Shown here one piece after another: positions 1 through 64,000 of a DNA stretch of 64,000 bases; position 1 is the stretch's first letter, and every line of letters starts with the position of its first letter. The stretch is taken from contig NZ_LR746496.1 in assembly GCF_902729405.1 (NCBI RefSeq), positions 2,542,001-2,606,000 of the forward strand, written 5' to 3'. Made by a program: the position numbers and the translations under genes. The notes beneath the pieces were generated by a model that was not told the DNA's origin, ran no database searches, and saw only the letters and a program-made list of their open reading frames with translations. Origin of the DNA: Acididesulfobacillus acetoxydans. GTDB taxonomy: Bacteria > Bacillota > Desulfitobacteriia > Desulfitobacteriales > Desulfitobacteriaceae.

Positions 1-1713
1 GCGGCCGAGGCCGGAGTGGAGTTGGAGGGTCCCTGCGGGGGAAAGGGGACCTGTGGCAAGTGCCGGGTTAAGCTCGTTGAAGAGAAGGGAGAAGAATGGG
101 TGCGGGCCTGTCAAACCCCGGTTAATCGTGACCTGATGGTTGAGATTCCTCAGGCAGAGGTTTCGGTTCAGCGTAAAAGCGACCTTTCCCGGCGGGCGGT
201 ACCAGTCGATCTGGCGTCCGGCATCGAGAAGGTAAAACTGAAAGTTACCCCACCCTCGCTGGAACATCAGGTGGCTGATGCGGATCGATTCCTGTCGGCT
301 CTGGACCGGGAAGATGTGAAACTCTCTTTGGAGGCCCTGCGTGCCTTGCCCCGAGCCCTGCGCCGGGCGGACGGGCTGGTCAGCGCGGTCTTGTGCGAAG
401 ACGAGGTTTTAACGGTGGAGGCGGGCGACACGACGGAACGTCTTTATGGTCTGGCCGTGGATATCGGAACCACGACCGTCGTGGCCGCTTTAGTTGATCT
501 GAGACAGGGGGAAACCTTGGCCACGGCGTCCGCCAGTAACACGCAGAATATTTTCGGTGCCGACGTCATTGCCCGGATTGAGCATGCGACGCAAAAAGCG
601 AAGGGCTTAGAACAACTGCAACAGCGGATTCTGCAGGTTATCCGTAAACTTGTCGCCCGCCTGGCTGCCGAAACCGGCGTCAAAGAGGAGGAGATTTACC
701 AGGTCACGGTGGTGGGTAATACCACTATGAGCCATTTGTTTTTGGCGGTTGATCCGGCGAATCTGGCCCCTTCTCCGTTTATTCCGGGCTTTTCCCGTAT
801 GGTGAGTTTAAAGGCCAAGGAATTGGGGCTGAATACGGCCCCGCAAGCCCAGGTCTATGTGCTGCCCAATATCGCCGGGTATGTGGGAGCGGATACCGTA
901 GGGGTTATTTTAGCTACGGAGTTAGATAAAAAGGAAGGTGTCAATCTGGCGGTTGACATCGGTACCAATGGAGAAATTGTCCTGGCTGCCCACGGTAAGA
1001 TTTGGAGCTGCTCGACGGCGGCGGGACCCGCCTTTGAAGGGGCCCAGATCGAATTTGGTATGAGGGCCGCCACCGGCGCGATTGAAAAGGTGAAGATTAC
1101 GGATGAAGGTCTACAGCTCCAAGTCATCGGCGACAGCGAGCCCAAAGGAATCTGTGGTTCGGGTTTGCTGGATCTGGTCGCAGAACTGGTGCGCACTGGG
1201 ATCGTCGAAGAGAGCGGGCGGATGTTGGGAGCCGAAGAAGGGGACGATTTGCCGCCTGTCTTGCGGCAAAGACTGAGCAGAGCCGGTTCCGGCAACAGCT
1301 TTGTTCTGGCAGAGGCCGGTGCCGGTCGGAAAGACGATGTGGTACTCACCCAGAAAGATGTGCGGGAACTCCAATTGGCCAAAGCGGCAATGCGGGCCGG
1401 TATCGAGATTCTTCTCAGCACCGCGGGCATACGGTATCATGACCTGGATCAGGTTCTCCTGGCGGGGGCCTTTGGCAACTATGTCGACAAGTACAGTGCC
1501 TTGGCCATGGGGTTGTTGCCTCCCGTAGCGGCTGAAAAGATTCAATCCGTGGGCAATGCGGCCGGAGCAGGGGCCCAGCTCGCTCTGATTTCCCGCTCCG
1601 TGCGCGAACACTCCATGGAGATTGCCCGTAAGGTCGTGCATGTCGAGCTTTCCAGCCGCAGCGATTTTCAGGATAAGTTCGTCGATGCTCTGAGTTTGAC
1701 GCAGGGGCTCTAG
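1..1713 (+). CDS. RACo-like ferredoxin/ASKHA protein (DUF4445), 5' end cut by window
   Basis: The frame is open from the first base, so the true N-terminus lies outside the window. The first visible residues hold the end of a plant-type [2Fe-2S] motif (PCGGKGTCGKC, then ACQTPV about 20 residues later). After a linker comes an ASKHA-fold ATPase region with two phosphate-loop-like motifs (LAVDIGTTTVVAALVDL near residue 150 and LAVDIGTNGEIVL near 310). This is the architecture of reductive activators of corrinoid proteins (RACo/RamA-like), which use ATP and an Fe-S centre to reduce the Co(II) form of methyltransferase corrinoid proteins in the cytoplasm. Family assignment is firm. The partner is unknown because no corrinoid protein or methyltransferase is visible here; it may lie upstream. 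Confidence 0.9.
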   Translation, partial: AAEAGVELEGPCGGKGTCGKCRVKLVEEKGEEWVRACQTPVNRDLMVEIPQAEVSVQRKSDLSRRAVPVDLASGIEKVKLKVTPPSLEHQVADADRFLSALDREDVKLSLEALRALPRALRRADGLVSAVLCEDEVLTVEAGDTTERLYGLAVDIGTTTVVAALVDLRQGETLATASASNTQNIFGADVIARIEHATQKAKGLEQLQQRILQVIRKLVARLAAETGVKEEEIYQVTVVGNTTMSHLFLAVDPANLAPSPFIPGFSRMVSLKAKELGLNTAPQAQVYVLPNIAGYVGADTVGVILATELDKKEGVNLAVDIGTNGEIVLAAHGKIWSCSTAAGPAFEGAQIEFGMRAATGAIEKVKITDEGLQLQVIGDSEPKGICGSGLLDLVAELVRTGIVEESGRMLGAEEGDDLPPVLRQRLSRAGSGNSFVLAEAGAGRKDDVVLTQKDVRELQLAKAAMRAGIEILLSTAGIRYHDLDQVLLAGAFGNYVDKYSALAMGLLPPVAAEKIQSVGNAAGAGAQLALISRSVREHSMEIARKVVHVELSSRSDFQDKFVDALSLTQGL

Positions 1714-2067
1714 GACAGGGCCGAGCAAAAGGTCCGCTTGAGAAGAAAGACCCCGGGAAGCAAGGGTTACTACCCATGGGTACCCCTAATGACCGAGGGG
1801 GTAATTGGTACGAGAGAGCAGGAAAGCAGACATCCATCCACGATGACGTGGGTGGATGTCTGCTTTTAGCGGGCGGTAGTGCCAACGCGGAATGGGGAAG
1901 CCGACTTGGTTGTCAGCAGTTGTGGCAGAAAGAGCGGAGAAGAAGCAGAAAGCGTGATGCCAGTCACAGCTTAACCGGCTCAGTCTGCGTAGAATAAATT
2001 TGGGAATTGTACAAAGTCTATCACTTAAAGCTTATTGATTCGGAAAATCAGAAGGGGGGTACTCAAC
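1714..2067. other. Intergenic stretch between the RACo-like gene and the cupin gene
   Basis: About 350 bases without a convincing gene. It holds a small self-complementary segment around 1775-1812, a strong terminator at 1823-1867, and a purine-rich ribosome binding site (GGGGGG, 2054-2059) for the cupin gene. The segment before the terminator could be a leader, but I recognise no riboswitch class in it. Confidence 0.5.
1823..1867 (+). terminator. Rho-independent terminator after the RACo-like gene
   Basis: A 19-bp stem with one G-T pair (arms about 1823-1841 and 1848-1866) closes on a 6-nt loop and ends in TTTT. It separates the RACo-like gene from the cupin gene. Confidence 0.85.
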
Positions 2068-2412
2068 ATGGTAAATATCATGAAGAACATTGATTTCGCC
2101 CACGTTTTCAACCTCAAAGAGCAGATTTCCTATCAGCAAGGTCAGGTGGTCAGCATGACGATTGCCCAAATCCCTGCGGTCAATATCACGTTATTTTCTC
2201 TTGACACCGGCGAAGGTATCAGTACGCACACCACGGCCGGGGATGCCATGGTGCAGGTGCTGGACGGAGAGGCGGAGATCACGATTGGGGACGAGGTTCT
2301 AACTGTAAAAGAGGGCGAAACGGTGATTATGCCCTCCGATGTTCCCCATAGCCTGGAAGCCCGCCGGCGCTTTAAGATGCTTTTGACCGTAGTTAAGAAG
2401 CCGGCGGAGTAA
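2068..2412 (+). CDS. Small single-domain cupin protein
   Basis: A 114-residue protein made almost entirely of one cupin barrel. The first cupin motif is degenerate (GEGISTHTTAGDAMVQVLDGEAEI) and the second is clear (GETVIMPSDVPHSLEA). Several small conserved cupins of this size are annotated as metal-binding proteins of unknown role. The chosen ATG at 2068 follows a GGGGGG ribosome binding site by about 8 nt; an upstream in-frame start at 2035 lacks one. It stands alone between two terminators. Substrate and metal cannot be deduced. Confidence 0.85.
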   Translation: MVNIMKNIDFAHVFNLKEQISYQQGQVVSMTIAQIPAVNITLFSLDTGEGISTHTTAGDAMVQVLDGEAEITIGDEVLTVKEGETVIMPSDVPHSLEARRRFKMLLTVVKKPAE

Positions 2413-2812
2413 GAGTAGGGCAATTTCCCCGGACCGGGGAGACCGGTTTAGCGGCAGGATCGGTCCGGAGGATGCCGATGAGACACAAGCAAAGCAGGCC
2501 GCCCGCCGGCGGCAGCTGCTTTCAATCCTATTTGCCGCCGACGGATTGCGCTCTAAGACTGGGCGTTCGCGAAACGTCCCAGCCTTATTTTGTGTCTTCA
2601 AGCTGACGGGACTTGGCTGGCTCGAAGCAACCGTTTCCAGCGCCTGCCGACTCCCGGTTGCATCGAAACAAGCGATCGAGATCTTGCTTGGATGTGCGAA
2701 AAAAGCCCGCATCCAGCGCCTATTCCGGAAGCGGGAGACGGATGTCGAAGGCGGATAAAAGATTTAAAGAAAGAAAAGTATAAGGGAGGAAGCAAAGGAT
2801 GAGGGAGATGAA
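2413..2812. other. 400-bp non-coding stretch
   Basis: I see no gene here. It contains a probable terminator at 2556-2593, and near its end a short start-stop frame (ATG 2800, five codons) after AGGGAGG. The stop of that frame overlaps the double ATG of the next gene, so translation of the downstream gene could be coupled to it. Confidence 0.4.
2556..2593 (+). terminator. Probable terminator after the cupin gene
   Basis: Arms at 2556-2567 and about 2573-2585 pair with one bulged base around a short loop and are followed by TTATTTTGT. Weaker than the other terminators in the window. Confidence 0.5.
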
Positions 2813-3373
2813 ATGATGGTTAGAATTAAGGATAGGGTGCTATTAGGGGTTGCGGCCGGGTTGGGGGCGAACGCAGCCAAACAGACACTCGACTCGATTT
2901 TCAGAAAGCTGAAATGGCTGGAAATTGACGGGCGGGAAAGAGCCGCCGGAATGCTCATTTCTCCGCATAAACTTGCGAAAAAGTCCGGCAGACTGGTGGG
3001 CTACATAGCGGATAATACGGTGGCAAGCTTGATCGGTATCGGAACCGTATATGCGCTTTCCGTAGTGGGAAAAGAAAAAGCGGCCCTCAAGGGTGCCATC
3101 ACCGGTGAAGCCGCGTGGACAGGATTATACGGTGTATTGGGGACGATGGGTGCGACAAAAGTAGCCCCTGCCGACCCGGCTACGGTCCTGAGCGAGTTTG
3201 CTTCTCACACGGTTTTTGGGGTCTTGGCAGCAACTATCGCCAGTAAATTGGGGGATGAGAGTCTGTTTAACGGCTCCAAGCCTCTCGCTGTCTTCGCGAC
3301 AAAGGTGCAGCCGGATCATCAGACGGAGGGCAAGCCGGTCGGTTCGATAGGGCAAAATAATGCCGCCGGATAA
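2813..3373 (+). CDS. Conserved hypothetical membrane-associated protein
   Basis: A 186-residue protein I cannot assign to a function. It has several Gly/Ala-rich hydrophobic segments (about residues 7-22, 60-85, 95-115, 130-150) separated by a basic amphipathic stretch, suggesting a small membrane protein with three or four helices. It resembles a hypothetical family I associate with Peptococcaceae genomes (start LKDRVxLG, a motif like ASKLGDESLF near the end), but this is recollection, not a search. The start is ATG 2813 (or ATG 2816), preceded by GAGGGA. It is convergent with thrB with no clear terminator between them. Confidence 0.65.
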   Translation: MMVRIKDRVLLGVAAGLGANAAKQTLDSIFRKLKWLEIDGRERAAGMLISPHKLAKKSGRLVGYIADNTVASLIGIGTVYALSVVGKEKAALKGAITGEAAWTGLYGVLGTMGATKVAPADPATVLSEFASHTVFGVLAATIASKLGDESLFNGSKPLAVFATKVQPDHQTEGKPVGSIGQNNAAG

Positions 3374-3429
3374 TCTGGGGCCATTTCCGCAGGGAGACTC
3401 GTTGCTATTTCGTTTAAGGTTTTACGTAG

Positions 3430-4350
3430 TTAGGTCCGACATCTCACGTCGGGTCCCGTAACCGTGGCGCCTTGAGGATCGATGGAGAGAAAGAAAATTT
3501 CGGCCGGCAGGCCGTCCTCGGCCAAAGCCAATTGCATAGCCCATCCGACCCCCTTGGCGGCTGCCCGATCGGCCAGGGCGAGCAGGGTGGGCCCCGAGCC
3601 GCTCAAAGCCGCCCCGTAGGCCCCGGCGCGCAAGGCGGCCTCCAGAGCGGGTTTCAAACCGGGGATCAGGCCGGCACGCTGTTCTTGATGGAGCCGGTCT
3701 TCCATGCCCGGCCGCAAGAGAGGGTAATCCCGGCGCAGAAAAGCCTCGACGATCAAGGCGGCGTGCCCGATGTTGAAAACGGCATCCGCCCGCGGCACTT
3801 TGCTCTCAAGAACCGCCCGGGCTGTTTCGGTTTTGAGCGGGGTGTCGGGCACGGCGACCACGGCTGCGAGGGGGGGACATTCGGCGATGATCCTGGGCAA
3901 GATACCCTCCGGCGTTTGGACGGAAAAAGTAACTCCGCCGAATAAGGCCGGGGTCACGTTGTCCGGGTGCCCTTCCAAGCCGCCGGCTATTTGGAGAAGT
4001 TCCAAGCGGGAAAAGGGTGAGCCGGCCGCGGCGTTAGCCGCCAGGAGTCCGGCACAGATGGCGGCTGAACTGCTGCCCAGTCCGCGGGCCGGAGGAATGT
4101 TGTTCTCAAGCAGGAGGGAAGCGCGGGGAACGGGAAACCCCACCCGTTGCCACAGGTGCAGCATGGTTTGCCAGACCAGATTGGTCTCATCCCGGGAAAT
4201 TCCCGCGGAGTAGCGGCCCGCCAGCTCGATGGCAAAGGGGTGGCCGAAACTCAAAGACAGAGTGTTGCGCAGAGTCAGGGCCAGTCCGAAACTATCGAAT
4301 CCCGGCCCAAGATTGGCGGATGTGGCGGGAACACTGACCCGGATTGACAT
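3430..4350 (-). CDS. thrB: Homoserine kinase
   Basis: A 306-residue GHMP-superfamily kinase that phosphorylates L-homoserine to O-phosphohomoserine, the penultimate step of threonine synthesis. The N-terminus VPATSANLGPGFDSFGLAL and the glycine-serine ATP loop PPARGLGSSSAAICAGLL (about residues 87-104) are diagnostic, as is the C-terminal GAYGAALSGSGPTLLAL motif. Length is typical. It lies downstream of hom on the same strand with a 59-bp gap and its own AGGAGG ribosome binding site, so hom-thrB is probably one transcript. Threonine synthase (thrC) is not in the window. Confidence 0.96.
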   Translation of the reverse strand: MSIRVSVPATSANLGPGFDSFGLALTLRNTLSLSFGHPFAIELAGRYSAGISRDETNLVWQTMLHLWQRVGFPVPRASLLLENNIPPARGLGSSSAAICAGLLAANAAAGSPFSRLELLQIAGGLEGHPDNVTPALFGGVTFSVQTPEGILPRIIAECPPLAAVVAVPDTPLKTETARAVLESKVPRADAVFNIGHAALIVEAFLRRDYPLLRPGMEDRLHQEQRAGLIPGLKPALEAALRAGAYGAALSGSGPTLLALADRAAAKGVGWAMQLALAEDGLPAEIFFLSIDPQGATVTGPDVRCRT

Positions 4351-4409
4351 AACTGCCTCCTGTCTGAAGGGAATTGCCGAGTCCCGTCCGAAAATCGTTA
4401 ATTCGTAGG

Positions 4410-5699
4410 TTAAATCCCGGATTCAAAACGGATGACGTTGTATACGGCCAGGGTTTTGCTGTATGCTCTCACGGAGTCGAGTGCATCCTGCAATTGGGCT
4501 TCGCGGCAGGGGTGCGTAACCAGGACGATTTCGGCCTGCTCATGACCCCTCGGTTTTTGAATGATGGAGGCAAAACTGATATTGGCCTCAGCGAAAAGGA
4601 GAGCCAAAGTCGCCAGAACGCGCGGCTCGTCCTTAACCAGGAGCCGGACATAATAAGCCGTGGTGAAATCCCGGCTTTCCGTCAGCGGGAGGTCGTGATA
4701 GCAGGTACAATTAATGGAGGAAGTGGAGCCCGTGTGGATATTGCGGGTTACCTGAATGATATCTGAGACTACGGCACTTCCCGTAGGAAGAGAACCGGCA
4801 CCCTTGCCGTAAAACATGGTCTCGCCGACGGCATCCCCGACCACGTAGATGGCGTTAAAGACCCCGCTGACGGAAGCCAGAGGGTGGCTGTTGGGCAGAA
4901 AGGCCGGATGGACGCGCACTTCCACGCCGCCGCCCTCCAGGTGCTTGGCAATGCCCAGCAACTTGACGGTGCAGCCGAGCTCTGAGGCATATTGTAAATC
5001 TTCCGAGGTAATCTTGGCAATCCCTTCAACGAAGACATCGGGAAGTGTGACTCGGGAATTGAAAGCTAAGGAGGCCAGGATGGCCAGTTTGCGGGCCGCA
5101 TCCAAACCGTCCACGTCGGCGGACGGGTCCGACTCGGCGTAGCCGAGTTTCTGGGCTTCCGCCAGGACATCAGCGTAATTTCGGCCCTGCTCCGCCATGG
5201 CTGTGAGAATATAATTCGTCGTGCCGTTGATGATGCCGAGCAAAGCGCTGATCTTGTTGGCGGCCAGGGACTGCTTGAGGACCGCGATAATCGGGATGCC
5301 GCCCGCGACGCTGGCCTCGAAATAAAGGTCTTTGCCGGTTTGTTTGGCCGTATTGAACAATTCCTCTCCGTGCAAGGCGAGGAGGTCTTTATTGGCGGTA
5401 ACGACGTTCTTCCCCCGCCTGAGAGCCTCCAAGATATAACTGCGGGCGGGTTCAATTCCCCCCATGACCTCGACGACGATGTCGATTTCGGGATCCTCCA
5501 AAATGGTTTCTGCTTTGTCTGTGAACGCGATGTTTTCGGCAAAGGGGCGCGGTTTGCCGAGATTTCGGACCAAAGCCGCTTTGATACGAATCTTGCTTTC
5601 CGTGCGCGTTTCAATGTCTGGCGCGTTTTGTTCGAGGATCTGTGCGGCGCCGCTGCCGACCGTACCAAAACCGAGAAATCCCAAATGAATCGTCTTCAT
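4410..5699 (-). CDS. hom: Homoserine dehydrogenase with C-terminal ACT domain
   Basis: A 429-residue enzyme that reduces aspartate semialdehyde to homoserine, the branch point to threonine and methionine. It has an N-terminal NAD(P)-binding motif (GFGTVGSGAAQIL), a catalytic core with KQSLAANKISALLGIINGTTNYIL, and a C-terminal ACT domain beginning near residue 350 (VRLLVKDEPRVLATLALLFAEA), which in this family gives feedback inhibition by threonine. ATG at 5699 is preceded by GGAGG. A well-formed promoter lies upstream on the same strand. Confidence 0.97.
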   Translation of the reverse strand: MKTIHLGFLGFGTVGSGAAQILEQNAPDIETRTESKIRIKAALVRNLGKPRPFAENIAFTDKAETILEDPEIDIVVEVMGGIEPARSYILEALRRGKNVVTANKDLLALHGEELFNTAKQTGKDLYFEASVAGGIPIIAVLKQSLAANKISALLGIINGTTNYILTAMAEQGRNYADVLAEAQKLGYAESDPSADVDGLDAARKLAILASLAFNSRVTLPDVFVEGIAKITSEDLQYASELGCTVKLLGIAKHLEGGGVEVRVHPAFLPNSHPLASVSGVFNAIYVVGDAVGETMFYGKGAGSLPTGSAVVSDIIQVTRNIHTGSTSSINCTCYHDLPLTESRDFTTAYYVRLLVKDEPRVLATLALLFAEANISFASIIQKPRGHEQAEIVLVTHPCREAQLQDALDSVRAYSKTLAVYNVIRFESGI

Positions 5700-5754
5700 A
5701 AACTAAAGCAACCTCCGTTTTCCCAGAGTGAACAATTGTATACCCGTAGTGGAC

Positions 5755-5784
5755 ATTATACGCTGTCAGGGCTTCGCTTGACAA
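5755..5784 (-). promoter_or_regulatory. Sigma-A type promoter for hom-thrB
   Basis: On the minus strand, TTGTCA (5784-5779) and a perfect TATAAT (5760-5755) are separated by 18 bp, about 55 bp upstream of the hom start. Confidence 0.75.
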
Positions 5785-5834
5785 GAAAAAGATCGGTTGA
5801 GGTGAGAAATTCACCTCTTTTTCTCTGCTGAGGG

Positions 5835-5863
5835 TTGACAGGTCAATCTGTATCATATACACT
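5835..5863 (+). promoter_or_regulatory. Candidate promoter for the ilv-leu cluster
   Basis: A perfect TTGACA at 5835-5840 is followed after 17 bp by TACACT (5858-5863). It would give a leader of about 270 nt before ilvE. That leader holds no T-box signature (no GGTGG-ACCGCG block), and I see no leader peptide rich in Leu/Val/Ile codons. Confidence 0.55.
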
Positions 5864-6138
5864 ATCGACAAATGGATAATGTATTATAACACTAAACCAT
5901 GCGAATTTACACCGGGTAAAAAACCCGAGCGGCAGGTTCCAGTTGGGGAAGCAGCGCTTGGGTTTTGCATTCTTATCGGAATGTTAATGTTGTTATTAAT
6001 CGCATTATTATAGAGAGTTCCGTTTAAATTGCGAACGACTTGATTTAGAATGGAGAGAGGGCCGGGATGTACTGCCCTGCCTAATTTAGAATCCCGCGCA
6101 CGGGGACTCCCGGCGTGGAGGGAAAGGGGAAGTTTTAT

Positions 6139-7017
6139 ATGGGACTCACAATTTACTGCGATGGGGAGTTTGTTCCCGAAGAGGAAGCCAAGGTTTCGGT
6201 TTTTGACCACGGTTTTCTCTACGGCGACGGTATTTTCGAGGGGATTCGGGCCTATCACGGCCGGGTTTTTAAGCTTGCGGAGCATCTGAAGAGGCTGTAC
6301 GAGTCGGCTCGTTCTATCCATCTGGACATCGGTCTGCCGGTAGCGGAAATGGAGCGAATCGTGATCGAGACTTGCCGCTTGAATCAAATCCGGGACGGCT
6401 ATATTCGCCTGGTCGTCTCGCGGGGCAAGGGGGACTTGGGGCTCGATCCTTTGAAATGTTCCCGGGCGGCCACTTACTGTATTGCGGATCAGATTAAACT
6501 CTATCCGCCCAGTATTTACGAAGAGGGCATGGAGTTGCGGACGGTCGCTATCCGGCGCAATAATCCGGATTCGCTCAATCCCAGAATCAAATCCCTCAAC
6601 TACCTGAACAATATTTTGGCCAAGATCGAGGCCAATTTGGCCGGAATTCCGGAGGGGGTGCTGCTCAATCAGGAAGGTTATGTTGCGGAATGCACCGGCG
6701 ACAATATATTTATTGTGCAAAATGGGGTTCTGAAGACTCCTCCCGGCTATGTGGGCATTCTGGAGGGGATTACCCGCAACACAGTCTTGTCTTTGGCTGA
6801 AAAACGGGGTTTAAAGACTTCTCAGGAGCTATTTACCCGGCATGATCTTTACACGGCCGACGAATGCTTCCTCACCGGGACGGCAGCCGAACTGGTACCC
6901 GTGGTTAAGATTGACGGGCGGGTAATCGGTCAGGGAACCCCGGGGGAGACCTTCAAGGGTCTGCTCAGGGAGTTCAGAGAAACAACTCTCACGGACGGAC
7001 CGGAAATATTCCGGTAA
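6139..7017 (+). CDS. ilvE: Branched-chain amino acid aminotransferase
   Basis: A 292-residue class IV PLP aminotransferase that performs the last transamination making valine, leucine and isoleucine. Typical features are FDHGFLYGDGIFEGIRAY near the start, the PLP lysine in RIKSLNYLNNILAK (about residue 150), ECTGDNIFIV, GITRNTVLSLA and TGTAAELVPV. ATG 6139 follows AAGGGGA by about 8 nt; an in-frame GTG at 6115 would add residues not usual in the family. It is the first gene of the ilv-leu cluster. A D-amino acid aminotransferase of the same fold is possible in principle, but the context argues for IlvE. Confidence 0.93.
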   Translation: MGLTIYCDGEFVPEEEAKVSVFDHGFLYGDGIFEGIRAYHGRVFKLAEHLKRLYESARSIHLDIGLPVAEMERIVIETCRLNQIRDGYIRLVVSRGKGDLGLDPLKCSRAATYCIADQIKLYPPSIYEEGMELRTVAIRRNNPDSLNPRIKSLNYLNNILAKIEANLAGIPEGVLLNQEGYVAECTGDNIFIVQNGVLKTPPGYVGILEGITRNTVLSLAEKRGLKTSQELFTRHDLYTADECFLTGTAAELVPVVKIDGRVIGQGTPGETFKGLLREFRETTLTDGPEIFR

Positions 7018-7361
7018 GAAGAGACAGGGACCATGCCGGAGAGCGTCGCGATGTGTGCGATGTTGACGCCCATGCCGCGCCGCGGGAGCATCTGATCGTG
7101 AAAGAGTGAAGGGTCCGAGCGCGGGAACGCCGTCAGATCCGCAGCGAGGGACCCGCGGCGCCGGATCCGAGCGATGACGCCGGATCCGAGCGATGACGCC
7201 GGATCCGAGCGAGGGCGTCGGATCCGAGCGATGGCGTTAGGTCCGAGCGATGACGCGAGATCCGAGCGACGACGCGAGAGCCGATCGATGCGATGAAACT
7301 GCCGTCGAGAATCTCAGGAGTCTATCCGGTGGGGGAAACAGGAGAGAGGGGATGGGGGAAA
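7018..7361. other. Intergenic ilvE-ilvD region with repeats
   Basis: A 344-bp gap inside an otherwise tightly packed cluster. Its second half is a tandem repeat array (7161-7274). Degenerate copies of the same motif (TCCGAGCG) begin near 7110. No gene, terminator or T-box motif is visible. Confidence 0.6.
7161..7274 (+). repeat. 19-bp tandem repeat, six copies
   Basis: Units of 19 bp with consensus CCGGATCCGAGCGATGACG start at 7161, 7180, 7199, 7218, 7237 and 7256. The first two are identical and later ones drift. The unit is not a multiple of three and carries no gene. The array ends about 90 bp before the ilvD start. Confidence 0.95.
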
Positions 7362-9032
7362 GTGAACAGTGATACGGTGAAGAAGGGTGCCGACCGGGCT
7401 CCGCACCGCTCCCTGCTGAAAGCGCTGGGGCTTACGGAGCGCGAGATCGCCAGGCCTTTTGTCGGAGTGGTGAATTCCTATACCGAGCTCGTTCCGGGGC
7501 ACATGCACCTGCGGCAAATTGCCGACGCGGTCAAGGCCGGCATTCGGGAAAACGGCGGAACTCCTTTTGAGTTCTCGACCGTAGCGGTCTGCGACGGTTT
7601 AGCCATGGGACACGAAGGAATGCATTTTTCCCTGGCCAGCCGGGAGTTAATCGCCGATTCAGTCGAAGTAATGGCCAAAGGACATCAGCTGGACGCTTTG
7701 GTTTTCATCCCCAACTGTGACAAGATCGTTCCCGGCATGTTAATGGCCGCGCTGCGCTTGAATCTGCCCGCCATATTTGTCAGCGGCGGGCCCATGCTGC
7801 CGGGTCGCTTTGAAGGGAAAGCCGTCAGCTTGAGCACCATTTTCGAAGGAGTGGGGAAAGTGCACGCCGGCCTGGCGGACGAATCCTGGCTGGCCGGACT
7901 GGAGTTGAAAGCTTGTCCGACAGCGGGTTCCTGTGCCGGGATGTTTACGGCTAACTCCATGAACTGCCTGACGGAGGCCTTGGGCTTGGCCCTTCCGGGC
8001 AACGGGACGATTCCGGCGGTTTATTCCGAGCGCATCATCCTGGCTAAGGAAAGCGGATTCCAAGTGATGAACCTTCTCCGGCAAGATATCCGACCGCGGG
8101 ATATCGTCACGGAAAGGGCACTCAAAAACGGGGTGGCGCTGGACATGGCTTTGGGCTGCTCCACGAACACGATTTTGCACTTGCCCGCGATCGCCCAGGA
8201 GGGGCAGATTCCTTGGCGACTGGCGGAGGTAAACCAAGTGAGTGAGCGCGTTCCCCAATTGTGCAAGCTCAGCCCGGCCGGTCCCCATCACCTCTCCGAC
8301 CTGCACGAGGCCGGCGGGGTCAGCGCGGTGCTGAAAGAGCTCTTGGACGCGGGACTGTTAGACGGAGATGTGCCGACGGTTTCAGGGGTCACCCAGGCCG
8401 AACGGCTGGCAAAAGCCGCGGTTCTGGATGAGGCGGTGATCCGCCCTCTCAGCCGTCCCTATTCCGCGCGCGGCGGCTTGAAAATCCTCTTCGGCAATTT
8501 AGCTCCCGAAGGAGCCGTGATCAAACAAGGAGCCTTGACCGAGCAGGACCTTGTTTTTGAAGGGACCGCCAAAGTCTTTGACGGGGAGGCGGAGGTAACC
8601 CGGGCTATTGCCAAGCGTGAGATTCAGGCGGGCGACGTGGTGGTGATCCGGTATGAAGGCCCCAAAGGCGGGCCCGGCATGCGGGAGATGCTTGGCCCCA
8701 CTTCCATGCTGGCGGGCATGGGGTTGGATGCCAGTGTGGCCTTATTGACGGACGGGCGTTTTTCGGGTGCCAGCCGCGGTCTCTCCATCGGACATGTTTC
8801 ACCTGAGGCGGCCCTGGGCGGTGCAATCGCCTATGTCCAAAGCGGGGACCGGGTCCGGATCGATTTGCCCCAAGGACGGCTGGACTGGCTCGTTTCCGCC
8901 GAGGAGGAGGAACGGCGCCGTCAGACGACGACACTCAAAGTTTCCCGAGGCGGGGGGTATCTGGGCCGTTATGCCCAAGCGGTGCAGTCCGCGGCCCAGG
9001 GGGCGGCGTTCAAACCGGTCGGGGAGGGGTGA
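7362..9032 (+). CDS. ilvD: Dihydroxy-acid dehydratase
   Basis: A 556-residue Fe-S dehydratase converting 2,3-dihydroxy-3-methylbutanoate or -pentanoate to the matching 2-keto acid. Cluster-ligand motifs are visible: [15 protein letters not shown], the [19 protein letters not shown] block, and MALGCSTNT. The C-terminal [23 protein letters not shown] is also characteristic. I place the start at GTG 7362 ([20 protein letters not shown]), matching the usual family N-terminus. The in-frame ATG at 7293 would add 23 residues encoded just beyond the repeat array. Confidence 0.96.
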
Positions 9033-9036
9033 GCAA

Positions 9037-10743
9037 ATGATGGAGTCAAGGTCCGATCAGATGATAAAGCCCGGGTCTGAGAGAAACCTGACCGGGGCCG
9101 AGATCCTTCTGAAAGCGTTGGCCGAGGAAAATGTAGAACTGATTTTCGGCTATCCGGGAGGGGCCGTTCTTCCCCTTTATGATGCTCTTTTGCAGAGTCC
9201 GATTCGCCATGTCCTGGTTCGTCACGAACAGGCGGCGGCCCATGCCGCTGACGGCTATGCCCGGGTGAGCGGCAAGCCGGGGGTTTGCCTGGCTACATCC
9301 GGTCCGGGTGCCACCAATTTGGTCACAGGGATCGCCAACGCCTATATGGATTCCGTTCCTCTGGTCGTTCTGACCGGACAGGTACCGACCACATTGCTGG
9401 GGACGGATTCTTTTCAGGAAGTGGACATCACCGGGATCACGATGCCGATCACGAAACACAGTTATTTGGTCAAGGATGTGCGGGATATCCCGCGCATTGT
9501 CAAAGAGGCTTTCTACATTGCCGGGAGCGGCCGCCCCGGCCCGGTGGCGATTGATTTGCCGAAAGATGTTCAGGCCGCGACCGCGGTTCCCGAGACGGCA
9601 AGCCTTAACTTAAAGAGCTATAAAGTTTTTGGCAAGGGAAACGCGGGGCAAATCATGGAGGCGGCCAAGGCAATCCGCACCAGCAAAAGGCCGGTTCTCT
9701 ATGCCGGGGGCGGGGTCATCTCTGCCGGCGCGGACGGGGCTCTGCGGGAATTGTGCCGCAAGACCGGGCTGCCTGTAGTCACAACTCTGATGGGGATCGG
9801 GAGCCTTCCGCATGGTCATCCCAATCTTTTGGGTATGGTCGGGATGCACGGTACGGTCACCGCCAACTATGCCGTGGATGACTGCGATCTTTTGATCGCT
9901 GTCGGGGTGCGCTTCGACGACCGGGTGACGAGCGGGCTGGGACATCGTTTCGCGACCAAGGCCAAGGTGATTCATATCGATATCGATCCGGCCGAGATCG
10001 GGAAAGTGGTCAGAGCCAATATTCCGATTGTCGGAGATGCGCGGCAGATTCTGGAGGACATCCGGGAGAGGGCGGAACCCCCTGAGATCGCGGATTGGTG
10101 GAGGCAGATCAGGCTTTGGCAGGAAAGTCATCCCCTCAACTATGCCCAGACGGATCTGAGCCCGCAGCTGATCATGGAAACGATCGGAGAATTGGCGGGC
10201 GAAACCACGGTCGTGGCGACGGATGTGGGACAACATCAAATGTGGGCAGCCCAGTTTTACCCGGTGCAGCGGTCGCGTCATTTCCTTACTTCCAGTGGGC
10301 TGGGTGCGATGGGGTTCGGTTTGCCCGCGGCGATCGGCGCGCAACTGGCCCGGCCGGAAGCATTGGTTTTTTTGATCGTGGGGGATGGCGGTTTCCAGAT
10401 GACGATGCAGGAGTTGGCGACAATCGTCCAATATCGGCTCCCGGTTAAGATCGCCCTGCTCAACAACGGGGTTCTCGGTATGGTCAGGCAGTTGCAGGGA
10501 GTCTTTTGCGGCGAGCGCTTCAGTGAGATTCAACTGCACGCCAACCCGGATTTTCTCAAGATCGCCGAGGCTTACGGCATTTTGGGCATCCGGGTGAAGA
10601 CGGCGGCGGACGTGGAAAAAGCGGTGCAAAAGGCGCTGGCGCATCAGGGTCCGGTGCTGATGGATTTCCTGATCTCGGCGGACGAGTGGGTATGGCCCAT
10701 GGTTCCGCCCGGAAAAGCCATTACGGAAATGTTGGGGAGGTAG
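9037..10743 (+). CDS. ilvB: Acetohydroxyacid synthase large subunit (copy 1)
   Basis: A 568-residue ThDP/FAD enzyme condensing pyruvate with pyruvate or 2-ketobutyrate. Visible are the catalytic Glu region (VRHEQAAAHAADGYAR), LATSGPGATNLVTGIANAYMDS, the FAD-side HIDIDPAEIGK and the ThDP/Mg motif GDGGFQMTMQE...NN. The ATG at 9037 (or 9040) follows GGGGAGGGG and lies 4 bp after ilvD; the frame is open further upstream inside ilvD but that part is not plausible protein. It pairs with the adjoining ilvN. A second large subunit is present at 39524-41218. Confidence 0.96.
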   Translation: MMESRSDQMIKPGSERNLTGAEILLKALAEENVELIFGYPGGAVLPLYDALLQSPIRHVLVRHEQAAAHAADGYARVSGKPGVCLATSGPGATNLVTGIANAYMDSVPLVVLTGQVPTTLLGTDSFQEVDITGITMPITKHSYLVKDVRDIPRIVKEAFYIAGSGRPGPVAIDLPKDVQAATAVPETASLNLKSYKVFGKGNAGQIMEAAKAIRTSKRPVLYAGGGVISAGADGALRELCRKTGLPVVTTLMGIGSLPHGHPNLLGMVGMHGTVTANYAVDDCDLLIAVGVRFDDRVTSGLGHRFATKAKVIHIDIDPAEIGKVVRANIPIVGDARQILEDIRERAEPPEIADWWRQIRLWQESHPLNYAQTDLSPQLIMETIGELAGETTVVATDVGQHQMWAAQFYPVQRSRHFLTSSGLGAMGFGLPAAIGAQLARPEALVFLIVGDGGFQMTMQELATIVQYRLPVKIALLNNGVLGMVRQLQGVFCGERFSEIQLHANPDFLKIAEAYGILGIRVKTAADVEKAVQKALAHQGPVLMDFLISADEWVWPMVPPGKAITEMLGR

Positions 10744-10748
10744 GGAGG

Positions 10749-11228
10749 ATGTTGCACACGCTCGCGGTCCTGGTGGAAAATCATCCGGGGGTTTTAACCC
10801 GGGTTTCGGGGCTTTTTGCCCGCCGGGCTTACAATATCGAATCCCTTTCCGTCTGCCGGACGGAAGATCCCGATATTTCCCGTATGACAATCGTGGTTGA
10901 CGGGGACGACCAGGTTCTTGAACAAGTGACCAAACAACTGCATAAACTGGTGGTCGTCCATAAGGTGGTGGATCTCACCTCTGAGGCGGTGGTGAACCGG
11001 GAGTTAGCCCTTGTCCGCGTTAAGGTCAATGCGGACAGCCGTTTGGAAGTTCTCCAGACGGTCGATGTCTTCCGGGGTCAGGTTGTTGACATGGGCCGTT
11101 CCAGTGTGATCGTGGAGCTTACGGGGGACGGCGAGAAGATCGATGCCTTCGTGCGCACGGTGCGGCCTTATGGCCTGATGGAACTGGTCCGCACCGGGAA
11201 AATCGCCATTCTGCGCTCAGAGAGCTGA
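10749..11228 (+). CDS. ilvN: Acetohydroxyacid synthase small subunit (copy 1)
   Basis: A 159-residue regulatory subunit with an N-terminal ACT domain (LAVLVENHPGVLTRVSGLFARRAYNIESLSV) and the C-terminal ACT-like domain. In the family it binds valine and confers feedback inhibition and full activity on IlvB. ATG 10749 is 5 bp after the ilvB stop; the ribosome binding site GGGGAGG lies inside the last codons of ilvB, so the two are translationally coupled. Confidence 0.96.
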   Translation: MLHTLAVLVENHPGVLTRVSGLFARRAYNIESLSVCRTEDPDISRMTIVVDGDDQVLEQVTKQLHKLVVVHKVVDLTSEAVVNRELALVRVKVNADSRLEVLQTVDVFRGQVVDMGRSSVIVELTGDGEKIDAFVRTVRPYGLMELVRTGKIAILRSES

Positions 11229-11313
11229 CGCTATCCGTGGCCGACCATCCCAGTGGGATGTGAGCAGGCTTTCGCTAGTTTTAGTTTAGAGAATAATGAG
11301 AGGGTGTTGGCAA

Positions 11314-12315
11314 ATGGCAAAAATGTTTTACGACGCGGACGCGAATCTGGAACTTCTCCAAAACAAAGTGATTGCAGTGCTGGGTTATGGCAGCCAGGGG
11401 CATGCCCAAGCGCAAAATTTGAAGGACTCGGGATTGAAGGTGCTAGTGGGCCTGCGCCGGGGAAGTGCCCGCTGGTCTCAGGCGGAAGCGGCGGGACTCG
11501 AAGTCATGACGGTAGCCGAAGCGGCCGCCAAGGCCGACGTGATTCAGATCCTCCTGCCGGATGAGCGGCAGAGCGCTGTGTATAAGGCGGAAATAGAGCC
11601 CCATCTCAAGGCCGGGAAAGCCCTGGTGTTTTCCCACGGTTTCAATATCCATTTCGGACAGATCGTACCCCCGCAAGATGTGGATGTATTTATGGTGGCG
11701 CCGAAAGGCCCCGGGCATCTGGTGCGCAGAACTTATGAGGAAGGGGCAGGGGTACCGTGTTTGATCGCTGTGCATCAGGATGCCGGCGGCCAGGCGCATG
11801 ATTTGGCTTTGGCTTATGCCAAAGGGATTGGGGCGACCCGGGCCGGGGTTCTGGAAACGACCTTCAAAGAGGAGACGGAGACCGATCTCTTCGGGGAACA
11901 GGCTGTTCTCTGCGGAGGTGTGACAGAACTGATGAAGGCGGGTTTCGAAACTCTGGTGGCGGCGGGATACCAGCCGGAGAGCGCCTATTTTGAGTGTGTG
12001 CATGAGATGAAGCTGATCGTCGACCTCATTTACGAAGGCGGGATGAGTTGGATGCGCTATTCGATCTCCGACACGGCCGAATATGGGGATATGACGGTGG
12101 GCAAGAGGATCATCACGGAAGAGACGCGTAAAGAGATGAGGAAAGTTCTGACCGAGATTCAAAATGGGGAGTTCGCTAAACGCTGGCTTTTGGAAAACCA
12201 GGTCAACCGGCCGGCATTCAACGCCATGGCCCGGGCGGAGGCAGAACATCAGGTCGAAAAAGTGGGCAAAGAGTTGAGAGAAATGATGCCCTGGCTGAAA
12301 AAACGCGGCCAATAA
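11314..12315 (+). CDS. ilvC: Ketol-acid reductoisomerase (class I)
   Basis: A 333-residue enzyme that isomerises and reduces acetolactate or acetohydroxybutyrate. The Rossmann motif [14 protein letters not shown] is followed by the cofactor loop GLRRGSARW, whose Arg/Ser content suggests NADPH preference. The Mg-binding/catalytic residues lie in [22 protein letters not shown] and [22 protein letters not shown] 11314 fits the family start (MAKMFYD); ATG 11296 is an in-frame alternative. It is the last ilv gene before the 376-bp gap where leuA would often be found. Confidence 0.97.
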
Positions 12316-12691
12316 GCCGGACCGTGACCTGGGGAATGACCGTGGAGACCTACAGCGGAGGGTTGCGGGGGAATTGTTACTCAACTCCGGCCTGTGCCGT
12401 CAAAGCGCTGCCGCAGTCTTAGATCTGTGGGTGGCTAAGCAAGTGTAGTTCCGCCCGCGTCCATACGCAGTCTTATAGCTGCAGGCGGGCTCAGTATGCA
12501 AGTGAACCCGTTAAGCAGTAGCTGAACAGCATGATAGTGTCCTGTGAACACTATCGCCGAACCGCAAGCTTTCAAAGAACAAGTCTGATTTGGGGTTACG
12601 CTTTGGGGTAGATTTGCCCACACTGACCACAACCCCGACGACTGATACTTGTGCGGTGAGGATGACTTCGGGATAAGGGAGCTGAACAGAG
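12316..12691. other. 376-bp non-coding gap between ilvC and leuC
   Basis: No gene. It contains a diverged direct duplication of about 35-40 bp (roughly 12410-12445 and 12463-12502, both containing CGCAGTCTTA and ending in GCAAGTG) and a hairpin with 8-bp arms (GATAGTGT / ACACTATC, about 12533-12556). Related operons often place leuA here; I see no remnant of its reading frame. Confidence 0.5.
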
Positions 12692-13966
12692 ATGTCGATG
12701 ACGATTACAGAAAAGATTCTGGCTGATCATGCCGGTTTGCCTGAGGTTGTCCCTGGTCAGCTCATTACGGCCAAACTGGATCTGGTATTGGCTAATGATG
12801 TGACCGGGCCGATCGCCATCCGGGAGTTTACCAAGTTCGGGGTGGACAAAGTCTTCGACGCGGGGAAAGTGGCCCTAGTACCCGATCACTTCACCCCCAA
12901 CAAAGACATTGCCTCGGCCGAACAAGCGAAACTCATGCGAGAATTTGCCCGGGAGCAGCAGATAGAACATTATTGGGAAATCGGCCGGGTCGGGATCGAG
13001 CATTGTCTCTTGCCGGAACAAGGGGTGACCCTGCCCGGGGATATGATCATTGGGGCTGACAGCCACACCTGCACCTACGGGGCCCTGGGGGCTTTTGCCA
13101 CGGGGGTGGGAAGCACGGATTGCGCGGCGGGTCTGGCTACCGGTGAGGGCTGGTTCAAGGTCCCGGAATCCATGAAGTTCGTCTTTCACGGGACGAAATT
13201 TCAGCCGTGGGTGAGCGGAAAAGATCTCATTCTCTATATTATCGGCAAGATTGGGGTGGACGGTGCCCGCTACCGGGCCATGGAGTTTGCCGGCGAGGGA
13301 ATTTCCGCGCTTTCCCAGGATGGGCGTTTTACCATGTGCAACATGGCCATCGAGGCCGGGGGGAAAAACGGGATTATCGCTGCGGATGAAAAGACGGAGG
13401 CCTATCTGAAGGGAAGAGCGCACCGCCCTTACAAAGTTTTTGCCAGTGACCCGGATGCCCGTTATGCCGAGATTATGGAATTTGAGGTGAGTGAGATTCC
13501 TCTGCAGGTCGCCTTGCCTCATCTGCCGGAAAACACCGAATCAGTAGAGGAAGCGGCGGGGATCAAACTCGACCAGGTAGTGATCGGGTCCTGCACCAAC
13601 GGGCGAATCGAGGATCTGCGCGTCGCGGCTGGGATCCTGCGCGGACGGAAAATTCACCCAGAAGTACGTTTGCTGATCTTTCCGGGCACTCAGGAAATCT
13701 ATCGCCAGGCCATGCATGAAGGTCTGCTGGATATTTTCCTGGAGGCGGGAGCTGCAGTGAGTACACCCACCTGCGGTCCTTGTCTCGGCGGGCACATGGG
13801 GATCTTGGCCAAAGGTGAGAGAGCTCTGGCTACGACCAACCGCAATTTTGTGGGCCGCATGGGTCACCCGGAAAGCGAAGTTTACCTTTCCGGACCGGCG
13901 GTGGCCGCCGCTTCGGCGGTACGCGGAGAAATCAGCCATCCCAGGGAGGTGGTCGGAAATGGGTAA
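12692..13966 (+). CDS. leuC: 3-isopropylmalate dehydratase large subunit
   Basis: A 424-residue aconitase-family subunit carrying the [4Fe-4S] cluster and isomerising 2- to 3-isopropylmalate. Cluster cysteines are in [13 protein letters not shown] and [37 protein letters not shown] is the substrate-side motif. At about 420 residues it belongs to the shorter archaeal/clostridial LeuC type rather than the 460-residue enterobacterial form. The ATG is at 12692 with an AAGGGAG sequence upstream. Its 3' end overlaps leuD by 8 bp. Confidence 0.96.
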
Positions 13967-14447
13967 AGCTTGGAAATTCGGACATGATATTGATACGGAT
14001 GTCATCATTCCTGCCCGTTATCTGAACCGGTCGGAACCGGAATATCTGGCGGCCCACTGTATGGAAGATGCGGATGCTGGTTTTGCCCCGGGGGTCAAGT
14101 CAGGTGATGTCATCGTCGGCGGGAAAAATTTCGGCTGCGGTTCCTCACGGGAGCACGCTCCTTTGGCGATTAAAGCGAGCGGGGTCAAAGCCGTGGTCGC
14201 GGAATCCTTTGCCCGGATCTTCTACCGCAATGCCCTGAACATCGGTTTACCGATCCTTGAGTGCCCGGAAGCGGCAGCGGGAATCGAAGCCGGGGACGAA
14301 GTCGAGGTGGAGCCTGCGAGCGGCAAGATCACGAACGTGACCCGGAAGACCTCTTTCCAGGCTATGCCGTTTCCGGTCTTTATGCAGGAACTGATGGCGG
14401 CCGGGGGGTTGGTTCCCTATGTGCGAGGGAGGTTAAAGAATGCCTAA
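13959..14447 (+). CDS. leuD: 3-isopropylmalate dehydratase small subunit
   Basis: A 162-residue swivel-domain subunit that partners LeuC. Motifs [14 protein letters not shown] and [39 protein letters not shown] are characteristic, and the short length matches the clostridial/archaeal type. The start at ATG 13959 overlaps the end of leuC (8 bp) and follows AGGGAGG. The stop overlaps the start of leuB by 8 bp, so leuCDB is tightly coupled. Confidence 0.96.
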
Positions 14448-15504
14448 AGTAGCAGTCCTGCCGGGGGACGGAATCGGCCAAGAAATCGTGCCCGAAGCAA
14501 TCCGGGTTTTGCAGGCCGTTTTGACCGACAGCTCTTTGCGCTTGGAATTTAAGGAATATCCGGTGGGTGGGGCGGCTATCGACCGGGCGGGCCGGGCTTT
14601 GCCCGCCGAGACCTTGGCTGCCTGCCAAGAGGCGGATGCCGTGCTCCTGGGAGCGGTCGGGGGTCCGAAGTGGGATACCCTGCCGGCGCCGGAGCGGCCT
14701 GAGACCGCGGCGCTTTTGGGACTGCGCAAAGCCTTAGGGCTTTACGCCAACATCCGCCCCGTCCGCATGCTGCCGGCCTTAGCGGATGCCTCCGCTTTGA
14801 AGCGGGAAGTGGTGCAGAATACGGATTTAGTCGTCTTGCGCGAGTTGACGGGCGGCCTTTATTTCGGGGAAAAAGGACGCAAACAAAACCCGCCGGCGGC
14901 TTACGATCTCATGATCTATACGGAGGAAGAAGTGGAGCGAATTGTCCGCCTGGCTTTTGAGACAGCCCGTCTCAGACGCAAGAAGCTCTGCTCCGTGGAC
15001 AAGGCCAATGTTTTGGAGACTTCCCGCTTTTGGCGGGAGGTGACGCTCCGGGTGGCCGCCGCTTATCCCGAAGTCGAGCTGACCCATATGTACGTGGACA
15101 ATGCGGCCATGCAACTCGTCCGCGATCCGGAGCAGTTCGATGTTCTGGTTACCGAGAATATGTTTGGCGACATTCTGACGGACTTGGCTTCCATGCTCAG
15201 CGGTTCCATCGGCATGATGGCTTCGGCCAGCCTGAATGGCAAGAAGGGGCTGTACGAGCCGGCTCACGGTTCGGCGCCGGACATCGCCGGGAAGAACCTG
15301 GCCAATCCCCTGGCGACAATCCTCTCGGGAGCTTTGATGCTGCGCTATTCCTTCGCCCGGGAAAAGGAGGCTCAGGCCATTGAGCAAGCGGTGAGCAAAG
15401 TTCTCGATGCCGGCTATCGGACGGGCGACCTGGCCAAACCGGGTGATAAGGTCCTGGGCACGAAGGAAATGGGAGATGCGGTCCTGGCGGCCTTAAACTC
15501 CTGA
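14440..15504 (+). CDS. leuB: 3-isopropylmalate dehydrogenase
   Basis: A 354-residue NAD-dependent beta-decarboxylating dehydrogenase of the leucine pathway. Visible motifs are [29 protein letters not shown], the substrate Arg region [14 protein letters not shown], the catalytic Lys/Asp region [15 protein letters not shown] and [23 protein letters not shown], and the NAD-side [21 protein letters not shown] 14440 overlaps leuD and follows GGGAGG. It is the last gene of the cluster. Confidence 0.97.
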
Positions 15505-15560
15505 ACAGTTCCCTGATATATACCAAAAAGTAATTTTCGGAGTCTGCCCATGTCCACATC

Positions 15561-15589
15561 TTGTCATTTTCATCGAGTCGGGGTATACT
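15561..15589 (+). promoter_or_regulatory. Promoter of the proC T-box leader
   Basis: TTGTCA (15561-15566), 17 bp, TATACT (15584-15589). Transcription would begin near 15596, just before the 23-bp repeats and T-box leader. Confidence 0.75.
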
Positions 15590-15622
15590 ACTGAAATACA
15601 GGTGGAATCTGGAATACAGCTG

Positions 15623-15689
15623 AAATACTCATGTGACTGAGATGCAAATACTCATGTGACCGAGATGCAAAATCATGTGACCCAGATGA
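15623..15689 (+). repeat. 23-bp tandem repeat at the 5' end of the T-box leader
   Basis: Two nearly identical 23-bp units (15623-15645 and 15646-15668, core ACTCATGTGAC) and a shorter third unit (15669-15689). They lie downstream of the promoter, so they would be transcribed as the 5' extension of the T-box RNA. Confidence 0.9.
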
Positions 15690-15950
15690 AGATGAAAACA
15701 AGGCAAAAGGCCGATGAGCGGTCCAGTAGGAGAGCGTGCGCAGAGAGGAAACGTCAGGTGCAAGGTTTCCGTTAAGCTGTCCGAACCCAACCGTGAGGCG
15801 ATGGTGATGAATCATTCGGGACCCTCCGTTAGCGGGGAGCCATGAAAATGGCGTAAGTCGGCTTGCTCCGGTTATCGGTGCGGGCAATAAAGGTGGTACC
15901 GCGGAAGGCGTCTTCCGTCCTTACTAAGGGGACGGAAGACGTCATTTTAT
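15690..15950 (+). promoter_or_regulatory. T-box riboswitch upstream of proC
   Basis: The T-box sequence AAAGGTGGTACCGCGG (15889-15904) is followed by a terminator with 12-bp arms (CGTCTTCCGTCC at 15909-15920; GGACGGAAGACG at 15930-15941) and TCATTTTAT. Part of the T-box sequence can pair into an antiterminator. A candidate Stem I AGTA/GA element sits near 15723. By context (proC-proB-proA) it should sense uncharged tRNA-Pro; I could not place the specifier codon with confidence. Confidence 0.88.
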
Positions 15951-16053
15951 CCTATCAGAAAGTACAAATATCCCGTAGGATAAGAAAACTTGCGTCAGTC
16001 TGATTCAACCGATCACTCACTTGAGCGATCGCAGCGCCAGGCGAGTTTTCTTT
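15947..16053 (+). repeat. Dispersed inverted-repeat element, copy A
   Basis: TTATCCTA (15947-15954) pairs with TAGGATAA (15976-15983). A second, larger hairpin then follows: AAGAAAACT / AGTTTTCTT outside and CGATC-CTCA / TGAG-GATCG inside (to about 16053). The same arrangement with about 80% identity recurs at 46150-46258. Copy A begins in the U-tail of the T-box terminator and lies upstream of proC. Confidence 0.9.
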
Positions 16054-16209
16054 AACGGGAAAAGGTGTTACTTCTTCCATTTGTGGGAAGAAGCCTGTGC
16101 GAGCACAATTGGGAGTAGGTATCCTTGGCAAGGAACATTCTTGCCCATGTTACCGACGAACAACCGGACCAGCCTGGCTGGTGAAGCGACTGTGTTAGGA
16201 GTGAACATT

Positions 16210-17028
16210 ATGCAAGAGATCGGTTTCATTGGTGCGGGAAATATCGCCGAGGCGATCATTTACGGGCTGCGGCAAGCCGGGGGAAAGTACAATCTGCGCG
16301 TGGTCAACCGTTCTAACGGCGCGCGACTCGCTGATTTGGCGGACCGTTATCAAATCATCCCCGCCAGCCTGGCAGAGCTGGTGCAATCTTCGGAAGTGAT
16401 TCTCATTGCGGTCAAACCGAAAGATGTCCCGGGCGTGCTGGAAACTCTGGCAGGTCCGGAATTGAGCAGTGGGCTCAATGATCAACTGATCATCAGCGTG
16501 GCCGCAGGGATTCAAATCGCGACCTTGGAGAAGTCTTTGCCGGGGATGGCGGTCGTGAGGGCCATGCCAAATACTTCGAGCGCCGTGCTCCACTCTGTCA
16601 CGGGTTTGGTCCGCGGGCATGAAGCGGACGAGGACCATGTGCGCATGGCGGAGAAGATTTTTTCCTCAGTGGGGCAGATTCTTTGGCTGCCGGAGAGCCG
16701 GATGAACGCTTTGATGGCCCTGAGCGGCAGCGGACCCGCCTACTTTTACCTCTTCACGGAGTGCCTGGTGCAAGCCGGCGTGGAACTGGGCCTCAGGGAA
16801 GAAGATGCGGAAATGCTCTCGCGCGAGACCTTGATTGGGGTAGGCAAAATGATGGCGGAGAGCGGTAAGTCCCCCGGACGCCTGCGGCAAGAGGTCACCT
16901 CACCCAACGGTACGACGATCGAGGCCTTGCAGGTATTCTGGGCCGCCAATCTCAAGGGTATCGTCAGGGAAGCGGCCGAAGCCTGTGCCCGCAAAGGGCA
17001 GGAAATGGAAGGGGAGTATTCAGGTTGA
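16210..17028 (+). CDS. proC: Pyrroline-5-carboxylate reductase
   Basis: A 272-residue NAD(P)H enzyme making proline from pyrroline-5-carboxylate. The N-terminal Rossmann motif IGFIGAGNIAEAIIYGL and the C-terminal signature in ALSGSGPAYFYLFTECLV and LRQEVTSPNGTTIEAL are clear. ATG 16210 follows TTAGGAG by 8 nt; an upstream frame back to 16021 would run through the repeat element and is rejected. The stop overlaps the proB start by 4 bp. Expression is presumably controlled by the upstream T-box. Confidence 0.96.
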   Translation: MQEIGFIGAGNIAEAIIYGLRQAGGKYNLRVVNRSNGARLADLADRYQIIPASLAELVQSSEVILIAVKPKDVPGVLETLAGPELSSGLNDQLIISVAAGIQIATLEKSLPGMAVVRAMPNTSSAVLHSVTGLVRGHEADEDHVRMAEKIFSSVGQILWLPESRMNALMALSGSGPAYFYLFTECLVQAGVELGLREEDAEMLSRETLIGVGKMMAESGKSPGRLRQEVTSPNGTTIEALQVFWAANLKGIVREAAEACARKGQEMEGEYSG

Positions 17029-18170
17029 GTTTGGCGTGGCACCGGATCGTCCTCAAAATAGGCAGCAGCAGCTTAAACCATCCTCGGGGAGGGATCAGCG
17101 AGGAGGCGTTAGCCGGAATCGTGAGCGCTATCGCCGGCCTCAAAAGGGACGGGGTGGAATCTGTCCTGGTCAGCTCGGGTGCGGTAGCTGCCGGGATGGG
17201 GAAGCTCCGCCTGAAGGGCAGACCGCGGGATATTGCCGGTAAGCAGGCGGTTGCGGCCGTGGGACAGGGGGTACTGATAGAAAAATACGCGGCTGCCTTT
17301 GGGCGGCAGGGCCTGACGAGTGCCCAAGTACTGTTGTCGCGTATGGATTTGGCGGAGGCTTCCCGTTACCGGAATGCCCAAAACACCCTGGAACGGCTCC
17401 TGCGTCTGGGGGCCATTCCGATTATCAATGAGAATGACACGGTCGCGGTGGAAGAACTCTGTTTTGGTGACAATGATCGCCTCTCGGCTGTGGTGGCCGG
17501 CCTGGTGCACGCGGACCTGCTCGTGGTCTTGACGGATGTGGACGGGTTATACAGCGCCAATCCGCGGACCGATCCCTCGGCCCGGCTGATTGAGGAAGTC
17601 AGGGATATCGCCGCGGTCGCCGGGGTGGCGGGGGGAGCCGGTTCACGGCTCGGCACCGGGGGCATGGTAAGCAAGCTGAAAGCGGCGAGGATTTCCACCC
17701 GCTTCGGTATCGGTATGCTCCTGCTCAATTCCGCCCGCATTTCCGAGTTGGGGTCCTTGGCCCGGGGAGAAAGACCCTACGGAACTTATTTCCCGCCTTC
17801 CGGGCACCGCTTGTCCGGGCGCAAGCGCTGGATCGCCTACGCGGGACTATCGGAAGGGAGTATTATTGTCGACGAGGGAGCGGAGAGGGCTTTGCTGGAT
17901 GACGGCAAAAGCCTTTTGGCCAGCGGCATCACCGGCGTGGAAGGAGAATGGGAGCGCAAGGAACTGGTGCGGATTGTAAACGGCGTCGGGCGTGAAATCG
18001 GCCGGGGGTTGGCGGAGTTGAGCAGCCTGGAAGTACAAAAGGTCCGGGGCCTGCACTCGGAGGACATGTTGGCGATCCTGTCCGGGTACAGCGGAGAAGA
18101 AGTGGTGCACAGGGATAATCTGACTCTGATGGTTGACAGAGAAAGACGGCATACCGAAACAGGATGTTAA
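17025..18170 (+). CDS. proB: Glutamate 5-kinase
   Basis: A 381-residue enzyme that phosphorylates glutamate, the committed and normally proline-inhibited step. The amino-acid-kinase domain (VLKIGSSSLN, VLVSSGAVAAGMGKL, INENDTVAVEELCFGDNDRLSA, GTGGMVSKLKAA) is followed by a C-terminal PUA domain (about residues 280-375). The start is TTG 17025 in a TTGA overlap with the proC stop, with GGGGAG 8 nt upstream. Length matches full-length ProB. Confidence 0.95.
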   Translation: MSLAWHRIVLKIGSSSLNHPRGGISEEALAGIVSAIAGLKRDGVESVLVSSGAVAAGMGKLRLKGRPRDIAGKQAVAAVGQGVLIEKYAAAFGRQGLTSAQVLLSRMDLAEASRYRNAQNTLERLLRLGAIPIINENDTVAVEELCFGDNDRLSAVVAGLVHADLLVVLTDVDGLYSANPRTDPSARLIEEVRDIAAVAGVAGGAGSRLGTGGMVSKLKAARISTRFGIGMLLLNSARISELGSLARGERPYGTYFPPSGHRLSGRKRWIAYAGLSEGSIIVDEGAERALLDDGKSLLASGITGVEGEWERKELVRIVNGVGREIGRGLAELSSLEVQKVRGLHSEDMLAILSGYSGEEVVHRDNLTLMVDRERRHTETGC

Positions 18171-18392
18171 GAGGATAGGTTGCTGTTGGTTCCGACGATC
18201 ATGAGTAGTGTGCGCCGGGGAAGCAAATGACGCCAGGGAATGTTCGGGGGAGAAGGTGCGGAGGCTATGTTACCGTCGGCAGCAGGAATGTGTACAAAGC
18301 GGAGCCAGGGAATGTTCGGGGGACAAGTTATAGCCGCTATCGGCAAGATATGCCGGGGAAACTGAGAAACAGCAGGTTAGGGGGACTTAAGT
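18171..18392. repeat. proB-proA spacer with a duplicated 20-mer
   Basis: A 20-bp sequence (GCCAGGGAATGTTCGGGGGA) occurs exactly at 18232-18251 and 18304-18323, 72 bp apart, with weaker similarity continuing downstream of both copies. No gene or terminator separates proB from proA. Confidence 0.85.
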
Positions 18393-19640
18393 ATGGAGTT
18401 TCCGGAACTGACGGAAATGGGCCGCAGAGCCAAAGCAGCTGCCCGCGGGCTGGCTTTCCTGGGGAGTGCTGAGAAGGATGAGGTTCTCTTGGCGATGGCG
18501 GGCGCACTGAGGGAACACGCCGGGGAAATCCTGGCGGCGAACGCCCTGGATGTCAAAAAGGCCGAAGAAAAAGGAATGAAAAAGAGTCTGGTCAACCGTC
18601 TCAGGCTGACGGAAGCCGGGATTGAGCAGCTGGCCGCGGGGTTGCGGGAGGTAGCGGGACTGGCGGATCCGGTAGGCGAAGGGGAGTTTTGGAGCCGGCC
18701 CAACGGGTTGAGAATTCAACGCACCCGGGTGCCCCTGGGGGTTATTGCCATGATCTACGAAGCGAGACCCAACGTCACAGTCGATGCCGCGGCTCTCTGC
18801 CTCAAAGCGGGCAATGCCGTGATCCTGCGCGGAGGATCGGAAGCGATCGAGAGCAACATCGCGCTCAGCCGGGTGATCGCCCGGGCCGCGGAAGGAAAGG
18901 GGCTGCCCCGGGGTTCGATTCAGTTGCTGGAAAAAACAGAGCGCGAGTGGGTTCAGCAGCTGCTGAGAATGAACGCTTATGTGGATGTCGTGATTCCCCG
19001 GGGCGGGGCGGGGCTTATCCAAACGGTCATCCGGAACGCGACTGTCCCGGTCATCGAGACGGGAACCGGAGTGTGCCATGCTTATGTGGAACAAAGGGCG
19101 GATTTCGCTAAGGCTGTTCCCATCGTCATTAATTCTAAGACCCAAAACCCCGGGGTCTGCAACGCCCTTGAGACCCTCTTGGTCGATGACAGCATCGCTG
19201 AGAAGTTTCTGCCGCTCATGGCGGAAGAATTATACCGGCATGGGGTAGAAATCAGGGGATGTCCGAGAACCTGTGCCATCCTGCCTGGGGCGGCAGCGGC
19301 CACAGAGGAGGATTGGTCAACCGAATACCTGGATTTGATCTTGAGCATCCGGGTGGTAGAGGGTCTTGACCAAGCTTTGGACCACATTTTCCGCTACGGG
19401 ACGAAACACTCGGAGACAATCATTACGGAGGACTACTCCCAGGCCCAGCGTTTCCTGAGGGAAGTGGACGCGGCCGCGGTTTACGCCAACGCTTCCACCA
19501 GGTTCACAGACGGCGGGCGTTTCGGTTTTGGCGCGGAGATTGGGATCAGCACGCAAAAACTTCATGCCCGGGGGCCGATGGGCTTGCGGGAACTGACCAC
19601 CACTAAGTATATGATTTACGGTAACGGGCAAATTGTATAA
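18393..19640 (+). CDS. proA: Glutamate-5-semialdehyde dehydrogenase (gamma-glutamyl phosphate reductase)
   Basis: A 415-residue NADPH enzyme of the aldehyde dehydrogenase superfamily, second step of proline synthesis. Visible motifs: VPLGVIAMIYEARPNVTVDAAALCLKAGN, ILRGGSEA, VIPRGGAGLI, the catalytic cysteine in QNPGVCNALETLLV and the terminal RGPMGLRELTTTKYMIYGNG. ATG 18393 follows AGGGGGA. It is 222 bp downstream of proB, and the gap contains duplicated sequence. Confidence 0.96.
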   Translation: MEFPELTEMGRRAKAAARGLAFLGSAEKDEVLLAMAGALREHAGEILAANALDVKKAEEKGMKKSLVNRLRLTEAGIEQLAAGLREVAGLADPVGEGEFWSRPNGLRIQRTRVPLGVIAMIYEARPNVTVDAAALCLKAGNAVILRGGSEAIESNIALSRVIARAAEGKGLPRGSIQLLEKTEREWVQQLLRMNAYVDVVIPRGGAGLIQTVIRNATVPVIETGTGVCHAYVEQRADFAKAVPIVINSKTQNPGVCNALETLLVDDSIAEKFLPLMAEELYRHGVEIRGCPRTCAILPGAAAATEEDWSTEYLDLILSIRVVEGLDQALDHIFRYGTKHSETIITEDYSQAQRFLREVDAAAVYANASTRFTDGGRFGFGAEIGISTQKLHARGPMGLRELTTTKYMIYGNGQIV

Positions 19641-19831
19641 AACCATGCCGCCGTGAAGAGCCATTCCAAGCTGGGTATTTCCGGCGGCCCCTGTACAAGA
19701 GTCGGCACAAAGCCCGGACTTAGTCCGGTGCAGCGGGCCGAGAGGATTGCAAAAAGAGGCAGTGGCAGTTACGGCCGAAAAGAGCGGCTGCCGGAGGAAG
19801 TCCACATGCTATTACCCTGTAATGAGGGAAG

Positions 19832-20206
19832 ATGAGGAGGCGCAACTTGAAGGCAGGCGGAAATTTTATAGGGGTTCCCCAAGACGCTCCCCAAGACACT
19901 CCCCAAGAGATTCTCCACGAGACTCCCCATGGGATTCCCGTGGTCGTGCTCTACGCCAAAGAAGGCTGCTGCCTGTGCTCCGAGGCGCTCAAAGTGCTGC
20001 TGCACGTTCGCCAAGCCGTGCCTTTTACCCTGGTGCAAAAGGACATCACCGAGGATGAGCGACTGATGAGCAAGTATCAGTATTCGATTCCGGTGGTTGC
20101 CATCAACGGCAAAGAGAAGTTCGCTTATGAGGTGGATGAAGAGGAATTGAAGTCAGAGTTGGCGGCGGCGATGGCCGTGCCGAAATGCGAACAGGAGAAA
20201 GACTGA
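19832..20206 (+). CDS. Glutaredoxin-like protein with repeat-derived N-terminal extension
   Basis: A thioredoxin-fold protein of up to 124 residues. Its core IPVVVLYAKEGCCLCSEALKVL carries a CxxC-type site (CCLC), and SIPVVAINGKEKFAYEVDEEEL gives the cis-Pro and C-terminal part; this matches the DUF836/glutaredoxin-like family of small thiol oxidoreductases. Before the core, residues about 16-36 derive from five 12-bp DNA repeats (P-Q-D-x pattern), absent from normal family members. Start is ATG 19832 or TTG 19847; the latter is 7 nt after GAGGAGG. The last codons and stop form a perfect hairpin. Substrate unknown. Confidence 0.85.
   Translation: MRRRNLKAGGNFIGVPQDAPQDTPQEILHETPHGIPVVVLYAKEGCCLCSEALKVLLHVRQAVPFTLVQKDITEDERLMSKYQYSIPVVAINGKEKFAYEVDEEELKSELAAAMAVPKCEQEKD
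19877..19936 (+). repeat. 12-bp tandem repeat inside the glutaredoxin-like gene
   Basis: Five consecutive 12-bp units (consensus CCCCAAGACACT) in codon register start at 19877, 19889, 19901, 19913 and 19925. The first three are nearly identical. Confidence 0.9.
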
Positions 20207-20221
20207 GTCTTTCTCCTGTTC
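20189..20221. terminator. Perfect 15-bp hairpin with the stop codon as its loop
   Basis: GAACAGGAGAAAGAC (20189-20203) pairs perfectly with 20207-20221, and the three loop bases are the TGA stop (20204-20206). There is no U-tract after it, so it may be a weak terminator, an mRNA 3' stabiliser or an attenuating structure. Confidence 0.6.
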
Positions 20222-20325
20222 TAAGTCCAAGCTCAAACTCCGGTTTTGCCAATCCGGTAGAAGAGTTCTGTAGAAAACCAGCGTTGGCCGCCACGGGAAC
20301 TCTACAGAAAAGGAAATATAGCGAA

Positions 20326-20547
20326 CTACTCGACGATGTCTTCGCCGTGTTCGGACATCTCCTTTTCGGCGAATTTGATCATCTTCTTGACCATATTGCC
20401 GCCGATTCTGCCCACTTCGCGAGTCGTCATGTTTTCGAACCCTTTGTCTTCAATGTCATCATCGAGTTGCAACTCTTCCGCGACTTCCCATTTCAGCTCA
20501 TCCAACTGCTTTTCGGATTCGGGGACTTCGGGCTTGTTGTTGCTCAT
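20326..20547 (-). CDS. Small acid-soluble spore protein, alpha/beta type (minor)
   Basis: A 73-residue protein whose C-terminal half carries the SASP signature (EDKGFENMTTREVGRIGGNMVKKMI). The family coats and protects spore DNA and supplies amino acids on germination. The N-terminal half is acidic (EVPESEKQLDELKWEVAEEL), and the usual N-terminal GPR protease consensus is only loosely recognisable. ATG 20547 follows GGAGG; an upstream in-frame ATG at 20631 lacks such a site. Expected to be expressed in the forespore, but I could not define a sigma-G promoter. Confidence 0.9.
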   Translation of the reverse strand: MSNNKPEVPESEKQLDELKWEVAEELQLDDDIEDKGFENMTTREVGRIGGNMVKKMIKFAEKEMSEHGEDIVE

Positions 20548-20860
20548 GATCCTTTCCTCCTTCAAGGTGCGTATTGAGTGCGAACTCGGTCCTTTTCTAG
20601 CATGTCCGGTTTTGTCAGGATTATACCGCAAAAAAAGACTGGAACAGACGATAAAGCCAAAAGCAGTACCTTGAGTCTATACTTAGGCATCCTGAACATG
20701 TGGAAGTTCATAAAGCAGGTTGAATCCCGTTACTCTTTGTGGTTTTGAACAGATTAATCGCACCACGAATATGTACCATGTGCAAGAAACTCTTTTGGGG
20801 ATGCGCTCTCATCCCCGGAACCGAATTCCGAGGTTTCCCGCGCATGTTCTATAAGACAAG

Positions 20861-20885
20861 AAAAAAGCTCAACAAATTGTTGAGC
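20861..20885 (-). terminator. Minus-strand intrinsic terminator
   Basis: Perfect 8-bp arms (GCTCAACA, 20867-20874; 20878-20885) with a 3-nt loop. On the minus strand the stem is followed by TTTTTT. No minus-strand protein gene lies directly upstream of it. Confidence 0.75.
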
Positions 20886-20928
20886 CAGAGCAGAGGGGTT
20901 AGATTGAGGAGGAGTGAGATGAGAAGGT

Positions 20929-20966
20929 AACCGATGTAAATTACACCGGTTGTGGTGCATTTCACA
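20929..20966. promoter_or_regulatory. Palindrome and CRP/FNR-like operator
   Basis: AACCG-TGTAA-TTACA-CGGTT forms a 23-bp palindrome with one mismatched pair (20929-20951). Abutting it is TGTGG-TGCATT-TCACA (20951-20966), which matches the CRP/FNR family consensus TGTGA-N6-TCACA at nine of ten positions. Confidence 0.5.
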
Positions 20967-21162
20967 ACTAGATTGTAACCTATTTCGCAAACTTTTACTA
21001 GACCTTTTATTGTGTTTCAACATTAAATTATCCTATGACAAAAAAGCGACTGTTTTAAGAGGCTGCCGCCCGAGCTTTGGGGGCAGTCCTCTCGAGCACA
21101 GTTACCGAAGCAAGCCCGGCTGAACCGGGGTTTTGTCTCCGGGTCCGACCGGGGTTGCCGTA

Positions 21163-21238
21163 GTGGCACAGCGGAGTAAACGCATGGGGATATGGTATAA
21201 GTGGCGCAGAGCAGCAAACGCTTCGGGATATGGTATAA
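21163..21238 (+). repeat. 38-bp tandem duplication carrying a -10 box
   Basis: Units at 21163-21200 and 21201-21238 match at about 31 of 38 positions. Both end in GGGATATGGTATAA; only the second completes TATAAT (21234-21239). It lies 57 bp upstream of the DUF3842 gene and probably contains its promoter. Confidence 0.85.
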
Positions 21239-21295
21239 TGTTCCCACTGAGGCTCAAAGATAGGAAAGATAGAACTGAAGGGGAGCGGTGCAGGG

Positions 21296-21706
21296 ATGAG
21301 AGTAGCCGTGGTCGATGGGCAGGGTGGCGGCATCGGTAAGCATATTGTCGAACAGTTGCGCAAAAGGCTTCCCGGTCTGGATATTCTGGCTTTAGGGACA
21401 AATGCCCTGGCGACCGGGGCTATGTTGCGCGCGGGGGCTTCAGAGGGAGCGTCCGGTGAGTCAGCCATATGTTTTAATGCGGAGAAGGTGGATCTGATTG
21501 TCGGTTCCCTGGCCATTATAACGGTTTACGGTCTGCTGGGGGAAGTCACACCCCAAATGGCGGCCGCTCTCGCCGGCTGCTCGAAACCGAAACTGTTGCT
21601 GCCGGTCCAAAGGGGCAACGTACAAATCATAGGGCTGATTAAAGCTCCATTGCCTCACCAGATTGAAGCCCTGGTGGACGAAGTGGAGCGCAGGGTAAAA
21701 GCCTGA
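21296..21706 (+). CDS. DUF3842 family protein
   Basis: A 136-residue protein starting with VAVVDGQGGGIGKHIVEQL, a glycine-rich nucleotide-binding-like beginning, and including a central ALGTNALATGAMLRAGA and SLAIITVYGLLGEVTP. I recognise it as DUF3842, a small family of unknown function common in anaerobic Clostridia. ATG 21296 follows a GGGAG-type site. It is monocistronic, with a terminator downstream. No function can be deduced from its neighbours. Confidence 0.8.
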   Translation: MRVAVVDGQGGGIGKHIVEQLRKRLPGLDILALGTNALATGAMLRAGASEGASGESAICFNAEKVDLIVGSLAIITVYGLLGEVTPQMAAALAGCSKPKLLLPVQRGNVQIIGLIKAPLPHQIEALVDEVERRVKA

Positions 21707-21753
21707 TACCCATTCGCGCAGGGGATGTTTAGCTTTAGCTATTGCGAATCCGG

Positions 21754-21787
21754 AGCCGGCCGGTGACTCGTTCCTACCACCGGGCCG
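21754..21787 (+). terminator. GC-rich hairpin after the DUF3842 gene
   Basis: CCGGCCGGTG pairs with CACCGGGCCGG around an ~11-nt loop, with one bulge. The following bases (TGAATCTTATACTT) are only moderately U-rich. Confidence 0.55.
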
Positions 21788-21800
21788 GTGAATCTTATAC

Positions 21801-21829
21801 TTGACACAGGGTAAATCTCATGTTAGGAT
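21801..21829 (+). promoter_or_regulatory. Promoter of cysK
   Basis: Perfect TTGACA (21801-21806), 17 bp, TAGGAT (21824-21829), about 38 bp before the cysK start. Confidence 0.75.
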
Positions 21830-21866
21830 AAAGCATACTAAATTGATATGGATGTAGGTGATTAAA

Positions 21867-22784
21867 TTGAAAAAGGCTGATTCTGTTACTGCGTTAATTG
21901 GACAAACCCCCGTGATTCGCTTGCACCGGGTCGTGAAACCCGGCATGGCTGATGTGTACGTCAAACTGGAATCCTTTAACCCGGGCGGAAGTGTCAAAGA
22001 CCGGATTGCGTTGAGCATGGTCTCGGCAGCGGAAGAACAAGGTCTGCTGCTGCCGGGAGGAACAATCGTTGAGCCGACGAGTGGGAATACGGGTATCGGT
22101 TTGGCGATGGTAGCGGCGGCTCGGGGTTACAAACTTATCCTGGTGATGCCGGAAACGATGAGTGTGGAAAGGAGAATGCTGCTGGCGGCTTATGGCGCTG
22201 ATTGCGTGTTGAGTCCCGGAGCTAAAGGGATGAACGGTGCCATTGAGGAAGCGGAGCGGTTGGTTCGTGAGCACCCGGGCTATTTTATGCCCCAACAATT
22301 TGAGAATGGAGCTAACCCTGAGGCGCACCGTCGCACGACCGCGCTGGAACTGCTGGAGCAACTGGGGAAGATCGATGCCTTCGTAGCCGGGGTAGGAACA
22401 GGAGGCACGGTTAGCGGTGTGGGCGAAGTGTTGAAAGCCAAACTTTCCGGAGTCCGGGTTTTCGCCGTCGAACCATCTGCTTCGGCCGTTTTGTCGGGCA
22501 AAGAGCCCGGGCCTCATAAGATTCAGGGTATCGGTGCGGGATTTGTACCGAAGGTGTTGAATCGTCAAATCTTGGACGAGGTGATCACTGTCGGCAATGA
22601 GGAAGCTCTGGAAATGGGACGCCGTTTGGCACGTGAAGAAGGTCTCCTGGTGGGTATATCCTCCGGAGCGGCGGTCAGCGCAGCTCTGCAGGTGGCGGCC
22701 TCTCTGGGTGAAGGAAAAACTGTGGCGGTCCTGGCGGCGGATACTGGGGAAAGGTATTTGAGTACGGAAATGTTCAGACTCTGA
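21867..22784 (+). CDS. cysK: Cysteine synthase (O-acetylserine sulfhydrylase)
   Basis: A 305-residue PLP enzyme that makes cysteine from O-acetylserine and sulfide. The PLP lysine is in [15 protein letters not shown] (about residue 43), the substrate loop is [19 protein letters not shown] and the phosphate-binding loop is [17 protein letters not shown] chose TTG 21867 because AGGTG lies 6 nt before it; GTG 21858 is an in-frame alternative. It has its own promoter. Distinguishing CysK from CysM or a cystathionine beta-synthase-like paralogue needs comparison, but the length and motifs favour CysK. Confidence 0.92.
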
Positions 22785-22880
22785 GCGGGAACCCAACTTT
22801 CATAGTACAAATATAAGGTAGTTTAATAATTCAGACTGAACGCTGATCTCGAAGAAGCCCCGGGGCTCCCCGCGCTCCCC

Positions 22881-22910
22881 TTTACAAAGGAAAATATCCT
22901 ATGCTAAAAT
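22881..22910 (+). promoter_or_regulatory. Promoter of yebC
   Basis: TTTACA (22881-22886), 18 bp, TAAAAT (22905-22910), 30 bp before the GTG start of yebC. Confidence 0.6.
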
Positions 22911-22940
22911 ATTTTTTGGACTAGATAAGGGGGAGTCGTC

Positions 22941-23693
22941 GTGTCAGGACATTCCAAATGGGCAAATATCAAGCACAAGAAGGCTAAAGCCGACTCGCAA
23001 AAGGGGCAGATTTTTACGAAGATAGGGCGGGAATTGATTGTCGCCGCGAAAGTGGGCGGACCCGATCCGGCCAACAATTTCCGCTTAAAACTGATCGTTG
23101 ACAAAGCCAAGGCCGCCAACATGCCGAATGAGAACATACAGCGTGCCATTCAAAAAGGAGCGGGAAGCGGCGAAGGTGACAGTTACGAAGAGCTCCGGTA
23201 TGAAGGGTACGCACCGGGCGGCGTGGCGGTGATGGTCAACATCCTGACGGATAATCGCAACCGGACAGCGGGAGAGATGCGCCATATCTTTTCCAAACAC
23301 GGCGGTAACCTGGGTGAGACCGGTTGTGTCAGCTGGATGTTTAAGGAGAAAGGTCAGTTGACCGTGCCGCGTGAGGACCTGAAATTGAATGAGGATGATT
23401 TCATGTTGCTGGCCCTGGAAGCGGGCGCAGAGGACCTCGATACGGACGAGGAGAGTTTTCAGGTCTATACCGAACCCGAGAATACGGAAGCAGTTCGCCA
23501 GGCCCTTTTGGACCAAGGCTTGCCTATAGAAGAGGCGGCCATCAACCTGATTCCGGAGAGCACGATCGAGATCGACGATGTGAACCAGGCAGGCAAGATT
23601 ATCCGCCTGATTGACGCTTTGGAAGAAAATGATGATGTGCAGGGGGTTTACACCAACTTTGAGTTGGCGGAATCCATCGCGGAACAATTCTAG
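22941..23693 (+). CDS. yebC: YebC/PmpR family protein
   Basis: A 250-residue protein with the unmistakable N-terminus [22 protein letters not shown]. Members bind DNA as transcriptional regulators or, as more recently shown for the family, relieve ribosome stalling on proline-rich stretches; which role applies here is open. GTG 22941 follows GGGGGAG. It precedes ruvCAB, the usual chromosomal order, but a 278-bp gap with its own promoter-like sequence separates it from ruvC. Confidence 0.95.
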
Positions 23694-23971
23694 CGGAGTA
23701 CGAAAGCAGCAATCCTCTGACTGCGGTCAGGGGAGTCGAAGGTTTGCAGAGAGCCCCTTCCCGGTGAGACCGTGGCTAACGACGAGTCGGGAGGGGTTGT
23801 TCAATTTAGAGAGTAAACGCGGCTGGCCGCGGGGCAGTTGGGGTCAAGGCCGAGAAGGCAAGAATTACAAGAATACGGGAATATATGTTCCTTAACCCCC
23901 GGAATACTGCTATAATGATAAGACACGGATGGCGCACAGAAGTCGTGTGTAAGGGAGACGGAGGGCGTGGT

Positions 23972-24469
23972 ATGATAATTCTGGGCATCGATCCGGGGAC
24001 AGCTATCATGGGGTACGGCTTGATCGAAGAGAGTCACGGCAGGCTGACGGCGCTGACTTATGCCTCGTGGCGGACTCGAGCCGGTTCTCCGCTGCCCTCC
24101 CGGCTGCTGAGCTTGCATGACAGTTTCAACCGCTTGCTGGAACAATATACGCCGGACTGCGTGGCGGTGGAGGAACTCTTTTTTAACCGCAACACCACCA
24201 CCGCGCTTTCCGTGGGACAGGCACGGGGAATCGTGCTTTTGGCTGCCGCTCAGCATGGCCTCCCTGTCTATGAGTACACTCCCCTGCAGGTGAAGCAGGC
24301 GGTGGTCGGCTACGGCAAGGCAGAGAAGGTCCAGGTGCAGCAGATGGTACGTTCGCTTCTGGGTTTGGCGGCAGTGCCGAAACCGGACGATACGGCGGAC
24401 GCCCTGGCCATTGCGATTTGCCATGCCCACAGTTTCACCTGGCAACGGCGAATGGGGGAACTTCAGTGA
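23972..24469 (+). CDS. ruvC: Crossover junction endodeoxyribonuclease RuvC
   Basis: A 165-residue Holliday junction resolvase. The first catalytic Asp is in [16 protein letters not shown] (D7), the Glu pair in VAVEELFF (E67/E68) and the last acidic residues in [20 protein letters not shown] 23972 is 6 nt after GGAGGG; an in-frame extension back to 23885 lacks one. The stop overlaps the ruvA start by 4 bp. A TATAAT at 23911-23916 may belong to its promoter. Confidence 0.96.
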
Positions 24470-25059
24470 TCGGCATGCTGCGCGGAGAAGTCTGGGAAAT
24501 TCAGAACGACAAAATAGTCTTGGATGTTCAGGGTGTCGGCTACTTGCTGGCAGTGCCCTTGGGGTTGCTCGGCAAGACCCGGGTGGGCGAAAAGATAACG
24601 CTTTACACCCACCTCATCGTGCGCGAGGAGGAACTGTCTTTGGTCGGTTTTGCCAGCGCCGCCGAGAAGAGGATTTTCCTGGAAATGCTGAACATTTCGG
24701 GGATTGGTCCCAAAGCCGCCCTGGCCGTTTTGTCGACTTTTGGTGCCCGGGAAGCTGAGAATGCCATTGCCAGGAGGGATGTTCAGCTCTTGACCAAAGT
24801 CCCCGGCATTGGGAAAAAGACGGCCGAGCGGCTGGTCTTGGAGTTAAAAGATAAGTTTGGCGGCACGGATTCGGCGGACACCGGCCGGTCTCTCAAGGTT
24901 TCCGGTGCGGGCGAGGAGGCCTTGGAAGCTCTCCTGGCCCTGGGTTTCGGATTGGACGAAGCTCGCAGAGCCTTAGGAGAAGCGGTCCGGGAGGGCGAAG
25001 AAGCGGGCAGCGAGGAGCGCATCAGGCGGGCCTTGAAATTGTTGGCCCGACCCGGGTGA
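24466..25059 (+). CDS. ruvA: Holliday junction DNA helicase subunit RuvA
   Basis: A 197-residue junction-recognition subunit of the branch-migration complex. OB-fold N-terminus ([28 protein letters not shown]), tandem helix-hairpin-helix motifs ([16 protein letters not shown] and [22 protein letters not shown]) and a C-terminal domain III that contacts RuvB. The GTG at 24466 overlaps the ruvC stop in GTGA, with GGGGGAA just upstream. Confidence 0.95.
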
Positions 25060-25293
25060 GCCCCGGGTGCCGGTGGGTGAGATCCGCTGCCGAATCGGAG
25101 ACAGCGGAAGGGGTTGGACAGAGCGGGTAGGTCAGACATAACGGGTAAGTCGGACAAGCAGGTAAGCAGGGCGGAGAGTCGGCGACGGCCTCTGACCAAG
25201 AGGTTTAGCCGCATGCCCCCGGCTTAAGCAGGGATGAGATTCGGGTCCGGCCGTTGTGGAGTGTCACACTGAGAGAGAGAGGGCAGTAGGGGG
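25060..25293. other. ruvA-ruvB spacer
   Basis: A 234-bp gap, unusually large between these partners. It contains loose repeats of a GGGTAAGTC(GGACA) type between about 25117 and 25175. No gene or terminator is visible. Confidence 0.5.
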
Positions 25294-26322
25294 ATGGAGG
25301 AACGCATCATCGCGCCGCAGGAGCAGCCTGCTGACCAGGGAGGCGAGATCCTCCGGCCGCATCGTTTAGCGGACTATGTCGGCCAGAGTACCGTCAAGGA
25401 GAACCTTAAGGTTTTTATCCAAGCCGCTTTGACGCGGGGAGAGGCCTTGGATCACGTCTTGCTCTACGGTCCGCCGGGGTTGGGCAAAACCACCCTGGCC
25501 AATATTATAGCGGCGGAGATGGGCGTCGGCATTCGCACGACATCGGGACCCGCCGTGGAACGGCCGGGGGACTTGGCGGCTATCCTTACCGGTCTGGAGC
25601 CGAGAGACGTCCTCTTTATCGACGAGGTGCACCGTTTGAGCCGCACCACGGAGGAAATTCTCTATTCGGCCATGGAGGACGGGTGTTTGGATATTATGCT
25701 CGGGAAAGGGCCCAGCGCCCGTTCGCTCCGGCTCTCCTTGCCTCCCTTTACCCTGGTGGGAGCCACGACCCGGGCAGGTCAGCTGACTTCTCCTTTGCGT
25801 GATCGTTTTGGGGTGATCGCCCGTCTGGAGTTTTACGAAGTTGAGGAACTTCTGCAGATTGCGCTTAGGACGGCCGAAATTCTTCGCCTGACCATTACGC
25901 CGGAGGCAGCCGGAGAAATTGCCCGCCGCTCGCGGGGAACCCCCAGAATCGCCAACCGGCTTCTCAAACGGGTAAGGGACTATGCCCAGGTTTGGCAAGA
26001 CGGGATTGTCACGAAAGACTTGGCTTCCGAGGCTTTGAACCGTTTGGAAGTGGACCGGTCCGGGCTTGATAAAATCGACCAAAGGATGCTTCGCGCTATC
26101 ATCGGCACTTTCAGCGGCGGGCCGGTCGGTCTGGAAACTTTGGCGGCAACTATCGGTGAAGAAAGCGAGACGCTGGAGGACGTGGTGGAACCCTTTTTAT
26201 TGCAAATGGGCTTCTTGCAGAGGACTCCCAGAGGCAGAGTGGCAACCTCAAAGGCGTACGGGCACCTGCAGATTCCGCTGCCGGCCCGTGATGAGGGAGG
26301 GCTTTTTCCGCCCGAGTCTTAG
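25294..26322 (+). CDS. ruvB: Holliday junction DNA helicase RuvB
   Basis: A 342-residue AAA+ motor that drives branch migration with RuvA. Walker [19 protein letters not shown] (about residues 55-72), Walker [11 protein letters not shown], sensor 1 LVGATTRAG, arginine finger region SPLRDRFG and a C-terminal winged helix ([17 protein letters not shown]). ATG 25294 follows AGGGGG. Length is typical. Confidence 0.97.
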
Positions 26323-26682
26323 CCGGCTGAGCCCGCGGCGTTTGGCGGGTTCCATACGTCTCCCTCCGGCGGCGAGAGCCGAGGGCGTCTGGCGCTTAGC
26401 CCTCCATGCTTTGGGGCCCGCCGTGACAGCCGCCGTGGCCGGCAGGCTCGGGGGTTGTGTGACGCTCAGCCGGTTCTCCCACCCTTTGCGGGTCCTCTGC
26501 GGCAGCCGGGGCCCCGTTGCCGTGGCAGGCTGACTAAGAGGCATCGATGTAGCCGCGGCAAGGACGGGACGGAGGGCTTTGAGGTTTGGGTGAGGTTGGG
26601 ATCCATCGGGGCTGCCAAGGAGTCCTTTCGCATAGGGTATCCGGAAAACGGGCACTCTGTTCTCAGAGAGTGAGGTGCCGGT
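26323..26682. other. 360-bp stretch between ruvB and spoIID
   Basis: GC-rich and without a convincing gene, promoter or terminator. A weak GAGGTG ribosome binding site for spoIID stands at its end. Confidence 0.5.
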
Positions 26683-27990
26683 ATGCTTGGAAAAATGTGC
26701 CGGAGGGCTTTCTTTTTGAGCCTTCTCTGTTTGTGTTTTGTCTTTGTGCGGCCCCTTCCGCTGCAGGCCAAGACAGTTGACGTGCAACTGGTGTGGAAAT
26801 TCGGCCAGACGGGTTGGGCCCAAGTGACGGTTGAGGAGGGAACCTATCGACTGCAGGAAGGTTCCCAAGTCTGGCAGCTGAAACCGGGGGAGAGTCTGCA
26901 ACTGGGCTGGGCCGGTTTCGCCCCGGTTTGGCGGCTCAATCAGGCGGCTTTTCAGTGGGCTGAGCCGGAAACATTTGAGTTAAAAGGGAACGGCAGTTTC
27001 TTTCTCGTGAATGCGCAGGGGAGTAAAGTAGTCTATCGGGGGAGCCTGGTTATGGCTTGGGCCGGTGACCGTTGGCGCTTCACCAATGTCCTGGACAGTG
27101 AGGACTATCTGAAAGGGGTTGTTCCGATTGAGATGAGTAACGCCTGGGCCAAGAACGGGTTGGAAGCGCTGAAGGCCCAAGCGGTGGCGGCGCGTACGTA
27201 TCTGGCCAGGCATACCGAAAGCGGCAGTGCCATCACGGATTCCCCCAACCGAGATCAGGCTTACCTGGGCAAAAGTGTGGAGGGTGCCGCCAGTGCCGCG
27301 GTGGGAGACACCCGCGGAGTGATCATGGTTGACGCCCACACACATCGGCCGATTGACGCCCTTTACTCTTCGAATGACGGGGGGTATACTGAGGACGCGC
27401 AGAATGTCTGGAGTAACCCTGACCCTCATTATGTGGCGAAGCCGGATCCTTATTCCGTCGGGGTCGGGGGTCCGACGGCCGATTGGTATTTCGTCATTTC
27501 CGCCCCCGAATTGGGCAAGACGTTCGGTTTGGGGCCCGTCCGGAAAATTCAACTGGACAAGTTCCCTTCCGGCCGGGTGAAAAGCGTTCGCTTGGAAGAC
27601 GATAGGGGAAAAAAGCTCAGTGTGAGCGGCAGGTCTTTTGTGCAAAAGTTTTATCCTTCCGGGCCGATTGAAACAGACGACTTCCTAGGTACCCTGTTCA
27701 CGGACAGGTTCGTGCCGACCAAGACCTCGACTCCGTTGACCCGCCTGCTGTCTCTGCGAAATCCCTTGACTGTCCTGCCGGGGCCTCGTCTGGGAAAGAT
27801 CATCAGTTCGAATGAGGGCACGCTGCCTTATGACCAGCCCGACGGGGCCTTCATTTTTTCCGGCCACGGGTGGGGCCATGGGGTTGGTATGTCCCAATGG
27901 GGAGCTTATCATATGGCGGAGCTGGGTTTTACCTACCCTGAAATCCTGAATTTTTACTATGCGGATATGGTTTTGGCCCGCCTGCCGTAA
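26683..27990 (+). CDS. spoIID: SpoIID/LytB domain protein (stage II sporulation protein D-like)
   Basis: A 435-residue exported peptidoglycan enzyme. Residues 1-30 are a signal or membrane anchor (basic start, FFLSLLCLCFVFV core, cleavage-like LQA-K). The SpoIID domain (about 140-430) includes DYLKGVVPIEMSNAW with the conserved Glu, ALKAQAVAARTYLA, YSSNDGGYTEDAQNVW and the C-terminal FSGHGWGHGVGMSQWGAYHMA. SpoIID-type proteins are lytic transglycosylases acting on denuded glycan strands during engulfment. It lies in the ruvB-spoIID-queA neighbourhood common in Clostridia. Several paralogues exist in such genomes, so true SpoIID versus LytB-like cannot be settled here. Confidence 0.9.
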   Translation: MLGKMCRRAFFLSLLCLCFVFVRPLPLQAKTVDVQLVWKFGQTGWAQVTVEEGTYRLQEGSQVWQLKPGESLQLGWAGFAPVWRLNQAAFQWAEPETFELKGNGSFFLVNAQGSKVVYRGSLVMAWAGDRWRFTNVLDSEDYLKGVVPIEMSNAWAKNGLEALKAQAVAARTYLARHTESGSAITDSPNRDQAYLGKSVEGAASAAVGDTRGVIMVDAHTHRPIDALYSSNDGGYTEDAQNVWSNPDPHYVAKPDPYSVGVGGPTADWYFVISAPELGKTFGLGPVRKIQLDKFPSGRVKSVRLEDDRGKKLSVSGRSFVQKFYPSGPIETDDFLGTLFTDRFVPTKTSTPLTRLLSLRNPLTVLPGPRLGKIISSNEGTLPYDQPDGAFIFSGHGWGHGVGMSQWGAYHMAELGFTYPEILNFYYADMVLARLP

Positions 27991-28159
27991 GTTTTTCGGC
28001 AGGTGCGTGCAGGCCCCGGCGTTTGGGATGTGCGCTCAGTTGTTTTATTCTGCCGCAGTTGGGCGCATGCCCCTGGGTATACCCCCCGGTAAACCCCTGG
28101 TATACTCGGGGGTGCCTCCCCGGCGATGGGGTCGAGGGCCGTAAAAGGAGAAGGCACGA

Positions 28160-29185
28160 TTGAAAGTTTCGGATTTTGATTTTTACTTACCCCAGGAGCT
28201 GATTGCGCAGACGCCTGTGGAACCGCGCGACGCTTCGCGGCTTATGGCGGTCCGCAGAGAAACAGGCGAACTGGAGCACAGGTATTTTCGGGACCTGGTT
28301 CAATTACTGCGCCCGGGTGACGTCCTGGTCGTCAACAACACTCGGGTTATCCCGGCCCGCTTGATCGGCGAAAAGGCGGAAGGAGGGGCTCGCATCGAGA
28401 CTCTCCTGCTGAAACGCCGGGAGAGGGATGTCTGGGAGGCTCTGGTGAGACCGGGGAAGCGCTGGCATGTGGGCCAGAAAGTGGTCTTTGCAGCGGGAAT
28501 CCTGGTGGGGGAGCTTCTGGAGGTATTAGCGAACGGGAATCGTCTCGTGCGTTTCCATTACGAAGGGGTATTTGAGGAAATTCTCGACCGGCTGGGCCGG
28601 ATGCCGCTTCCCCCCTACATCACGACGGAGTTGACAGACGCGGAGCGCTATCAGACGGTTTATGCCAAGGAGAGAGGTTCGGCGGCGGCCCCGACGGCCG
28701 GTCTGCACTTCACGCCGGAACTTCTGCACCGACTGCGCAGGCAGGGGGTGGAGATCCTGGAGATCCTCCTGCACGTAGGGTTGGGCACTTTTCGACCGGT
28801 TCAGGTGGAGAATGTGCGGGAACACGTAATGCATTCCGAGTATTTCAGTCTGACGCAGGAAACGGCGCGCAAAATCAATCTGGCCCGGCAAGAACACAGG
28901 CGGATTATTGCCGTGGGCACCACGGTGACCCGGACCCTGGAGTCATGCGCCGGGGAGGATGGCACGGTTGCCGCCGGGGATGGCTGGACGGATATTTTTA
29001 TCTATCCCGGTTATCGCTTTAAAGCGGTGGACGGTCTGATTACCAATTTTCATTTTCCCAAGTCGACTCTGCTCATGCTGGTCAGCGCCTTGGCGGGTCG
29101 GGAACTTGTCCTGCGGGCGTATGAGACGGCGGTGGGAATGAGGTACCGTTTTTACAGCTTCGGGGACGCCATGCTCATCCTTTGA
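28160..29185 (+). CDS. queA: S-adenosylmethionine:tRNA ribosyltransferase-isomerase
   Basis: A 341-residue enzyme that transfers and isomerises the ribosyl part of SAM onto preQ1 in tRNA, yielding epoxyqueuosine. Family motifs: [27 protein letters not shown] at the start, [38 protein letters not shown], and [18 protein letters not shown]. The start is TTG 28160, with AAAGGAG about 9 nt upstream. It is followed by tgt, the preceding step of queuosine biosynthesis. Confidence 0.96.
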
Positions 29186-29252
29186 GAGGGACGAAGGTAT
29201 ACAGATTGTTCGTCCCGCCCAGGGCTTGAGGGCGTCATGCCCACGCCTTTGA

Positions 29253-30458
<1,206 letters not shown>

Positions 30459-30604
30459 GTCTAAGCTCTTTTCGGGATTTACACCGACTCGAGTAAGCAA
30501 AATGGAAAGACTGTGCAGGATTTTGGAGGACCCGTGGTGAATATCTAGTGCCATGCATGCTTATCCCGGGAGGGGAAGCAGAGAAAAAAGGAGGATATTA
30601 GACA

Positions 30605-31009
30605 ATGCCAAGCCAAGGTACCCTGACCATTATTCTTTATTTTGTGGTATTCTTCGGTATCATGTACTTCCTCATGATCCGGCCGCAGCAAAAACAGCAG
30701 AAACAACGCCAAGCCATGCTCAGCAGCCTCAGAGTCAAGGACAAAGTCATTACCAGCGGCGGGATTTATGGCAAGATCACTAAAATCAAAGAGAAATCCG
30801 TCATGGTGCAGATTGCGGACAAGATTGAGGTCGAGGTGACCCGGGCCGGAATCGCCTCGGTGGAAAACCGGGAAATTACCGTGGAAAAGGATAAGGACAA
30901 GAAAAACGGAAATAAAGACGGCAAGGAGGGTAAAGGAAAGAACGCGCCGGAGAGCGGGAAAGCGGAAACGGACGATGGGGCGGCCGAGCCGACTTCCGGC
31001 GAAGGATGA
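30605..31009 (+). CDS. yajC: Preprotein translocase subunit YajC
   Basis: A 134-residue membrane protein of the SecDF-YajC complex. One transmembrane helix (about residues 8-26) is followed by the conserved FLMIRPQQKQQKQRQAMLSSLRVKDKVITSGGIYGKITKI. The C-terminal 40 residues are a highly charged Lys/Glu/Gly tail, longer than usual. ATG 30605 follows GGAGG. secD and secF are found about 6 kb downstream, separated by the permease, kinase and P-II genes. Confidence 0.93.
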   Translation: MPSQGTLTIILYFVVFFGIMYFLMIRPQQKQQKQRQAMLSSLRVKDKVITSGGIYGKITKIKEKSVMVQIADKIEVEVTRAGIASVENREITVEKDKDKKNGNKDGKEGKGKNAPESGKAETDDGAAEPTSGEG

Positions 31010-31045
31010 GGCCGGGAAGAATCATGTATTCATGACATCAGGGGA

Positions 31046-31074
31046 TTGAACTCGCGTGGGGAAGAGATTATAAT
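31046..31074 (+). promoter_or_regulatory. Strong sigma-A type promoter
   Basis: TTGAAC (31046-31051), 17 bp, perfect TATAAT (31069-31074). The predicted start near 31081 is about 100 bp before a strong terminator. Confidence 0.8.
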
Positions 31075-31080
31075 CTTGAT

Positions 31081-31185
31081 TGAAAGATGCGCGTATTGAT
31101 CATCTCAGAAGATGAGTGCATCGGTTCGAGTATATTACGAAAAGCAACGGCGCTTTAGAGAATTTTCTAAGGCGCCGTTTTTTGT
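31081..31185 (+). ncRNA. Candidate small RNA or terminated riboswitch leader
   Basis: Between the promoter and a strong terminator lies a ~65-nt structured segment: ATGC (31086-31089) and TCATCT pair with AGATGA and GCAT to form a nested hairpin up to about 31123, followed by a TTCG...CGAA hairpin. There is no open reading frame with a ribosome binding site. I match it to no riboswitch class I know. It could be an independent sRNA or an attenuated leader of the permease gene. Confidence 0.55.
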
Positions 31186-31186
31186 T
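31147..31186 (+). terminator. Strong intrinsic terminator
   Basis: AACGGCGC-TTTAGA pairs with TCTAAG-GCGCCGTT, followed by a run of T residues (GTTTTTTG). Confidence 0.9.
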
Positions 31187-31221
31187 TGGGGGTGAGGCAA
31201 ATGTCCGGATTTTCATAGAGA

Positions 31222-31347
31222 AGGGAAGAAGCAGAGAACTTCTTTGCGGCGGTACTGGCGGGTAACCCGCAAAGCAAGTCCGAAATGCCCTTCCCTAAAG
31301 TGACAGGTATAGTATAGCAGATTCGGCCTGTCTTTTAAACTGACAGG
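31222..31347 (+). promoter_or_regulatory. Structured leader with alternative hairpins upstream of the permease
   Basis: AGGGAAG (31222-31228) pairs with CTTCCCT (31290-31296) and encloses a 12-bp stem (31238-31249 with 31267-31279, one bulge). Downstream, GACAGG (31302-31307), CCTGTC (31327-31332) and a second GACAGG (31342-31347) are mutually exclusive partners. The first pairing puts TTTT right after the stem (terminator-like); the second would break it. This is the layout of a riboswitch or attenuator, class unknown. Confidence 0.55.
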
Positions 31348-31387
31348 TCCCGTTACCAAGGAATTTCAGAGAGGGAGTTGAGACACT

Positions 31388-32914
31388 ATGGCGAGTGAGA
31401 CAACTATGAAGAAGACGCTGGGCCTCACCGGCGTTACGGTTAACGCCATGGCTCTGATTGCGCCCGGTGCTTTCTTATGGTTGACATATCAGGTTCAGGC
31501 CGCACAAGTGGATACAGCCGGTAAAACGACCGGGGCTGATATGTTTGCGGGTTTGGTCTTCGCGCTGCTGCTGGCTTTTTTGACGGCCATTTCCTACGCT
31601 ACTCTGGCCGAGTTGTATCCGGAGGCAGGTACGGGGAGTTCGTATTACTTCGCGGAACACGCTTTTCTTTCCGGTCAGGAGAAACTGCCCCGTTTCGCCC
31701 GGCTGGCCAAGTTTCTGGTCGGTTGGTTTTCCCACCTCTATTATTGGGTTTATCCGGGGGTCATGGTGGCTATGTTTGCCACGATGATCACGTATATCGC
31801 CGGCCAATTCGGCCTTCACCTATCCGTCCCCGTGCAGGTCCTAATCGCGGCGGGCATCTCTTTCCTCACGGGGGCCGTAGCTTACCGGGGAATCAACGGT
31901 TCGACCGCCTCCGCCGTGATTATCAATGTGATTCAAATTGTGACGCTGGTGTTCATCACGGTGCTGGCCCTCGTGTACCGCCTGACTAACCCGGAACATG
32001 TCCGGTTCGTTCACGCTTCTCTGAGTGACATCGTGCTGCCCCACAGCATCTCGAACGTTTTGTTCCAGGCCACGATTGCCATCCTGTTACTGGTGGGTTT
32101 TGAGTCGACGACGGCTTTGGCGGCGGAATCAAAGTCCCCCAAACATGTCAGCCGGGGTGTGATTCTGTCTTTGATCCTGCAGGGTTTGATTTTCTACCTG
32201 TTCGAGTATTTTGGTGCCAACGCCTGGATCAATACTTCTTATACCGTCAAAAGCGGCGGGACCGTCTATAAGGGACTCAGTGCGGCTGCGAATTCCGGGG
32301 CTCCGATCGGCGACATGGTCAGAAACCTGGGCAATGTCTTGTTGAACCAGAGCGGATTTGCCTTGATGGTTGCGGTGGCCGTAACCGTGGGCATCGCGAT
32401 TTTCGGTTCGACTCTTGCCTGTATGAATACCGGGGTCAGAGTGACCTACGCCATGTCTAAAGACCGGGAGGCACCCGGCGCTCTGGGGCTGCTTCACCCC
32501 AAACATGCCACTCCCCACACCGGGGTCTGGGTTATTACGCTGGCGTCCGCCCTGATAGGAGCTTTCGGTGTCATTTCCATTCGCAATCTTACGGCAGTTA
32601 CGCTCCTGTCTAATGTGGGTACCTTCATCCTGTACGGGATGACCAACCTGATTTCCTTGGTCGCTTATTTGCACCATCCTAAACACAACAAGATTCTCCA
32701 CGTGATCGTGCCGGTTCTGGGCACACTGGCCAATGTGGGAATGCTCCTGGCGGTCATTTATCTTGGTATTCTGGGAGGCGGGGATACGCGTATGGCGGCG
32801 CTGATGGCGATTGTGGGAACGGCGGTCTGGACAGTGCTTGGGATCGTTTATCTGGTATACAACAGCCGAAAATTGGAACGCAAGATCCTCGTGGGGACGA
32901 CCTCATCACCCTAA
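31388..32914 (+). CDS. APC-superfamily amino acid permease
   Basis: A 508-residue membrane transporter with about 12-14 hydrophobic segments. The N-terminal LGLTGVTVNAMALIAPGAFLWLTY and GTGSSYYFAEHAF match the unwound TM1 region and following part of amino acid/polyamine antiporter-type permeases; FESTTALAAESKSPKHVSRGV is the conserved TM6 region. The short insert SYTVKSGGTVYKGLSAAANSG is extracellular-looking. Substrate cannot be told from sequence; the structured leader suggests ligand-controlled expression. The ATG follows GAGGGAG. Confidence 0.88.
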   Translation: MASETTMKKTLGLTGVTVNAMALIAPGAFLWLTYQVQAAQVDTAGKTTGADMFAGLVFALLLAFLTAISYATLAELYPEAGTGSSYYFAEHAFLSGQEKLPRFARLAKFLVGWFSHLYYWVYPGVMVAMFATMITYIAGQFGLHLSVPVQVLIAAGISFLTGAVAYRGINGSTASAVIINVIQIVTLVFITVLALVYRLTNPEHVRFVHASLSDIVLPHSISNVLFQATIAILLLVGFESTTALAAESKSPKHVSRGVILSLILQGLIFYLFEYFGANAWINTSYTVKSGGTVYKGLSAAANSGAPIGDMVRNLGNVLLNQSGFALMVAVAVTVGIAIFGSTLACMNTGVRVTYAMSKDREAPGALGLLHPKHATPHTGVWVITLASALIGAFGVISIRNLTAVTLLSNVGTFILYGMTNLISLVAYLHHPKHNKILHVIVPVLGTLANVGMLLAVIYLGILGGGDTRMAALMAIVGTAVWTVLGIVYLVYNSRKLERKILVGTTSSP

Positions 32915-32968
32915 AGCGAGGGGCCGGTTCCTACAGCGGATCCGCGCGACGAATTGCCAAAAATAAAC

Positions 32969-33021
32969 TTGCATCAGGGCGCTTATCGAGCGCCCCCTTG
33001 CTGGTTGGGGGGTTGATGCAA
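32969..33021 (+). promoter_or_regulatory. Inverted repeat enclosing the ribosome binding site of the PP2C gene
   Basis: TTGCATCA (32969-32976) is complementary to TGATGCAA (33014-33021), whose last base is the A of the start codon. A GGGCGCT/AGCGCCC hairpin and the GGGGGG ribosome binding site sit inside. Folding would occlude translation initiation. Confidence 0.5.
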
Positions 33022-33809
33022 TGTTAAATCTAAAAGGAAGTACCCGCTGCCAAACGTCTTTTGAAGTACACGGGCACAGTGACAAAGGACAAATCCGCCC
33101 GCGCAACGAAGACTATTTTTCTTATTTTATTCCAGCGGACAAAAGAATTCTTAAAGCTTTGGGCAGCCTGTTTGTCGTCTCGGACGGGGTTGGAGGTCAT
33201 GTGGCCGGCGAGGTGGCCAGCGCGGAGGCAGTCAATGTCATCTTGCAAGAGTTTTACTTCGGCGATCATGCGGAGAAACCGCCTCAACGCTTAAGAGACG
33301 CCTTTGCACATGCTTCCCTGCATATTTTTGATCTGGCCAGTCATCACAAGAGATTTGCCAATATGCAATGCACGTTGACGGCGCTCCTTCTCAGGCAGGG
33401 TCAGTATTTCATCGCCCACGCCGGGGATTCCAAAGCTTTTCTCCTGCGCGATCGGACCCTGACCCAATTGACGAAAGATCACAGCTTGGTCGCCAAGCTG
33501 GTGCGGATGGGTTTAGTCTCGCCTGAGCAAGCCAAAACCCATCCATATAGACACATGCTGATTAGGGCCCTGGGAGAAAGCCCCCTCTTGCAGATCGACA
33601 TGTTTAGCGGCAGCAGCGAACCCGGGGATATTTTTTGCCTGATCACGGATGGAATTCTTGAACATCTGACGGAGGAAGAACTCCGCCAATACCTCCTGAA
33701 AAAGGCCGGCATGGACAGCATTCAGAAGAAAATCGTGGATATAGTGAATGAACGCGGCGGTTATGATAATATGACTATATTGACCGTAAAAGTAACGGAG
33801 GTTTGTTAA
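33021..33809 (+). CDS. PP2C-family serine/threonine protein phosphatase
   Basis: A 262-residue metal-dependent phosphatase (Stp/PrpC type). Ordered motifs: GQIRPRNEDYF, FVVSDGVGGHVAGEVAS, CTLTALLL, IAHAGDSKAFLLRD, LTKDHSLVAKLV, FCLITDGILEHL and GGYDNMTILTV. The family reverses phosphorylation by eukaryotic-type kinases; one is encoded directly downstream. It has an atypical position away from the rsgA/rpe neighbourhood where the main PrpC/PrkC pair usually lies. Confidence 0.94.
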   Translation: MLNLKGSTRCQTSFEVHGHSDKGQIRPRNEDYFSYFIPADKRILKALGSLFVVSDGVGGHVAGEVASAEAVNVILQEFYFGDHAEKPPQRLRDAFAHASLHIFDLASHHKRFANMQCTLTALLLRQGQYFIAHAGDSKAFLLRDRTLTQLTKDHSLVAKLVRMGLVSPEQAKTHPYRHMLIRALGESPLLQIDMFSGSSEPGDIFCLITDGILEHLTEEELRQYLLKKAGMDSIQKKIVDIVNERGGYDNMTILTVKVTEVC

Positions 33810-33811
33810 CA

Positions 33812-34792
33812 TTGTTACTGCCGGAAATTGGTGATTGTCTGGACGGGCGTTATAAACTGCTGATTTCCCTGGGACGGGGCGGGTTTGCCGGCGTCTTCCT
33901 GGCGGAGGACCTGCAAACAGATTCAAAGGTCGTCCTCAAATTTCCCGATATTTCGCAGCTGGGCGATCCGGCAGTTTATGAGCGCTTTAAGCGCGAGCTG
34001 GCCATTGGCAAGCTGCTCGACCATCCCGATTTACCGGTGGCCTTGGCTTATTCCGAAGGAAGTCCTCCTTATTTGGTCCTGAAATATGTCGAAGGTGAGC
34101 CTCTGACCAAAGTGCTGCGGGAAAAGGGCCGCTTTCCGGTGGACCAGGCCCGATATATGGTGGCGAATTTGTTGGAGGCTTTACAGCACTGCCATGAGCA
34201 AGGGGTCTATCACCGGGACTTGAAACCGGAGAACCTTCTCCTCAGCACGGACGGACACTTAAAGATACTGGATTTTGGCATTGCCCTGATGGAGGGGGGG
34301 CCAAGAGTGACCTGGCGGGGATTTTCCGGGCTCATGGGAACCCCTGAATATATGGCGCCGGAACAAATCAAAGGTGAGAGGGGCGGAGCTAAAAGTGACA
34401 TTTACGCCGTCGGCTGCCTGTTTTACAACTTGCTGGCTGGCAAACCGCCGTTTACGGGCGACAATCCGCTCTCCATCATGCATCAGCATCTGACGGCAGA
34501 GCCCCGTCCGCTCGGAGAATTTGTGCCTCAAATCGACCCCGGCATTCTGGCGGCGATCAGGCGGGCGATGCGCCGGCGCAAAGAAGAACGTTACCCGACA
34601 GCCCAAGACATGGCTGACGATCTGCGGCATCCCGAGGAAGCGGACCTGAGCTGGTTGGATAAGCCGGACCCTCCCCTCGTTGCGGTGCTCACGGACAGGC
34701 GTACACCCTGGTTCACTATCGGCGCCGCCATTGCGGCAGGAATTATTCTGGCTTTGCTTTTCGCCTATTTCTCGTTTTTTCGCGGAAAGTAA
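33812..34792 (+). CDS. Membrane-anchored serine/threonine protein kinase without PASTA domains
   Basis: A 326-residue Hanks-type kinase. Gly-rich loop LGRGGFAGVFLAED, Lys in VVLKF, catalytic loop YHRDLKPENLL, DFG in ILDFGIAL, and GTPEYMAPEQIKGE are all intact, so it should be active. A single transmembrane helix (about 300-322) ends the protein with only a few residues outside, so unlike PrkC it has no extracellular muropeptide-binding PASTA repeats. TTG 33812 is 10 nt after GGAGG and 2 bp after the phosphatase stop. The two form an operon. Confidence 0.93.
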   Translation: MLLPEIGDCLDGRYKLLISLGRGGFAGVFLAEDLQTDSKVVLKFPDISQLGDPAVYERFKRELAIGKLLDHPDLPVALAYSEGSPPYLVLKYVEGEPLTKVLREKGRFPVDQARYMVANLLEALQHCHEQGVYHRDLKPENLLLSTDGHLKILDFGIALMEGGPRVTWRGFSGLMGTPEYMAPEQIKGERGGAKSDIYAVGCLFYNLLAGKPPFTGDNPLSIMHQHLTAEPRPLGEFVPQIDPGILAAIRRAMRRRKEERYPTAQDMADDLRHPEEADLSWLDKPDPPLVAVLTDRRTPWFTIGAAIAAGIILALLFAYFSFFRGK

Positions 34793-34810
34793 AACAACAG
34801 CCAAATGATA

Positions 34811-34841
34811 AAAGCACCCCGCCGGTTCTGTTTCAGGGGTG
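34811..34841 (-). terminator. Terminator between convergent kinase and P-II genes
   Basis: AGCACCCC and GGGGTGCT form the stem; on the minus strand it is followed by TTTTATCAT, so it terminates the P-II gene and may also stop kinase transcripts. Confidence 0.75.
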
Positions 34842-34880
34842 CTAAAGCAAAGAGGTGTACGGGAGGCAGTGGGGGGGCGC

Positions 34881-35219
34881 TCAGATAACACTGTCACCCG
34901 TTTCACCGGTCCGGATGCGTACGGCGTCAGCGACGGGGTAAGTAAAAATTTTACCGTCCCCGATTTTCCCGGTGCGGGCGTGGTCGGCAATCAGTTTGAC
35001 GACATCCCGGCCCAGCGAGTCGGCTACGATGATTTCGATTTTGGTTTTGGGCAGCAGGTTCAGATCATACTCGTGACCGTTGACCATTTCGGTGTGGCCT
35101 TTTTGCAGGCCGCAACCGATGGCCTCCAGGACGGTCATGCCGCGGATGCCGAACTTGCCCAAGGCGTTTTTGACGGCCTCCAGCCGCTCCGGACGAACGT
35201 AAGCTTCAATTTTAATCAA
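34881..35219 (-). CDS. glnB: P-II nitrogen regulatory protein (Tyr51 type)
   Basis: A 112-residue trimeric signal protein that binds ATP/ADP and 2-oxoglutarate to report nitrogen and carbon status. The T-loop reads GLQKGHTEMVNGHEYDLNLLPK with Tyr at position 51, the residue uridylylated in proteobacterial GlnB. The C-terminal GKIGDGKIFTYPVADAVRIRTGETG is the family signature. TTG 35219 follows AGGGGGGTG. It is transcribed away from a second P-II gene; no amtB, glnA or nif gene is nearby. Confidence 0.93.
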   Translation of the reverse strand: MIKIEAYVRPERLEAVKNALGKFGIRGMTVLEAIGCGLQKGHTEMVNGHEYDLNLLPKTKIEIIVADSLGRDVVKLIADHARTGKIGDGKIFTYPVADAVRIRTGETGDSVI

Positions 35220-35310
35220 GTGACCCACCCCCCTAAAATCACAATTTTTGTCAAGCGGCCTACCCCATAAGATCTGCGGATGTTGTGCCTGAAAGCTGTC
35301 GGGTATATCC

Positions 35311-35350
35311 GGATATGTCAAGGTATGTCAAGGTATGTCAAGGTACTTGC
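35311..35350 (+). repeat. 10-bp tandem repeat in the P-II intergenic region
   Basis: Four units of AGGTATGTCA type start at 35311, 35321, 35331 and 35341 (the first and last diverged). They lie between the two divergent P-II genes, where their promoters should be. Confidence 0.85.
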
Positions 35351-35459
35351 AGGCACATCCAAGTACATCTTTGCCCTGATTATACCCCATCAGGCTCGTT
35401 TGGGCAAAGGGACAAGAGTCCCGCGTATTGTTGTATTGTTATAGTAAGGGAGGATTAAT

Positions 35460-35798
35460 GTGAAAAAGATCGAAGCGATCATCAGGCCCGGCAAGCTGGA
35501 GGAACTCAAGGAGGAACTTGCCGGAGCCGGCATAGAGGGGATTACGGTCAGCAGCGTGCTCGGCCACGGCCGACAAAAAGGGCACGCCCAGATTTACAGG
35601 GGACAGGAAGTGCTCCCCCAACTTCTGCCCAAGGTGAAAATCGAAATCGTCACTTTGGATGCCAAGGTGCCAGTCATCCTTGACCTTATCCTACGCGTGG
35701 CCCGCACCGGCTGCGTGGGGGACGGCAAGATATTCGTCATACCGGTGGAAGAGGCGATACGCATCCGCACGGGAGACAGCGGGGAGAGGGGTATCTAG
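35460..35798 (+). CDS. P-II family protein (Val51 type)
   Basis: A 112-residue P-II paralogue. It retains the fold and nucleotide-binding signature (GCVGDGKIFVIPVEEAIRIRTGDSG) and Gln39 in GRQKGH, but in the T-loop (GHAQIYRGQEVLPQLLPK) position 51 is Val instead of Tyr; Tyr46 is retained. It therefore cannot be uridylylated at the classical site and may act as a GlnK/NifI-like or orphan effector. GTG 35460 follows GGGAGG. Divergent from the Tyr51 gene, 240 bp apart. Confidence 0.92.
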   Translation: MKKIEAIIRPGKLEELKEELAGAGIEGITVSSVLGHGRQKGHAQIYRGQEVLPQLLPKVKIEIVTLDAKVPVILDLILRVARTGCVGDGKIFVIPVEEAIRIRTGDSGERGI

Positions 35799-35846
35799 GC
35801 GGGACCGAGAAGATGAGGTGAAAGCTTGTCCGCCAGGGTGTTGGCT

Positions 35847-35875
35847 TTGACAGGAGTGTAAATACCATGTAGTAT
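35847..35875 (+). promoter_or_regulatory. Promoter upstream of the HD hydrolase gene
   Basis: TTGACA (35847-35852), 17 bp, TAGTAT (35870-35875). It lies about 190 bp before the start codon. Confidence 0.7.
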
Positions 35876-36065
35876 GGTATCCGAAGTATCGGGAAAGCTT
35901 TGGCTGAGAGCGCGCCCGTGCTGATCGCCCACGCCTGACGTCTCGGAAGCGGGCGGAATAGGGTATGCTGCAGCGGCAGGGATGACAGGGACGGGGGACA
36001 GTCAGGCGTCAAGACGTAGGGCAGTTGGGTGAGATGGGGGAGAAATTTGCCGGGGGAGGGCGGGA

Positions 36066-36731
36066 ATGAAAGTCGTAACAATGAGCGAAATCAAGGAGGA
36101 TGCACTGGTACAGGGGTTGATCGAGGGCGGCAACCGGCACCTGGGGGCAATAGGTTATACGGAACATGGCTTGAGGCACGTGGGTCTGGTAGCCAACATC
36201 GCCAAGAATACCCTGGAGAAACTGGAACGCCCGGCGCGGGAGTGTGAACTGGCCGCCATTGCGGGGTATCTCCATGACATTGGTAACGCGGTCAACCGGA
36301 CAGGGCATGCTCAAAGCGGGGCCGTCCTGGCTGCTTTCATCCTGGAGAGACACGGCTTGCCGCCGGAGGAAATCGCCATGATCATGGGGGCGATCGGGAA
36401 CCACGACGAAGGAGACGGGAATCCTGTCAACACGGTCTCTGCCGCCCTGATTCTGGCGGACAAATCGGACGTCCACCGTTCCCGGGTGCGGAACAGCGAC
36501 CCGGCCACCTTCGATATCCATGACCGGGTGAATTACGCAGTCGAGCATTCCTTCCTGCGGGTGCATCCTCAGCAGCGCCATATTACTTTGGAATTAAAAA
36601 TTAATACGGAAATCTGTCCGGTCATGGACTATTTCGAGATTTTTTTAGCCAGGATGCTGCTGTGCCGGAAAGCGGCGGAGTTTCTCCAGACGAAATTCGA
36701 ACTCCTGATTAATGAGGTTAAGCTTCTGTGA
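36066..36731 (+). CDS. HD-domain phosphohydrolase
   Basis: A 221-residue protein with a metal-binding HD domain: H near residue 37 (EHGLRHVGLVANIA), the HD pair in AGYLHDIGNAV (about 72) and later His/Asp residues (GNHDEGDGNPV, LADKSDVHRSRV). This is an HD family I associate with the position just upstream of secD in Clostridia. Substrate is unknown (nucleotide or phosphoester). ATG 36066 follows GGGAGGGCGGGA. 85 bp separate it from secD, which has its own ribosome binding site. Confidence 0.85.
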   Translation: MKVVTMSEIKEDALVQGLIEGGNRHLGAIGYTEHGLRHVGLVANIAKNTLEKLERPARECELAAIAGYLHDIGNAVNRTGHAQSGAVLAAFILERHGLPPEEIAMIMGAIGNHDEGDGNPVNTVSAALILADKSDVHRSRVRNSDPATFDIHDRVNYAVEHSFLRVHPQQRHITLELKINTEICPVMDYFEIFLARMLLCRKAAEFLQTKFELLINEVKLL

Positions 36732-36816
36732 GCACCGATTGACACCCGGACAAGCAGGGCTTTATAATAGACTTTGGCATGGGCAAGTCCCATACACATT
36801 AAAAGGAGGAAAATCG

Positions 36817-38049
36817 ATGAGACGGAGAAACATCCTAAAGCTGATCGTCTTAGTGCTTGCTGTGGCGGCAGCTGTGGCTTTGTCCATCCCGAAACTGTCG
36901 AATCCGACGAGCGGGATTCCGTTGGGACTTGACTTGCGTGGCGGTGTTCACTTAGTGTTGCAAGCTCAGCCTGGGGCCAATGGTAAACCGATCACGAAGG
37001 ACGATATGGATAAGGCCAAAGCGATCATTGCCAAACGTGTTAACGAACTGGGCGTCTCCGAGCCTGTCGTCCAGGCGGACTACCAGAAGGATCGGATCAT
37101 TGTCGATCTGGCCGGGATTAAGGACCCGAACAAAGCGGTGGAGGTTTTAAAAACCACGGCTCAACTGACGATCCGGGATCCGAAGGGCAAAATTCTCATG
37201 CAGGGCGATGAGTTAAAAGATGCTCAGGCCAGCCAGGATCCCAGCCAGGGGTATGTGGTCAACCTGACGTTCACCCCGGCAGGGGCTCAGAAGTTTGCCG
37301 CGATTACGAAAGAATACTTAGGCCAGCGGATTGGCATCTATTTGGATAACAGAGTCTTAACCGATCCCAAAGTTAATGTCGTCATTCCCAACGGGCAGGC
37401 AGAGATCACAGGGTATTCCACTTTGCAGGATGCGGCCAATGACGCCGTCCTCATGCGTTCCGGTGCCCTGCCCGTAAGCATGACCATTGCGGAGAAACGT
37501 GAGGTGGGCGCGTCTCTGGGTGTGGATTCTTTGCATAGAAGCATCAATGCGGGGATTTACGGTTTGGCTTTTATCTTCTTGTTTATGCTCGTCTTCTATC
37601 GCTTGCCGGGCGTTGTGGCGGACTTTTCCCTGATTGTTTACGCACTGATTGTCCTCTGGGTCCTCTGGCTTTTCCACGCGGTCCTCACCCTCGAGGGAAT
37701 TGCCGGTTTCATCCTGTCCATCGGGATGGCTGTGGACTTTAACATTATTATCTATGAACGGGTGAAGGAGGAGATCCGCTTGGGTAAGTCGCTCAGGGCG
37801 GCGGTGGAATCCGGCTTCAGCCGTGCGTTTATTACCGTCATCGATGCCCACGTGACCACCCTGATTACGGCGGTTACCCTCTATGTTCTGGGAACCGGCA
37901 CCATTCAGGGCTTCGCTTTGACACTCGGCATCGGTATCTTGGCCAGCCTCTTTACGGCCATCACTTTCACCCGGACTGTTCTGCGCTGGGTTGTCGGTAT
38001 CAATCCGCAGACCAATACTCGCTGGTATGGCGTTAGGAGGGAAGCATAA
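36817..38049 (+). CDS. secD: Protein translocase subunit SecD
   Basis: A 410-residue RND-type membrane protein that uses proton motive force to complete secretion. One N-terminal transmembrane helix, then GIPLGLDLRGGVHLVLQA (about residue 37), the periplasmic P1 region, and five C-terminal helices with LGVDSLHRSINAGIYGLA and GMAVDFNIIIYERVKEEI. ATG 36817 is 6-7 nt after AGGAGG; a frame extending back to 36712 overlaps the HD gene and is rejected. It directly abuts secF. Confidence 0.96.
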   Translation: MRRRNILKLIVLVLAVAAAVALSIPKLSNPTSGIPLGLDLRGGVHLVLQAQPGANGKPITKDDMDKAKAIIAKRVNELGVSEPVVQADYQKDRIIVDLAGIKDPNKAVEVLKTTAQLTIRDPKGKILMQGDELKDAQASQDPSQGYVVNLTFTPAGAQKFAAITKEYLGQRIGIYLDNRVLTDPKVNVVIPNGQAEITGYSTLQDAANDAVLMRSGALPVSMTIAEKREVGASLGVDSLHRSINAGIYGLAFIFLFMLVFYRLPGVVADFSLIVYALIVLWVLWLFHAVLTLEGIAGFILSIGMAVDFNIIIYERVKEEIRLGKSLRAAVESGFSRAFITVIDAHVTTLITAVTLYVLGTGTIQGFALTLGIGILASLFTAITFTRTVLRWVVGINPQTNTRWYGVRREA

Positions 38050-39213
38050 GTGGGACGCAAAGATGTCAACCGGCGCACAGGCAAGGTTGGTCCCGGCAAC
38101 GGCGCCAGAGAAGGGAACAGCCCGCAGGCTCGCAACGGCCGGACAGAGACGGACGGGCGGCCGGAATTGAGCGTTGAGATAGCGCAAAGCGGCCAGTCGG
38201 GGCGTAAAGACGGCTCCAAGGTCCCGGCCGGCTCTAGGGTCTCGGGTCAGGGCACCGTCGCGCCGACTCCCGCGGCACAAGGAGCCTCCTATGAGCAGGT
38301 GCAGAAGATGCACCCCCTCTATTTCAATATCGTCAAGAAACGCTATATTTGGTTTGCCCTTTCCCTTTTAGTCATTATACCCGGGGTGATTTCCCTATTT
38401 ACGCGCGGACTCAATTTAGGTATTGATTTCCAAGGCGGAACCATGTTGGATATTACCTTTAACAAACCGACCACTCAGGGCGCGATCACGCGTACTTTGG
38501 ACTCCGTGGGTTTGTCCGGGAGTGTGCAGCCTTCTAACGGGAATAAGGAAGTGTTGATCAGAACCCAGGCCTTGGATGAACAGACGCGCAACAAGCTGCT
38601 CGCGGCTTTGCAGTCTCAAGTCGGGCCTTATGACGCCGGCAAACTGCAGGAGGACAAAGTTTCCCCCGAGATCGGGCAAGAGCTGACCCATAACGCCCTT
38701 TTGGCTTTGGGGATCGCCATGGGCCTGATGCTCCTCTATATCACGATTCGCTTCCAGTTCAGTTACGCCATTTCCGGGATTATAGCCCTGGTGCACGATG
38801 TCTTGGTGACTCTCGGGGTCTTTTCCCTTTTCCACTGGCAGATCGACGCCCCATTCGTGGCGGCTATTCTGACTATTTTCGGTTACTCGATTAACGATAC
38901 CGTCGTCATCTTTGACCGGATTCGTGAGAACGAAGCCAAGATGAAGCGTGGGGACAGCTATGAGGATATGGTGGACAAGTCGGTTTGGCAGACAATGCGG
39001 CGTTCCATCAATACGGTCGTCACCGTGCTCATCGCTCTGTTTTCCGTCTTTATTCTAGGCGGCGCGTCCACGAAGGTCTTTGCCTTGGCCATGCTGATCG
39101 GGGTCTTCAGCGGTGCCTATTCTTCGATTTTCAATGCCAGTCAGATCCTGGTCGAGATCAAAACCCGCTTGAGTGACTCCCCCAAAGGTAAACCGAGCCG
39201 GGCCAGAGCTTAG
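38050..39213 (+). CDS. secF: Protein translocase subunit SecF with long N-terminal extension
   Basis: A 387-residue SecF. From about residue 86 it is a normal SecF: a first helix, GLNLGIDFQGGTMLDITF, a short P1 domain and five helices with YSINDTVVIFDRIREN. The first 85 residues are unusual, hydrophilic and rich in Gly, Arg, Ser and Gln (low complexity), lying on the cytoplasmic side. The GTG at 38050 abuts the secD stop and follows TAGGAGGG at ideal spacing, so the extension is probably translated. An alternative start at ATG 38308 would lack a good ribosome binding site. Confidence 0.93.
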   Translation: MGRKDVNRRTGKVGPGNGAREGNSPQARNGRTETDGRPELSVEIAQSGQSGRKDGSKVPAGSRVSGQGTVAPTPAAQGASYEQVQKMHPLYFNIVKKRYIWFALSLLVIIPGVISLFTRGLNLGIDFQGGTMLDITFNKPTTQGAITRTLDSVGLSGSVQPSNGNKEVLIRTQALDEQTRNKLLAALQSQVGPYDAGKLQEDKVSPEIGQELTHNALLALGIAMGLMLLYITIRFQFSYAISGIIALVHDVLVTLGVFSLFHWQIDAPFVAAILTIFGYSINDTVVIFDRIRENEAKMKRGDSYEDMVDKSVWQTMRRSINTVVTVLIALFSVFILGGASTKVFALAMLIGVFSGAYSSIFNASQILVEIKTRLSDSPKGKPSRARA

Positions 39214-39330
39214 CGTCAACTCGCTCTCGACCTTTATCACTTCCGTCTCCGTAGGTACAGGTTGAGAGGGTGCCGGTCCTAAGTGAGAGACCAAAAGGAT
39301 CATCCGTAACCTAAGTATAGACAAATAGGC

Positions 39331-39360
39331 AAATAAACCGGGCTTTGGCCCGGTTTATTT
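39331..39360 (+). terminator. Bidirectional terminator after secF
   Basis: AAATAAACCGGGC / GCCCGGTTTATTT, a 13-bp perfect stem with a 4-nt loop. A- and T-rich flanks allow termination in both directions. Confidence 0.92.
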
Positions 39361-39471
39361 GCTGCGTGGGTTTGCGCCGGACCCGGTCAGTAACTGTACC
39401 CTTGCGCTCTTGCCCAAATCCCGGAAAGTATAAGGCGTACGGGCACAAAAAAGAGTGCTCACATAGTGCAA

Positions 39472-39499
39472 AGAATGACATTCTGTACTATAATACAGA
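39472..39499 (+). promoter_or_regulatory. Palindromic promoter region of the second ilvB
   Basis: TATAAT (39489-39494) lies inside an inverted repeat CTGTA...TACAG (39484-39499), and the spacer before it holds a perfect palindrome AGAATG-A-CATTCT (39472-39484). No good -35 is visible. This looks like a repressor- or activator-controlled promoter. Confidence 0.5.
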
Positions 39500-39523
39500 G
39501 AAAGGAGCAGGGGAGGTCAGGCT

Positions 39524-41218
39524 GTGAAAATGACAGGAGCACAGGCTATTGTGGCAAGCCTGAAAAACGAGGGCGTCAAGGTTATTTTCGGCTATCCCGG
39601 CGGAGCCGTTCTCACTCTTTACGACGCGCTTTATGCAGCGAATTATCCGCATATCTTAACCCGGCATGAGCAGGGTGCGGTTCACGCTGCCGACGGGTAT
39701 GCGCGGGTCACAGGGGATGTCGGGGTGGTCATGGCCACGTCGGGTCCGGGGGCTACGAATTTGGTCACCGGGATCGCTACGGCTTATATGGATTCCATTC
39801 CTCTCGTCCTGATCACGGGTCAAGTCGCGGTTTCCCTGATCGGGAGAGATTCCTTTCAGGAGGCGGATATCCGGGGGATCACCACTCCGATCACCAAGCA
39901 CAACTATCTGGTCAAGAAAGTCGAGCAACTGCCCCGGGTTATGAAGGAGGCGTTTTACATCGCCCGCACGGGACGTCCCGGCCCGGTGGTGGTCGATGTC
40001 GCTAAAGATGTCTTTGCCGCGGAGCTGGAATACTCTTATCCGCAAACGGTGGAACTGCGCGGTTACCGTCCCCTTTATGCGGGGGATGAGGCGGTCCTGG
40101 AACCGGTCATGGCTGCCATGAGCCGGGCGAGGCGCCCGTTGTTGTTTGTGGGAGGCGGGGTCAATCTTTCCCGGACGGCTGGGGAAGTGCAGACACTGGC
40201 CGAGCGGACAGGTTTTCCACTCGTTTTGAGTCTCATGGGGTTAGGAACAGTACCTTCGGTCCATCCCCGGAATTTCGGCTTGGTTGGGATGCATGGAACT
40301 TATGCGGCGAACATGGCGACCACGGAATGCGATCTTCTCGTCGGGCTGGGGGTGCGTTTTGACGACAGGGTGACGGGGCTCTTGGAGCATTTCGCTCCCA
40401 AAGCGAAAGTGATTCACTTTGACGTTGATCCGGCAGAGGTCAACAAGAATGTGCGCACAGATATGCGGGTTTTGGGTGATTTAAAATGGTCGTTGCCGGC
40501 GCTCCTGCAAAGGCTGGATCCGGCTGAGACGGCCGGGTGGCCGGGCAAGCTCGCTCCCTGGCTGGGGCAGTTGGAGGAGTGGCGGCAGGAGAATCCTCTG
40601 ACTTATGAGCAAAGGGATGATGTGATCATGCCGCAGGCGGTGATCGAAACGGTCAGCGAACTCACGCGGGGAGAGGCCGTCGTCGTCACGGATGTGGGGC
40701 AGAATCAAATGTGGACGGCCCAATTTTACGGGTTTAAACACCCGGGGTCTTGGGTGACCTCCGGCGGTTTGGGGACGATGGGCTACGGTCTGCCGGCGGG
40801 TCTGGGCGCACAGGTTGGATGCCCGGAGAAACAGGTTATCGTTTTCGCCGGGGACGGCGGCATCATGATGAATTGTCAGGAGTTCGACACGGTGGCAAAA
40901 TTCGGCTTGCCCGTCAAAGTCATCATCTTGAACAACCGGGTTCTGGGGATGGTGGCACAATGGCAGCGCATGTTTTACGGGGGGCGTTATGCTCACACCG
41001 ACCTGTCGGGAAGGACCGATTTTGTCAAACTGGCGGAGGCCATGGGCGTACCGGCCCTCAGGATCACGGAGCCCCGAGAGTTGAGGGAGACGCTGGAGAG
41101 AGTGTTGGCTCTGCCGGGTCCGGCTGTTCTGGAGGTGCGCATTCCCAGCGATGAGGATGTCTTGCCGATGGTTCCGGGGGGAGCGCGTTTGGACCAAATG
41201 GTGATGGGAGGGCGCTGA
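39524..41218 (+). CDS. ilvB: Acetohydroxyacid synthase large subunit (copy 2)
   Basis: A 564-residue ThDP/FAD enzyme, clearly homologous to the copy at 9037-10743 but diverged throughout (for example TRHEQGAVHAADGYAR and GDGGIMMNCQEFDTVAKFGLP versus GDGGFQMTMQELATIVQYRLP). All catalytic motifs are intact. GTG 39524 is 7 nt after GGGGAGG; ATG 39530 is an alternative. It forms a two-gene unit with its own ilvN, outside the main cluster, with its own palindromic promoter. Confidence 0.95.
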   Translation: MKMTGAQAIVASLKNEGVKVIFGYPGGAVLTLYDALYAANYPHILTRHEQGAVHAADGYARVTGDVGVVMATSGPGATNLVTGIATAYMDSIPLVLITGQVAVSLIGRDSFQEADIRGITTPITKHNYLVKKVEQLPRVMKEAFYIARTGRPGPVVVDVAKDVFAAELEYSYPQTVELRGYRPLYAGDEAVLEPVMAAMSRARRPLLFVGGGVNLSRTAGEVQTLAERTGFPLVLSLMGLGTVPSVHPRNFGLVGMHGTYAANMATTECDLLVGLGVRFDDRVTGLLEHFAPKAKVIHFDVDPAEVNKNVRTDMRVLGDLKWSLPALLQRLDPAETAGWPGKLAPWLGQLEEWRQENPLTYEQRDDVIMPQAVIETVSELTRGEAVVVTDVGQNQMWTAQFYGFKHPGSWVTSGGLGTMGYGLPAGLGAQVGCPEKQVIVFAGDGGIMMNCQEFDTVAKFGLPVKVIILNNRVLGMVAQWQRMFYGGRYAHTDLSGRTDFVKLAEAMGVPALRITEPRELRETLERVLALPGPAVLEVRIPSDEDVLPMVPGGARLDQMVMGGR

Positions 41219-41219
41219 G

Positions 41220-41714
41220 ATGAAGCACACACTGGCTGTACTGGTTGAGAACCGTCCCGGCGTTTTGACCCATATCTCGGGTTTGATCAGCCGCAGGGCT
41301 TTTAACATCGAAAGTATTGCCGCCGGGTACACGGAAGAAGCGGAGACGACCCGGATTACGATCGTGGTGGAAGCGGACGATATGGAACTGGAGCAGGTGG
41401 TGAACCAACTGTCCAAACTTGTCGATGTGATTAAGATTACGGATTTGACGGGGATTGACGGCATTCACCGGGAATTGGCCTTGATCAAAGTCAAGGCAAG
41501 TTCGGAGACCCGTTCGGATATTGTTGACATCGTCGACATTTTCCGAGCCAAGATCGTGGACGTCAACCGTGAGACCATGGTCATTGAACTGACCGGGGAG
41601 GAAACGAAAATCGATGCTCTCTGTGAAGTCTTGGCTGACCACGGAATCATTGAGATCGTCCGGACGGGGAAGGTAGCCTTGTCCAGAGGTCCGGTTCCGG
41701 CTAAGGATCTTTAG
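41220..41714 (+). CDS. ilvN: Acetohydroxyacid synthase small subunit (copy 2)
   Basis: A 164-residue regulatory subunit with N-terminal ACT domain (LAVLVENRPGVLTHISGLISRRAFNIESIAAG) and the C-terminal domain (RSDIVDIVDIFRAKIVDVNRETMVIELTGEETKIDALCEVL). It starts 1 bp after ilvB. Differences from the first copy in the ACT domain could give different valine sensitivity. Confidence 0.95.
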   Translation: MKHTLAVLVENRPGVLTHISGLISRRAFNIESIAAGYTEEAETTRITIVVEADDMELEQVVNQLSKLVDVIKITDLTGIDGIHRELALIKVKASSETRSDIVDIVDIFRAKIVDVNRETMVIELTGEETKIDALCEVLADHGIIEIVRTGKVALSRGPVPAKDL

Positions 41715-41774
41715 GCGATTCACCAATCGGAGACGGCCCGGAGTCTTGGCGGAACCGGGCTGCGCGGATGTATT

Positions 41775-41818
41775 TACCCTCCTGCCTACTCAAGACGATG
41801 CGGGGGGTTTTTTTAACA
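41775..41818 (+). terminator. Probable terminator after ilvBN copy 2
   Basis: ACCCTCCTGC can pair imperfectly with GCGGGGGGT and is followed by seven T residues. Confidence 0.6.
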
Positions 41819-41990
41819 TGAGGCATTCAAAGATGAGGCATTAGAACGTAAGCGCTAAAACCAAAGACAGTTGAACATGAGACATTTACAAACGAGGCGC
41901 GCCCAAATTTCGATTGACAGATACCGGTAAGGGGTATTAAACTGAGTTAAGGAAAGTTGCCAATGTTCGTAACTTGACAGAAGAGGAAAG

Positions 41991-42662
41991 GTGGGGATTT
42001 GTTTGGCTGCGCTTTCATTCAAAGATTATGCCATTGTGGCTTGCGGCACCTTGATCCCGGAACTGAATTATCTCAAAGACAACGGGTTCCTCGATGCCAA
42101 AATCATTTACACAGCTCCCGGGCTGCACCAGGTTCCCGAGGAACTGGAAAAACAGCTGCAGAAGCAGCTGGAAGCGGCTAAGAAGCTGGCCAAGAAAATC
42201 ATTGTGGTCTATGGGGGCAAGTATTGCTATATCAATATCCGCGATCCCCTGCGTACTATCGACAAAGTCATTGATGAGATGCGGGAAGAAGGATTCTATA
42301 TTTCCAGAACCGATGTGGAGAATTGTGTTGACATGTTGGCCGATGGGGAACAAAGAGACGCCATAGCGGACGGACAAAAGGTGTGGTTCTGCACGGCCGG
42401 CTGGTTGAAGTATAGGGATCAGGTCTTTAAAGGCTGGGACAAAGCCAATGCCAACGAGAATTTTCCCCAGTACACCGGCGGGGGAATATTGCTCGATCCG
42501 ATCGGCTTTTTTGATGAATATGCACTGGAGCATGTGGAAGAAATTCTTGACTTTTCCGATTGGGCATCCATTCCGTTGGAAGGACGGGCGGTAGGGTTGG
42601 AACGGCTGAAGAAAGTCCTGATCAGCGCGATGGCTGAAGAAGACAGGCCGGCCGATGGGTAA
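41991..42662 (+). CDS. DUF1638 domain protein
   Basis: A 223-residue soluble protein beginning YAIVACGTLIPELNYLK and containing IIVVYGGKYCYINIRDP and a KVWFCTAGWLKYRDQVFKGW segment; I recognise the DUF1638 family. Members are often encoded near corrinoid-dependent methyltransferases, but their function is unknown and no such gene is adjacent here. Start is GTG 41991 or TTG 42003 (both in frame; neither has an ideal ribosome binding site). Conserved cysteines in ACGTL, KYCY and FCTAGW suggest metal or cluster binding. Confidence 0.8.
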   Translation: MGICLAALSFKDYAIVACGTLIPELNYLKDNGFLDAKIIYTAPGLHQVPEELEKQLQKQLEAAKKLAKKIIVVYGGKYCYINIRDPLRTIDKVIDEMREEGFYISRTDVENCVDMLADGEQRDAIADGQKVWFCTAGWLKYRDQVFKGWDKANANENFPQYTGGGILLDPIGFFDEYALEHVEEILDFSDWASIPLEGRAVGLERLKKVLISAMAEEDRPADG

Positions 42663-42788
42663 GGTGAGCAAGGAGACTCCCCGGTCGCACGCTTGTGCCT
42701 GCTTGAGGGCACGAAAACTGCGGCCGGCCGCTGGAGCGAATTGTAAGCGGGGGTAGTTCAGGCGACGGGGTTGTCCGGTGGAAATGCT

Positions 42789-42826
42789 TAGGGCTGTGCG
42801 GGGCACAGGCCCTGATTTTTTTTTGC
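42789..42826 (+). terminator. Intrinsic terminator after the DUF1638 gene
   Basis: AGGGC-TGTGC / GCACA-GGCCCT stem around GGG, followed by GATTTTTTTT. Confidence 0.9.
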
Positions 42827-42928
42827 CGTCGGTGTCTTGTGGCGCAAGCAGGAATTTAGAATCCGGGCGCGAAAAAGTAAAAGGACAAACTGTTGGGAGA
42901 GAAGTCTTGCGCTGAAGGGGGATGTGCC

Positions 42929-43849
42929 ATGAAAGGACGAGTGTTCGTTTTGCTGGGGGTTTTGGCTCTTGTGCTGATTTTGACGTCCTGTTCCCCAGGG
43001 GGGATTTTTGGGCTGGGTGCCCCACCGGGGAGTCCGGGGAAAACCGGCGGCAGCCTGCAAAGCGGATCGGCCCAGGCTCAGTCGGGGTCGAAGCGAACAG
43101 GGGACCAAACCGGCGCCAAGGGCGGCCCAAAGGCCCCGGCGACGGCGGTAAGCGCGGGTGCGCCGGTGACCGGAGATCCCTCGGTCAAAGCGGTGCCGGT
43201 ACTTTACTATCATTCCGTCCTGGTTCAGGCCGGGAATCCCTTGCGCATGCCTCCGGCTCAATTTGAGGAGCAAATGGCGTACTTAGCCGGCCACGGCTAT
43301 CATGACATCACGCCGCAGCAGCTGGAAAAGTTTCTCCAAGGGCAGGGGCTGCTGCCGTCAAAGCCGTTCCTGATCACGTTTGACGACGGCTATACGGATA
43401 ACTATACAAATGCCTTGCCCATTCTCCGAAAATATGGGTTTACGGCCCTGGTATTCATGGTGTCGAGCTATGTGGACGGGAGCGGGTATCTCTCGAGCCG
43501 GCAATTGCAAGGGTTGATTGCCGCCGGCTGGAGTATTGGCGGGCACACCGTACACCATCTCGACTTGACCAAACTGGCTCCCGCCGAGCAGGCTAAAGAG
43601 CTGGAAGATTCGAAAAAGTTTCTCCGGGGGATTACCGGGCAGCCGGTCTTATATTTTGCTTATCCTTATGGCGGATACAACCCGGAGGTAATCGGGCAGC
43701 TGCAAAAAGCCGGTTATCGGCTCGCGTTTACAACCGAGCGGGGCTGGGCCGTCCGCGGCAGTGATCCTTTCCTGATTCACAGGGTTTATTGTTATGCCGA
43801 CATGGGCATGAAGGAATTCAAACGCCGGATTGAGAATCCGAATTACTGA
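42929..43849 (+). CDS. Polysaccharide deacetylase lipoprotein
   Basis: A 306-residue exported protein. A lipoprotein signal peptide (VFVLLGVLALVLILTSC, lipobox LTSC with Cys22) is followed by a Gly/Ser/Lys-rich linker to about residue 90 and a NodB domain. Catalytic metal ligands: TFDDGYTDN and the GGHTVHHLDL His pair; then FAYPYGGYNPEVIGQL. Family members deacetylate N-acetylglucosamine in peptidoglycan or exopolysaccharide, sometimes during sporulation. ATG 42929 is 7 nt after AAGGGGG. Its last codons (NPNY-stop) are the first unit of a tandem repeat. Confidence 0.92.
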   Translation: MKGRVFVLLGVLALVLILTSCSPGGIFGLGAPPGSPGKTGGSLQSGSAQAQSGSKRTGDQTGAKGGPKAPATAVSAGAPVTGDPSVKAVPVLYYHSVLVQAGNPLRMPPAQFEEQMAYLAGHGYHDITPQQLEKFLQGQGLLPSKPFLITFDDGYTDNYTNALPILRKYGFTALVFMVSSYVDGSGYLSSRQLQGLIAAGWSIGGHTVHHLDLTKLAPAEQAKELEDSKKFLRGITGQPVLYFAYPYGGYNPEVIGQLQKAGYRLAFTTERGWAVRGSDPFLIHRVYCYADMGMKEFKRRIENPNY

Positions 43850-43911
43850 TCGGAATTACTAATGCGGAATTACTGATCGGAATTACTGATCCGGATTGCT
43901 GATTCTGATTA
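43838..43911 (+). repeat. 13-bp tandem repeat overlapping the deacetylase stop codon
   Basis: Five to six units of CGGAATTACTGAT type begin at 43838, 43851, 43865, 43878 and 43892. The first unit contains the TGA stop of the deacetylase gene. Confidence 0.9.
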
Positions 43912-43928
43912 CGGTCCGGAAAAATCGC

Positions 43929-43970
43929 CGCGGCCGCCCGTCCCGCTTAGGGACAGGGCGGCTTTCTTAT
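43929..43970 (+). terminator. Terminator after the deacetylase gene
   Basis: GCCGCCCGTCCC pairs with GGGACAGGGCGGC (one bulge), followed by TTTCTT. Confidence 0.85.
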
Positions 43971-44066
43971 GAGTTTAGGATTATTTTACCGGATTAATAA
44001 CAAATTTGGCTCCCTTGCCATATTCTGTAGTAGGTCCAGGGACTGAATGAGAAAGGAGGAGGTATA

Positions 44067-44168
44067 ATGGCTTACGGTGTAGATGGGTGCGGACCGAACT
44101 TCTTGCCCGGAATTGCGGTCGTCGTGGTGATTATTCTCCTGTTAATCGCGATGGGTATTGTCTTCTAA
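44067..44168 (+). CDS. YjcZ-like sporulation mini-protein, type A, copy 1
   Basis: A 33-residue protein: short Gly/Cys-containing start, then one hydrophobic helix IAVVVVIILLLIAMGIVF ending at the stop. ATG 44067 follows AGGAGGAGG. The pattern (glycine-rich head, ~20-residue helix ending in G-I/V-I/V-F) is that of the YjcZ family of sporulation membrane proteins. First of four tandem genes in the order A-B-A-B. Confidence 0.8.
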   Translation: MAYGVDGCGPNFLPGIAVVVVIILLLIAMGIVF

Positions 44169-44212
44169 GAAAAAAATCGTCCAACTAACGTAATTTGAGA
44201 GGAGGAAATAGA

Positions 44213-44374
44213 ATGTACGGATACGCTGGATATGGTTTTGGGGGTTACGGCGCGAATCCTTGCTGCGCGACTCCGGTCATGGCCGCTCCGGCTACAGGAG
44301 CCGGCTGGGGTGTCGGCGTCGGGATTATCGCCATTGCAATTCTTATACTGATTGCTCTCGGCGTGATTTTCTAA
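44213..44374 (+). CDS. YjcZ-like sporulation mini-protein, type B, copy 1
   Basis: A 53-residue protein: Tyr/Gly-rich head (MYGYAGYGFGGYGAN), a short Cys-Cys/Ala/Pro linker and a terminal helix GVGIIAIAILILIALGVIF. ATG 44213 follows GAGGAGG. Its helix is nearly identical to that of the fourth gene, not to its direct neighbours. Probably a spore coat or forespore membrane component made late in sporulation. Confidence 0.8.
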   Translation: MYGYAGYGFGGYGANPCCATPVMAAPATGAGWGVGVGIIAIAILILIALGVIF

Positions 44375-44432
44375 GAGGGAAAGCAGACGTGACTCCGGGC
44401 TCAGAACAAAGCGATAAAGGAGGTTCATTAAA

Positions 44433-44534
44433 ATGGCATTTGGTGCAGGTGCAGCAGCCGGTGGTTGGGGTGCAGGAATTGCTATCGTAGTCGTTATCAT
44501 CCTGCTTCTCATCGCTTTGGGTATTGTATTCTAA
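44433..44534 (+). CDS. YjcZ-like sporulation mini-protein, type A, copy 2
   Basis: A 33-residue protein with a Gly/Ala-rich head (MAFGAGAAAGGWGAG) and the helix IAIVVVIILLLIALGIVF, which differs from the type A copy at 44067 in only two residues. ATG 44433 follows AAAGGAGG. Confidence 0.8.
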   Translation: MAFGAGAAAGGWGAGIAIVVVIILLLIALGIVF

Positions 44535-44570
44535 CTGGATCACGTTTAAAGCTGAAGCGGGGGTGAGATT

Positions 44571-44681
44571 GTGTACGGCGGATACGGTTACGGTTGCGGA
44601 GGTTACGGAGGTCACGGTATCGGAGCGGGGATTATTGCCATCGCCATTCTGATCCTCATCGCCTTGGGTGTAATCTTCTAG
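44571..44681 (+). CDS. YjcZ-like sporulation mini-protein, type B, copy 2
   Basis: A 36-residue protein with a Tyr/Gly-rich head (MYGGYGYGCGGYGGHG) and the helix GAGIIAIAILILIALGVIF, matching the type B copy at 44213 in all but one position. GTG 44571 follows GGGGGTGAG. A hairpin after it closes the array. Confidence 0.78.
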   Translation: MYGGYGYGCGGYGGHGIGAGIIAIAILILIALGVIF

Positions 44682-44694
44682 AACAGCGAAAAGG

Positions 44695-44726
44695 CAGCAG
44701 CTCTTGTCAAAGACAAGGGCTGCCCC
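44695..44726 (+). terminator. Hairpin closing the mini-protein array
   Basis: GGCAGC...TCTTGTC pairs with GACAAG...GCTGCC around AAA. It is followed by CCTCAC rather than a T-run, so termination is likely but not certain. Confidence 0.6.
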
Positions 44727-44763
44727 TCACAAGGCCTGATTGGGAAGGGTTCGGGTGTCCCGT

Positions 44764-44808
44764 GAGGCCGAAGAGGCCAAAGAGCCCTAAGAGCCCGAAG
44801 AGCCTGTC
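44764..44808 (+). repeat. 9-bp tandem repeat
   Basis: Four to five units of GAGGCC(G/A)AA / GAGCCCGAA start at 44764, 44773, 44782, 44791 and 44800, upstream of the coat protein gene. Confidence 0.85.
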
Positions 44809-44877
44809 CCGTCCGACGGGGAGGCAAACCCGGCAGTGCCGAAACGGCGACTATGAGTGTAAGGAGGCGATTCCAAG

Positions 44878-45144
44878 ATGTGTGGTTGCCCCATCGTTTG
44901 TCCCCCTCGGTATGTTGTGCATGATTACTGCACTCCTCAAGTAGTTCCGGTTATTCATCCCGTCGTGACTATCAACCGGCAAAATATCGTAAGTGTTCCT
45001 CAGCATATTGTTCAACCGCTGCAAACGAATGTCACGGTCAATCGGGGTTTCGTTCCCGGTGCGCAGGCGTTTCCGGCTGCCGGCGGATTTGGCGGCTTCG
45101 GCGGGTTCGGCGGCTTCGGCGGATCCAATCGTCTGTTCTTTTAA
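44878..45144 (+). CDS. CotD-like spore coat protein
   Basis: An 88-residue protein with a Cys/Pro-rich start (MCGCPIVCPPRYVVHDYC), a Val/His/Gln/Asn-rich middle (VIHPVVTINRQNIVSVPQHIVQPLQ) and a C-terminal run of four GGF units. The composition and the HPVVT...V.QH pattern resemble the CotD family of inner spore coat proteins. ATG 44878 follows GGAGG. It directly follows the mini-protein array, supporting a sporulation role. Confidence 0.78.
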   Translation: MCGCPIVCPPRYVVHDYCTPQVVPVIHPVVTINRQNIVSVPQHIVQPLQTNVTVNRGFVPGAQAFPAAGGFGGFGGFGGFGGSNRLFF

Positions 45145-45190
45145 AAAACCGCTGAGTGAACTCGTTCAACTAAAGTTAAATGTCGAGACT

Positions 45191-45219
45191 CCGGTGGGGG
45201 GCAGCCCCCCCACCGGAAC
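45191..45219 (+). terminator. GC-rich hairpin after the coat protein gene
   Basis: TCCGGTGGGGGG pairs perfectly with CCCCCCACCGGA across a 4-nt loop. No T-run follows. Confidence 0.6.
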
Positions 45220-45563
45220 AAAGTACCGGGAACCCCTTCCACTTATGGAAGCGGGAGCAGCCGGGCCGATCGAACATAACCGGGCCAGACTTCCAAGCAC
45301 TGCCACTCAAAGAAGCCGAGGCCCCAGGCTGGGATGAAGCCGCACTTTTTTGCCTTCAGGGACAGGCGCCCTGTCCATTCAAACACGTATGGGTGAAACA
45401 GAACTGGCGATTCCCCGGGATCGCAACGGCGAGTTTGAACCACACATCATAGACATGGAATAGAGAGGCGCAGGCAGGCTTTTGCGGTGGCTATCTGCCG
45501 GCCCGGATGGCAGGGATGACCTTCCCGTCCTTGGGTCATACTAGGGCGTGAGGGGGGCTTGCG
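45220..45563. other. 344-bp non-coding stretch
   Basis: No gene seen. It has a perfect GGACAGG/CCTGTCC hairpin at about 45360-45376 preceded by TTTTTT (minus-strand terminator-like). Confidence 0.4.
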
Positions 45564-46010
45564 ATGGGGCTGGGTGAATGGATACTGGTGGAAGGCCTTT
45601 TGGTCTGGGCGGGCGGTCTGACCTTTTTTGGCGGTGTCCGCGGAGTTTTGGCGTCGGCTGTGGTAGTAACGGTTCTGAACTTCTTACTGAACGGGGGCCC
45701 GGGGTTTTGGTTTTGGGAAGTGATCTTGATTGTCGGGAGCGGCAGCGGAATTATTCTCCTCTACTTTGTCGGACATAAAATCGGAGAACAAGGGGTAGTC
45801 CAAGGACTGACAGGGGGCTTAATTAGCCTTGTCCTTTTTGGCGTGTTTTTCACTCCGGTGCTGGGGCTCCTGGCCTGGGCTTTGTTGGTCGGTACGGGGC
45901 TCATTCCCAAACTGAAACGTAAGCAGGTGGTTTGGAGCCTGATGCCGTCTCTGTGCCGGATCGCTCTCGGCTTGGCTTGGATCCTTTTGGGAAACCTCAT
46001 GATCTCCTGA
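45564..46010 (+). CDS. Small membrane protein, DUF456-like
   Basis: A 148-residue protein with about four hydrophobic segments (residues 5-25, 28-45, 50-70 and 85-110, plus a C-terminal one). The pairs of Gly-rich helices (GGLISLVLFGVFFTPVLGLLAWALLVGTGLIP) recall the DUF456 family of unknown membrane proteins, but the match is only by pattern. ATG 45564 follows GAGGGGGG. No function can be given. Confidence 0.65.
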   Translation: MGLGEWILVEGLLVWAGGLTFFGGVRGVLASAVVVTVLNFLLNGGPGFWFWEVILIVGSGSGIILLYFVGHKIGEQGVVQGLTGGLISLVLFGVFFTPVLGLLAWALLVGTGLIPKLKRKQVVWSLMPSLCRIALGLAWILLGNLMIS

Positions 46011-46032
46011 GGCAACTGAGTAAAAAACACTT

Positions 46033-46150
46033 GCGTTGGCAGAACTAATTTGATACTCTAGTCATAAAGTGAATTGTCAAGCTTGTGAGCTGGGCTCTCG
46101 TTGGGCAACGGAGTATCCGTGGGACTTCCTCAGGGCGGAAGTCCTTTATT
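46033..46150 (+). promoter_or_regulatory. Structured leader ending in a terminator, upstream of the CDF exporter
   Basis: TTGCGT (46033) and TACTCT (46056) 17 bp apart could be a promoter. The ~85-nt RNA that would follow contains TTGGGCAACGGAGTATCCGTGGGAC, with a small CGGA/TCCG hairpin, and ends in a terminator GGACTTCC/GGAAGTCC plus TTTATTTT (46122-46150). It precedes a CDF metal transporter gene, so a metal-sensing riboswitch (for example the NiCo class) is conceivable. Confidence 0.45.
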
Positions 46151-46258
46151 TTGTCCTACCCCAAAACATACATCTGCTTTAGGATAAGAAAATTTGCGTC
46201 GGCCGCCTTGATTCAACCGGTCGCTCGTTTGAGCGATCGCACCAGCCGAGTTTTCTTT
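46150..46258 (+). repeat. Dispersed inverted-repeat element, copy B
   Basis: Same organisation as the element at 15947-16053. A TTGTCCTA/TAGGATAA hairpin is followed by AAGAAAA...TTTTCTT enclosing GGTCGCTCG...TTGAGCGATCG. Position for position, the segment 46180-46258 matches 15976-16053 except for two small indels and about nine substitutions. Like copy A, it begins in the U-tail of a terminator. Confidence 0.9.
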
Positions 46259-46313
46259 TCATGAGTTTTCTGTATGTTGCGGGCTTTCAGGGAAAGAACG
46301 GGGAGTGACGCGT

Positions 46314-47300
46314 GTGAACAAGACCGGTGTGGCCACGCTGTCTGTGGCTTCGAACGGCATCTTGGCGCTGGGTAAAGTGTTTGTCGGTCTTTGGAGCGGA
46401 TCTGTCAGTATTATCTCCGAGGGCATTCACTCGGGCATTGACCTTTTGGCTTCCGTGATTGCCCTCTTTGCGGTGCGGGAGTCGGGAAAACCGGCAGACG
46501 TACGGCATGCTTACGGGCACGGCAAAATAGAAAATGTTTCAGGAACCATTGAGGCTGCCCTGATTTTCTTCGCGGCGCTCTGGATTATTCTCGAAGCGAT
46601 CCGGAAGATCAGCACTGGGGTCGAGGTGGACAATTACGGCTGGGGCCTTCTGATCATGGGAGGGTCGACGGTCATCAACTTTATCGTTTCGAGCCAGCTT
46701 ATGCGGGTGGCGAAGAAAACGGATTCTATTGCTCTTGAAGCCGATGCGCTCCATTTGCGCACCGATGTCTATACCTCGGGAGGGGTTTTTCTCGGTCTGG
46801 TGCTGATCAAAGTGACGGGCTGGACTTGGCTGGACCCGCTGGTGGCCATCCTGGTGGCTCTGCTGATTATAAAGGCAGCTTACAACCTGACCAAGGAATC
46901 TTTCATGCCTTTGGTGGATGTCAGCCTGCCAGAAACGGAACAGAGGGTTATCCAGGGCATCATTAATCGGCATGCCCAGGAATTTGTGGATTTTCACGAT
47001 CTGCGTACACGCAAGGCCGGGGCGGAACGCTATATCGACCTGCATTTGGTGGTGCCTAAATATGCCTCCGTGGCCAGAGTACACGATTTGTGCGATGCGA
47101 TCGAGCAGGAAATCGGCGCGGCCCTGCCCGGCGCCTCGGTCCTGATTCACGCGGAGCCCTGCACCCAAGTCGACGATAGCTGCGGCAAATGTAAAGAGAT
47201 GGCAGAGGATGGAGTGTGCGGGCACTGCCGAGACAAAAAAACTTGTCCAAGGGCAGGAATCCGGTCACCCGAGAGCGAAAAAGTGTTAAATAATGATTGA
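46314..47300 (+). CDS. Cation diffusion facilitator exporter with Cys-rich tail
   Basis: A 328-residue CDF-family metal/proton antiporter: six transmembrane segments, HAYGHGKIENVSG after TM2, the TM5 metal site EADALHLRTDVYTSGG (HxxxD), and a cytoplasmic domain with DLHLVVPKYASVARVHDL. The C-terminus adds an unusual segment of about 45 residues with six cysteines (PCTQVDDSCGKCKEM, GVCGHCRDKKTCP) that looks like a metal-binding or zinc-ribbon-like tail. GTG 46314 is 8 nt after GGGGAG. Substrate is likely Zn, Fe, Co or Ni; not decidable from sequence. Confidence 0.92.
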   Translation: MNKTGVATLSVASNGILALGKVFVGLWSGSVSIISEGIHSGIDLLASVIALFAVRESGKPADVRHAYGHGKIENVSGTIEAALIFFAALWIILEAIRKISTGVEVDNYGWGLLIMGGSTVINFIVSSQLMRVAKKTDSIALEADALHLRTDVYTSGGVFLGLVLIKVTGWTWLDPLVAILVALLIIKAAYNLTKESFMPLVDVSLPETEQRVIQGIINRHAQEFVDFHDLRTRKAGAERYIDLHLVVPKYASVARVHDLCDAIEQEIGAALPGASVLIHAEPCTQVDDSCGKCKEMAEDGVCGHCRDKKTCPRAGIRSPESEKVLNND

Positions 47301-47321
47301 AGGCGGGTAAAGGCGGGAGAT

Positions 47322-47639
47322 GTGAAAGTGGTCATCTTAATCCTTTCTTTGGCGTTTGCTCTGCTGGTGGCCGTATTTGCCTTGCAGAACGCGAATCCGG
47401 TCGCAATCCGATTTTTTTGGACGGAGGCCAGGGTCCCGTTGGTTCTGATTATTCTCGGCTCCGCTTTCGCCGGCGCAATCGTGACTTTGCTCTTGGCCTT
47501 TTGGCGGGATTTCCGCAAGAAACGAAAAAGTCGGGCGGACGAAAACCCCGCCGCAAAAGCGGGTGGGGGCGAGGACGGAGCCGAGGGGGAGGAGTCCGGC
47601 GCCATAAGCGGCTCAAAGCATGAACCTGGAGGTAAATAG
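47322..47639 (+). CDS. LapA (DUF1049) family membrane protein
   Basis: A 105-residue protein with two transmembrane helices (residues 3-21 and 38-60) and the motif LQNANPVAIRFFW between them, typical of LapA/DUF1049. The last 40 residues are a charged low-complexity tail. In enterobacteria LapA helps lipopolysaccharide assembly; its role in a Firmicute is unknown. GTG 47322 follows GGGAGA. It abuts recJ. Confidence 0.82.
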   Translation: MKVVILILSLAFALLVAVFALQNANPVAIRFFWTEARVPLVLIILGSAFAGAIVTLLLAFWRDFRKKRKSRADENPAAKAGGGEDGAEGEESGAISGSKHEPGGK

Positions 47640-47640
47640 T

Positions 47641-50310
47641 GTGCGACGGACCTGGTCTTTGCCTGACGCGCCGGGGGGAACGGCGCAACTCGTGGAAACT
47701 CTGATGATTTCCCCAGCGGTGGCGCAAATTCTGGTTCAGCGCGGAACGGTGAGGGTAGAGGATGCGGTGGATTTCCTGCGTCCGACCCTTTTTAATTTGT
47801 CTTCCCCTTTCCGTTTCGGGGCGATGTCTCCGGCGGTGGAGCGTTTACGGAGTGCCCGGCAGGCGGGGGAAAAAGTGTTGGTTTACGGGGATTACGATGT
47901 CGACGGAGTTACCAGTGTGGCCTTACTCTACAGGGTGTTGAAAAGCCTGGGCTTCAAAGGAGTCGTCTATATTCCGCATAGGCTTGAAGAGGGGTACGGC
48001 TTGCACCGGGAAGCGATCGACCGGGCCGCGGCGGCGGGAGTGAGTGTCATCGTCACGGTGGATTGCGGGATTACGGCGGTTGAAGAGGTCGAGTACGCCG
48101 GGAAATTGGGCCTGGACGTCATCATCACGGATCACCACGAACCGGCGGAGACCCTGCCCGCGGCCAAGGCAGTGCTGAATCCTAAGCTGGAGGAAGAAGG
48201 CCCCTTCTCTGATTTAGCGGGTGTCGGCGTCGCCTTTAAGTTGGCTCAGGCTCTGCTCCGCACTCTAAGGCAGGATCCACCCGGGCAAAAATTGCCGACG
48301 GAGAGAGAATTGCTTGACCTGGTGGCTCTGGGGACCATCGCGGACGTGGTTCCTTTGGTAGGAGAAAATCGGATCATTGTGCAGCAAGGACTTTCGCAGA
48401 TGCGGGAAAGCGCCCATGTCGGACTCACGGCTCTGCTGAAAGAATGCGGCTTAGCTGACAAACCCCTGAAAGCCGGTCAGATTGCCTTCATGGTCGCCCC
48501 CAGAATCAACGCCGCGGGCCGCATGGACAGCGCCAAGGCGGGCTTAGAGCTTCTGATCACCGCCAATGGGGAGAGGGCCGCGGAATTGGCCCGGTTCCTG
48601 AACCGTGAAAACCAAGTGCGCCAGGAGACAGAGAAGAGGATTTTGGCCGAGGCCGTGGCGCAACTGGAGCAGGGCCCCCTGCCCCGGGTCATCGTTTTGG
48701 CGGCCTCAGGCTGGCACCCCGGGGTGGTTGGGATCGTGGCTTCCCGCCTGGTCGATCGTTATTACCGGCCGGTTTTTCTGGCGGCGGTGGAAGGAGAGGA
48801 GGCAAAAGGTTCGGCCCGGGGAATACCCGGGTATCATGTTCTCGAGGAACTGAAGACCCAGGCAAGCCTTTTGCGGCACTTTGGCGGGCATCGCCAAGCG
48901 GCCGGCTTTTCCCTGGCCGCGGAGAACATCGGCCTTTTACGGGCGGGATTAAACCGGAGGGCAGAATTTCTTCCCCCGCAGATTTTCAGGGAAACCTTGA
49001 TGATCGACGGTAAAGTGTCTTTAGAGGACCTGAGCGAAGACTTGTTTGAAGGGCTGGAGCAGCTGGCTCCTTTCGGGTGCGGCAATCCCGGACCGCTGCT
49101 CGGCGCAGCGGAGGTGCCGGTTACGGCCCTGGCCGCTGTGGGCAAAGAGGGGGCCCATTTAAAACTGCGCCTGGGCCGCGAAGGAAGCTGGGAAGGGATC
49201 GCCTACCGGCAGGGCGGGCGGGCGGCAGAACTGCAACAGGCGGAACGGATCGATCTGGCCTTCAGTTTAGACACGAATACTTTCCGGGGACAGAGCAAGC
49301 TCCAGCTTGTGATTCGCGATTTTGAGAGCCGGGCCCTATGGCAGAGACGGTCGACCGCGGGGAAAGAGAAGAGTGGCGCGGAGGAAGAGAAAATGACCGC
49401 GGGAGAGGAGAAGAGCGCCGCATCTTGGCCCGCGGCTGCGGCGCAGACGATAGAGGCGGAAGCTACGCAAGCAGCGGCGGAGACGGCGGAAGCGGGAGTA
49501 GCGCAAGCGGAGGCGGCGGAGGCAACGGCGGTGGAGGCGGAAATAGCGGCAGCGGCGGAGGCGACCGAAGCAGCGGCGGCGGAAGTTGCCCAGAGGGGGC
49601 CGCGGGAGCCGGGCGGGCCCGCGGTCACGCGTTCGCGGGTTGAATGGCTGGACTGGCGTGGCTTGAATCGTGCCGCTTGGCTGTCCAAGGCGGAGGGGAG
49701 ACGGGTCGCAGTTTGGTCTCATTCCCGGCTCCGGACCTTGGAGGATTTTTCCGGGAACGCCAAGGGGAGTGTCGTCCCGGCGGCAAGAGGGAAGAGCTGG
49801 GGGCCGTTCTGGTCCGGAGAGATTCAGGGCTGGGAATCGCCGGACACGTTGGGTGTGGTTGCCGGTCTGCCGGAAACGGAAGAGGAGTTGGGCAGGGCGT
49901 TGACAGTCTTAGCCTCCCATGGGGTGCGGCAAATCGCTTTGGCTGAGTTTCACGACCTAACAGCCCTCAAACAAAAATTGGGTTATTGGGAACGCCGGGA
50001 ATTGGCGGAGATTTACCGGGAACTGCAAAGGTTGGGCCGGGCGCACAATCCCTTTCTCTGGGGTGTAGAGGGGTCCTTGAGTGCCCTAAGGATATTTGAA
50101 GAGCTTGGCTTTTTGCGTTGTCTGGGAGGGACGGAACCGTGGCTGATAGAGTTTTTGTCCCCCGTCGGAAAAATTGATTTGCGGAGATCATTGCGCTATT
50201 ATTGTGCAGAGAAACGCTGGGAAAAGGCCCTCATCCTGCAGCGCCGCTGGACGGAAACCCCGCTGCGGGCTCTCAGGGAGGAATGGATGGATATGGATAA
50301 AGAAAGGTGA
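47641..50310 (+). CDS. recJ: Single-stranded-DNA-specific exonuclease RecJ with Ala-rich insertion
   Basis: An 889-residue RecJ, a 5'-3' exonuclease for recombination and mismatch repair. DHH-domain motifs are intact: [53 protein letters not shown]; the DHHA1 domain has [22 protein letters not shown] and [14 protein letters not shown]. After the OB-like part (about residue 570) there is a ~85-residue Glu/Lys then Ala/Glu/Thr low-complexity segment, followed by a ~230-residue C-terminal domain found in some Firmicute RecJ proteins. GTG 47641 follows GGAGG and lies just after the lapA stop. Confidence 0.94.
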
Positions 50311-50315
50311 TAGCG

Positions 50316-50831
50316 ATGGACTTTGCACGGGAAATCCGGGTCATCGAGGACTTCCCCAAAGCAGGGGTGTCTTTTAAAGACATTACAACCCTGCTTAAGA
50401 ATGGAAGGGCTTATCACGCAGCGGTTGAGGCTTTGGTACAAGCCATCGCACCTTGGCGGCCTGAGCTCATTGTCGGGCCGGAAGCGCGGGGATTTCTTCT
50501 CGCGGCGCCGCTGGCCTATGCTCTGGGGCTGGGATTCGTCCCGGTTCGCAAAGCCGGTAAACTCCCGGCCGCAACGGTGGCCCAGACCTACGCGCTGGAA
50601 TACGGCTTCGATACGCTGGAAGTCCATGCCGACGCCGTCCGTCAGGGACAACGGGTGGTGGTAGTAGACGATCTGCTGGCCACCGGGGGGACCATGTGGG
50701 CCACCGCTAATTTGCTCCGCAAAGTGGGAGCGGAAGTGGCGGGGATGGGTTTCCTGATCGAGTTGACTTTTCTCAAAGGCAGGGATAAACTCAGTGATTA
50801 TCCGGTTTTTTCACTGGTTCAGTATGACTGA
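50316..50831 (+). CDS. apt: Adenine phosphoribosyltransferase
   Basis: A 171-residue purine salvage enzyme converting adenine and PRPP to AMP. Motifs: [19 protein letters not shown], the hood region [17 protein letters not shown], and the PRPP loop [20 protein letters not shown] 50316 is 8 nt after AAAGG, 5 bp after the recJ stop; a GTG overlapping the recJ stop is an alternative. recJ-apt-relA is a common order in Firmicutes. Confidence 0.96.
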
Positions 50832-50922
50832 AGTTGTCCTTCGCCGCCGGTGCCGGCCGTTTCATCCGTGGAGCCGGCAAACCGCAGAAGAATGCCATTT
50901 CTAGTAGGAGAGGGGCCCGGGA

Positions 50923-53091
50923 ATGTCCATTCGCGAACTCATGGAAAAAGTCCAGAAATCCATTTTGCCGGAGCGGACCAAGGTTATTGAACGGGCCTAC
51001 CGGTTTGCAGCCGATGCTCACCGAGGACAGCTGCGCAACTCGGGGGAGGATTATATCGAGCACCCTCTTGAGGTCGCCCTTATTCTGGCGGAGTTGGAGA
51101 TGGACGAGCCGACCATCGCGGCGGGCCTTCTGCACGATGTGATCGAAGACACGGCCTACACGCTTCAGGACCTAGAGAAGGAGTTTGGCGCGGAAATCGC
51201 CCTGCTGGTGGATGGGGTTACGAAACTGGGACGGCTGGAATATAAGACGAAAGTCGAACTCCAGGTAGAGAACTTGCGCAAAATGTTTCTGGCCATGGCC
51301 AAGGACATTCGCGTTATTCTGATAAAACTGGCCGACCGCCTGCATAATATGCGCACGCTTAAATACCATTCGGAGCAGAAACAAAAAGAAATCGCCCAGG
51401 AGACCCTGGAGATCTTCGCCCCTTTGGCTAATCGCCTCGGGATTTTCCGGATCAAATGGGAATTGGAAGACCTGTCCTTTCGTTATTTGAAGCCGCAGGA
51501 ATATTACGATCTGGTCGAAGGGATCGCCTTAAAAAGGAGGGAGCGGGAGGCTCAGATCAACGAGGTCATCGATCAAATGAGCCAGCGCTTGACAGAAGTC
51601 GGGATCAAGGCGGATATCTCCGGCCGGCCAAAACACTTATACAGCATTTACCGTAAGATGGTCATCCAAAACAAAGAGTTAAGTGAGATTTACGATTTGA
51701 CCGCCATACGGGTCATAGTGGATTCCGTCAATGACTGTTACGGGGCTCTGGGGATTATCCATACTTTGTGGAAACCTATTCCCGGCCGCTTCAAGGATTA
51801 CATTGCTATGCCCAAGCCCAACATGTATCAGTCCCTGCACACGACTTTGGTGGGCGCCCACGGGGAGCCTTTTGAAGTTCAGATCCGCACTTGGGAAATG
51901 CACCGGACGTGCGAATACGGCATCGCGGCTCATTGGAAATACAAAGAGGGCGGAAAATCGATTAACACCAATTTTGAGCAAAAACTCTCCTGGCTGAGGC
52001 AGCTTTTGGAATGGCAGCATGATTCCCGCGATGCCGGGGAGTTTATGGAATCCTTGAAGATCGATCTGTTTGCGGACACTGTTTTTGTTTTTACGCCCAA
52101 AGGAGATGTGGTGGAACTGCCGGCTGACTCCTGCCCGGTCGATTACGCTTACCGGGTGCATACAGACGTGGGGCACCGCTGTGTGGGGGCCAAAATTAAC
52201 GGCCGTATCGTTCCCCTGGATTCGAAGCTGAGCAACGGTGACATCGTAGAGATTCTGACCAGCAAACAGGCTAACGGACCGAGCCGGGATTGGCTGAGCT
52301 TCGTGAAAACGTCCCAGGCGAAGAACCGGATCCGCCAGTGGTTTAAGAAAGAGCAAAGGGAAGAAAACATCCTGCGCGGTCGGGAGAGCCTAGAGAGAGA
52401 AGTCCGGAAGCTGGGACTCGAGCCGTTGACGACCCTGAAAGCGGACCGGCTCCTGGAGTGGGCCAAAGGGTATAACTTTACCGCTATCGAGGACCTTTAC
52501 GCTGCAGTCGGTGACGGTGCACTCAGTACGAATAAGATTATCTCGCGCCTGCGGGAAGAGATGACGAAGGAGGAACGGGAGAAAGTTCAGCTGGAAACCC
52601 TGACACAAGGGGAGGTCAAAGCCCTGGGGAAGTCCTCGCAGGGCGTTTTGGTCAAGGGTATTGATAATGTTTTGGTCCGCTTTTCCCATTGCTGCAATCC
52701 CCTGCCGGGTGACGAGATCATCGGGTATATCACGAGAGGACACGGAGTCTCCGTCCACCGGCGCGACTGCCGGAATTTCAAGGCCCGCAGCCTGGAGGAT
52801 CAGGAGCGGGTGGTTGAAGTGAAGTGGGATGAAAACACGGAAACGACCTACTCGGTGGATATTCACGTGTCGGTCGGGGACCGCGCCCGCCTGGTGACAG
52901 ATGTCATGAACGCGGTCATGGATACCCGGACGAATATGTTGGGAATCCACGCCCACGTGGGTAAAGACAGGGTCGCCCATATCCAGCTACGGCTGGAAAT
53001 CCGGAATCTTGAGCATCTCAACTATGTCATCCAGAAAGTCCGGCGGGTCAAGGATGTCTTGGACGTGGATAGAATTTCAGGGGGTGGCTGA
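50923..53091 (+). CDS. relA: Bifunctional (p)ppGpp synthetase/hydrolase
   Basis: A 722-residue long RSH protein. The HD hydrolase domain is intact (HPLEVALIL, GLLHDVIEDT, KLADRLHNMRTL), as is the synthetase domain (YDLTAIRVIVDSVNDCYGALGIIHTLWKPIPGRFKDYIAMPKPNMYQSLHTT). The RFKD motif is that of bifunctional enzymes. TGS (about 385-445) and C-terminal ACT (about 650-720) domains sense starved ribosomes. ATG 50923 follows GGAGAGGGG. The stop overlaps dtd. Confidence 0.96.
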   Translation: MSIRELMEKVQKSILPERTKVIERAYRFAADAHRGQLRNSGEDYIEHPLEVALILAELEMDEPTIAAGLLHDVIEDTAYTLQDLEKEFGAEIALLVDGVTKLGRLEYKTKVELQVENLRKMFLAMAKDIRVILIKLADRLHNMRTLKYHSEQKQKEIAQETLEIFAPLANRLGIFRIKWELEDLSFRYLKPQEYYDLVEGIALKRREREAQINEVIDQMSQRLTEVGIKADISGRPKHLYSIYRKMVIQNKELSEIYDLTAIRVIVDSVNDCYGALGIIHTLWKPIPGRFKDYIAMPKPNMYQSLHTTLVGAHGEPFEVQIRTWEMHRTCEYGIAAHWKYKEGGKSINTNFEQKLSWLRQLLEWQHDSRDAGEFMESLKIDLFADTVFVFTPKGDVVELPADSCPVDYAYRVHTDVGHRCVGAKINGRIVPLDSKLSNGDIVEILTSKQANGPSRDWLSFVKTSQAKNRIRQWFKKEQREENILRGRESLEREVRKLGLEPLTTLKADRLLEWAKGYNFTAIEDLYAAVGDGALSTNKIISRLREEMTKEEREKVQLETLTQGEVKALGKSSQGVLVKGIDNVLVRFSHCCNPLPGDEIIGYITRGHGVSVHRRDCRNFKARSLEDQERVVEVKWDENTETTYSVDIHVSVGDRARLVTDVMNAVMDTRTNMLGIHAHVGKDRVAHIQLRLEIRNLEHLNYVIQKVRRVKDVLDVDRISGGG

Positions 53092-53540
53092 TGCGTTCTG
53101 TTGTGCAAAGAGTTAAAAAAGCCTGGGTGAAAGTGGCCGGGGCTGAGGTCGGGGCGATCGGGCCGGGGCTCCTCGTCCTCTTGGCAGTGGGTGAAAATGA
53201 CGGGGAAAAAGATTTGGCCTGGATGGTGGAGAAGATAGTCAGTTTACGCATTTTTGCCGACGAAGAGGGAAAAATGAACCGGTCGGTCGAAAATAGTGGC
53301 GGAGAGGTTTTGCTCGTGTCCCAATTCACGCTTTTCGGAGACTGCCGCAAAGGGAAGCGTCCCAGTTTTTCCCGGGCGGCGGCTCCGGAACGGGCGAAGA
53401 AAATGTTTGAGGATGTGGTCGCGGCGGTGAAAGGAAAGGGAATTTCCGTAGCCACCGGGGTCTTTCAAGCGGAGATGGAAGTCGGCTTAGTGAACGACGG
53501 CCCGGTCACGTTGCTCCTGGACAGCGAGAAAAACTTCTAG
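53091..53540 (+). CDS. dtd: D-aminoacyl-tRNA deacylase
   Basis: A 149-residue proofreading enzyme that removes D-amino acids (and glycine mischarged on tRNA-Ala) from tRNA. MRSVVQRVKKAWVKV at the start, the conserved SQFTLFGDCRKGKRPSF, and the cis-Pro region NDGPVTLLLDS are diagnostic. ATG 53091 shares one base with the relA stop, indicating coupled translation. Confidence 0.95.
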   Translation: MRSVVQRVKKAWVKVAGAEVGAIGPGLLVLLAVGENDGEKDLAWMVEKIVSLRIFADEEGKMNRSVENSGGEVLLVSQFTLFGDCRKGKRPSFSRAAAPERAKKMFEDVVAAVKGKGISVATGVFQAEMEVGLVNDGPVTLLLDSEKNF

Positions 53541-53626
53541 GGGCCGTGCTTGAGCGCAGTGTTTTTCCCTAAGCAGCGGCGGCGCCCGGATGCTTTGGGA
53601 GTCGGGACAAAGGGAGGTTAGACGGA

Positions 53627-54241
53627 ATGTTGGAAGGACGGGCGATGGGCAGCATGGCTGCCAACTGTTACTTGTACGCCTCTGATGTGACAAAACGCGG
53701 CGTGTTGGTGGATCCCGGCGGCGAGGCTAAACGCATTTACCGCTGGGTACTGGAGAAGGACATTAAAGTAGAGAGCATTTTGCTGACGCACGGGCATCTT
53801 GATCATATCGGAGCCGTAGATGAACTGCGCGAGCTTTTGCCGGCCAAGGTATATATTCATGTGGCGGACGCGGATATGCTTACGGACGCGAGAAAGAACA
53901 TGTCGGCCTATTTCGGTCCTCGCCTGGTCTTCCGGGCGGCCGACGGTTTCTTGAGTGACGGGCAGGTCATAACACTGGGAGAGAAGTCCTTACAGGTCCT
54001 GACTACCCCGGGGCATTCACCGGGCAGTGTCTGCTTCCTGACCCCGGACGGCCTGTTGAGCGGGGATACCCTATTTGCGGGTTCCATCGGCAGGACGGAT
54101 TTCCCGGGAGGTTCGTTGGAAGAACTCTTGCGCGGGGTGGAAGAAAAACTCCTGGTCTTGCCTGATGAGACACCCGTCTATCCCGGGCACGGCGAGTCGA
54201 CAACGATAGGCCGGGAACGGTCGGAGAATCCTTTCCTGTGA
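53627..54241 (+). CDS. Metallo-beta-lactamase-fold hydrolase (glyoxalase II-like)
   Basis: A 204-residue MBL-fold protein with the metal motif LLTHGHLDHIGAV, TTPGHSPGSVCFL, GDTLFAGSIGRTDFPGG and a final YPGHGESTTIGRE. This subgroup resembles hydroxyacylglutathione hydrolase and is conserved between dtd and hemZ in Clostridia, but glutathione is often absent there, so another thioester or sulfur substrate is likely. ATG 53627 follows GGAGG. Confidence 0.9.
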   Translation: MLEGRAMGSMAANCYLYASDVTKRGVLVDPGGEAKRIYRWVLEKDIKVESILLTHGHLDHIGAVDELRELLPAKVYIHVADADMLTDARKNMSAYFGPRLVFRAADGFLSDGQVITLGEKSLQVLTTPGHSPGSVCFLTPDGLLSGDTLFAGSIGRTDFPGGSLEELLRGVEEKLLVLPDETPVYPGHGESTTIGRERSENPFL

Positions 54242-54273
54242 GGGAGAGGGATGCTGGGCCAAAGGGTGAGCCG

Positions 54274-56214
54274 ATGATTTCGCTCGTGAGCGCGACTTTT
54301 CCCCTGAAAGCTCTGGAGGCGGCGCGGGGTCTTGTCCTCTCATTTTTTCCCCGGGCGGCCATTCGGGTCGGGGTGGCAGCCCGAGCGGATGGCCGGCCGT
54401 TGGGGGACGGGTTTGTGATCGAGGCCGGACTGGGGACGGAGGTCAGTGCGCTTCTAAGCGGTGCGTTGGCGCAGGCTGAGGATGGGAGCGCTGGGCGGGG
54501 TCCCGAGAAAAGGCCGGCGGCCGGTGCGCCGTTCGACAAGGGGTCGGCGTACGCAGAGGATGGAGGCGTCGGACGGGACCTTGGGAAAAGACCGCCGGAG
54601 CGGCTCGAACGGGGATCAGACAGCGCCGGGGAGGAAAGTTCCGAGCGCAGGCTGGGTGAAACGGGGCTGGGCCTGACACCGTGGTCCGGCGGAAAACCGT
54701 GGTTCGACAGGAAACCGTGGTCCGAGGGAGTTGCCACTGACAACGTGGAGGGGGTATGGGCTGTTTGGCGGCCTCATAGCGCCCTGATTTCCGGCTCGGG
54801 TGCGGAATCCGCGGACTCTGCACCCTCTGCACCCTATGCACTCTCTGCACTCTCGGCCCCCTCGGCACCCCCGGCACTCTCGGTACCCCCGGCACCCGCC
54901 TGGGCGGAGCTTTCCCCGGCAGAACTCCGGGAAATGCTGCGTCAGCCGCGCGGGGGTCGGGAAACACTTGTGAGCATGGCACTCAAACTCGTCTTGCTTC
55001 GGTTGTTATCAACTGTGACGGGGAAGGAATTGCCTTGGGGTATTCTGACCGGCATCCGCCCTACGAAGCTTGTGCACCGCCTGCGCGAGCAAGGCGTGGG
55101 GAAAGACGGACAAATGAGGGTTTTAGGCACACTCTATGCGGTACGGCCTGACAAGACAGAACTTTTACAAAGAATTGCCGCCGTGCAGGCTCCTTATCTG
55201 GACCGGTTCAAGCTTCACCCGGAACGAGTCGGAATTTACTTGGGGATTCCTTTTTGCCCCAGTCGCTGCAGCTATTGTTCCTTTCCCGGGTATGCCGCCG
55301 ACCGGGAGGGAATTTGGGTGGAGGAGTATTTAGGGGTTTTGACTGCTGAGATCGAGGCAGCCGGGCAGCTGATGCGGGCCCTGGGTTTAGAGGGAGAGGC
55401 ACTGTATTTCGGCGGCGGGACCCCCGGCATTTTGACGGAGAAGCAGATAACAGGACTTCTGGCGACCTGCCGTGCTCATCTTCCCTTAAGGAAAGATCTT
55501 GAGTTTAGTTTCGAAGCGGGCCGGCCGGATACCCTTTCCTCGGAGAAGCTGGAACTCTTGGCGGAATTGGGCGCCACCCGTTTGAGCATTAACCCGCAAA
55601 GCATGCAAGACAAAACTTTACGGCGCATAGGCCGGGCGCACGATGTGCGCAGTGTGGCGGAAGCTTACCGCCTGGCCCGGGAAATTGCCCCCTGGGTCAT
55701 CAATATGGATATTATCCTCGGTTTGCCCGGTGAAGGGGTGGAGGAGGTAGGTTCAACCCTCAGACAATTGGCGGAACTTCGGCCTGATAATCTCACGGTC
55801 CATGCCTTGGCGCTGAAGCGCGGGGCCAGAGAAACCGAGCACGGATATGAACATCCGGAAAATTCCCCCGTGCTGCGGATGCAGGCCTTAGCACGAGAGA
55901 GTACCTGTTCCTGGGGCTTGAGGCCGTACTACCTATACCGGCAGAAGCGCACGGCGGGGAATTCCGAGAACATCGGCTACGCTCGGCCGGGTACGGAATC
56001 TCGCTATAATATTGCTATCATGGAGGAAAGGCAGAGCATTATCGGCCTGGGAGCGGGCGCTTCGACCAAAGCAGTCAATCCTTCCGATTACAGTCTGATC
56101 AATCTTCAGCACCCTTCCAACTGGCAGGTGTACATGAAGGCCTGGCCTCAGTTGCAGGAGAAGCGGGCCCGTGAGTTGGCCAAGATCTTCCGTAGGGAGG
56201 AGGAGAAGGGTTGA
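54274..56214 (+). CDS. hemZ: HemZ-type radical SAM coproporphyrinogen III oxidase-like protein with repeat insertion
   Basis: A 646-residue protein. The radical SAM part (from about residue 320) has GIYLGIPFCPSRCSYCSFPGY (CxxxCxxC cluster site), ALYFGGGTPGIL, SFEAGRPDTL and TRLSINPQSMQDKTL, typical of HemZ/HemN-like enzymes acting in anaerobic haem synthesis. The N-terminal HemZ region is interrupted by about 155 residues of low-complexity sequence (residues ~65-220) built from three different DNA repeats. HemZ of Bacillus is about 500 residues, so the excess equals the insertion. ATG 54274 is preferred; GTG 54238 overlapping the preceding stop has no ribosome binding site. Confidence 0.9.
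   Translation: MISLVSATFPLKALEAARGLVLSFFPRAAIRVGVAARADGRPLGDGFVIEAGLGTEVSALLSGALAQAEDGSAGRGPEKRPAAGAPFDKGSAYAEDGGVGRDLGKRPPERLERGSDSAGEESSERRLGETGLGLTPWSGGKPWFDRKPWSEGVATDNVEGVWAVWRPHSALISGSGAESADSAPSAPYALSALSAPSAPPALSVPPAPAWAELSPAELREMLRQPRGGRETLVSMALKLVLLRLLSTVTGKELPWGILTGIRPTKLVHRLREQGVGKDGQMRVLGTLYAVRPDKTELLQRIAAVQAPYLDRFKLHPERVGIYLGIPFCPSRCSYCSFPGYAADREGIWVEEYLGVLTAEIEAAGQLMRALGLEGEALYFGGGTPGILTEKQITGLLATCRAHLPLRKDLEFSFEAGRPDTLSSEKLELLAELGATRLSINPQSMQDKTLRRIGRAHDVRSVAEAYRLAREIAPWVINMDIILGLPGEGVEEVGSTLRQLAELRPDNLTVHALALKRGARETEHGYEHPENSPVLRMQALARESTCSWGLRPYYLYRQKRTAGNSENIGYARPGTESRYNIAIMEERQSIIGLGAGASTKAVNPSDYSLINLQHPSNWQVYMKAWPQLQEKRARELAKIFRREEEKG
54479..54899 (+). repeat. Mosaic of in-frame repeats inside hemZ
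   Basis: A 43-bp unit at 54479-54521 recurs at 54557-54599, 78 bp (26 codons) apart, giving AEDGxxGRxxxKRP twice. Around 54678-54725 an 18-bp unit encodes PWSGGK-PWFDRK-PWSEG. From about 54815 to 54899 a 9-bp-based run gives Ser/Ala/Pro repeats. All three keep the frame. Confidence 0.85.
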
Positions 56215-56255
56215 GCAGGCGGTATTAGGTATTGCCGGCGCGGAGTTCTGCTCGG

Positions 56256-56284
56256 TTGACAAAGCGCGGCTCCGTTGTTATGAT
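56256..56284 (+). promoter_or_regulatory. Promoter of the hisS T-box leader
   Basis: Perfect TTGACA (56256-56261), 17 bp, TATGAT (56279-56284), inside the 3' non-coding region of hemZ. Confidence 0.8.
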
Positions 56285-56289
56285 GTTAT

Positions 56290-56549
56290 AGAAAATGTCG
56301 AAAAAGCAAGAGCCATACTCCGGTTTAAGCCCCTGAAAAGGCGGAACACGATATCTCTCTCCAGGGAGGGCCGGCCAGACTGGAACCGGACCGGGAGATG
56401 TTCCGCAGGACAGCGGGGGTAAGGGGTGTTGCTCCGGGTGGTTGACGTTAAAAACCGTAAAGTGGGCGGGTTTTGTGTAAATCCGTCAAGAAGGGTGGCA
56501 CCGCGGGAATCCCGTCCCTTGCCTGACAGCAAGAGACCGGGATTTTTTT
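56290..56549 (+). promoter_or_regulatory. T-box riboswitch upstream of hisS-aspS
   Basis: The T-box sequence AAGGGTGGCACCGCGGG (about 56491-56507) precedes a terminator (AATCCCG-TC / GA-CCGGGATT, 56508-56549, with seven T). Upstream there is a Stem I-like hairpin whose basal arms are GCGGAACA and TGTTCCGC. The specifier should be a His or Asp codon; I could not fix it with certainty. Confidence 0.9.
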
Positions 56550-56575
56550 ATTCTGGAATATAAGGAGGGGTTTCT

Positions 56576-57853
56576 TTGACGATTCAACGCCCGAAAGGAA
56601 CGCAAGATCTTTTGCCCGGGCCGATCGGAAAATGGCATCACCTGGAGGAGATCATTCGCTCTGTGTGCCGGGAATACGGATATGAGGAAATCAGGACTCC
56701 CATATTTGAAGCCACGGAACTTTTTCAACGCGGTGTCGGTGAAACGACAGACATCGTGAACAAAGAAATGTATACCTTCCCGGACAAAGCGGACCGTTCT
56801 CTCACGCTGCGTCCGGAAGGTACGGCCTCCGTCTGCCGGGCTTATGTGGAAGATAAACTGTATGCTCAGGCCCAACCGGTGAAACTCTATTATGTCGGGC
56901 CCATGTTTCGTTACGAAAAGCCGCAGTCCGGGCGTTACCGCCAGTTTCACCAGTTCGGGGTGGAAGTGTTGGGGGCGGACAAACCGGTAGTCGATGCCGA
57001 GGTCATCTCCTTGGTCTGGGACCTCTACCGGCGGCTGGGTCTGAGGGATCTGGAAGTTCACATTAATTCTGTCGGCTGCCCCACTTGCCGGGCGGAGCAC
57101 CGCCGGCGGCTGCGGGATTTCTTGGCCCCCCGGCGGGGTGAACTTTGCCGTGACTGCCAAGAGAGATATGAACGTAATCCGCTGCGCATCCTCGACTGCA
57201 AGAACCCTGTCTGCCAAGAGGTCAGCCGCGGCGCTCCCACTACGGCGGATACGCTCTGCGAGGATTGCCGGGAGCACTTTGGGGAGGTTCAGGAATTTCT
57301 AACGGCGGCCGGCGTCACTTACCGGCCGGACCCCCGCTTGGTGCGGGGACTGGATTATTACCGCAGGACGGCTTTTGAAATTATGGTGGAAGAAATCGGC
57401 GCTCAGAGCGCGATCTGCGGCGGAGGTCGCTATGACGGCCTGGTCGAGGAAATCGGCGGGCCGCCGACACCGGCCATTGGCTTTGCGATGGGGCTGGAAA
57501 GGGTGCTGGCAGCACTTGAACTGCAGCAGAACCTGCAGGATCGTGAGCACGGGCCATTCGCGGTAGTGGTGGCCTTAGGCAAAGAGGCACAACGGCAGGG
57601 TTTCTCCCTCTTGAGTTCTCTGAGGCAAGCGGGGGTGCCGTCCGGGATGGATCTGCTGGGGCGGGGCCTGAAGGCTCAGCTCAAGCAAGCAGATCGCCAA
57701 GGCGCCAGGTTGGCACTGATTTTGGGGGACGAGGAACTCAAGCGGCAGGTCGCGATTTTACGGGATTTGACCCTCGGGGAACAGGCCGAAATCGCGTGGC
57801 CGGACATTCTCACAACGGTGAGCGCTAAGTACAAGGAGGAGGAGGAGAAGTAG
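56576..57853 (+). CDS. hisS: Histidyl-tRNA synthetase
   Basis: A 425-residue class II synthetase. Visible: [11 protein letters not shown] at the start, [21 protein letters not shown], motif 2 [15 protein letters not shown] and [24 protein letters not shown], and the His-specific [15 protein letters not shown] plus [17 protein letters not shown]. The C-terminal anticodon-binding domain is present. TTG 56576 is about 7 nt after AGGAGGGG. Controlled by the upstream T-box; aspS follows after 1 bp. Confidence 0.97.
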
Positions 57854-57854
57854 G

Positions 57855-59639
57855 ATGACACTTTTAGGAGAAAGAACCGAAGGAGGCCGCTTGCGGGCAG
57901 AGCATGCGGGAGAAACAGTGAGGCTCTTAGGCTGGATCCAAAGGCGTCGCGATCACGGAGGGGTGATCTTTGCCGATGTGCGCGACCGTTCCGGCTTGGT
58001 GCAAGCGGTTTTTAACCCGGACATGCCGGGGGAGGGTTTTGCCCGGGCCGAACGCCTGCGTTCGGAATATGTCGTTTCCATTCGGGGACGGGTGAGACTC
58101 CGTCCGGAAGGCTCGGAGAACGGCAGCTTGGCTACCGGAGAAGTGGAAGTGGTGGCGGAAAGCCTTGATATTCTAAACCGGGCCAAAACCCCTCCTTTTT
58201 ATATTGAGGACGACCTGGATGTGGATGAGACACTGCGCCTGAAATACCGTTATCTCGACCTGCGCCGCCCCGAAATGCAGGAGATTCTCATGATCCGGCA
58301 CCGTGTCACTCAGATTATGCGCAACTTTTTCGACGCTCATGGTTTCTTGGAAATCGAAACTCCTATGCTGATCAAATCCAGCCCGGAGGGGGCCCGGGAT
58401 TATCTGGTTCCCAGCCGGGTACATCCGGGGGAATTTTATGCCTTGCCGCAGTCCCCGCAAATTTTTAAGCAGTTATTGATGGTCTCGGGTCTGGAAAAGT
58501 ATTTCCAGATCGTACGCTGTTTCCGGGATGAGGATCTGCGGGCGGACCGTCAGCCGGAATTTACCCAACTCGATGTGGAAATGTCTTTCGTGGAGCCGGA
58601 GGATATCTTACCCTTAATGGAGGAACTGATAGCCCTGATCTTTGCCGGCACGACGGACAGACAAATCAAGACTCCCTTTCCCAGGCTCACTTACCGTGAA
58701 GGAATGGAACGCTTTGGCTCCGACAAACCGGACATCCGCTTTGGCTTGGAACTGATTGAAGTGGGAGACCTCGTGGCTGAAACGGAGTTTAAAGTATTCG
58801 CCAATGCCGTGGCCAAAGGCGGCCGGGTGAAAGGGCTCTGTGCCAAAGGGGCGGCGGGACTTCCCAGGCGCGAAATTGACGGTCTGGTCGAGTTTGTTCG
58901 CACGTTCGGCGCTAAAGGGTTAGCCTATATCGTCCTTACGCAAGAAGGGGTAAAGTCGCCGATCGCCAAATTTTTTACGCAAGAGCAGCTTCAGGCCCTG
59001 CTCAAGCGCATGGGCGGCAAAACGGGGGACATCCTATTCTTTGTGGCGGACAAAGAGCAGGTGGTCTTCGACGCCTTGGGACACCTGCGTTTGGAATTGG
59101 GCCGGCGTTTAAATCTTATTCCGGCGGGGGTATTGAACTTTCTCTGGGTGACAGAGTTTCCTTTATTGGAGTATGATGAGAGCGAAAAACGCTATGTGGC
59201 GATTCACCATCCCTTCACCTCACCGATGGAAGAGGATTTGCCCTTGCTCGCGACGGCTCCTCAGAGCGTGCGCGCGAAAGCCTACGACTTGGTCCTGAAC
59301 GGCGTGGAGTTGGGAGGCGGGAGTATCCGGATTCACCGCCGCGAGGTGCAGGAGCGGATGTTTCAGCTTCTGGGTCTCTCCCGGGAAGACGCCGAGAGCA
59401 AGTTCGGCTACCTCTTGGAAGCCTTCGAATACGGCACTCCGCCCCATGGAGGGATCGCTTTCGGTTTGGACCGCTTAATAATGCTCCTGACGGGAAAAGA
59501 TAATATCCGGGATGTGATCGCTTTTCCCAAAACCCAGAGTGCGGCCGATCTTATGTCTCAGGCCCCGTCCGCTGTCTCAGCCAAACAGCTCAATGAATTG
59601 CACCTGAAGACGGACATTGTCCGGGCTAAAATCGGTTAA
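57855..59639 (+). CDS. aspS: Aspartyl-tRNA synthetase (bacterial type)
   Basis: A 594-residue class IIb synthetase with N-terminal OB anticodon domain ([26 protein letters not shown]), motif 1 and 2 regions ([48 protein letters not shown]), a GAD insertion domain (about 300-410), and motif 3 [16 protein letters not shown]. Length is that of the bacterial GAD-containing type. ATG 57855 follows GGAGGAGAAG inside hisS. Whether it is discriminating or also charges tRNA-Asn depends on gatCAB, not visible here. Confidence 0.97.
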
Positions 59640-59900
59640 AGAATCGTTGGGTTACCGTGGGGCGGGAAGCGTGTCCGGACGGCTGCGGGCTTGGAAGCCG
59701 TTTCGCTTAGGAGGAGTCCAGGCCGATTTCCGGGTTTGCCGGCTGCTCAGGTGAGTGATTACGGCGTCGCGATTACAGCGCCGGTCGAGTTTTTGAAAAT
59801 GCGCCTTGTGAGCCAGGCCGTCTGTCGGGCAGTATTTTTGCTTTGCTTTGTGAACGGGCATTTCGTGACTGTTTCTTGAGCCGTTTTGGGCAGAATCCCT
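59640..59900. other. Spacer between aspS and the csoR promoter
   Basis: About 260 bp in which I see no gene and no clear terminator. Confidence 0.4.
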
Positions 59901-59930
59901 TTGACAGGAAGCGTTTGATCTTTGTATAAT
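59901..59930 (+). promoter_or_regulatory. Promoter of the csoR-trx operon
   Basis: Perfect TTGACA (59901-59906), 18 bp, perfect TATAAT (59925-59930). Confidence 0.88.
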
Positions 59931-59941
59931 GGATGTGTGAT

Positions 59942-59956
59942 TACCCCCGCAGGGTA
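59942..59956 (+). promoter_or_regulatory. CsoR-type operator
   Basis: TACCC-CCGCA-GGGTA, a pseudo-palindrome of the G/C-tract type bound by CsoR/RcnR repressors. It lies at about +5 to +20 relative to the predicted start, so a bound repressor would block its own operon. Confidence 0.7.
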
Positions 59957-59974
59957 TACGAGGAGGGCTAAACG

Positions 59975-60253
59975 ATGGTTCCAGCTCCTTATTCAGAAGC
60001 TAAAGAAGACCTTATTCGACGCTTGCGTAAAATTGAAGGACAGGTCAAAGGGCTGCAGCGCATGGTAGAAAATGACAAGTACTGCGTTGATGTCCTGGTG
60101 CAGGTCGCGGCGGTACGGGCGGCGATCAATAAAGTAGGGACGATCGTGTTTGAACATCATTCGCGAGGCTGTTTGCTCCAGGCGGTCGAAAACAATGATA
60201 AGGAAGGCGCCATCGAGGAACTGATTGGGGTGCTCACGAAATTTGTCAAGTAG
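59975..60253 (+). CDS. CsoR/RcnR-family metal- or thiol-sensing repressor
   Basis: A 92-residue all-helical repressor: LIRRLRKIEGQVKGLQRMVENDKYCVDVLVQVAAVRAAINKVG. The copper-type ligand set C-H-C is conserved (Cys in KYCVDVL, then HxxxC within EHHSRGC), unlike CstR-type persulfide sensors, which lack the His. In the family, ligand binding releases DNA. Here the co-transcribed gene is a thioredoxin, not a copper ATPase, so the physiological inducer is uncertain. ATG 59975 follows GAGGAGG. The operator at 59942-59956 implies autoregulation. Confidence 0.9.
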   Translation: MVPAPYSEAKEDLIRRLRKIEGQVKGLQRMVENDKYCVDVLVQVAAVRAAINKVGTIVFEHHSRGCLLQAVENNDKEGAIEELIGVLTKFVK

Positions 60254-60285
60254 GTTAAAACAGGCAGTATGAGGAGGAATGTGTC

Positions 60286-60615
60286 ATGGCGGGGCTAAAC
60301 ATTAAAACTTTGACGGCGGGTAACTGGGACACGGATGTGTTAAAATCGGAGAAACCGGTACTGGTCGATTTCTGGGCGGCTTGGTGTGCACCCTGTCGTA
60401 TGGTGGCTCCGATAGTGGAAGAACTGTCCAACGAATACGCGGGTCGGGTCGTCGTGGGAAAACTGGATGTCGACGCTAACGGCTCGGTGGCCAGCCAATA
60501 TGGGGTCATGAGCATCCCAACCTTGGGTGTGTTTAAGGGCGGAAAAATGGTGGACAAAATCATCGGCTTCCGTTCCAAAGGGGATTTGGTCAAGATGCTC
60601 GATCGCCACGCTTAA
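60286..60615 (+). CDS. trxA: Thioredoxin
   Basis: A 109-residue thioredoxin with active site DFWAAWCAPCRMVAPIVEEL (WCAPC rather than the usual WCGPC), the buried Asp in KLDVD and cis-Pro in SIPTLGVFKGG. Ala in place of Gly between the cysteines is known to shift redox properties. ATG 60286 follows GAGGAGG, 32 bp after the repressor gene, so the two are probably co-transcribed. Confidence 0.93.
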   Translation: MAGLNIKTLTAGNWDTDVLKSEKPVLVDFWAAWCAPCRMVAPIVEELSNEYAGRVVVGKLDVDANGSVASQYGVMSIPTLGVFKGGKMVDKIIGFRSKGDLVKMLDRHA

Positions 60616-60949
60616 GGGAAAACCAGGCTGGGACCGTGAACAGGGTCGCAAGATCTGTGTGCCGAGGCTCTGTTCATAAGACGAGATCAGGCGCCCCCCC
60701 GTCAAACGACTCATACGACAAGGGTGGCCCGGAACAGGTCATAATACCGGAGCGGCCAGGTACGGGTCACAATACTGGGGGTGCCCAGGCACGGTCGTAA
60801 CGCCGGGGCGCCCAGGTGCAGGTTATAATACCGGAGCAGCCAGGTACGGGTCATAACCGCAGTGCCCGGGCAGGAATGTAGAGACAGCGATGCGCTTTTC
60901 CGCACCACTGTCTTCCTTTACCCGGGATGTCAAGGCGCGGAGTCACCTC
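60616..60949. other. Intergenic region with repeat array after trxA
   Basis: 334 bp between the convergent trxA and the Cys-rich mini-gene. It is dominated by the ~28-bp repeats at 60723-60871. No clear terminator. Confidence 0.6.
60723..60871 (+). repeat. ~28-bp degenerate tandem repeat
   Basis: About five units of GCCCAGGTACGGGTCATAA plus TACCGGAGC type, of slightly varying length (25-31 bp), start near 60723, 60754, 60783, 60810 and 60839. Confidence 0.85.
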
Positions 60950-61147
60950 TCAGCGGACGGCATCCTCATAATAGGCATTAACCTTTTCGAGGACGGGCAG
61001 ACAATCCTCGCAGACGCACCAACAGGTTTTCTCGATTTTTTCTGCGGGTTCTCCTTCAACGACAAAGGTGCACATCAGTTCCGCAGGTTTTTCTTGGTGG
61101 CAGATGTCACAGGCGCTGCAGACGATCGAATGGTCAGGTTCGAGCAT
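60950..61147 (-). CDS. Cys-rich small protein of unknown function
   Basis: A 65-residue protein with eight cysteines in two clusters: CSACDIC (C-x2-C-x2-C) with a further Cys in ELMC, and CWCVCEDC (C-x-C-x-C-x2-C). The rest is acidic. The spacing suggests zinc or Fe-S binding but fits no family I know. ATG 61147 is preceded by GAGGGAGG; an in-frame ATG further upstream (61240) lacks a site. It is transcribed divergently from the CopZ-like gene. Confidence 0.7.
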   Translation of the reverse strand: MLEPDHSIVCSACDICHQEKPAELMCTFVVEGEPAEKIEKTCWCVCEDCLPVLEKVNAYYEDAVR

Positions 61148-61241
61148 GATTTCTGCCTCCCTCTTAAAAATTTTGCCGTTTGCTGCCGAACGGTTGTATT
61201 TCATGTGGCGGCCGAGTGCCTCCGCATGAAAGTTAGCCAAA

Positions 61242-61297
61242 GTGGTTGCGCTAGAGTGGTTATGGTAGAGTGGTTTCTGTAAAGTGGTTACTATATA
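61242..61297 (+). repeat. 14-bp tandem repeat
   Basis: Four units beginning GTGGTT at 61242, 61256, 61270 and 61284, in the divergent regulatory region between the Cys-rich mini-gene and the CopZ-like gene. Confidence 0.88.
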
Positions 61298-61321
61298 TTA
61301 GCAGCAAGTTATGACTTAGTG

Positions 61322-61337
61322 TGTGATACAGATCACA
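61322..61337. promoter_or_regulatory. CRP/FNR-family operator
   Basis: TGTGATACAGATCACA is a full match to the TGTGA-N6-TCACA palindrome of the CRP/FNR superfamily. It is centred 66 bp upstream of the CopZ-like start codon. The downstream -10 region is poor, as expected for an activator-dependent promoter. Confidence 0.75.
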
Positions 61338-61394
61338 GTCAAAAGGGATTACCCAAATGTTCTGACAAGGTAGTTTGTGGAGAAAGGGGTTCAG

Positions 61395-61802
61395 ATGCAA
61401 CTTAATCTTACGAAGTCGACGGTACCGGCTGGCGCCGGATGTCCGACCTGTGGCGCACCGGGTCAACGGGTGCGCAAGACTACGGTCGTTCATCAGGTGT
61501 TGCCGGAAATCGAGCTGCCCGCGGACGAGGAACAATATTTTCTCTGCCGTAACCCGAAGTGTGAGGTTGCCTACTTCCAGGCTGAAGGCAGAGTTTACAC
61601 ACAGGACCGGCTAAAAAACAAAATATGGTTCAAGGAAATCACGCCCCCGGTTCCGATTTGCTATTGTCTGAATGTGACCGAAGAGGAAATTCTCCACCAT
61701 GTGGCGGAGGTTCAATGCTGTTCTACGTTGGAGGATATTCAGAAACATACCGGGGCGAACACCGGGCATGAATGCCTTACCAAGAATCCGGCCGGTGGCT
61801 GA
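61395..61802 (+). CDS. CopZ-like Fe-S/zinc metallochaperone, candidate selenoprotein
   Basis: Read to the first stop, 135 residues. Zinc-ribbon-like cysteines come first (AGCPTCGAPGQ, then FLCRNPKCEVAYF), followed by a BFD-like [2Fe-2S] domain: CYCLNVTEEEIL, CCSTLEDIQKHTGANTGHECLTKNPAGG. This matches the N-terminal domain of Archaeoglobus CopZ, where the chain continues ...NPSGRCC and the final Cys pair supplies a cluster ligand. Here the codon after NPAGG is TGA and the next is TGC. If TGA is a stop, one cluster ligand is missing; if it is recoded as selenocysteine, the domain is complete (see 61800-61868). ATG 61395 follows AAGGGG. A CRP/FNR site lies upstream. Confidence 0.88.
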   Translation: MQLNLTKSTVPAGAGCPTCGAPGQRVRKTTVVHQVLPEIELPADEEQYFLCRNPKCEVAYFQAEGRVYTQDRLKNKIWFKEITPPVPICYCLNVTEEEILHHVAEVQCCSTLEDIQKHTGANTGHECLTKNPAGG

Positions 61803-61868
61803 TGCTCCGCCGTGGTGCGATCGGTGATCGCCAAGGGGTTAGCCATGCGGAGCGTGAAGAAAGAGTGA
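61800..61868 (+). other. Candidate selenocysteine TGA, SECIS-like hairpin and C-terminal extension
   Basis: After TGA (61800-61802) the same frame continues TGC and 20 more codons (CSAVVRSVIAKGLAMRSVKKE) to a TGA at 61866. The extension begins with the conserved Cys and a helix-like stretch of the kind that ends BFD domains. A hairpin 14-29 nt after the TGA has perfect 6-bp arms (GCGATC 61817-61822; GATCGC 61826-61831), a GGT apical loop, a bulged T (61816) and a further G-C pair. Loop sequence, bulged U and distance (20 nt from TGA to the loop) fit bacterial SECIS elements such as that of fdhF (18 nt). Confidence 0.6.
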
Positions 61869-61947
61869 GATTGTACTTGCCCTTATGTAAGCAATTCGCA
61901 AAATAGGACCAATCAGGCTTAGATATTAGATATTCGAGGAGATTTTT

Positions 61948-63438
61948 ATGGAAGAAGTAAGGGTGCGTTTTGCGCCCAGCCCCACGGGCTATTTGCACAT
62001 AGGTGGGGCCAGGACGGCGCTATTCAATTGGCTCTTTGCGCGCCACAACAGGGGTAAACTGGTTCTTCGCATCGAAGATACAGACAGCAACCGAATGAAA
62101 GAAGATTCGGTTGCGCAAATTCTCGGCAGCCTGCGCTGGTTGGGAGTGGATTGGGACGAAGGGCCGGAAAAGGGGGGAGATTACGGGCCATATTACCAAT
62201 CACAGCGGCAGGAATTCTATACTGCCGCAGCCAAAGCCCTAGTTGAAGAAGGCAAAGCCTATTATTGCTTTTGCAGCGAGGAGGAACTGGCGGCGGAACG
62301 CGAGGTGCGGCGCCGGGAAGGTTTGCCTCTTCTCTACAGCGGCAAATGCCGTTCTCTGGCTGCCAGTGAAGTTCGGGGGAGACTGGAGCAGGGGCTGAAA
62401 CCGGTTATTCGCCTCAAAGTGCCGGAGTGCGATCGGATCTTGGTAAAGGATATGATACGCGGGACCGTCAGTTTTCCCCGGGACCAGTTCGATGACTTCA
62501 TTATCGTAAAATCGAACGGTTTGCCGGCCTACAATTTTGCCTGTGTGGTGGATGATCATGCCATGCGGATCAGCCATGTCATCAGAGCTGAGGAACATTT
62601 GCCCAATACCCCTAAGCAACAGCTGATTTATGAGGCTTTGGCTTACGAAATTCCCCAATTTGCCCATTTGTCTATGATCCTGGCACCTGACCGGAGCAAG
62701 CTGAGCAAGCGACACGGAGCGACTTCGGTCAGCGAATTCAAAGAGATGGGCTGCTTGCCGGAAGCCGTGGCTAATTATTTGACACTTCTCGGTTGGTCTC
62801 CGGCCGAAGAGCAAGGGGAGATCATATCTCCGGCGGAGGTTGTTCCGTCGTTTTCCCTGGAGAAGGTTTCTAAGACAGCGGCCATATACGATTTACAGAA
62901 GTTGTTCTGGCTCAACGGCCGCTACATTACGGATTGTGACTTAGAGAAGCTGGCACTCCAGGCAGTGCCCTTTCTCCTTGAGGAAGGGATCCTGTCCCCA
63001 TTCGAGGCGGAACAAAACCATGGCTACATCTTATCTGTTCTCCGGACTGTCAGGGACCGGGTGAAGACTCTGAAGGAGCTGGCGGAGGCCAGTCGCTACT
63101 TTTTCCGGGATATCGAAGGATATGAGGAAAAAGGCAAAGAGAAATACTTCGGTCGGCCGGGCGCGGCTGATCTGCTCGCCCAAGGGAGAGAGCGCTTGGC
63201 CGAGGTTGAGGTCTTCACGGCGGAAAATACGGAGCGGGCTTATCGCGACTTGATCGCGGAATTAGCCATCAAGGGTGGGCAACTTATTCACCCGACCAGA
63301 CTTGCCCTGACGGGGCGCACCGTGAGCCCCGGTTTGTTTGAAGTCATGGGTGTGCTGGGTCGGGAGAGATGCCTGGACCGTCTTGAACAGGCGGTTAAAT
63401 TCACTAGATTGTATAATGCTGAGAAAAAGGAAACCTAA
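61948..63438 (+). CDS. gltX: Glutamyl-tRNA synthetase
   Basis: A 496-residue class I synthetase. VRFAPSPTGYLHIGGARTALFNWLFAR contains the HIGH-type motif; RSKLSKRHGATSV is the KMSKS-type loop. A zinc site is retained (YCFCSEEE...YSGKC). ATG 61948 follows GAGGAG. In organisms lacking glutaminyl-tRNA synthetase it also charges tRNA-Gln. It sits just upstream of a tRNA-Glu gene. Confidence 0.97.
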   Translation: MEEVRVRFAPSPTGYLHIGGARTALFNWLFARHNRGKLVLRIEDTDSNRMKEDSVAQILGSLRWLGVDWDEGPEKGGDYGPYYQSQRQEFYTAAAKALVEEGKAYYCFCSEEELAAEREVRRREGLPLLYSGKCRSLAASEVRGRLEQGLKPVIRLKVPECDRILVKDMIRGTVSFPRDQFDDFIIVKSNGLPAYNFACVVDDHAMRISHVIRAEEHLPNTPKQQLIYEALAYEIPQFAHLSMILAPDRSKLSKRHGATSVSEFKEMGCLPEAVANYLTLLGWSPAEEQGEIISPAEVVPSFSLEKVSKTAAIYDLQKLFWLNGRYITDCDLEKLALQAVPFLLEEGILSPFEAEQNHGYILSVLRTVRDRVKTLKELAEASRYFFRDIEGYEEKGKEKYFGRPGAADLLAQGRERLAEVEVFTAENTERAYRDLIAELAIKGGQLIHPTRLALTGRTVSPGLFEVMGVLGRERCLDRLEQAVKFTRLYNAEKKET

Positions 63439-63741
63439 GGCAGGTAAACGGCGAAAAGTGCCGCTAATGATAAGATAACGGATGTTTGCGGGCATTGCCT
63501 TTGGCGAATATAAAGTATAACATAAAGTCTTGCATGGGCGTGGAGGTTGGGTTCCCCAACTCGTGAAAGAACGGCGTCGGTCGCGGGCTGATGATGATGC
63601 CGGGATGACGTTTGAGGTTGCATGTCGTGGCCCATAGACCGCAGTCGGCCTCGACCCGGGCGTAATCATTGAAGCTGGGTGATGGGGCGGCGGGTTTGTG
63701 TTTTTAGCAGATTCGTGTATAATTGTATAAGGTTGTAGTTT
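63439..63741. other. gltX-tRNA spacer
   Basis: About 300 bp without a gene. A TATAAT at 63718-63723 with a weak TTTGTG 17 bp upstream is the probable tRNA promoter. Confidence 0.5.
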
Positions 63742-63817
63742 GGCCCCATGGTCAAGAGGCCTAAGACGCTGCCCTCTCACGGCAGAAACAGGGGTTCGAA
63801 TCCCCTTGGGGCTACCA
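63742..63817 (+). tRNA. tRNA-Glu (anticodon CUC)
   Basis: A 76-nt tRNA with acceptor stem GGCCCCA/TGGGGCT, anticodon stem CTGCC/GGCAG, loop CTCTCAC (anticodon CTC with T33), a T-arm AGGGG-TTCGAAT-CCCCT, discriminator A and an encoded CCA. It reads GAG glutamate codons. Confidence 0.96.
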
Positions 63818-63826
63818 GAAAAATAC

Positions 63827-63864
63827 CATCTACGGACAGAAGTTCTATCCGTAGATGTTTTCTT
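63827..63864 (+). terminator. Terminator of the tRNA-Glu transcript
   Basis: CATCTACGGA (63827-63836) pairs with TCCGTAGATG (63848-63857), followed by TTTTCTTTT. Confidence 0.92.
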
Positions 63865-64000
63865 TTGCGAAAACAAAAGCATCTTTCACAAGCCCTAAAG
63901 GTAGCTTGTAAGCAGGCTAAAAGTGCGCTAAAATTGGTCATGAATGGATGGGGTGAAACCTAGCCGAAAATTAACGGAAGAATGTGGAATAATATTTAGT
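63865..64000. other. Window end, nothing identified
   Basis: AT-richer than the rest of the window. No gene can be supported before the window ends. Confidence 0.4.

Follow-up and report, generated by a model that had tools for sequence, protein, structure and literature searches.

The window analysed here is a 64,000-nucleotide stretch of the genome of Acididesulfobacillus acetoxydans, an anaerobe of the Bacillota. At 61395-61868 on its forward strand lies a frame that reads ...TKNPAGG-TGA-TGC...VKKE-TGA, in which the first TGA (codon 136, 61800-61802) directly follows NPAGG and is separated by TGC and 20 more codons from a second TGA (61866-61868), just as a first-pass annotation made from the sequence had described it. 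The features of the locus are listed below, with U denoting selenocysteine (Sec).

59975-60253, + strand: CsoR/RcnR-family repressor with C37, H61, H62 and C66; best NCBIfam match RicR, 75.8 bits (cut-off 175); lies near the selenoprotein gene, of which it is a putative regulator at most
61380-61389, + strand: purine-rich stretch resembling a ribosome-binding site, ahead of ATG 61395, read from the sequence
61395-61868, + strand: predicted CopZ-N-type selenoprotein gene (zf_CopZ plus BFD-like [2Fe-2S] domain), 157 residues, Sec at 136; from the frame and Pfam and NCBIfam matches
61437-61616, + strand: zinc-type domain, zf_CopZ match, residues 15-74; C16, C19, C51 and C56 invariant in 58/58 aligned rows
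61659-61805, + strand: Cys positions of the BFD-like cluster domain, C89-Y-C91, C127, then U136 and C137; from alignment and fold match
61716-61721, + strand: codons of the vicinal Cys pair C108-C109, found in all 41 Sec rows of the alignment and, by pattern, in 42/42 genes; absent from the 17 Cys forms
61800-61802, + strand: in-frame TGA, predicted Sec codon U136; TGA in 42 genes here, Cys in 17/17 Cys homologues
61803-61865, + strand: C-terminal extension C137-E157, closing helix at 138-157 in the model; from alignment and AlphaFold2 model
61815-61832, + strand: bacterial SECIS hairpin; from comparison across TGA genes and folding

With Sec at position 136, the protein matched Pfam zf_CopZ at 70.3 bits (cut-off 28.4) and Fer2_BFD at 21.2 bits, under the cut-off of 26; its predicted fold nevertheless matches the N-terminal domain of Archaeoglobus fulgidus CopZ (2hu9) and the bacterioferritin-associated ferredoxins (Bfd), and the protein has the domain arrangement of CopZ, with zf_CopZ and a BFD-like cluster domain. 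The two NCBIfam models of the family scored it below their curated cut-offs, NF045877 (CopZ_Nterm_CU) at 115.6 bits (cut-off 190), which leaves it outside that family as curated, and NF047645 (CopZ_Nterm_CC) at 91.4 bits (cut-off 100). With NF045877, three other members of the Sec clade reached 101.7-107 bits and a Cys member (L018) 246.8 bits. Since all four scanned members with the motif GxUC lie under the curated cut-offs of both models, neither model names the GxUC form. Rfam at gathering thresholds returned nothing but a tRNA over the whole window.

The TGA codon and its hairpin among relatives

Homologues were sought in 45 genomes of the family, 82 of the class, a sample of 398 of the phylum and additional named genomes, reading through all stops and not TGA only. 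Forty-two distinct Bacillota genes, the window's included, carried TGA at this codon (25, 16 and 1 by search stage) and the next codon was Cys in every one of them (42/42). The TGA column was Cys in 17/17 Cys homologues read, i.e. an in-frame UGA stands opposite Cys, as is expected of a selenoprotein. Neither TAA nor TAG was seen at codon 136 in any full-length match among the genes read, and none of the 42 TGA and 17 Cys genes whose ends were read stopped at NPAGG; all continue. Across the TGA clade the tail is conserved, and it can be aligned with the tail that the Cys homologues translate (GKCCHQIIQDAIDKGLSMK). Past the hairpin its amino acids are kept while synonymous sites vary (41 genes), codon +13 being Leu in 38/41 TGA genes through six different codons and codon +12 Gly in 34/41 through four. 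The conservation of the UGA and its extension is thereby established by comparison, and the two outcomes that the first-pass annotation had named as damaging to its proposal, homologues ending naturally at NPAGG and a tail unconserved in relatives, did not materialise.

Counts of 41 refer to the TGA genes without L154, and a recount over all 42 covers the next Cys codon, the GGT loop, the stem pairs and C108-C109. Partial and low-scoring matches and duplicate loci of the same gene were set aside from the homologue set, and three gene remnants, a short form in G217 and G471 and the Cys gene L161, which reads GVCC, also lie outside the counts. The remnants (L158, L159 and L160, in G014, G024 and G030) keep the TGA and hairpin, and the 5' part of their frame is broken or missing. 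Three TGA genomes (G014, G022 and G024) additionally carry a Cys form, and plasmids gave 10 distant matches with 27-35% identity.

The hairpin proposed in the first-pass annotation was recovered at 61816-61831, with a bulged T at +14 (61816), arms GCGATC (61817-61822) and GATCGC (61826-61831) and a GGT loop (61823-61825); an additional G-C pair lies beneath the bulge (61815/61832). The GGT loop was present in 42/42 TGA genes and all six stem pairs in 41/42, the exception (L125) having one mismatch, against 0/17 Cys homologues with the six pairs. The hairpin codons are nearly frozen, with GTG at +5 in 41/41, TCG at +7 in 41/41 and GTG at +8 in 40/41 genes, and GTT at +5 in the 42nd gene, L154; Val and Ser codons upstream of the hairpin vary among the TGA genes. 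One pair changes from AU to GC on both sides in three genes, the window's included, all in one branch of the tree, and another from GC to UA in L154; in a shuffle test of pairs with a change on both sides, the observed level was reached by 175/500 shuffles.

The 45 nt behind the window TGA fold with a minimum free energy (MFE) of -14.4 kcal/mol, no more stable than shuffled sequences (z -0.18), and the 18-nt hairpin alone has -7.1 kcal/mol, slightly weaker than the -7.5 given for bacterial SECIS elements. RNAalifold returned the SECIS-like hairpin when started at or behind the TGA and preferred another fold on 60 columns starting before it. Because the single-sequence fold lends no support and the alignment with upstream sequence prefers another fold, we relied on comparative evidence: TGA, loop and stem are found again in relatives, which argues that the hairpin is more than chance and establishes it by comparison. 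Its GGU loop, 6-bp stem, distance of 20 nt from the UGA and 45-nt MFE also agree with the description of bacterial SECIS elements in the accessible part of PMC13188914 (apical loop of 3-9 nt, upper stem of 4-16 bp, G in the first two loop positions, 16-37 nt from the UGA, MFE of -7.5 kcal/mol or lower, the stretch for the MFE being unspecified there).

The machinery for Sec decoding, whose absence would have spoken against the first-pass reading, is complete in the organism's own genome (4.52 Mb, one contig), which encodes tRNA-Sec (selC), SelB (370.8 bits, with its neighbours in the frame), SelA (547.7 bits) and SelD (406.4 bits). The SelD gene (L106, C1:3921896-3922822) has an in-frame TGA in SGUGCK, so that SelD is itself a likely selenoprotein. 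SelB scored over its cut-off in 36/37 genomes with the TGA form, the exception, G025, being 85% complete; co-occurrence with SelB is nevertheless a weak discriminator, since it was also over the cut-off in 32/40 genomes picked as Cys-only, of which 26 were chosen as rows without TGA and the TGA column itself was read only in the rest.

On the sequence evidence of the 42 TGA genes, the conserved hairpin and the Sec machinery, UGA 136 is almost certainly decoded as selenocysteine, as had been suggested. The frame does stop at codon 136 under translation table 11, and the scores of both NCBI family models below their cut-offs would suit an ordinary stop, with a functional protein ending at G135 and a tail that is untranslated or rarely read through. 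This reading is very improbable in view of the recurrence of TGA in 42 genes with neither TAA nor TAG among full-length matches read, of a tail whose amino acids are kept past the hairpin while synonymous sites vary and which Cys homologues translate, and of the loss of C137, the likely fourth cluster ligand, that such a stop would entail; the earlier expectation stands that a protein stopped here would be without a cluster ligand and its closing helix. A decaying pseudogene or a sequencing error at codon 136 can be dismissed as exceedingly improbable: real remnants of the CopZ selenoprotein gene do occur in three other genomes, but the remaining frame of the window gene is undamaged, 42 genes drawn from many assemblies have the TGA, and downstream codon use is constrained at both the protein and the RNA level.

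Fold, cluster ligand and residues of the Sec clade

The AlphaFold2 model (pLDDT 88.8, U modelled as C) superposed on 2hu9 with Z 15.9 and an rmsd of 2.4 over 127 aligned residues (31% identity), a comparison that establishes the predicted fold. By sequence, too, 2hu9 was the best solved structure, its NPSGRCC aligning with NPAGGUC, i.e. Cys-Cys in the archaeal domain where the window protein has Sec-Cys (U136-C137). The column of the TGA being Cys in this structure as well as in 17/17 Cys genes, the proposal that Sec takes the place of the first Cys of the pair is borne out. The sequence alignment places no Cys pair of 2hu9 at C108-C109. Full-length A. fulgidus CopZ has a C-terminal copper-binding domain, and no Pfam match of that kind was found in the window protein.

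Residues 86-153 of the model matched Bfd (4e6k, 6e6r and 6e6s; Z 9.0-9.4), which has neither the zinc-type domain nor Sec. The superposition rows end at model residue 153 with chain residue 57 and at 152 with 56, an offset of 96. Cys residues are visible at positions 4, 6 and 38 of the Bfd sequence, and we take the Bfd cluster ligands to be Cys4, Cys6, Cys38 and Cys41. Because the superposition puts the usual fourth ligand at C137 (equivalent to Bfd Cys41), U136 is probably the neighbour of the ligand in the modelled structure; we infer this assignment on the premise of an ungapped last helix, since the superposition gave range ends only. This assignment refines the U-C motif next to the cluster that the first-pass annotation proposed. 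In the window protein C127 and C137 are ten residues apart, unlike the last two cluster Cys of Bfd, which form a CxxC.

The 58-protein tree gathered the 41 Sec rows into a single group (support 90/91, not starred) and left every one of the 17 Cys rows outside it; the tree carries a long-branch warning and its midpoint root serves for drawing only. This sequence-based grouping fits a single origin of the Sec form and no return to Cys within the 58-protein sample. C108, C109 and H102 were invariant in the 41 Sec rows, and neither the C108-C109 pair nor H102 occurred in any of the 17 Cys rows, one of which has a single Cys at 108. Being clade-wide, C108-C109 and H102 count as one event and give no independent evidence of coupling to Sec.

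Another frame was encountered in G217 and G471 (L162, L164 and L165), a short BFD-only frame of about 70 aa with an in-frame TGA at GTUC and without C108-C109. A match with one TGA was found in 2/35 genomes searched, and the hairpin behind the TGA of L162 (G217) differs from the CopZ-type one. This is possibly a separate selenoprotein form; since it has Sec-Cys without C108-C109, the vicinal pair is not required wherever Sec-Cys occurs.

Known forms, gene neighbourhood and proposed role

What the first-pass annotation did not have is that the GxUC form already figures among known selenoproteins, in the tables of two reviews. That of PMC9312934 (2022) contains a "(2Fe-2S)-binding protein (copper chaperone Copz family)" as form 1 and form 2, with motifs given as GxUC for form 1 and CU for form 2 in the accessible text of PMC13188914 (2026). 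The window protein, with NPAGGUC fitting GxUC, the same domain name and, by domain and fold matches, a CopZ-like Fer2_BFD domain with Sec-Cys at GxUC, corresponds to form 1 as described in the parts available of these two sources (cd10141, WP_245779778.1); no difference between the two was seen, their identity being one of name and motif. The window gene adds a member to this listed form and is not new as a kind. Form 2, represented by NF045877 (Csac_0668 family 2Fe-2S cluster-binding (seleno)protein), is the same two-domain protein, but going by the CU motif in the available text of PMC13188914 its Sec would come second in the pair, where the window protein has it first; with a CU motif, Sec would stand at the ligand itself. 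The Cys member L018 (GKCC), which scores above the NF045877 cut-off, has neither C108-C109 nor H102, unlike the window protein.

The main text of the deep-Sep paper (PMC12013277) contains no CopZ, 2Fe-2S or copper chaperone, and the main text of PMC2398784, which PMC13188914 cites for the family, no CopZ, copper, 2Fe-2S or chaperone. Among the titles listed for this family, none was an experimental study of it; the family may be treated in Haft and Gwadz 2023 or Haft and Tolstoy 2025.

Gene neighbourhoods were compared at 25 loci (24 distinct, L081 and L085 being one locus), and the set was widened to 52 upstream and 38 downstream ORFs from up to 40 loci. One downstream ORF of 39 (L093), all D2 and 26/39 U2 second neighbours were set aside, the computed upstream ORFs of the window and of Peptococcaceae bacterium CEB3 were replaced by their thioredoxin genes, and Pfam counts were drawn from pooled unrelated proteins. 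No neighbour was common to the whole Sec clade across these loci and ORFs. A MerR-family regulator lies upstream in 5/24 distinct loci. For all four of the five that were scanned the best model was the mercury MerR TIGR02051 (cut-off 150.85), with three over it at 155.4, 154.1 and 155.9 bits and one just under at 147.1, and each of the four shows Cys at spacings of 35 and 8-9, a pattern that we take to be the mercury site. At two of the five MerR loci a small gene sits between MerR and the selenoprotein gene, and the one that was read is thioredoxin-like. In the organism's own genome, no MerR exceeded the mercury cut-off. Permease genes of one cluster are present in 3/24 distinct loci, two scanned members matching SaoE and Cu/Zn-efflux models below cut-off, and ArsP_1 was matched by one upstream and one downstream ORF. 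Thioredoxin was matched by 4/52 upstream ORFs, the window's included, and LexA by seven downstream ORFs, presumably inherited synteny in related genomes of genus g39.

Upstream of the window gene lie the CsoR-family repressor and a thioredoxin gene, a layout shared by CEB3, the nearest named relative (90% identity). Between thioredoxin and selenoprotein gene the window also has a Cys-rich 65-residue frame on the reverse strand (60953-61147) without an NCBIfam match at 1e-5, and CEB3 has a similar Cys-rich frame in the same place (L080, 7364-7618). A tandem array of period 28 with 4.7 copies and 70% matches lies in the same interval of the window (60726-60856).

The explanation that, taken as a whole, we consider very probable is a cytoplasmic CopZ-N-type selenoprotein with an N-terminal zinc-type domain and a C-terminal BFD-like [2Fe-2S] domain, which would bind a zinc and a cluster and would carry a soft-metal or redox site. 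SelB and tRNA-Sec would decode UGA 136, directed by the hairpin immediately behind it, the product would run through ...NPAGG-Sec-Cys-... into the helix that closes the cluster domain, and U136 would provide a selenol adjoining the cluster ligand C137. Beside the cluster, U136-C137, possibly together with C108-C109 and H102, may form a site for Cu(I), Hg(II) or similar, or for a reversible Se-S bond, that could let the cluster domain sense, transfer or scavenge metal; any exact chemistry for U136-C137 is proposed tentatively. Functional clues from the neighbourhood are weak, as neighbourhoods are mostly not conserved; the MerR, permease, ArsP_1 and CsoR context leads us to favour, with moderate confidence, a soft-metal chaperone or detoxification role, for and against which the balance is about even.

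The main rival is a redox or electron-transfer role, plausible but somewhat doubtful, in which the selenoprotein would be a ferredoxin of the Bfd type, with U136-C137 serving as a Se-S switch, and would not handle metal. After 2hu9 the closest folds are those of Bfd, thioredoxin matches occur among the upstream ORFs, the window's included, selenoprotein families are mostly thought to act in redox reactions according to the available part of PMC9312934, and the form 2 relative Csac_0668, re-annotated as a (2Fe-2S)-binding protein, was proposed from predictions to act in hydrogen production in the portion at hand of PMC4510573. Against such a role stand the upstream MerR-family genes, mercury-type where scanned, the permease genes of one cluster in 3/24 distinct loci, with the sub-threshold SaoE and Cu/Zn-efflux matches of its two scanned members, and the homology to CopZ-N including its zinc-type domain.

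A more specific version of the soft-metal site, unlikely though worth stating, is tuned by selenium: once Hg(II), Cu(I) or an organometal had bound at Sec-Cys with C108-C109 and H102, the [2Fe-2S] cluster would be released or rearranged, making the protein a cluster-gated scavenger or chaperone that works alongside a mercury-type MerR in some hosts.

The listed, apparently uncharacterised selenoprotein form to which the window gene belongs has at least 42 members, and because the four scanned ones fall under both NCBI cut-offs, databases may carry GxUC products as truncated entries. The site would be unusual in placing a selenol next to a likely Fe-S ligand, one residue away, in a domain that also holds another vicinal Cys pair. 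If the selenium-tuned site is real, Sec would have arisen on two occasions, at adjacent positions of a single Cys pair: next to the ligand residue in form 1, and at that residue itself in form 2.
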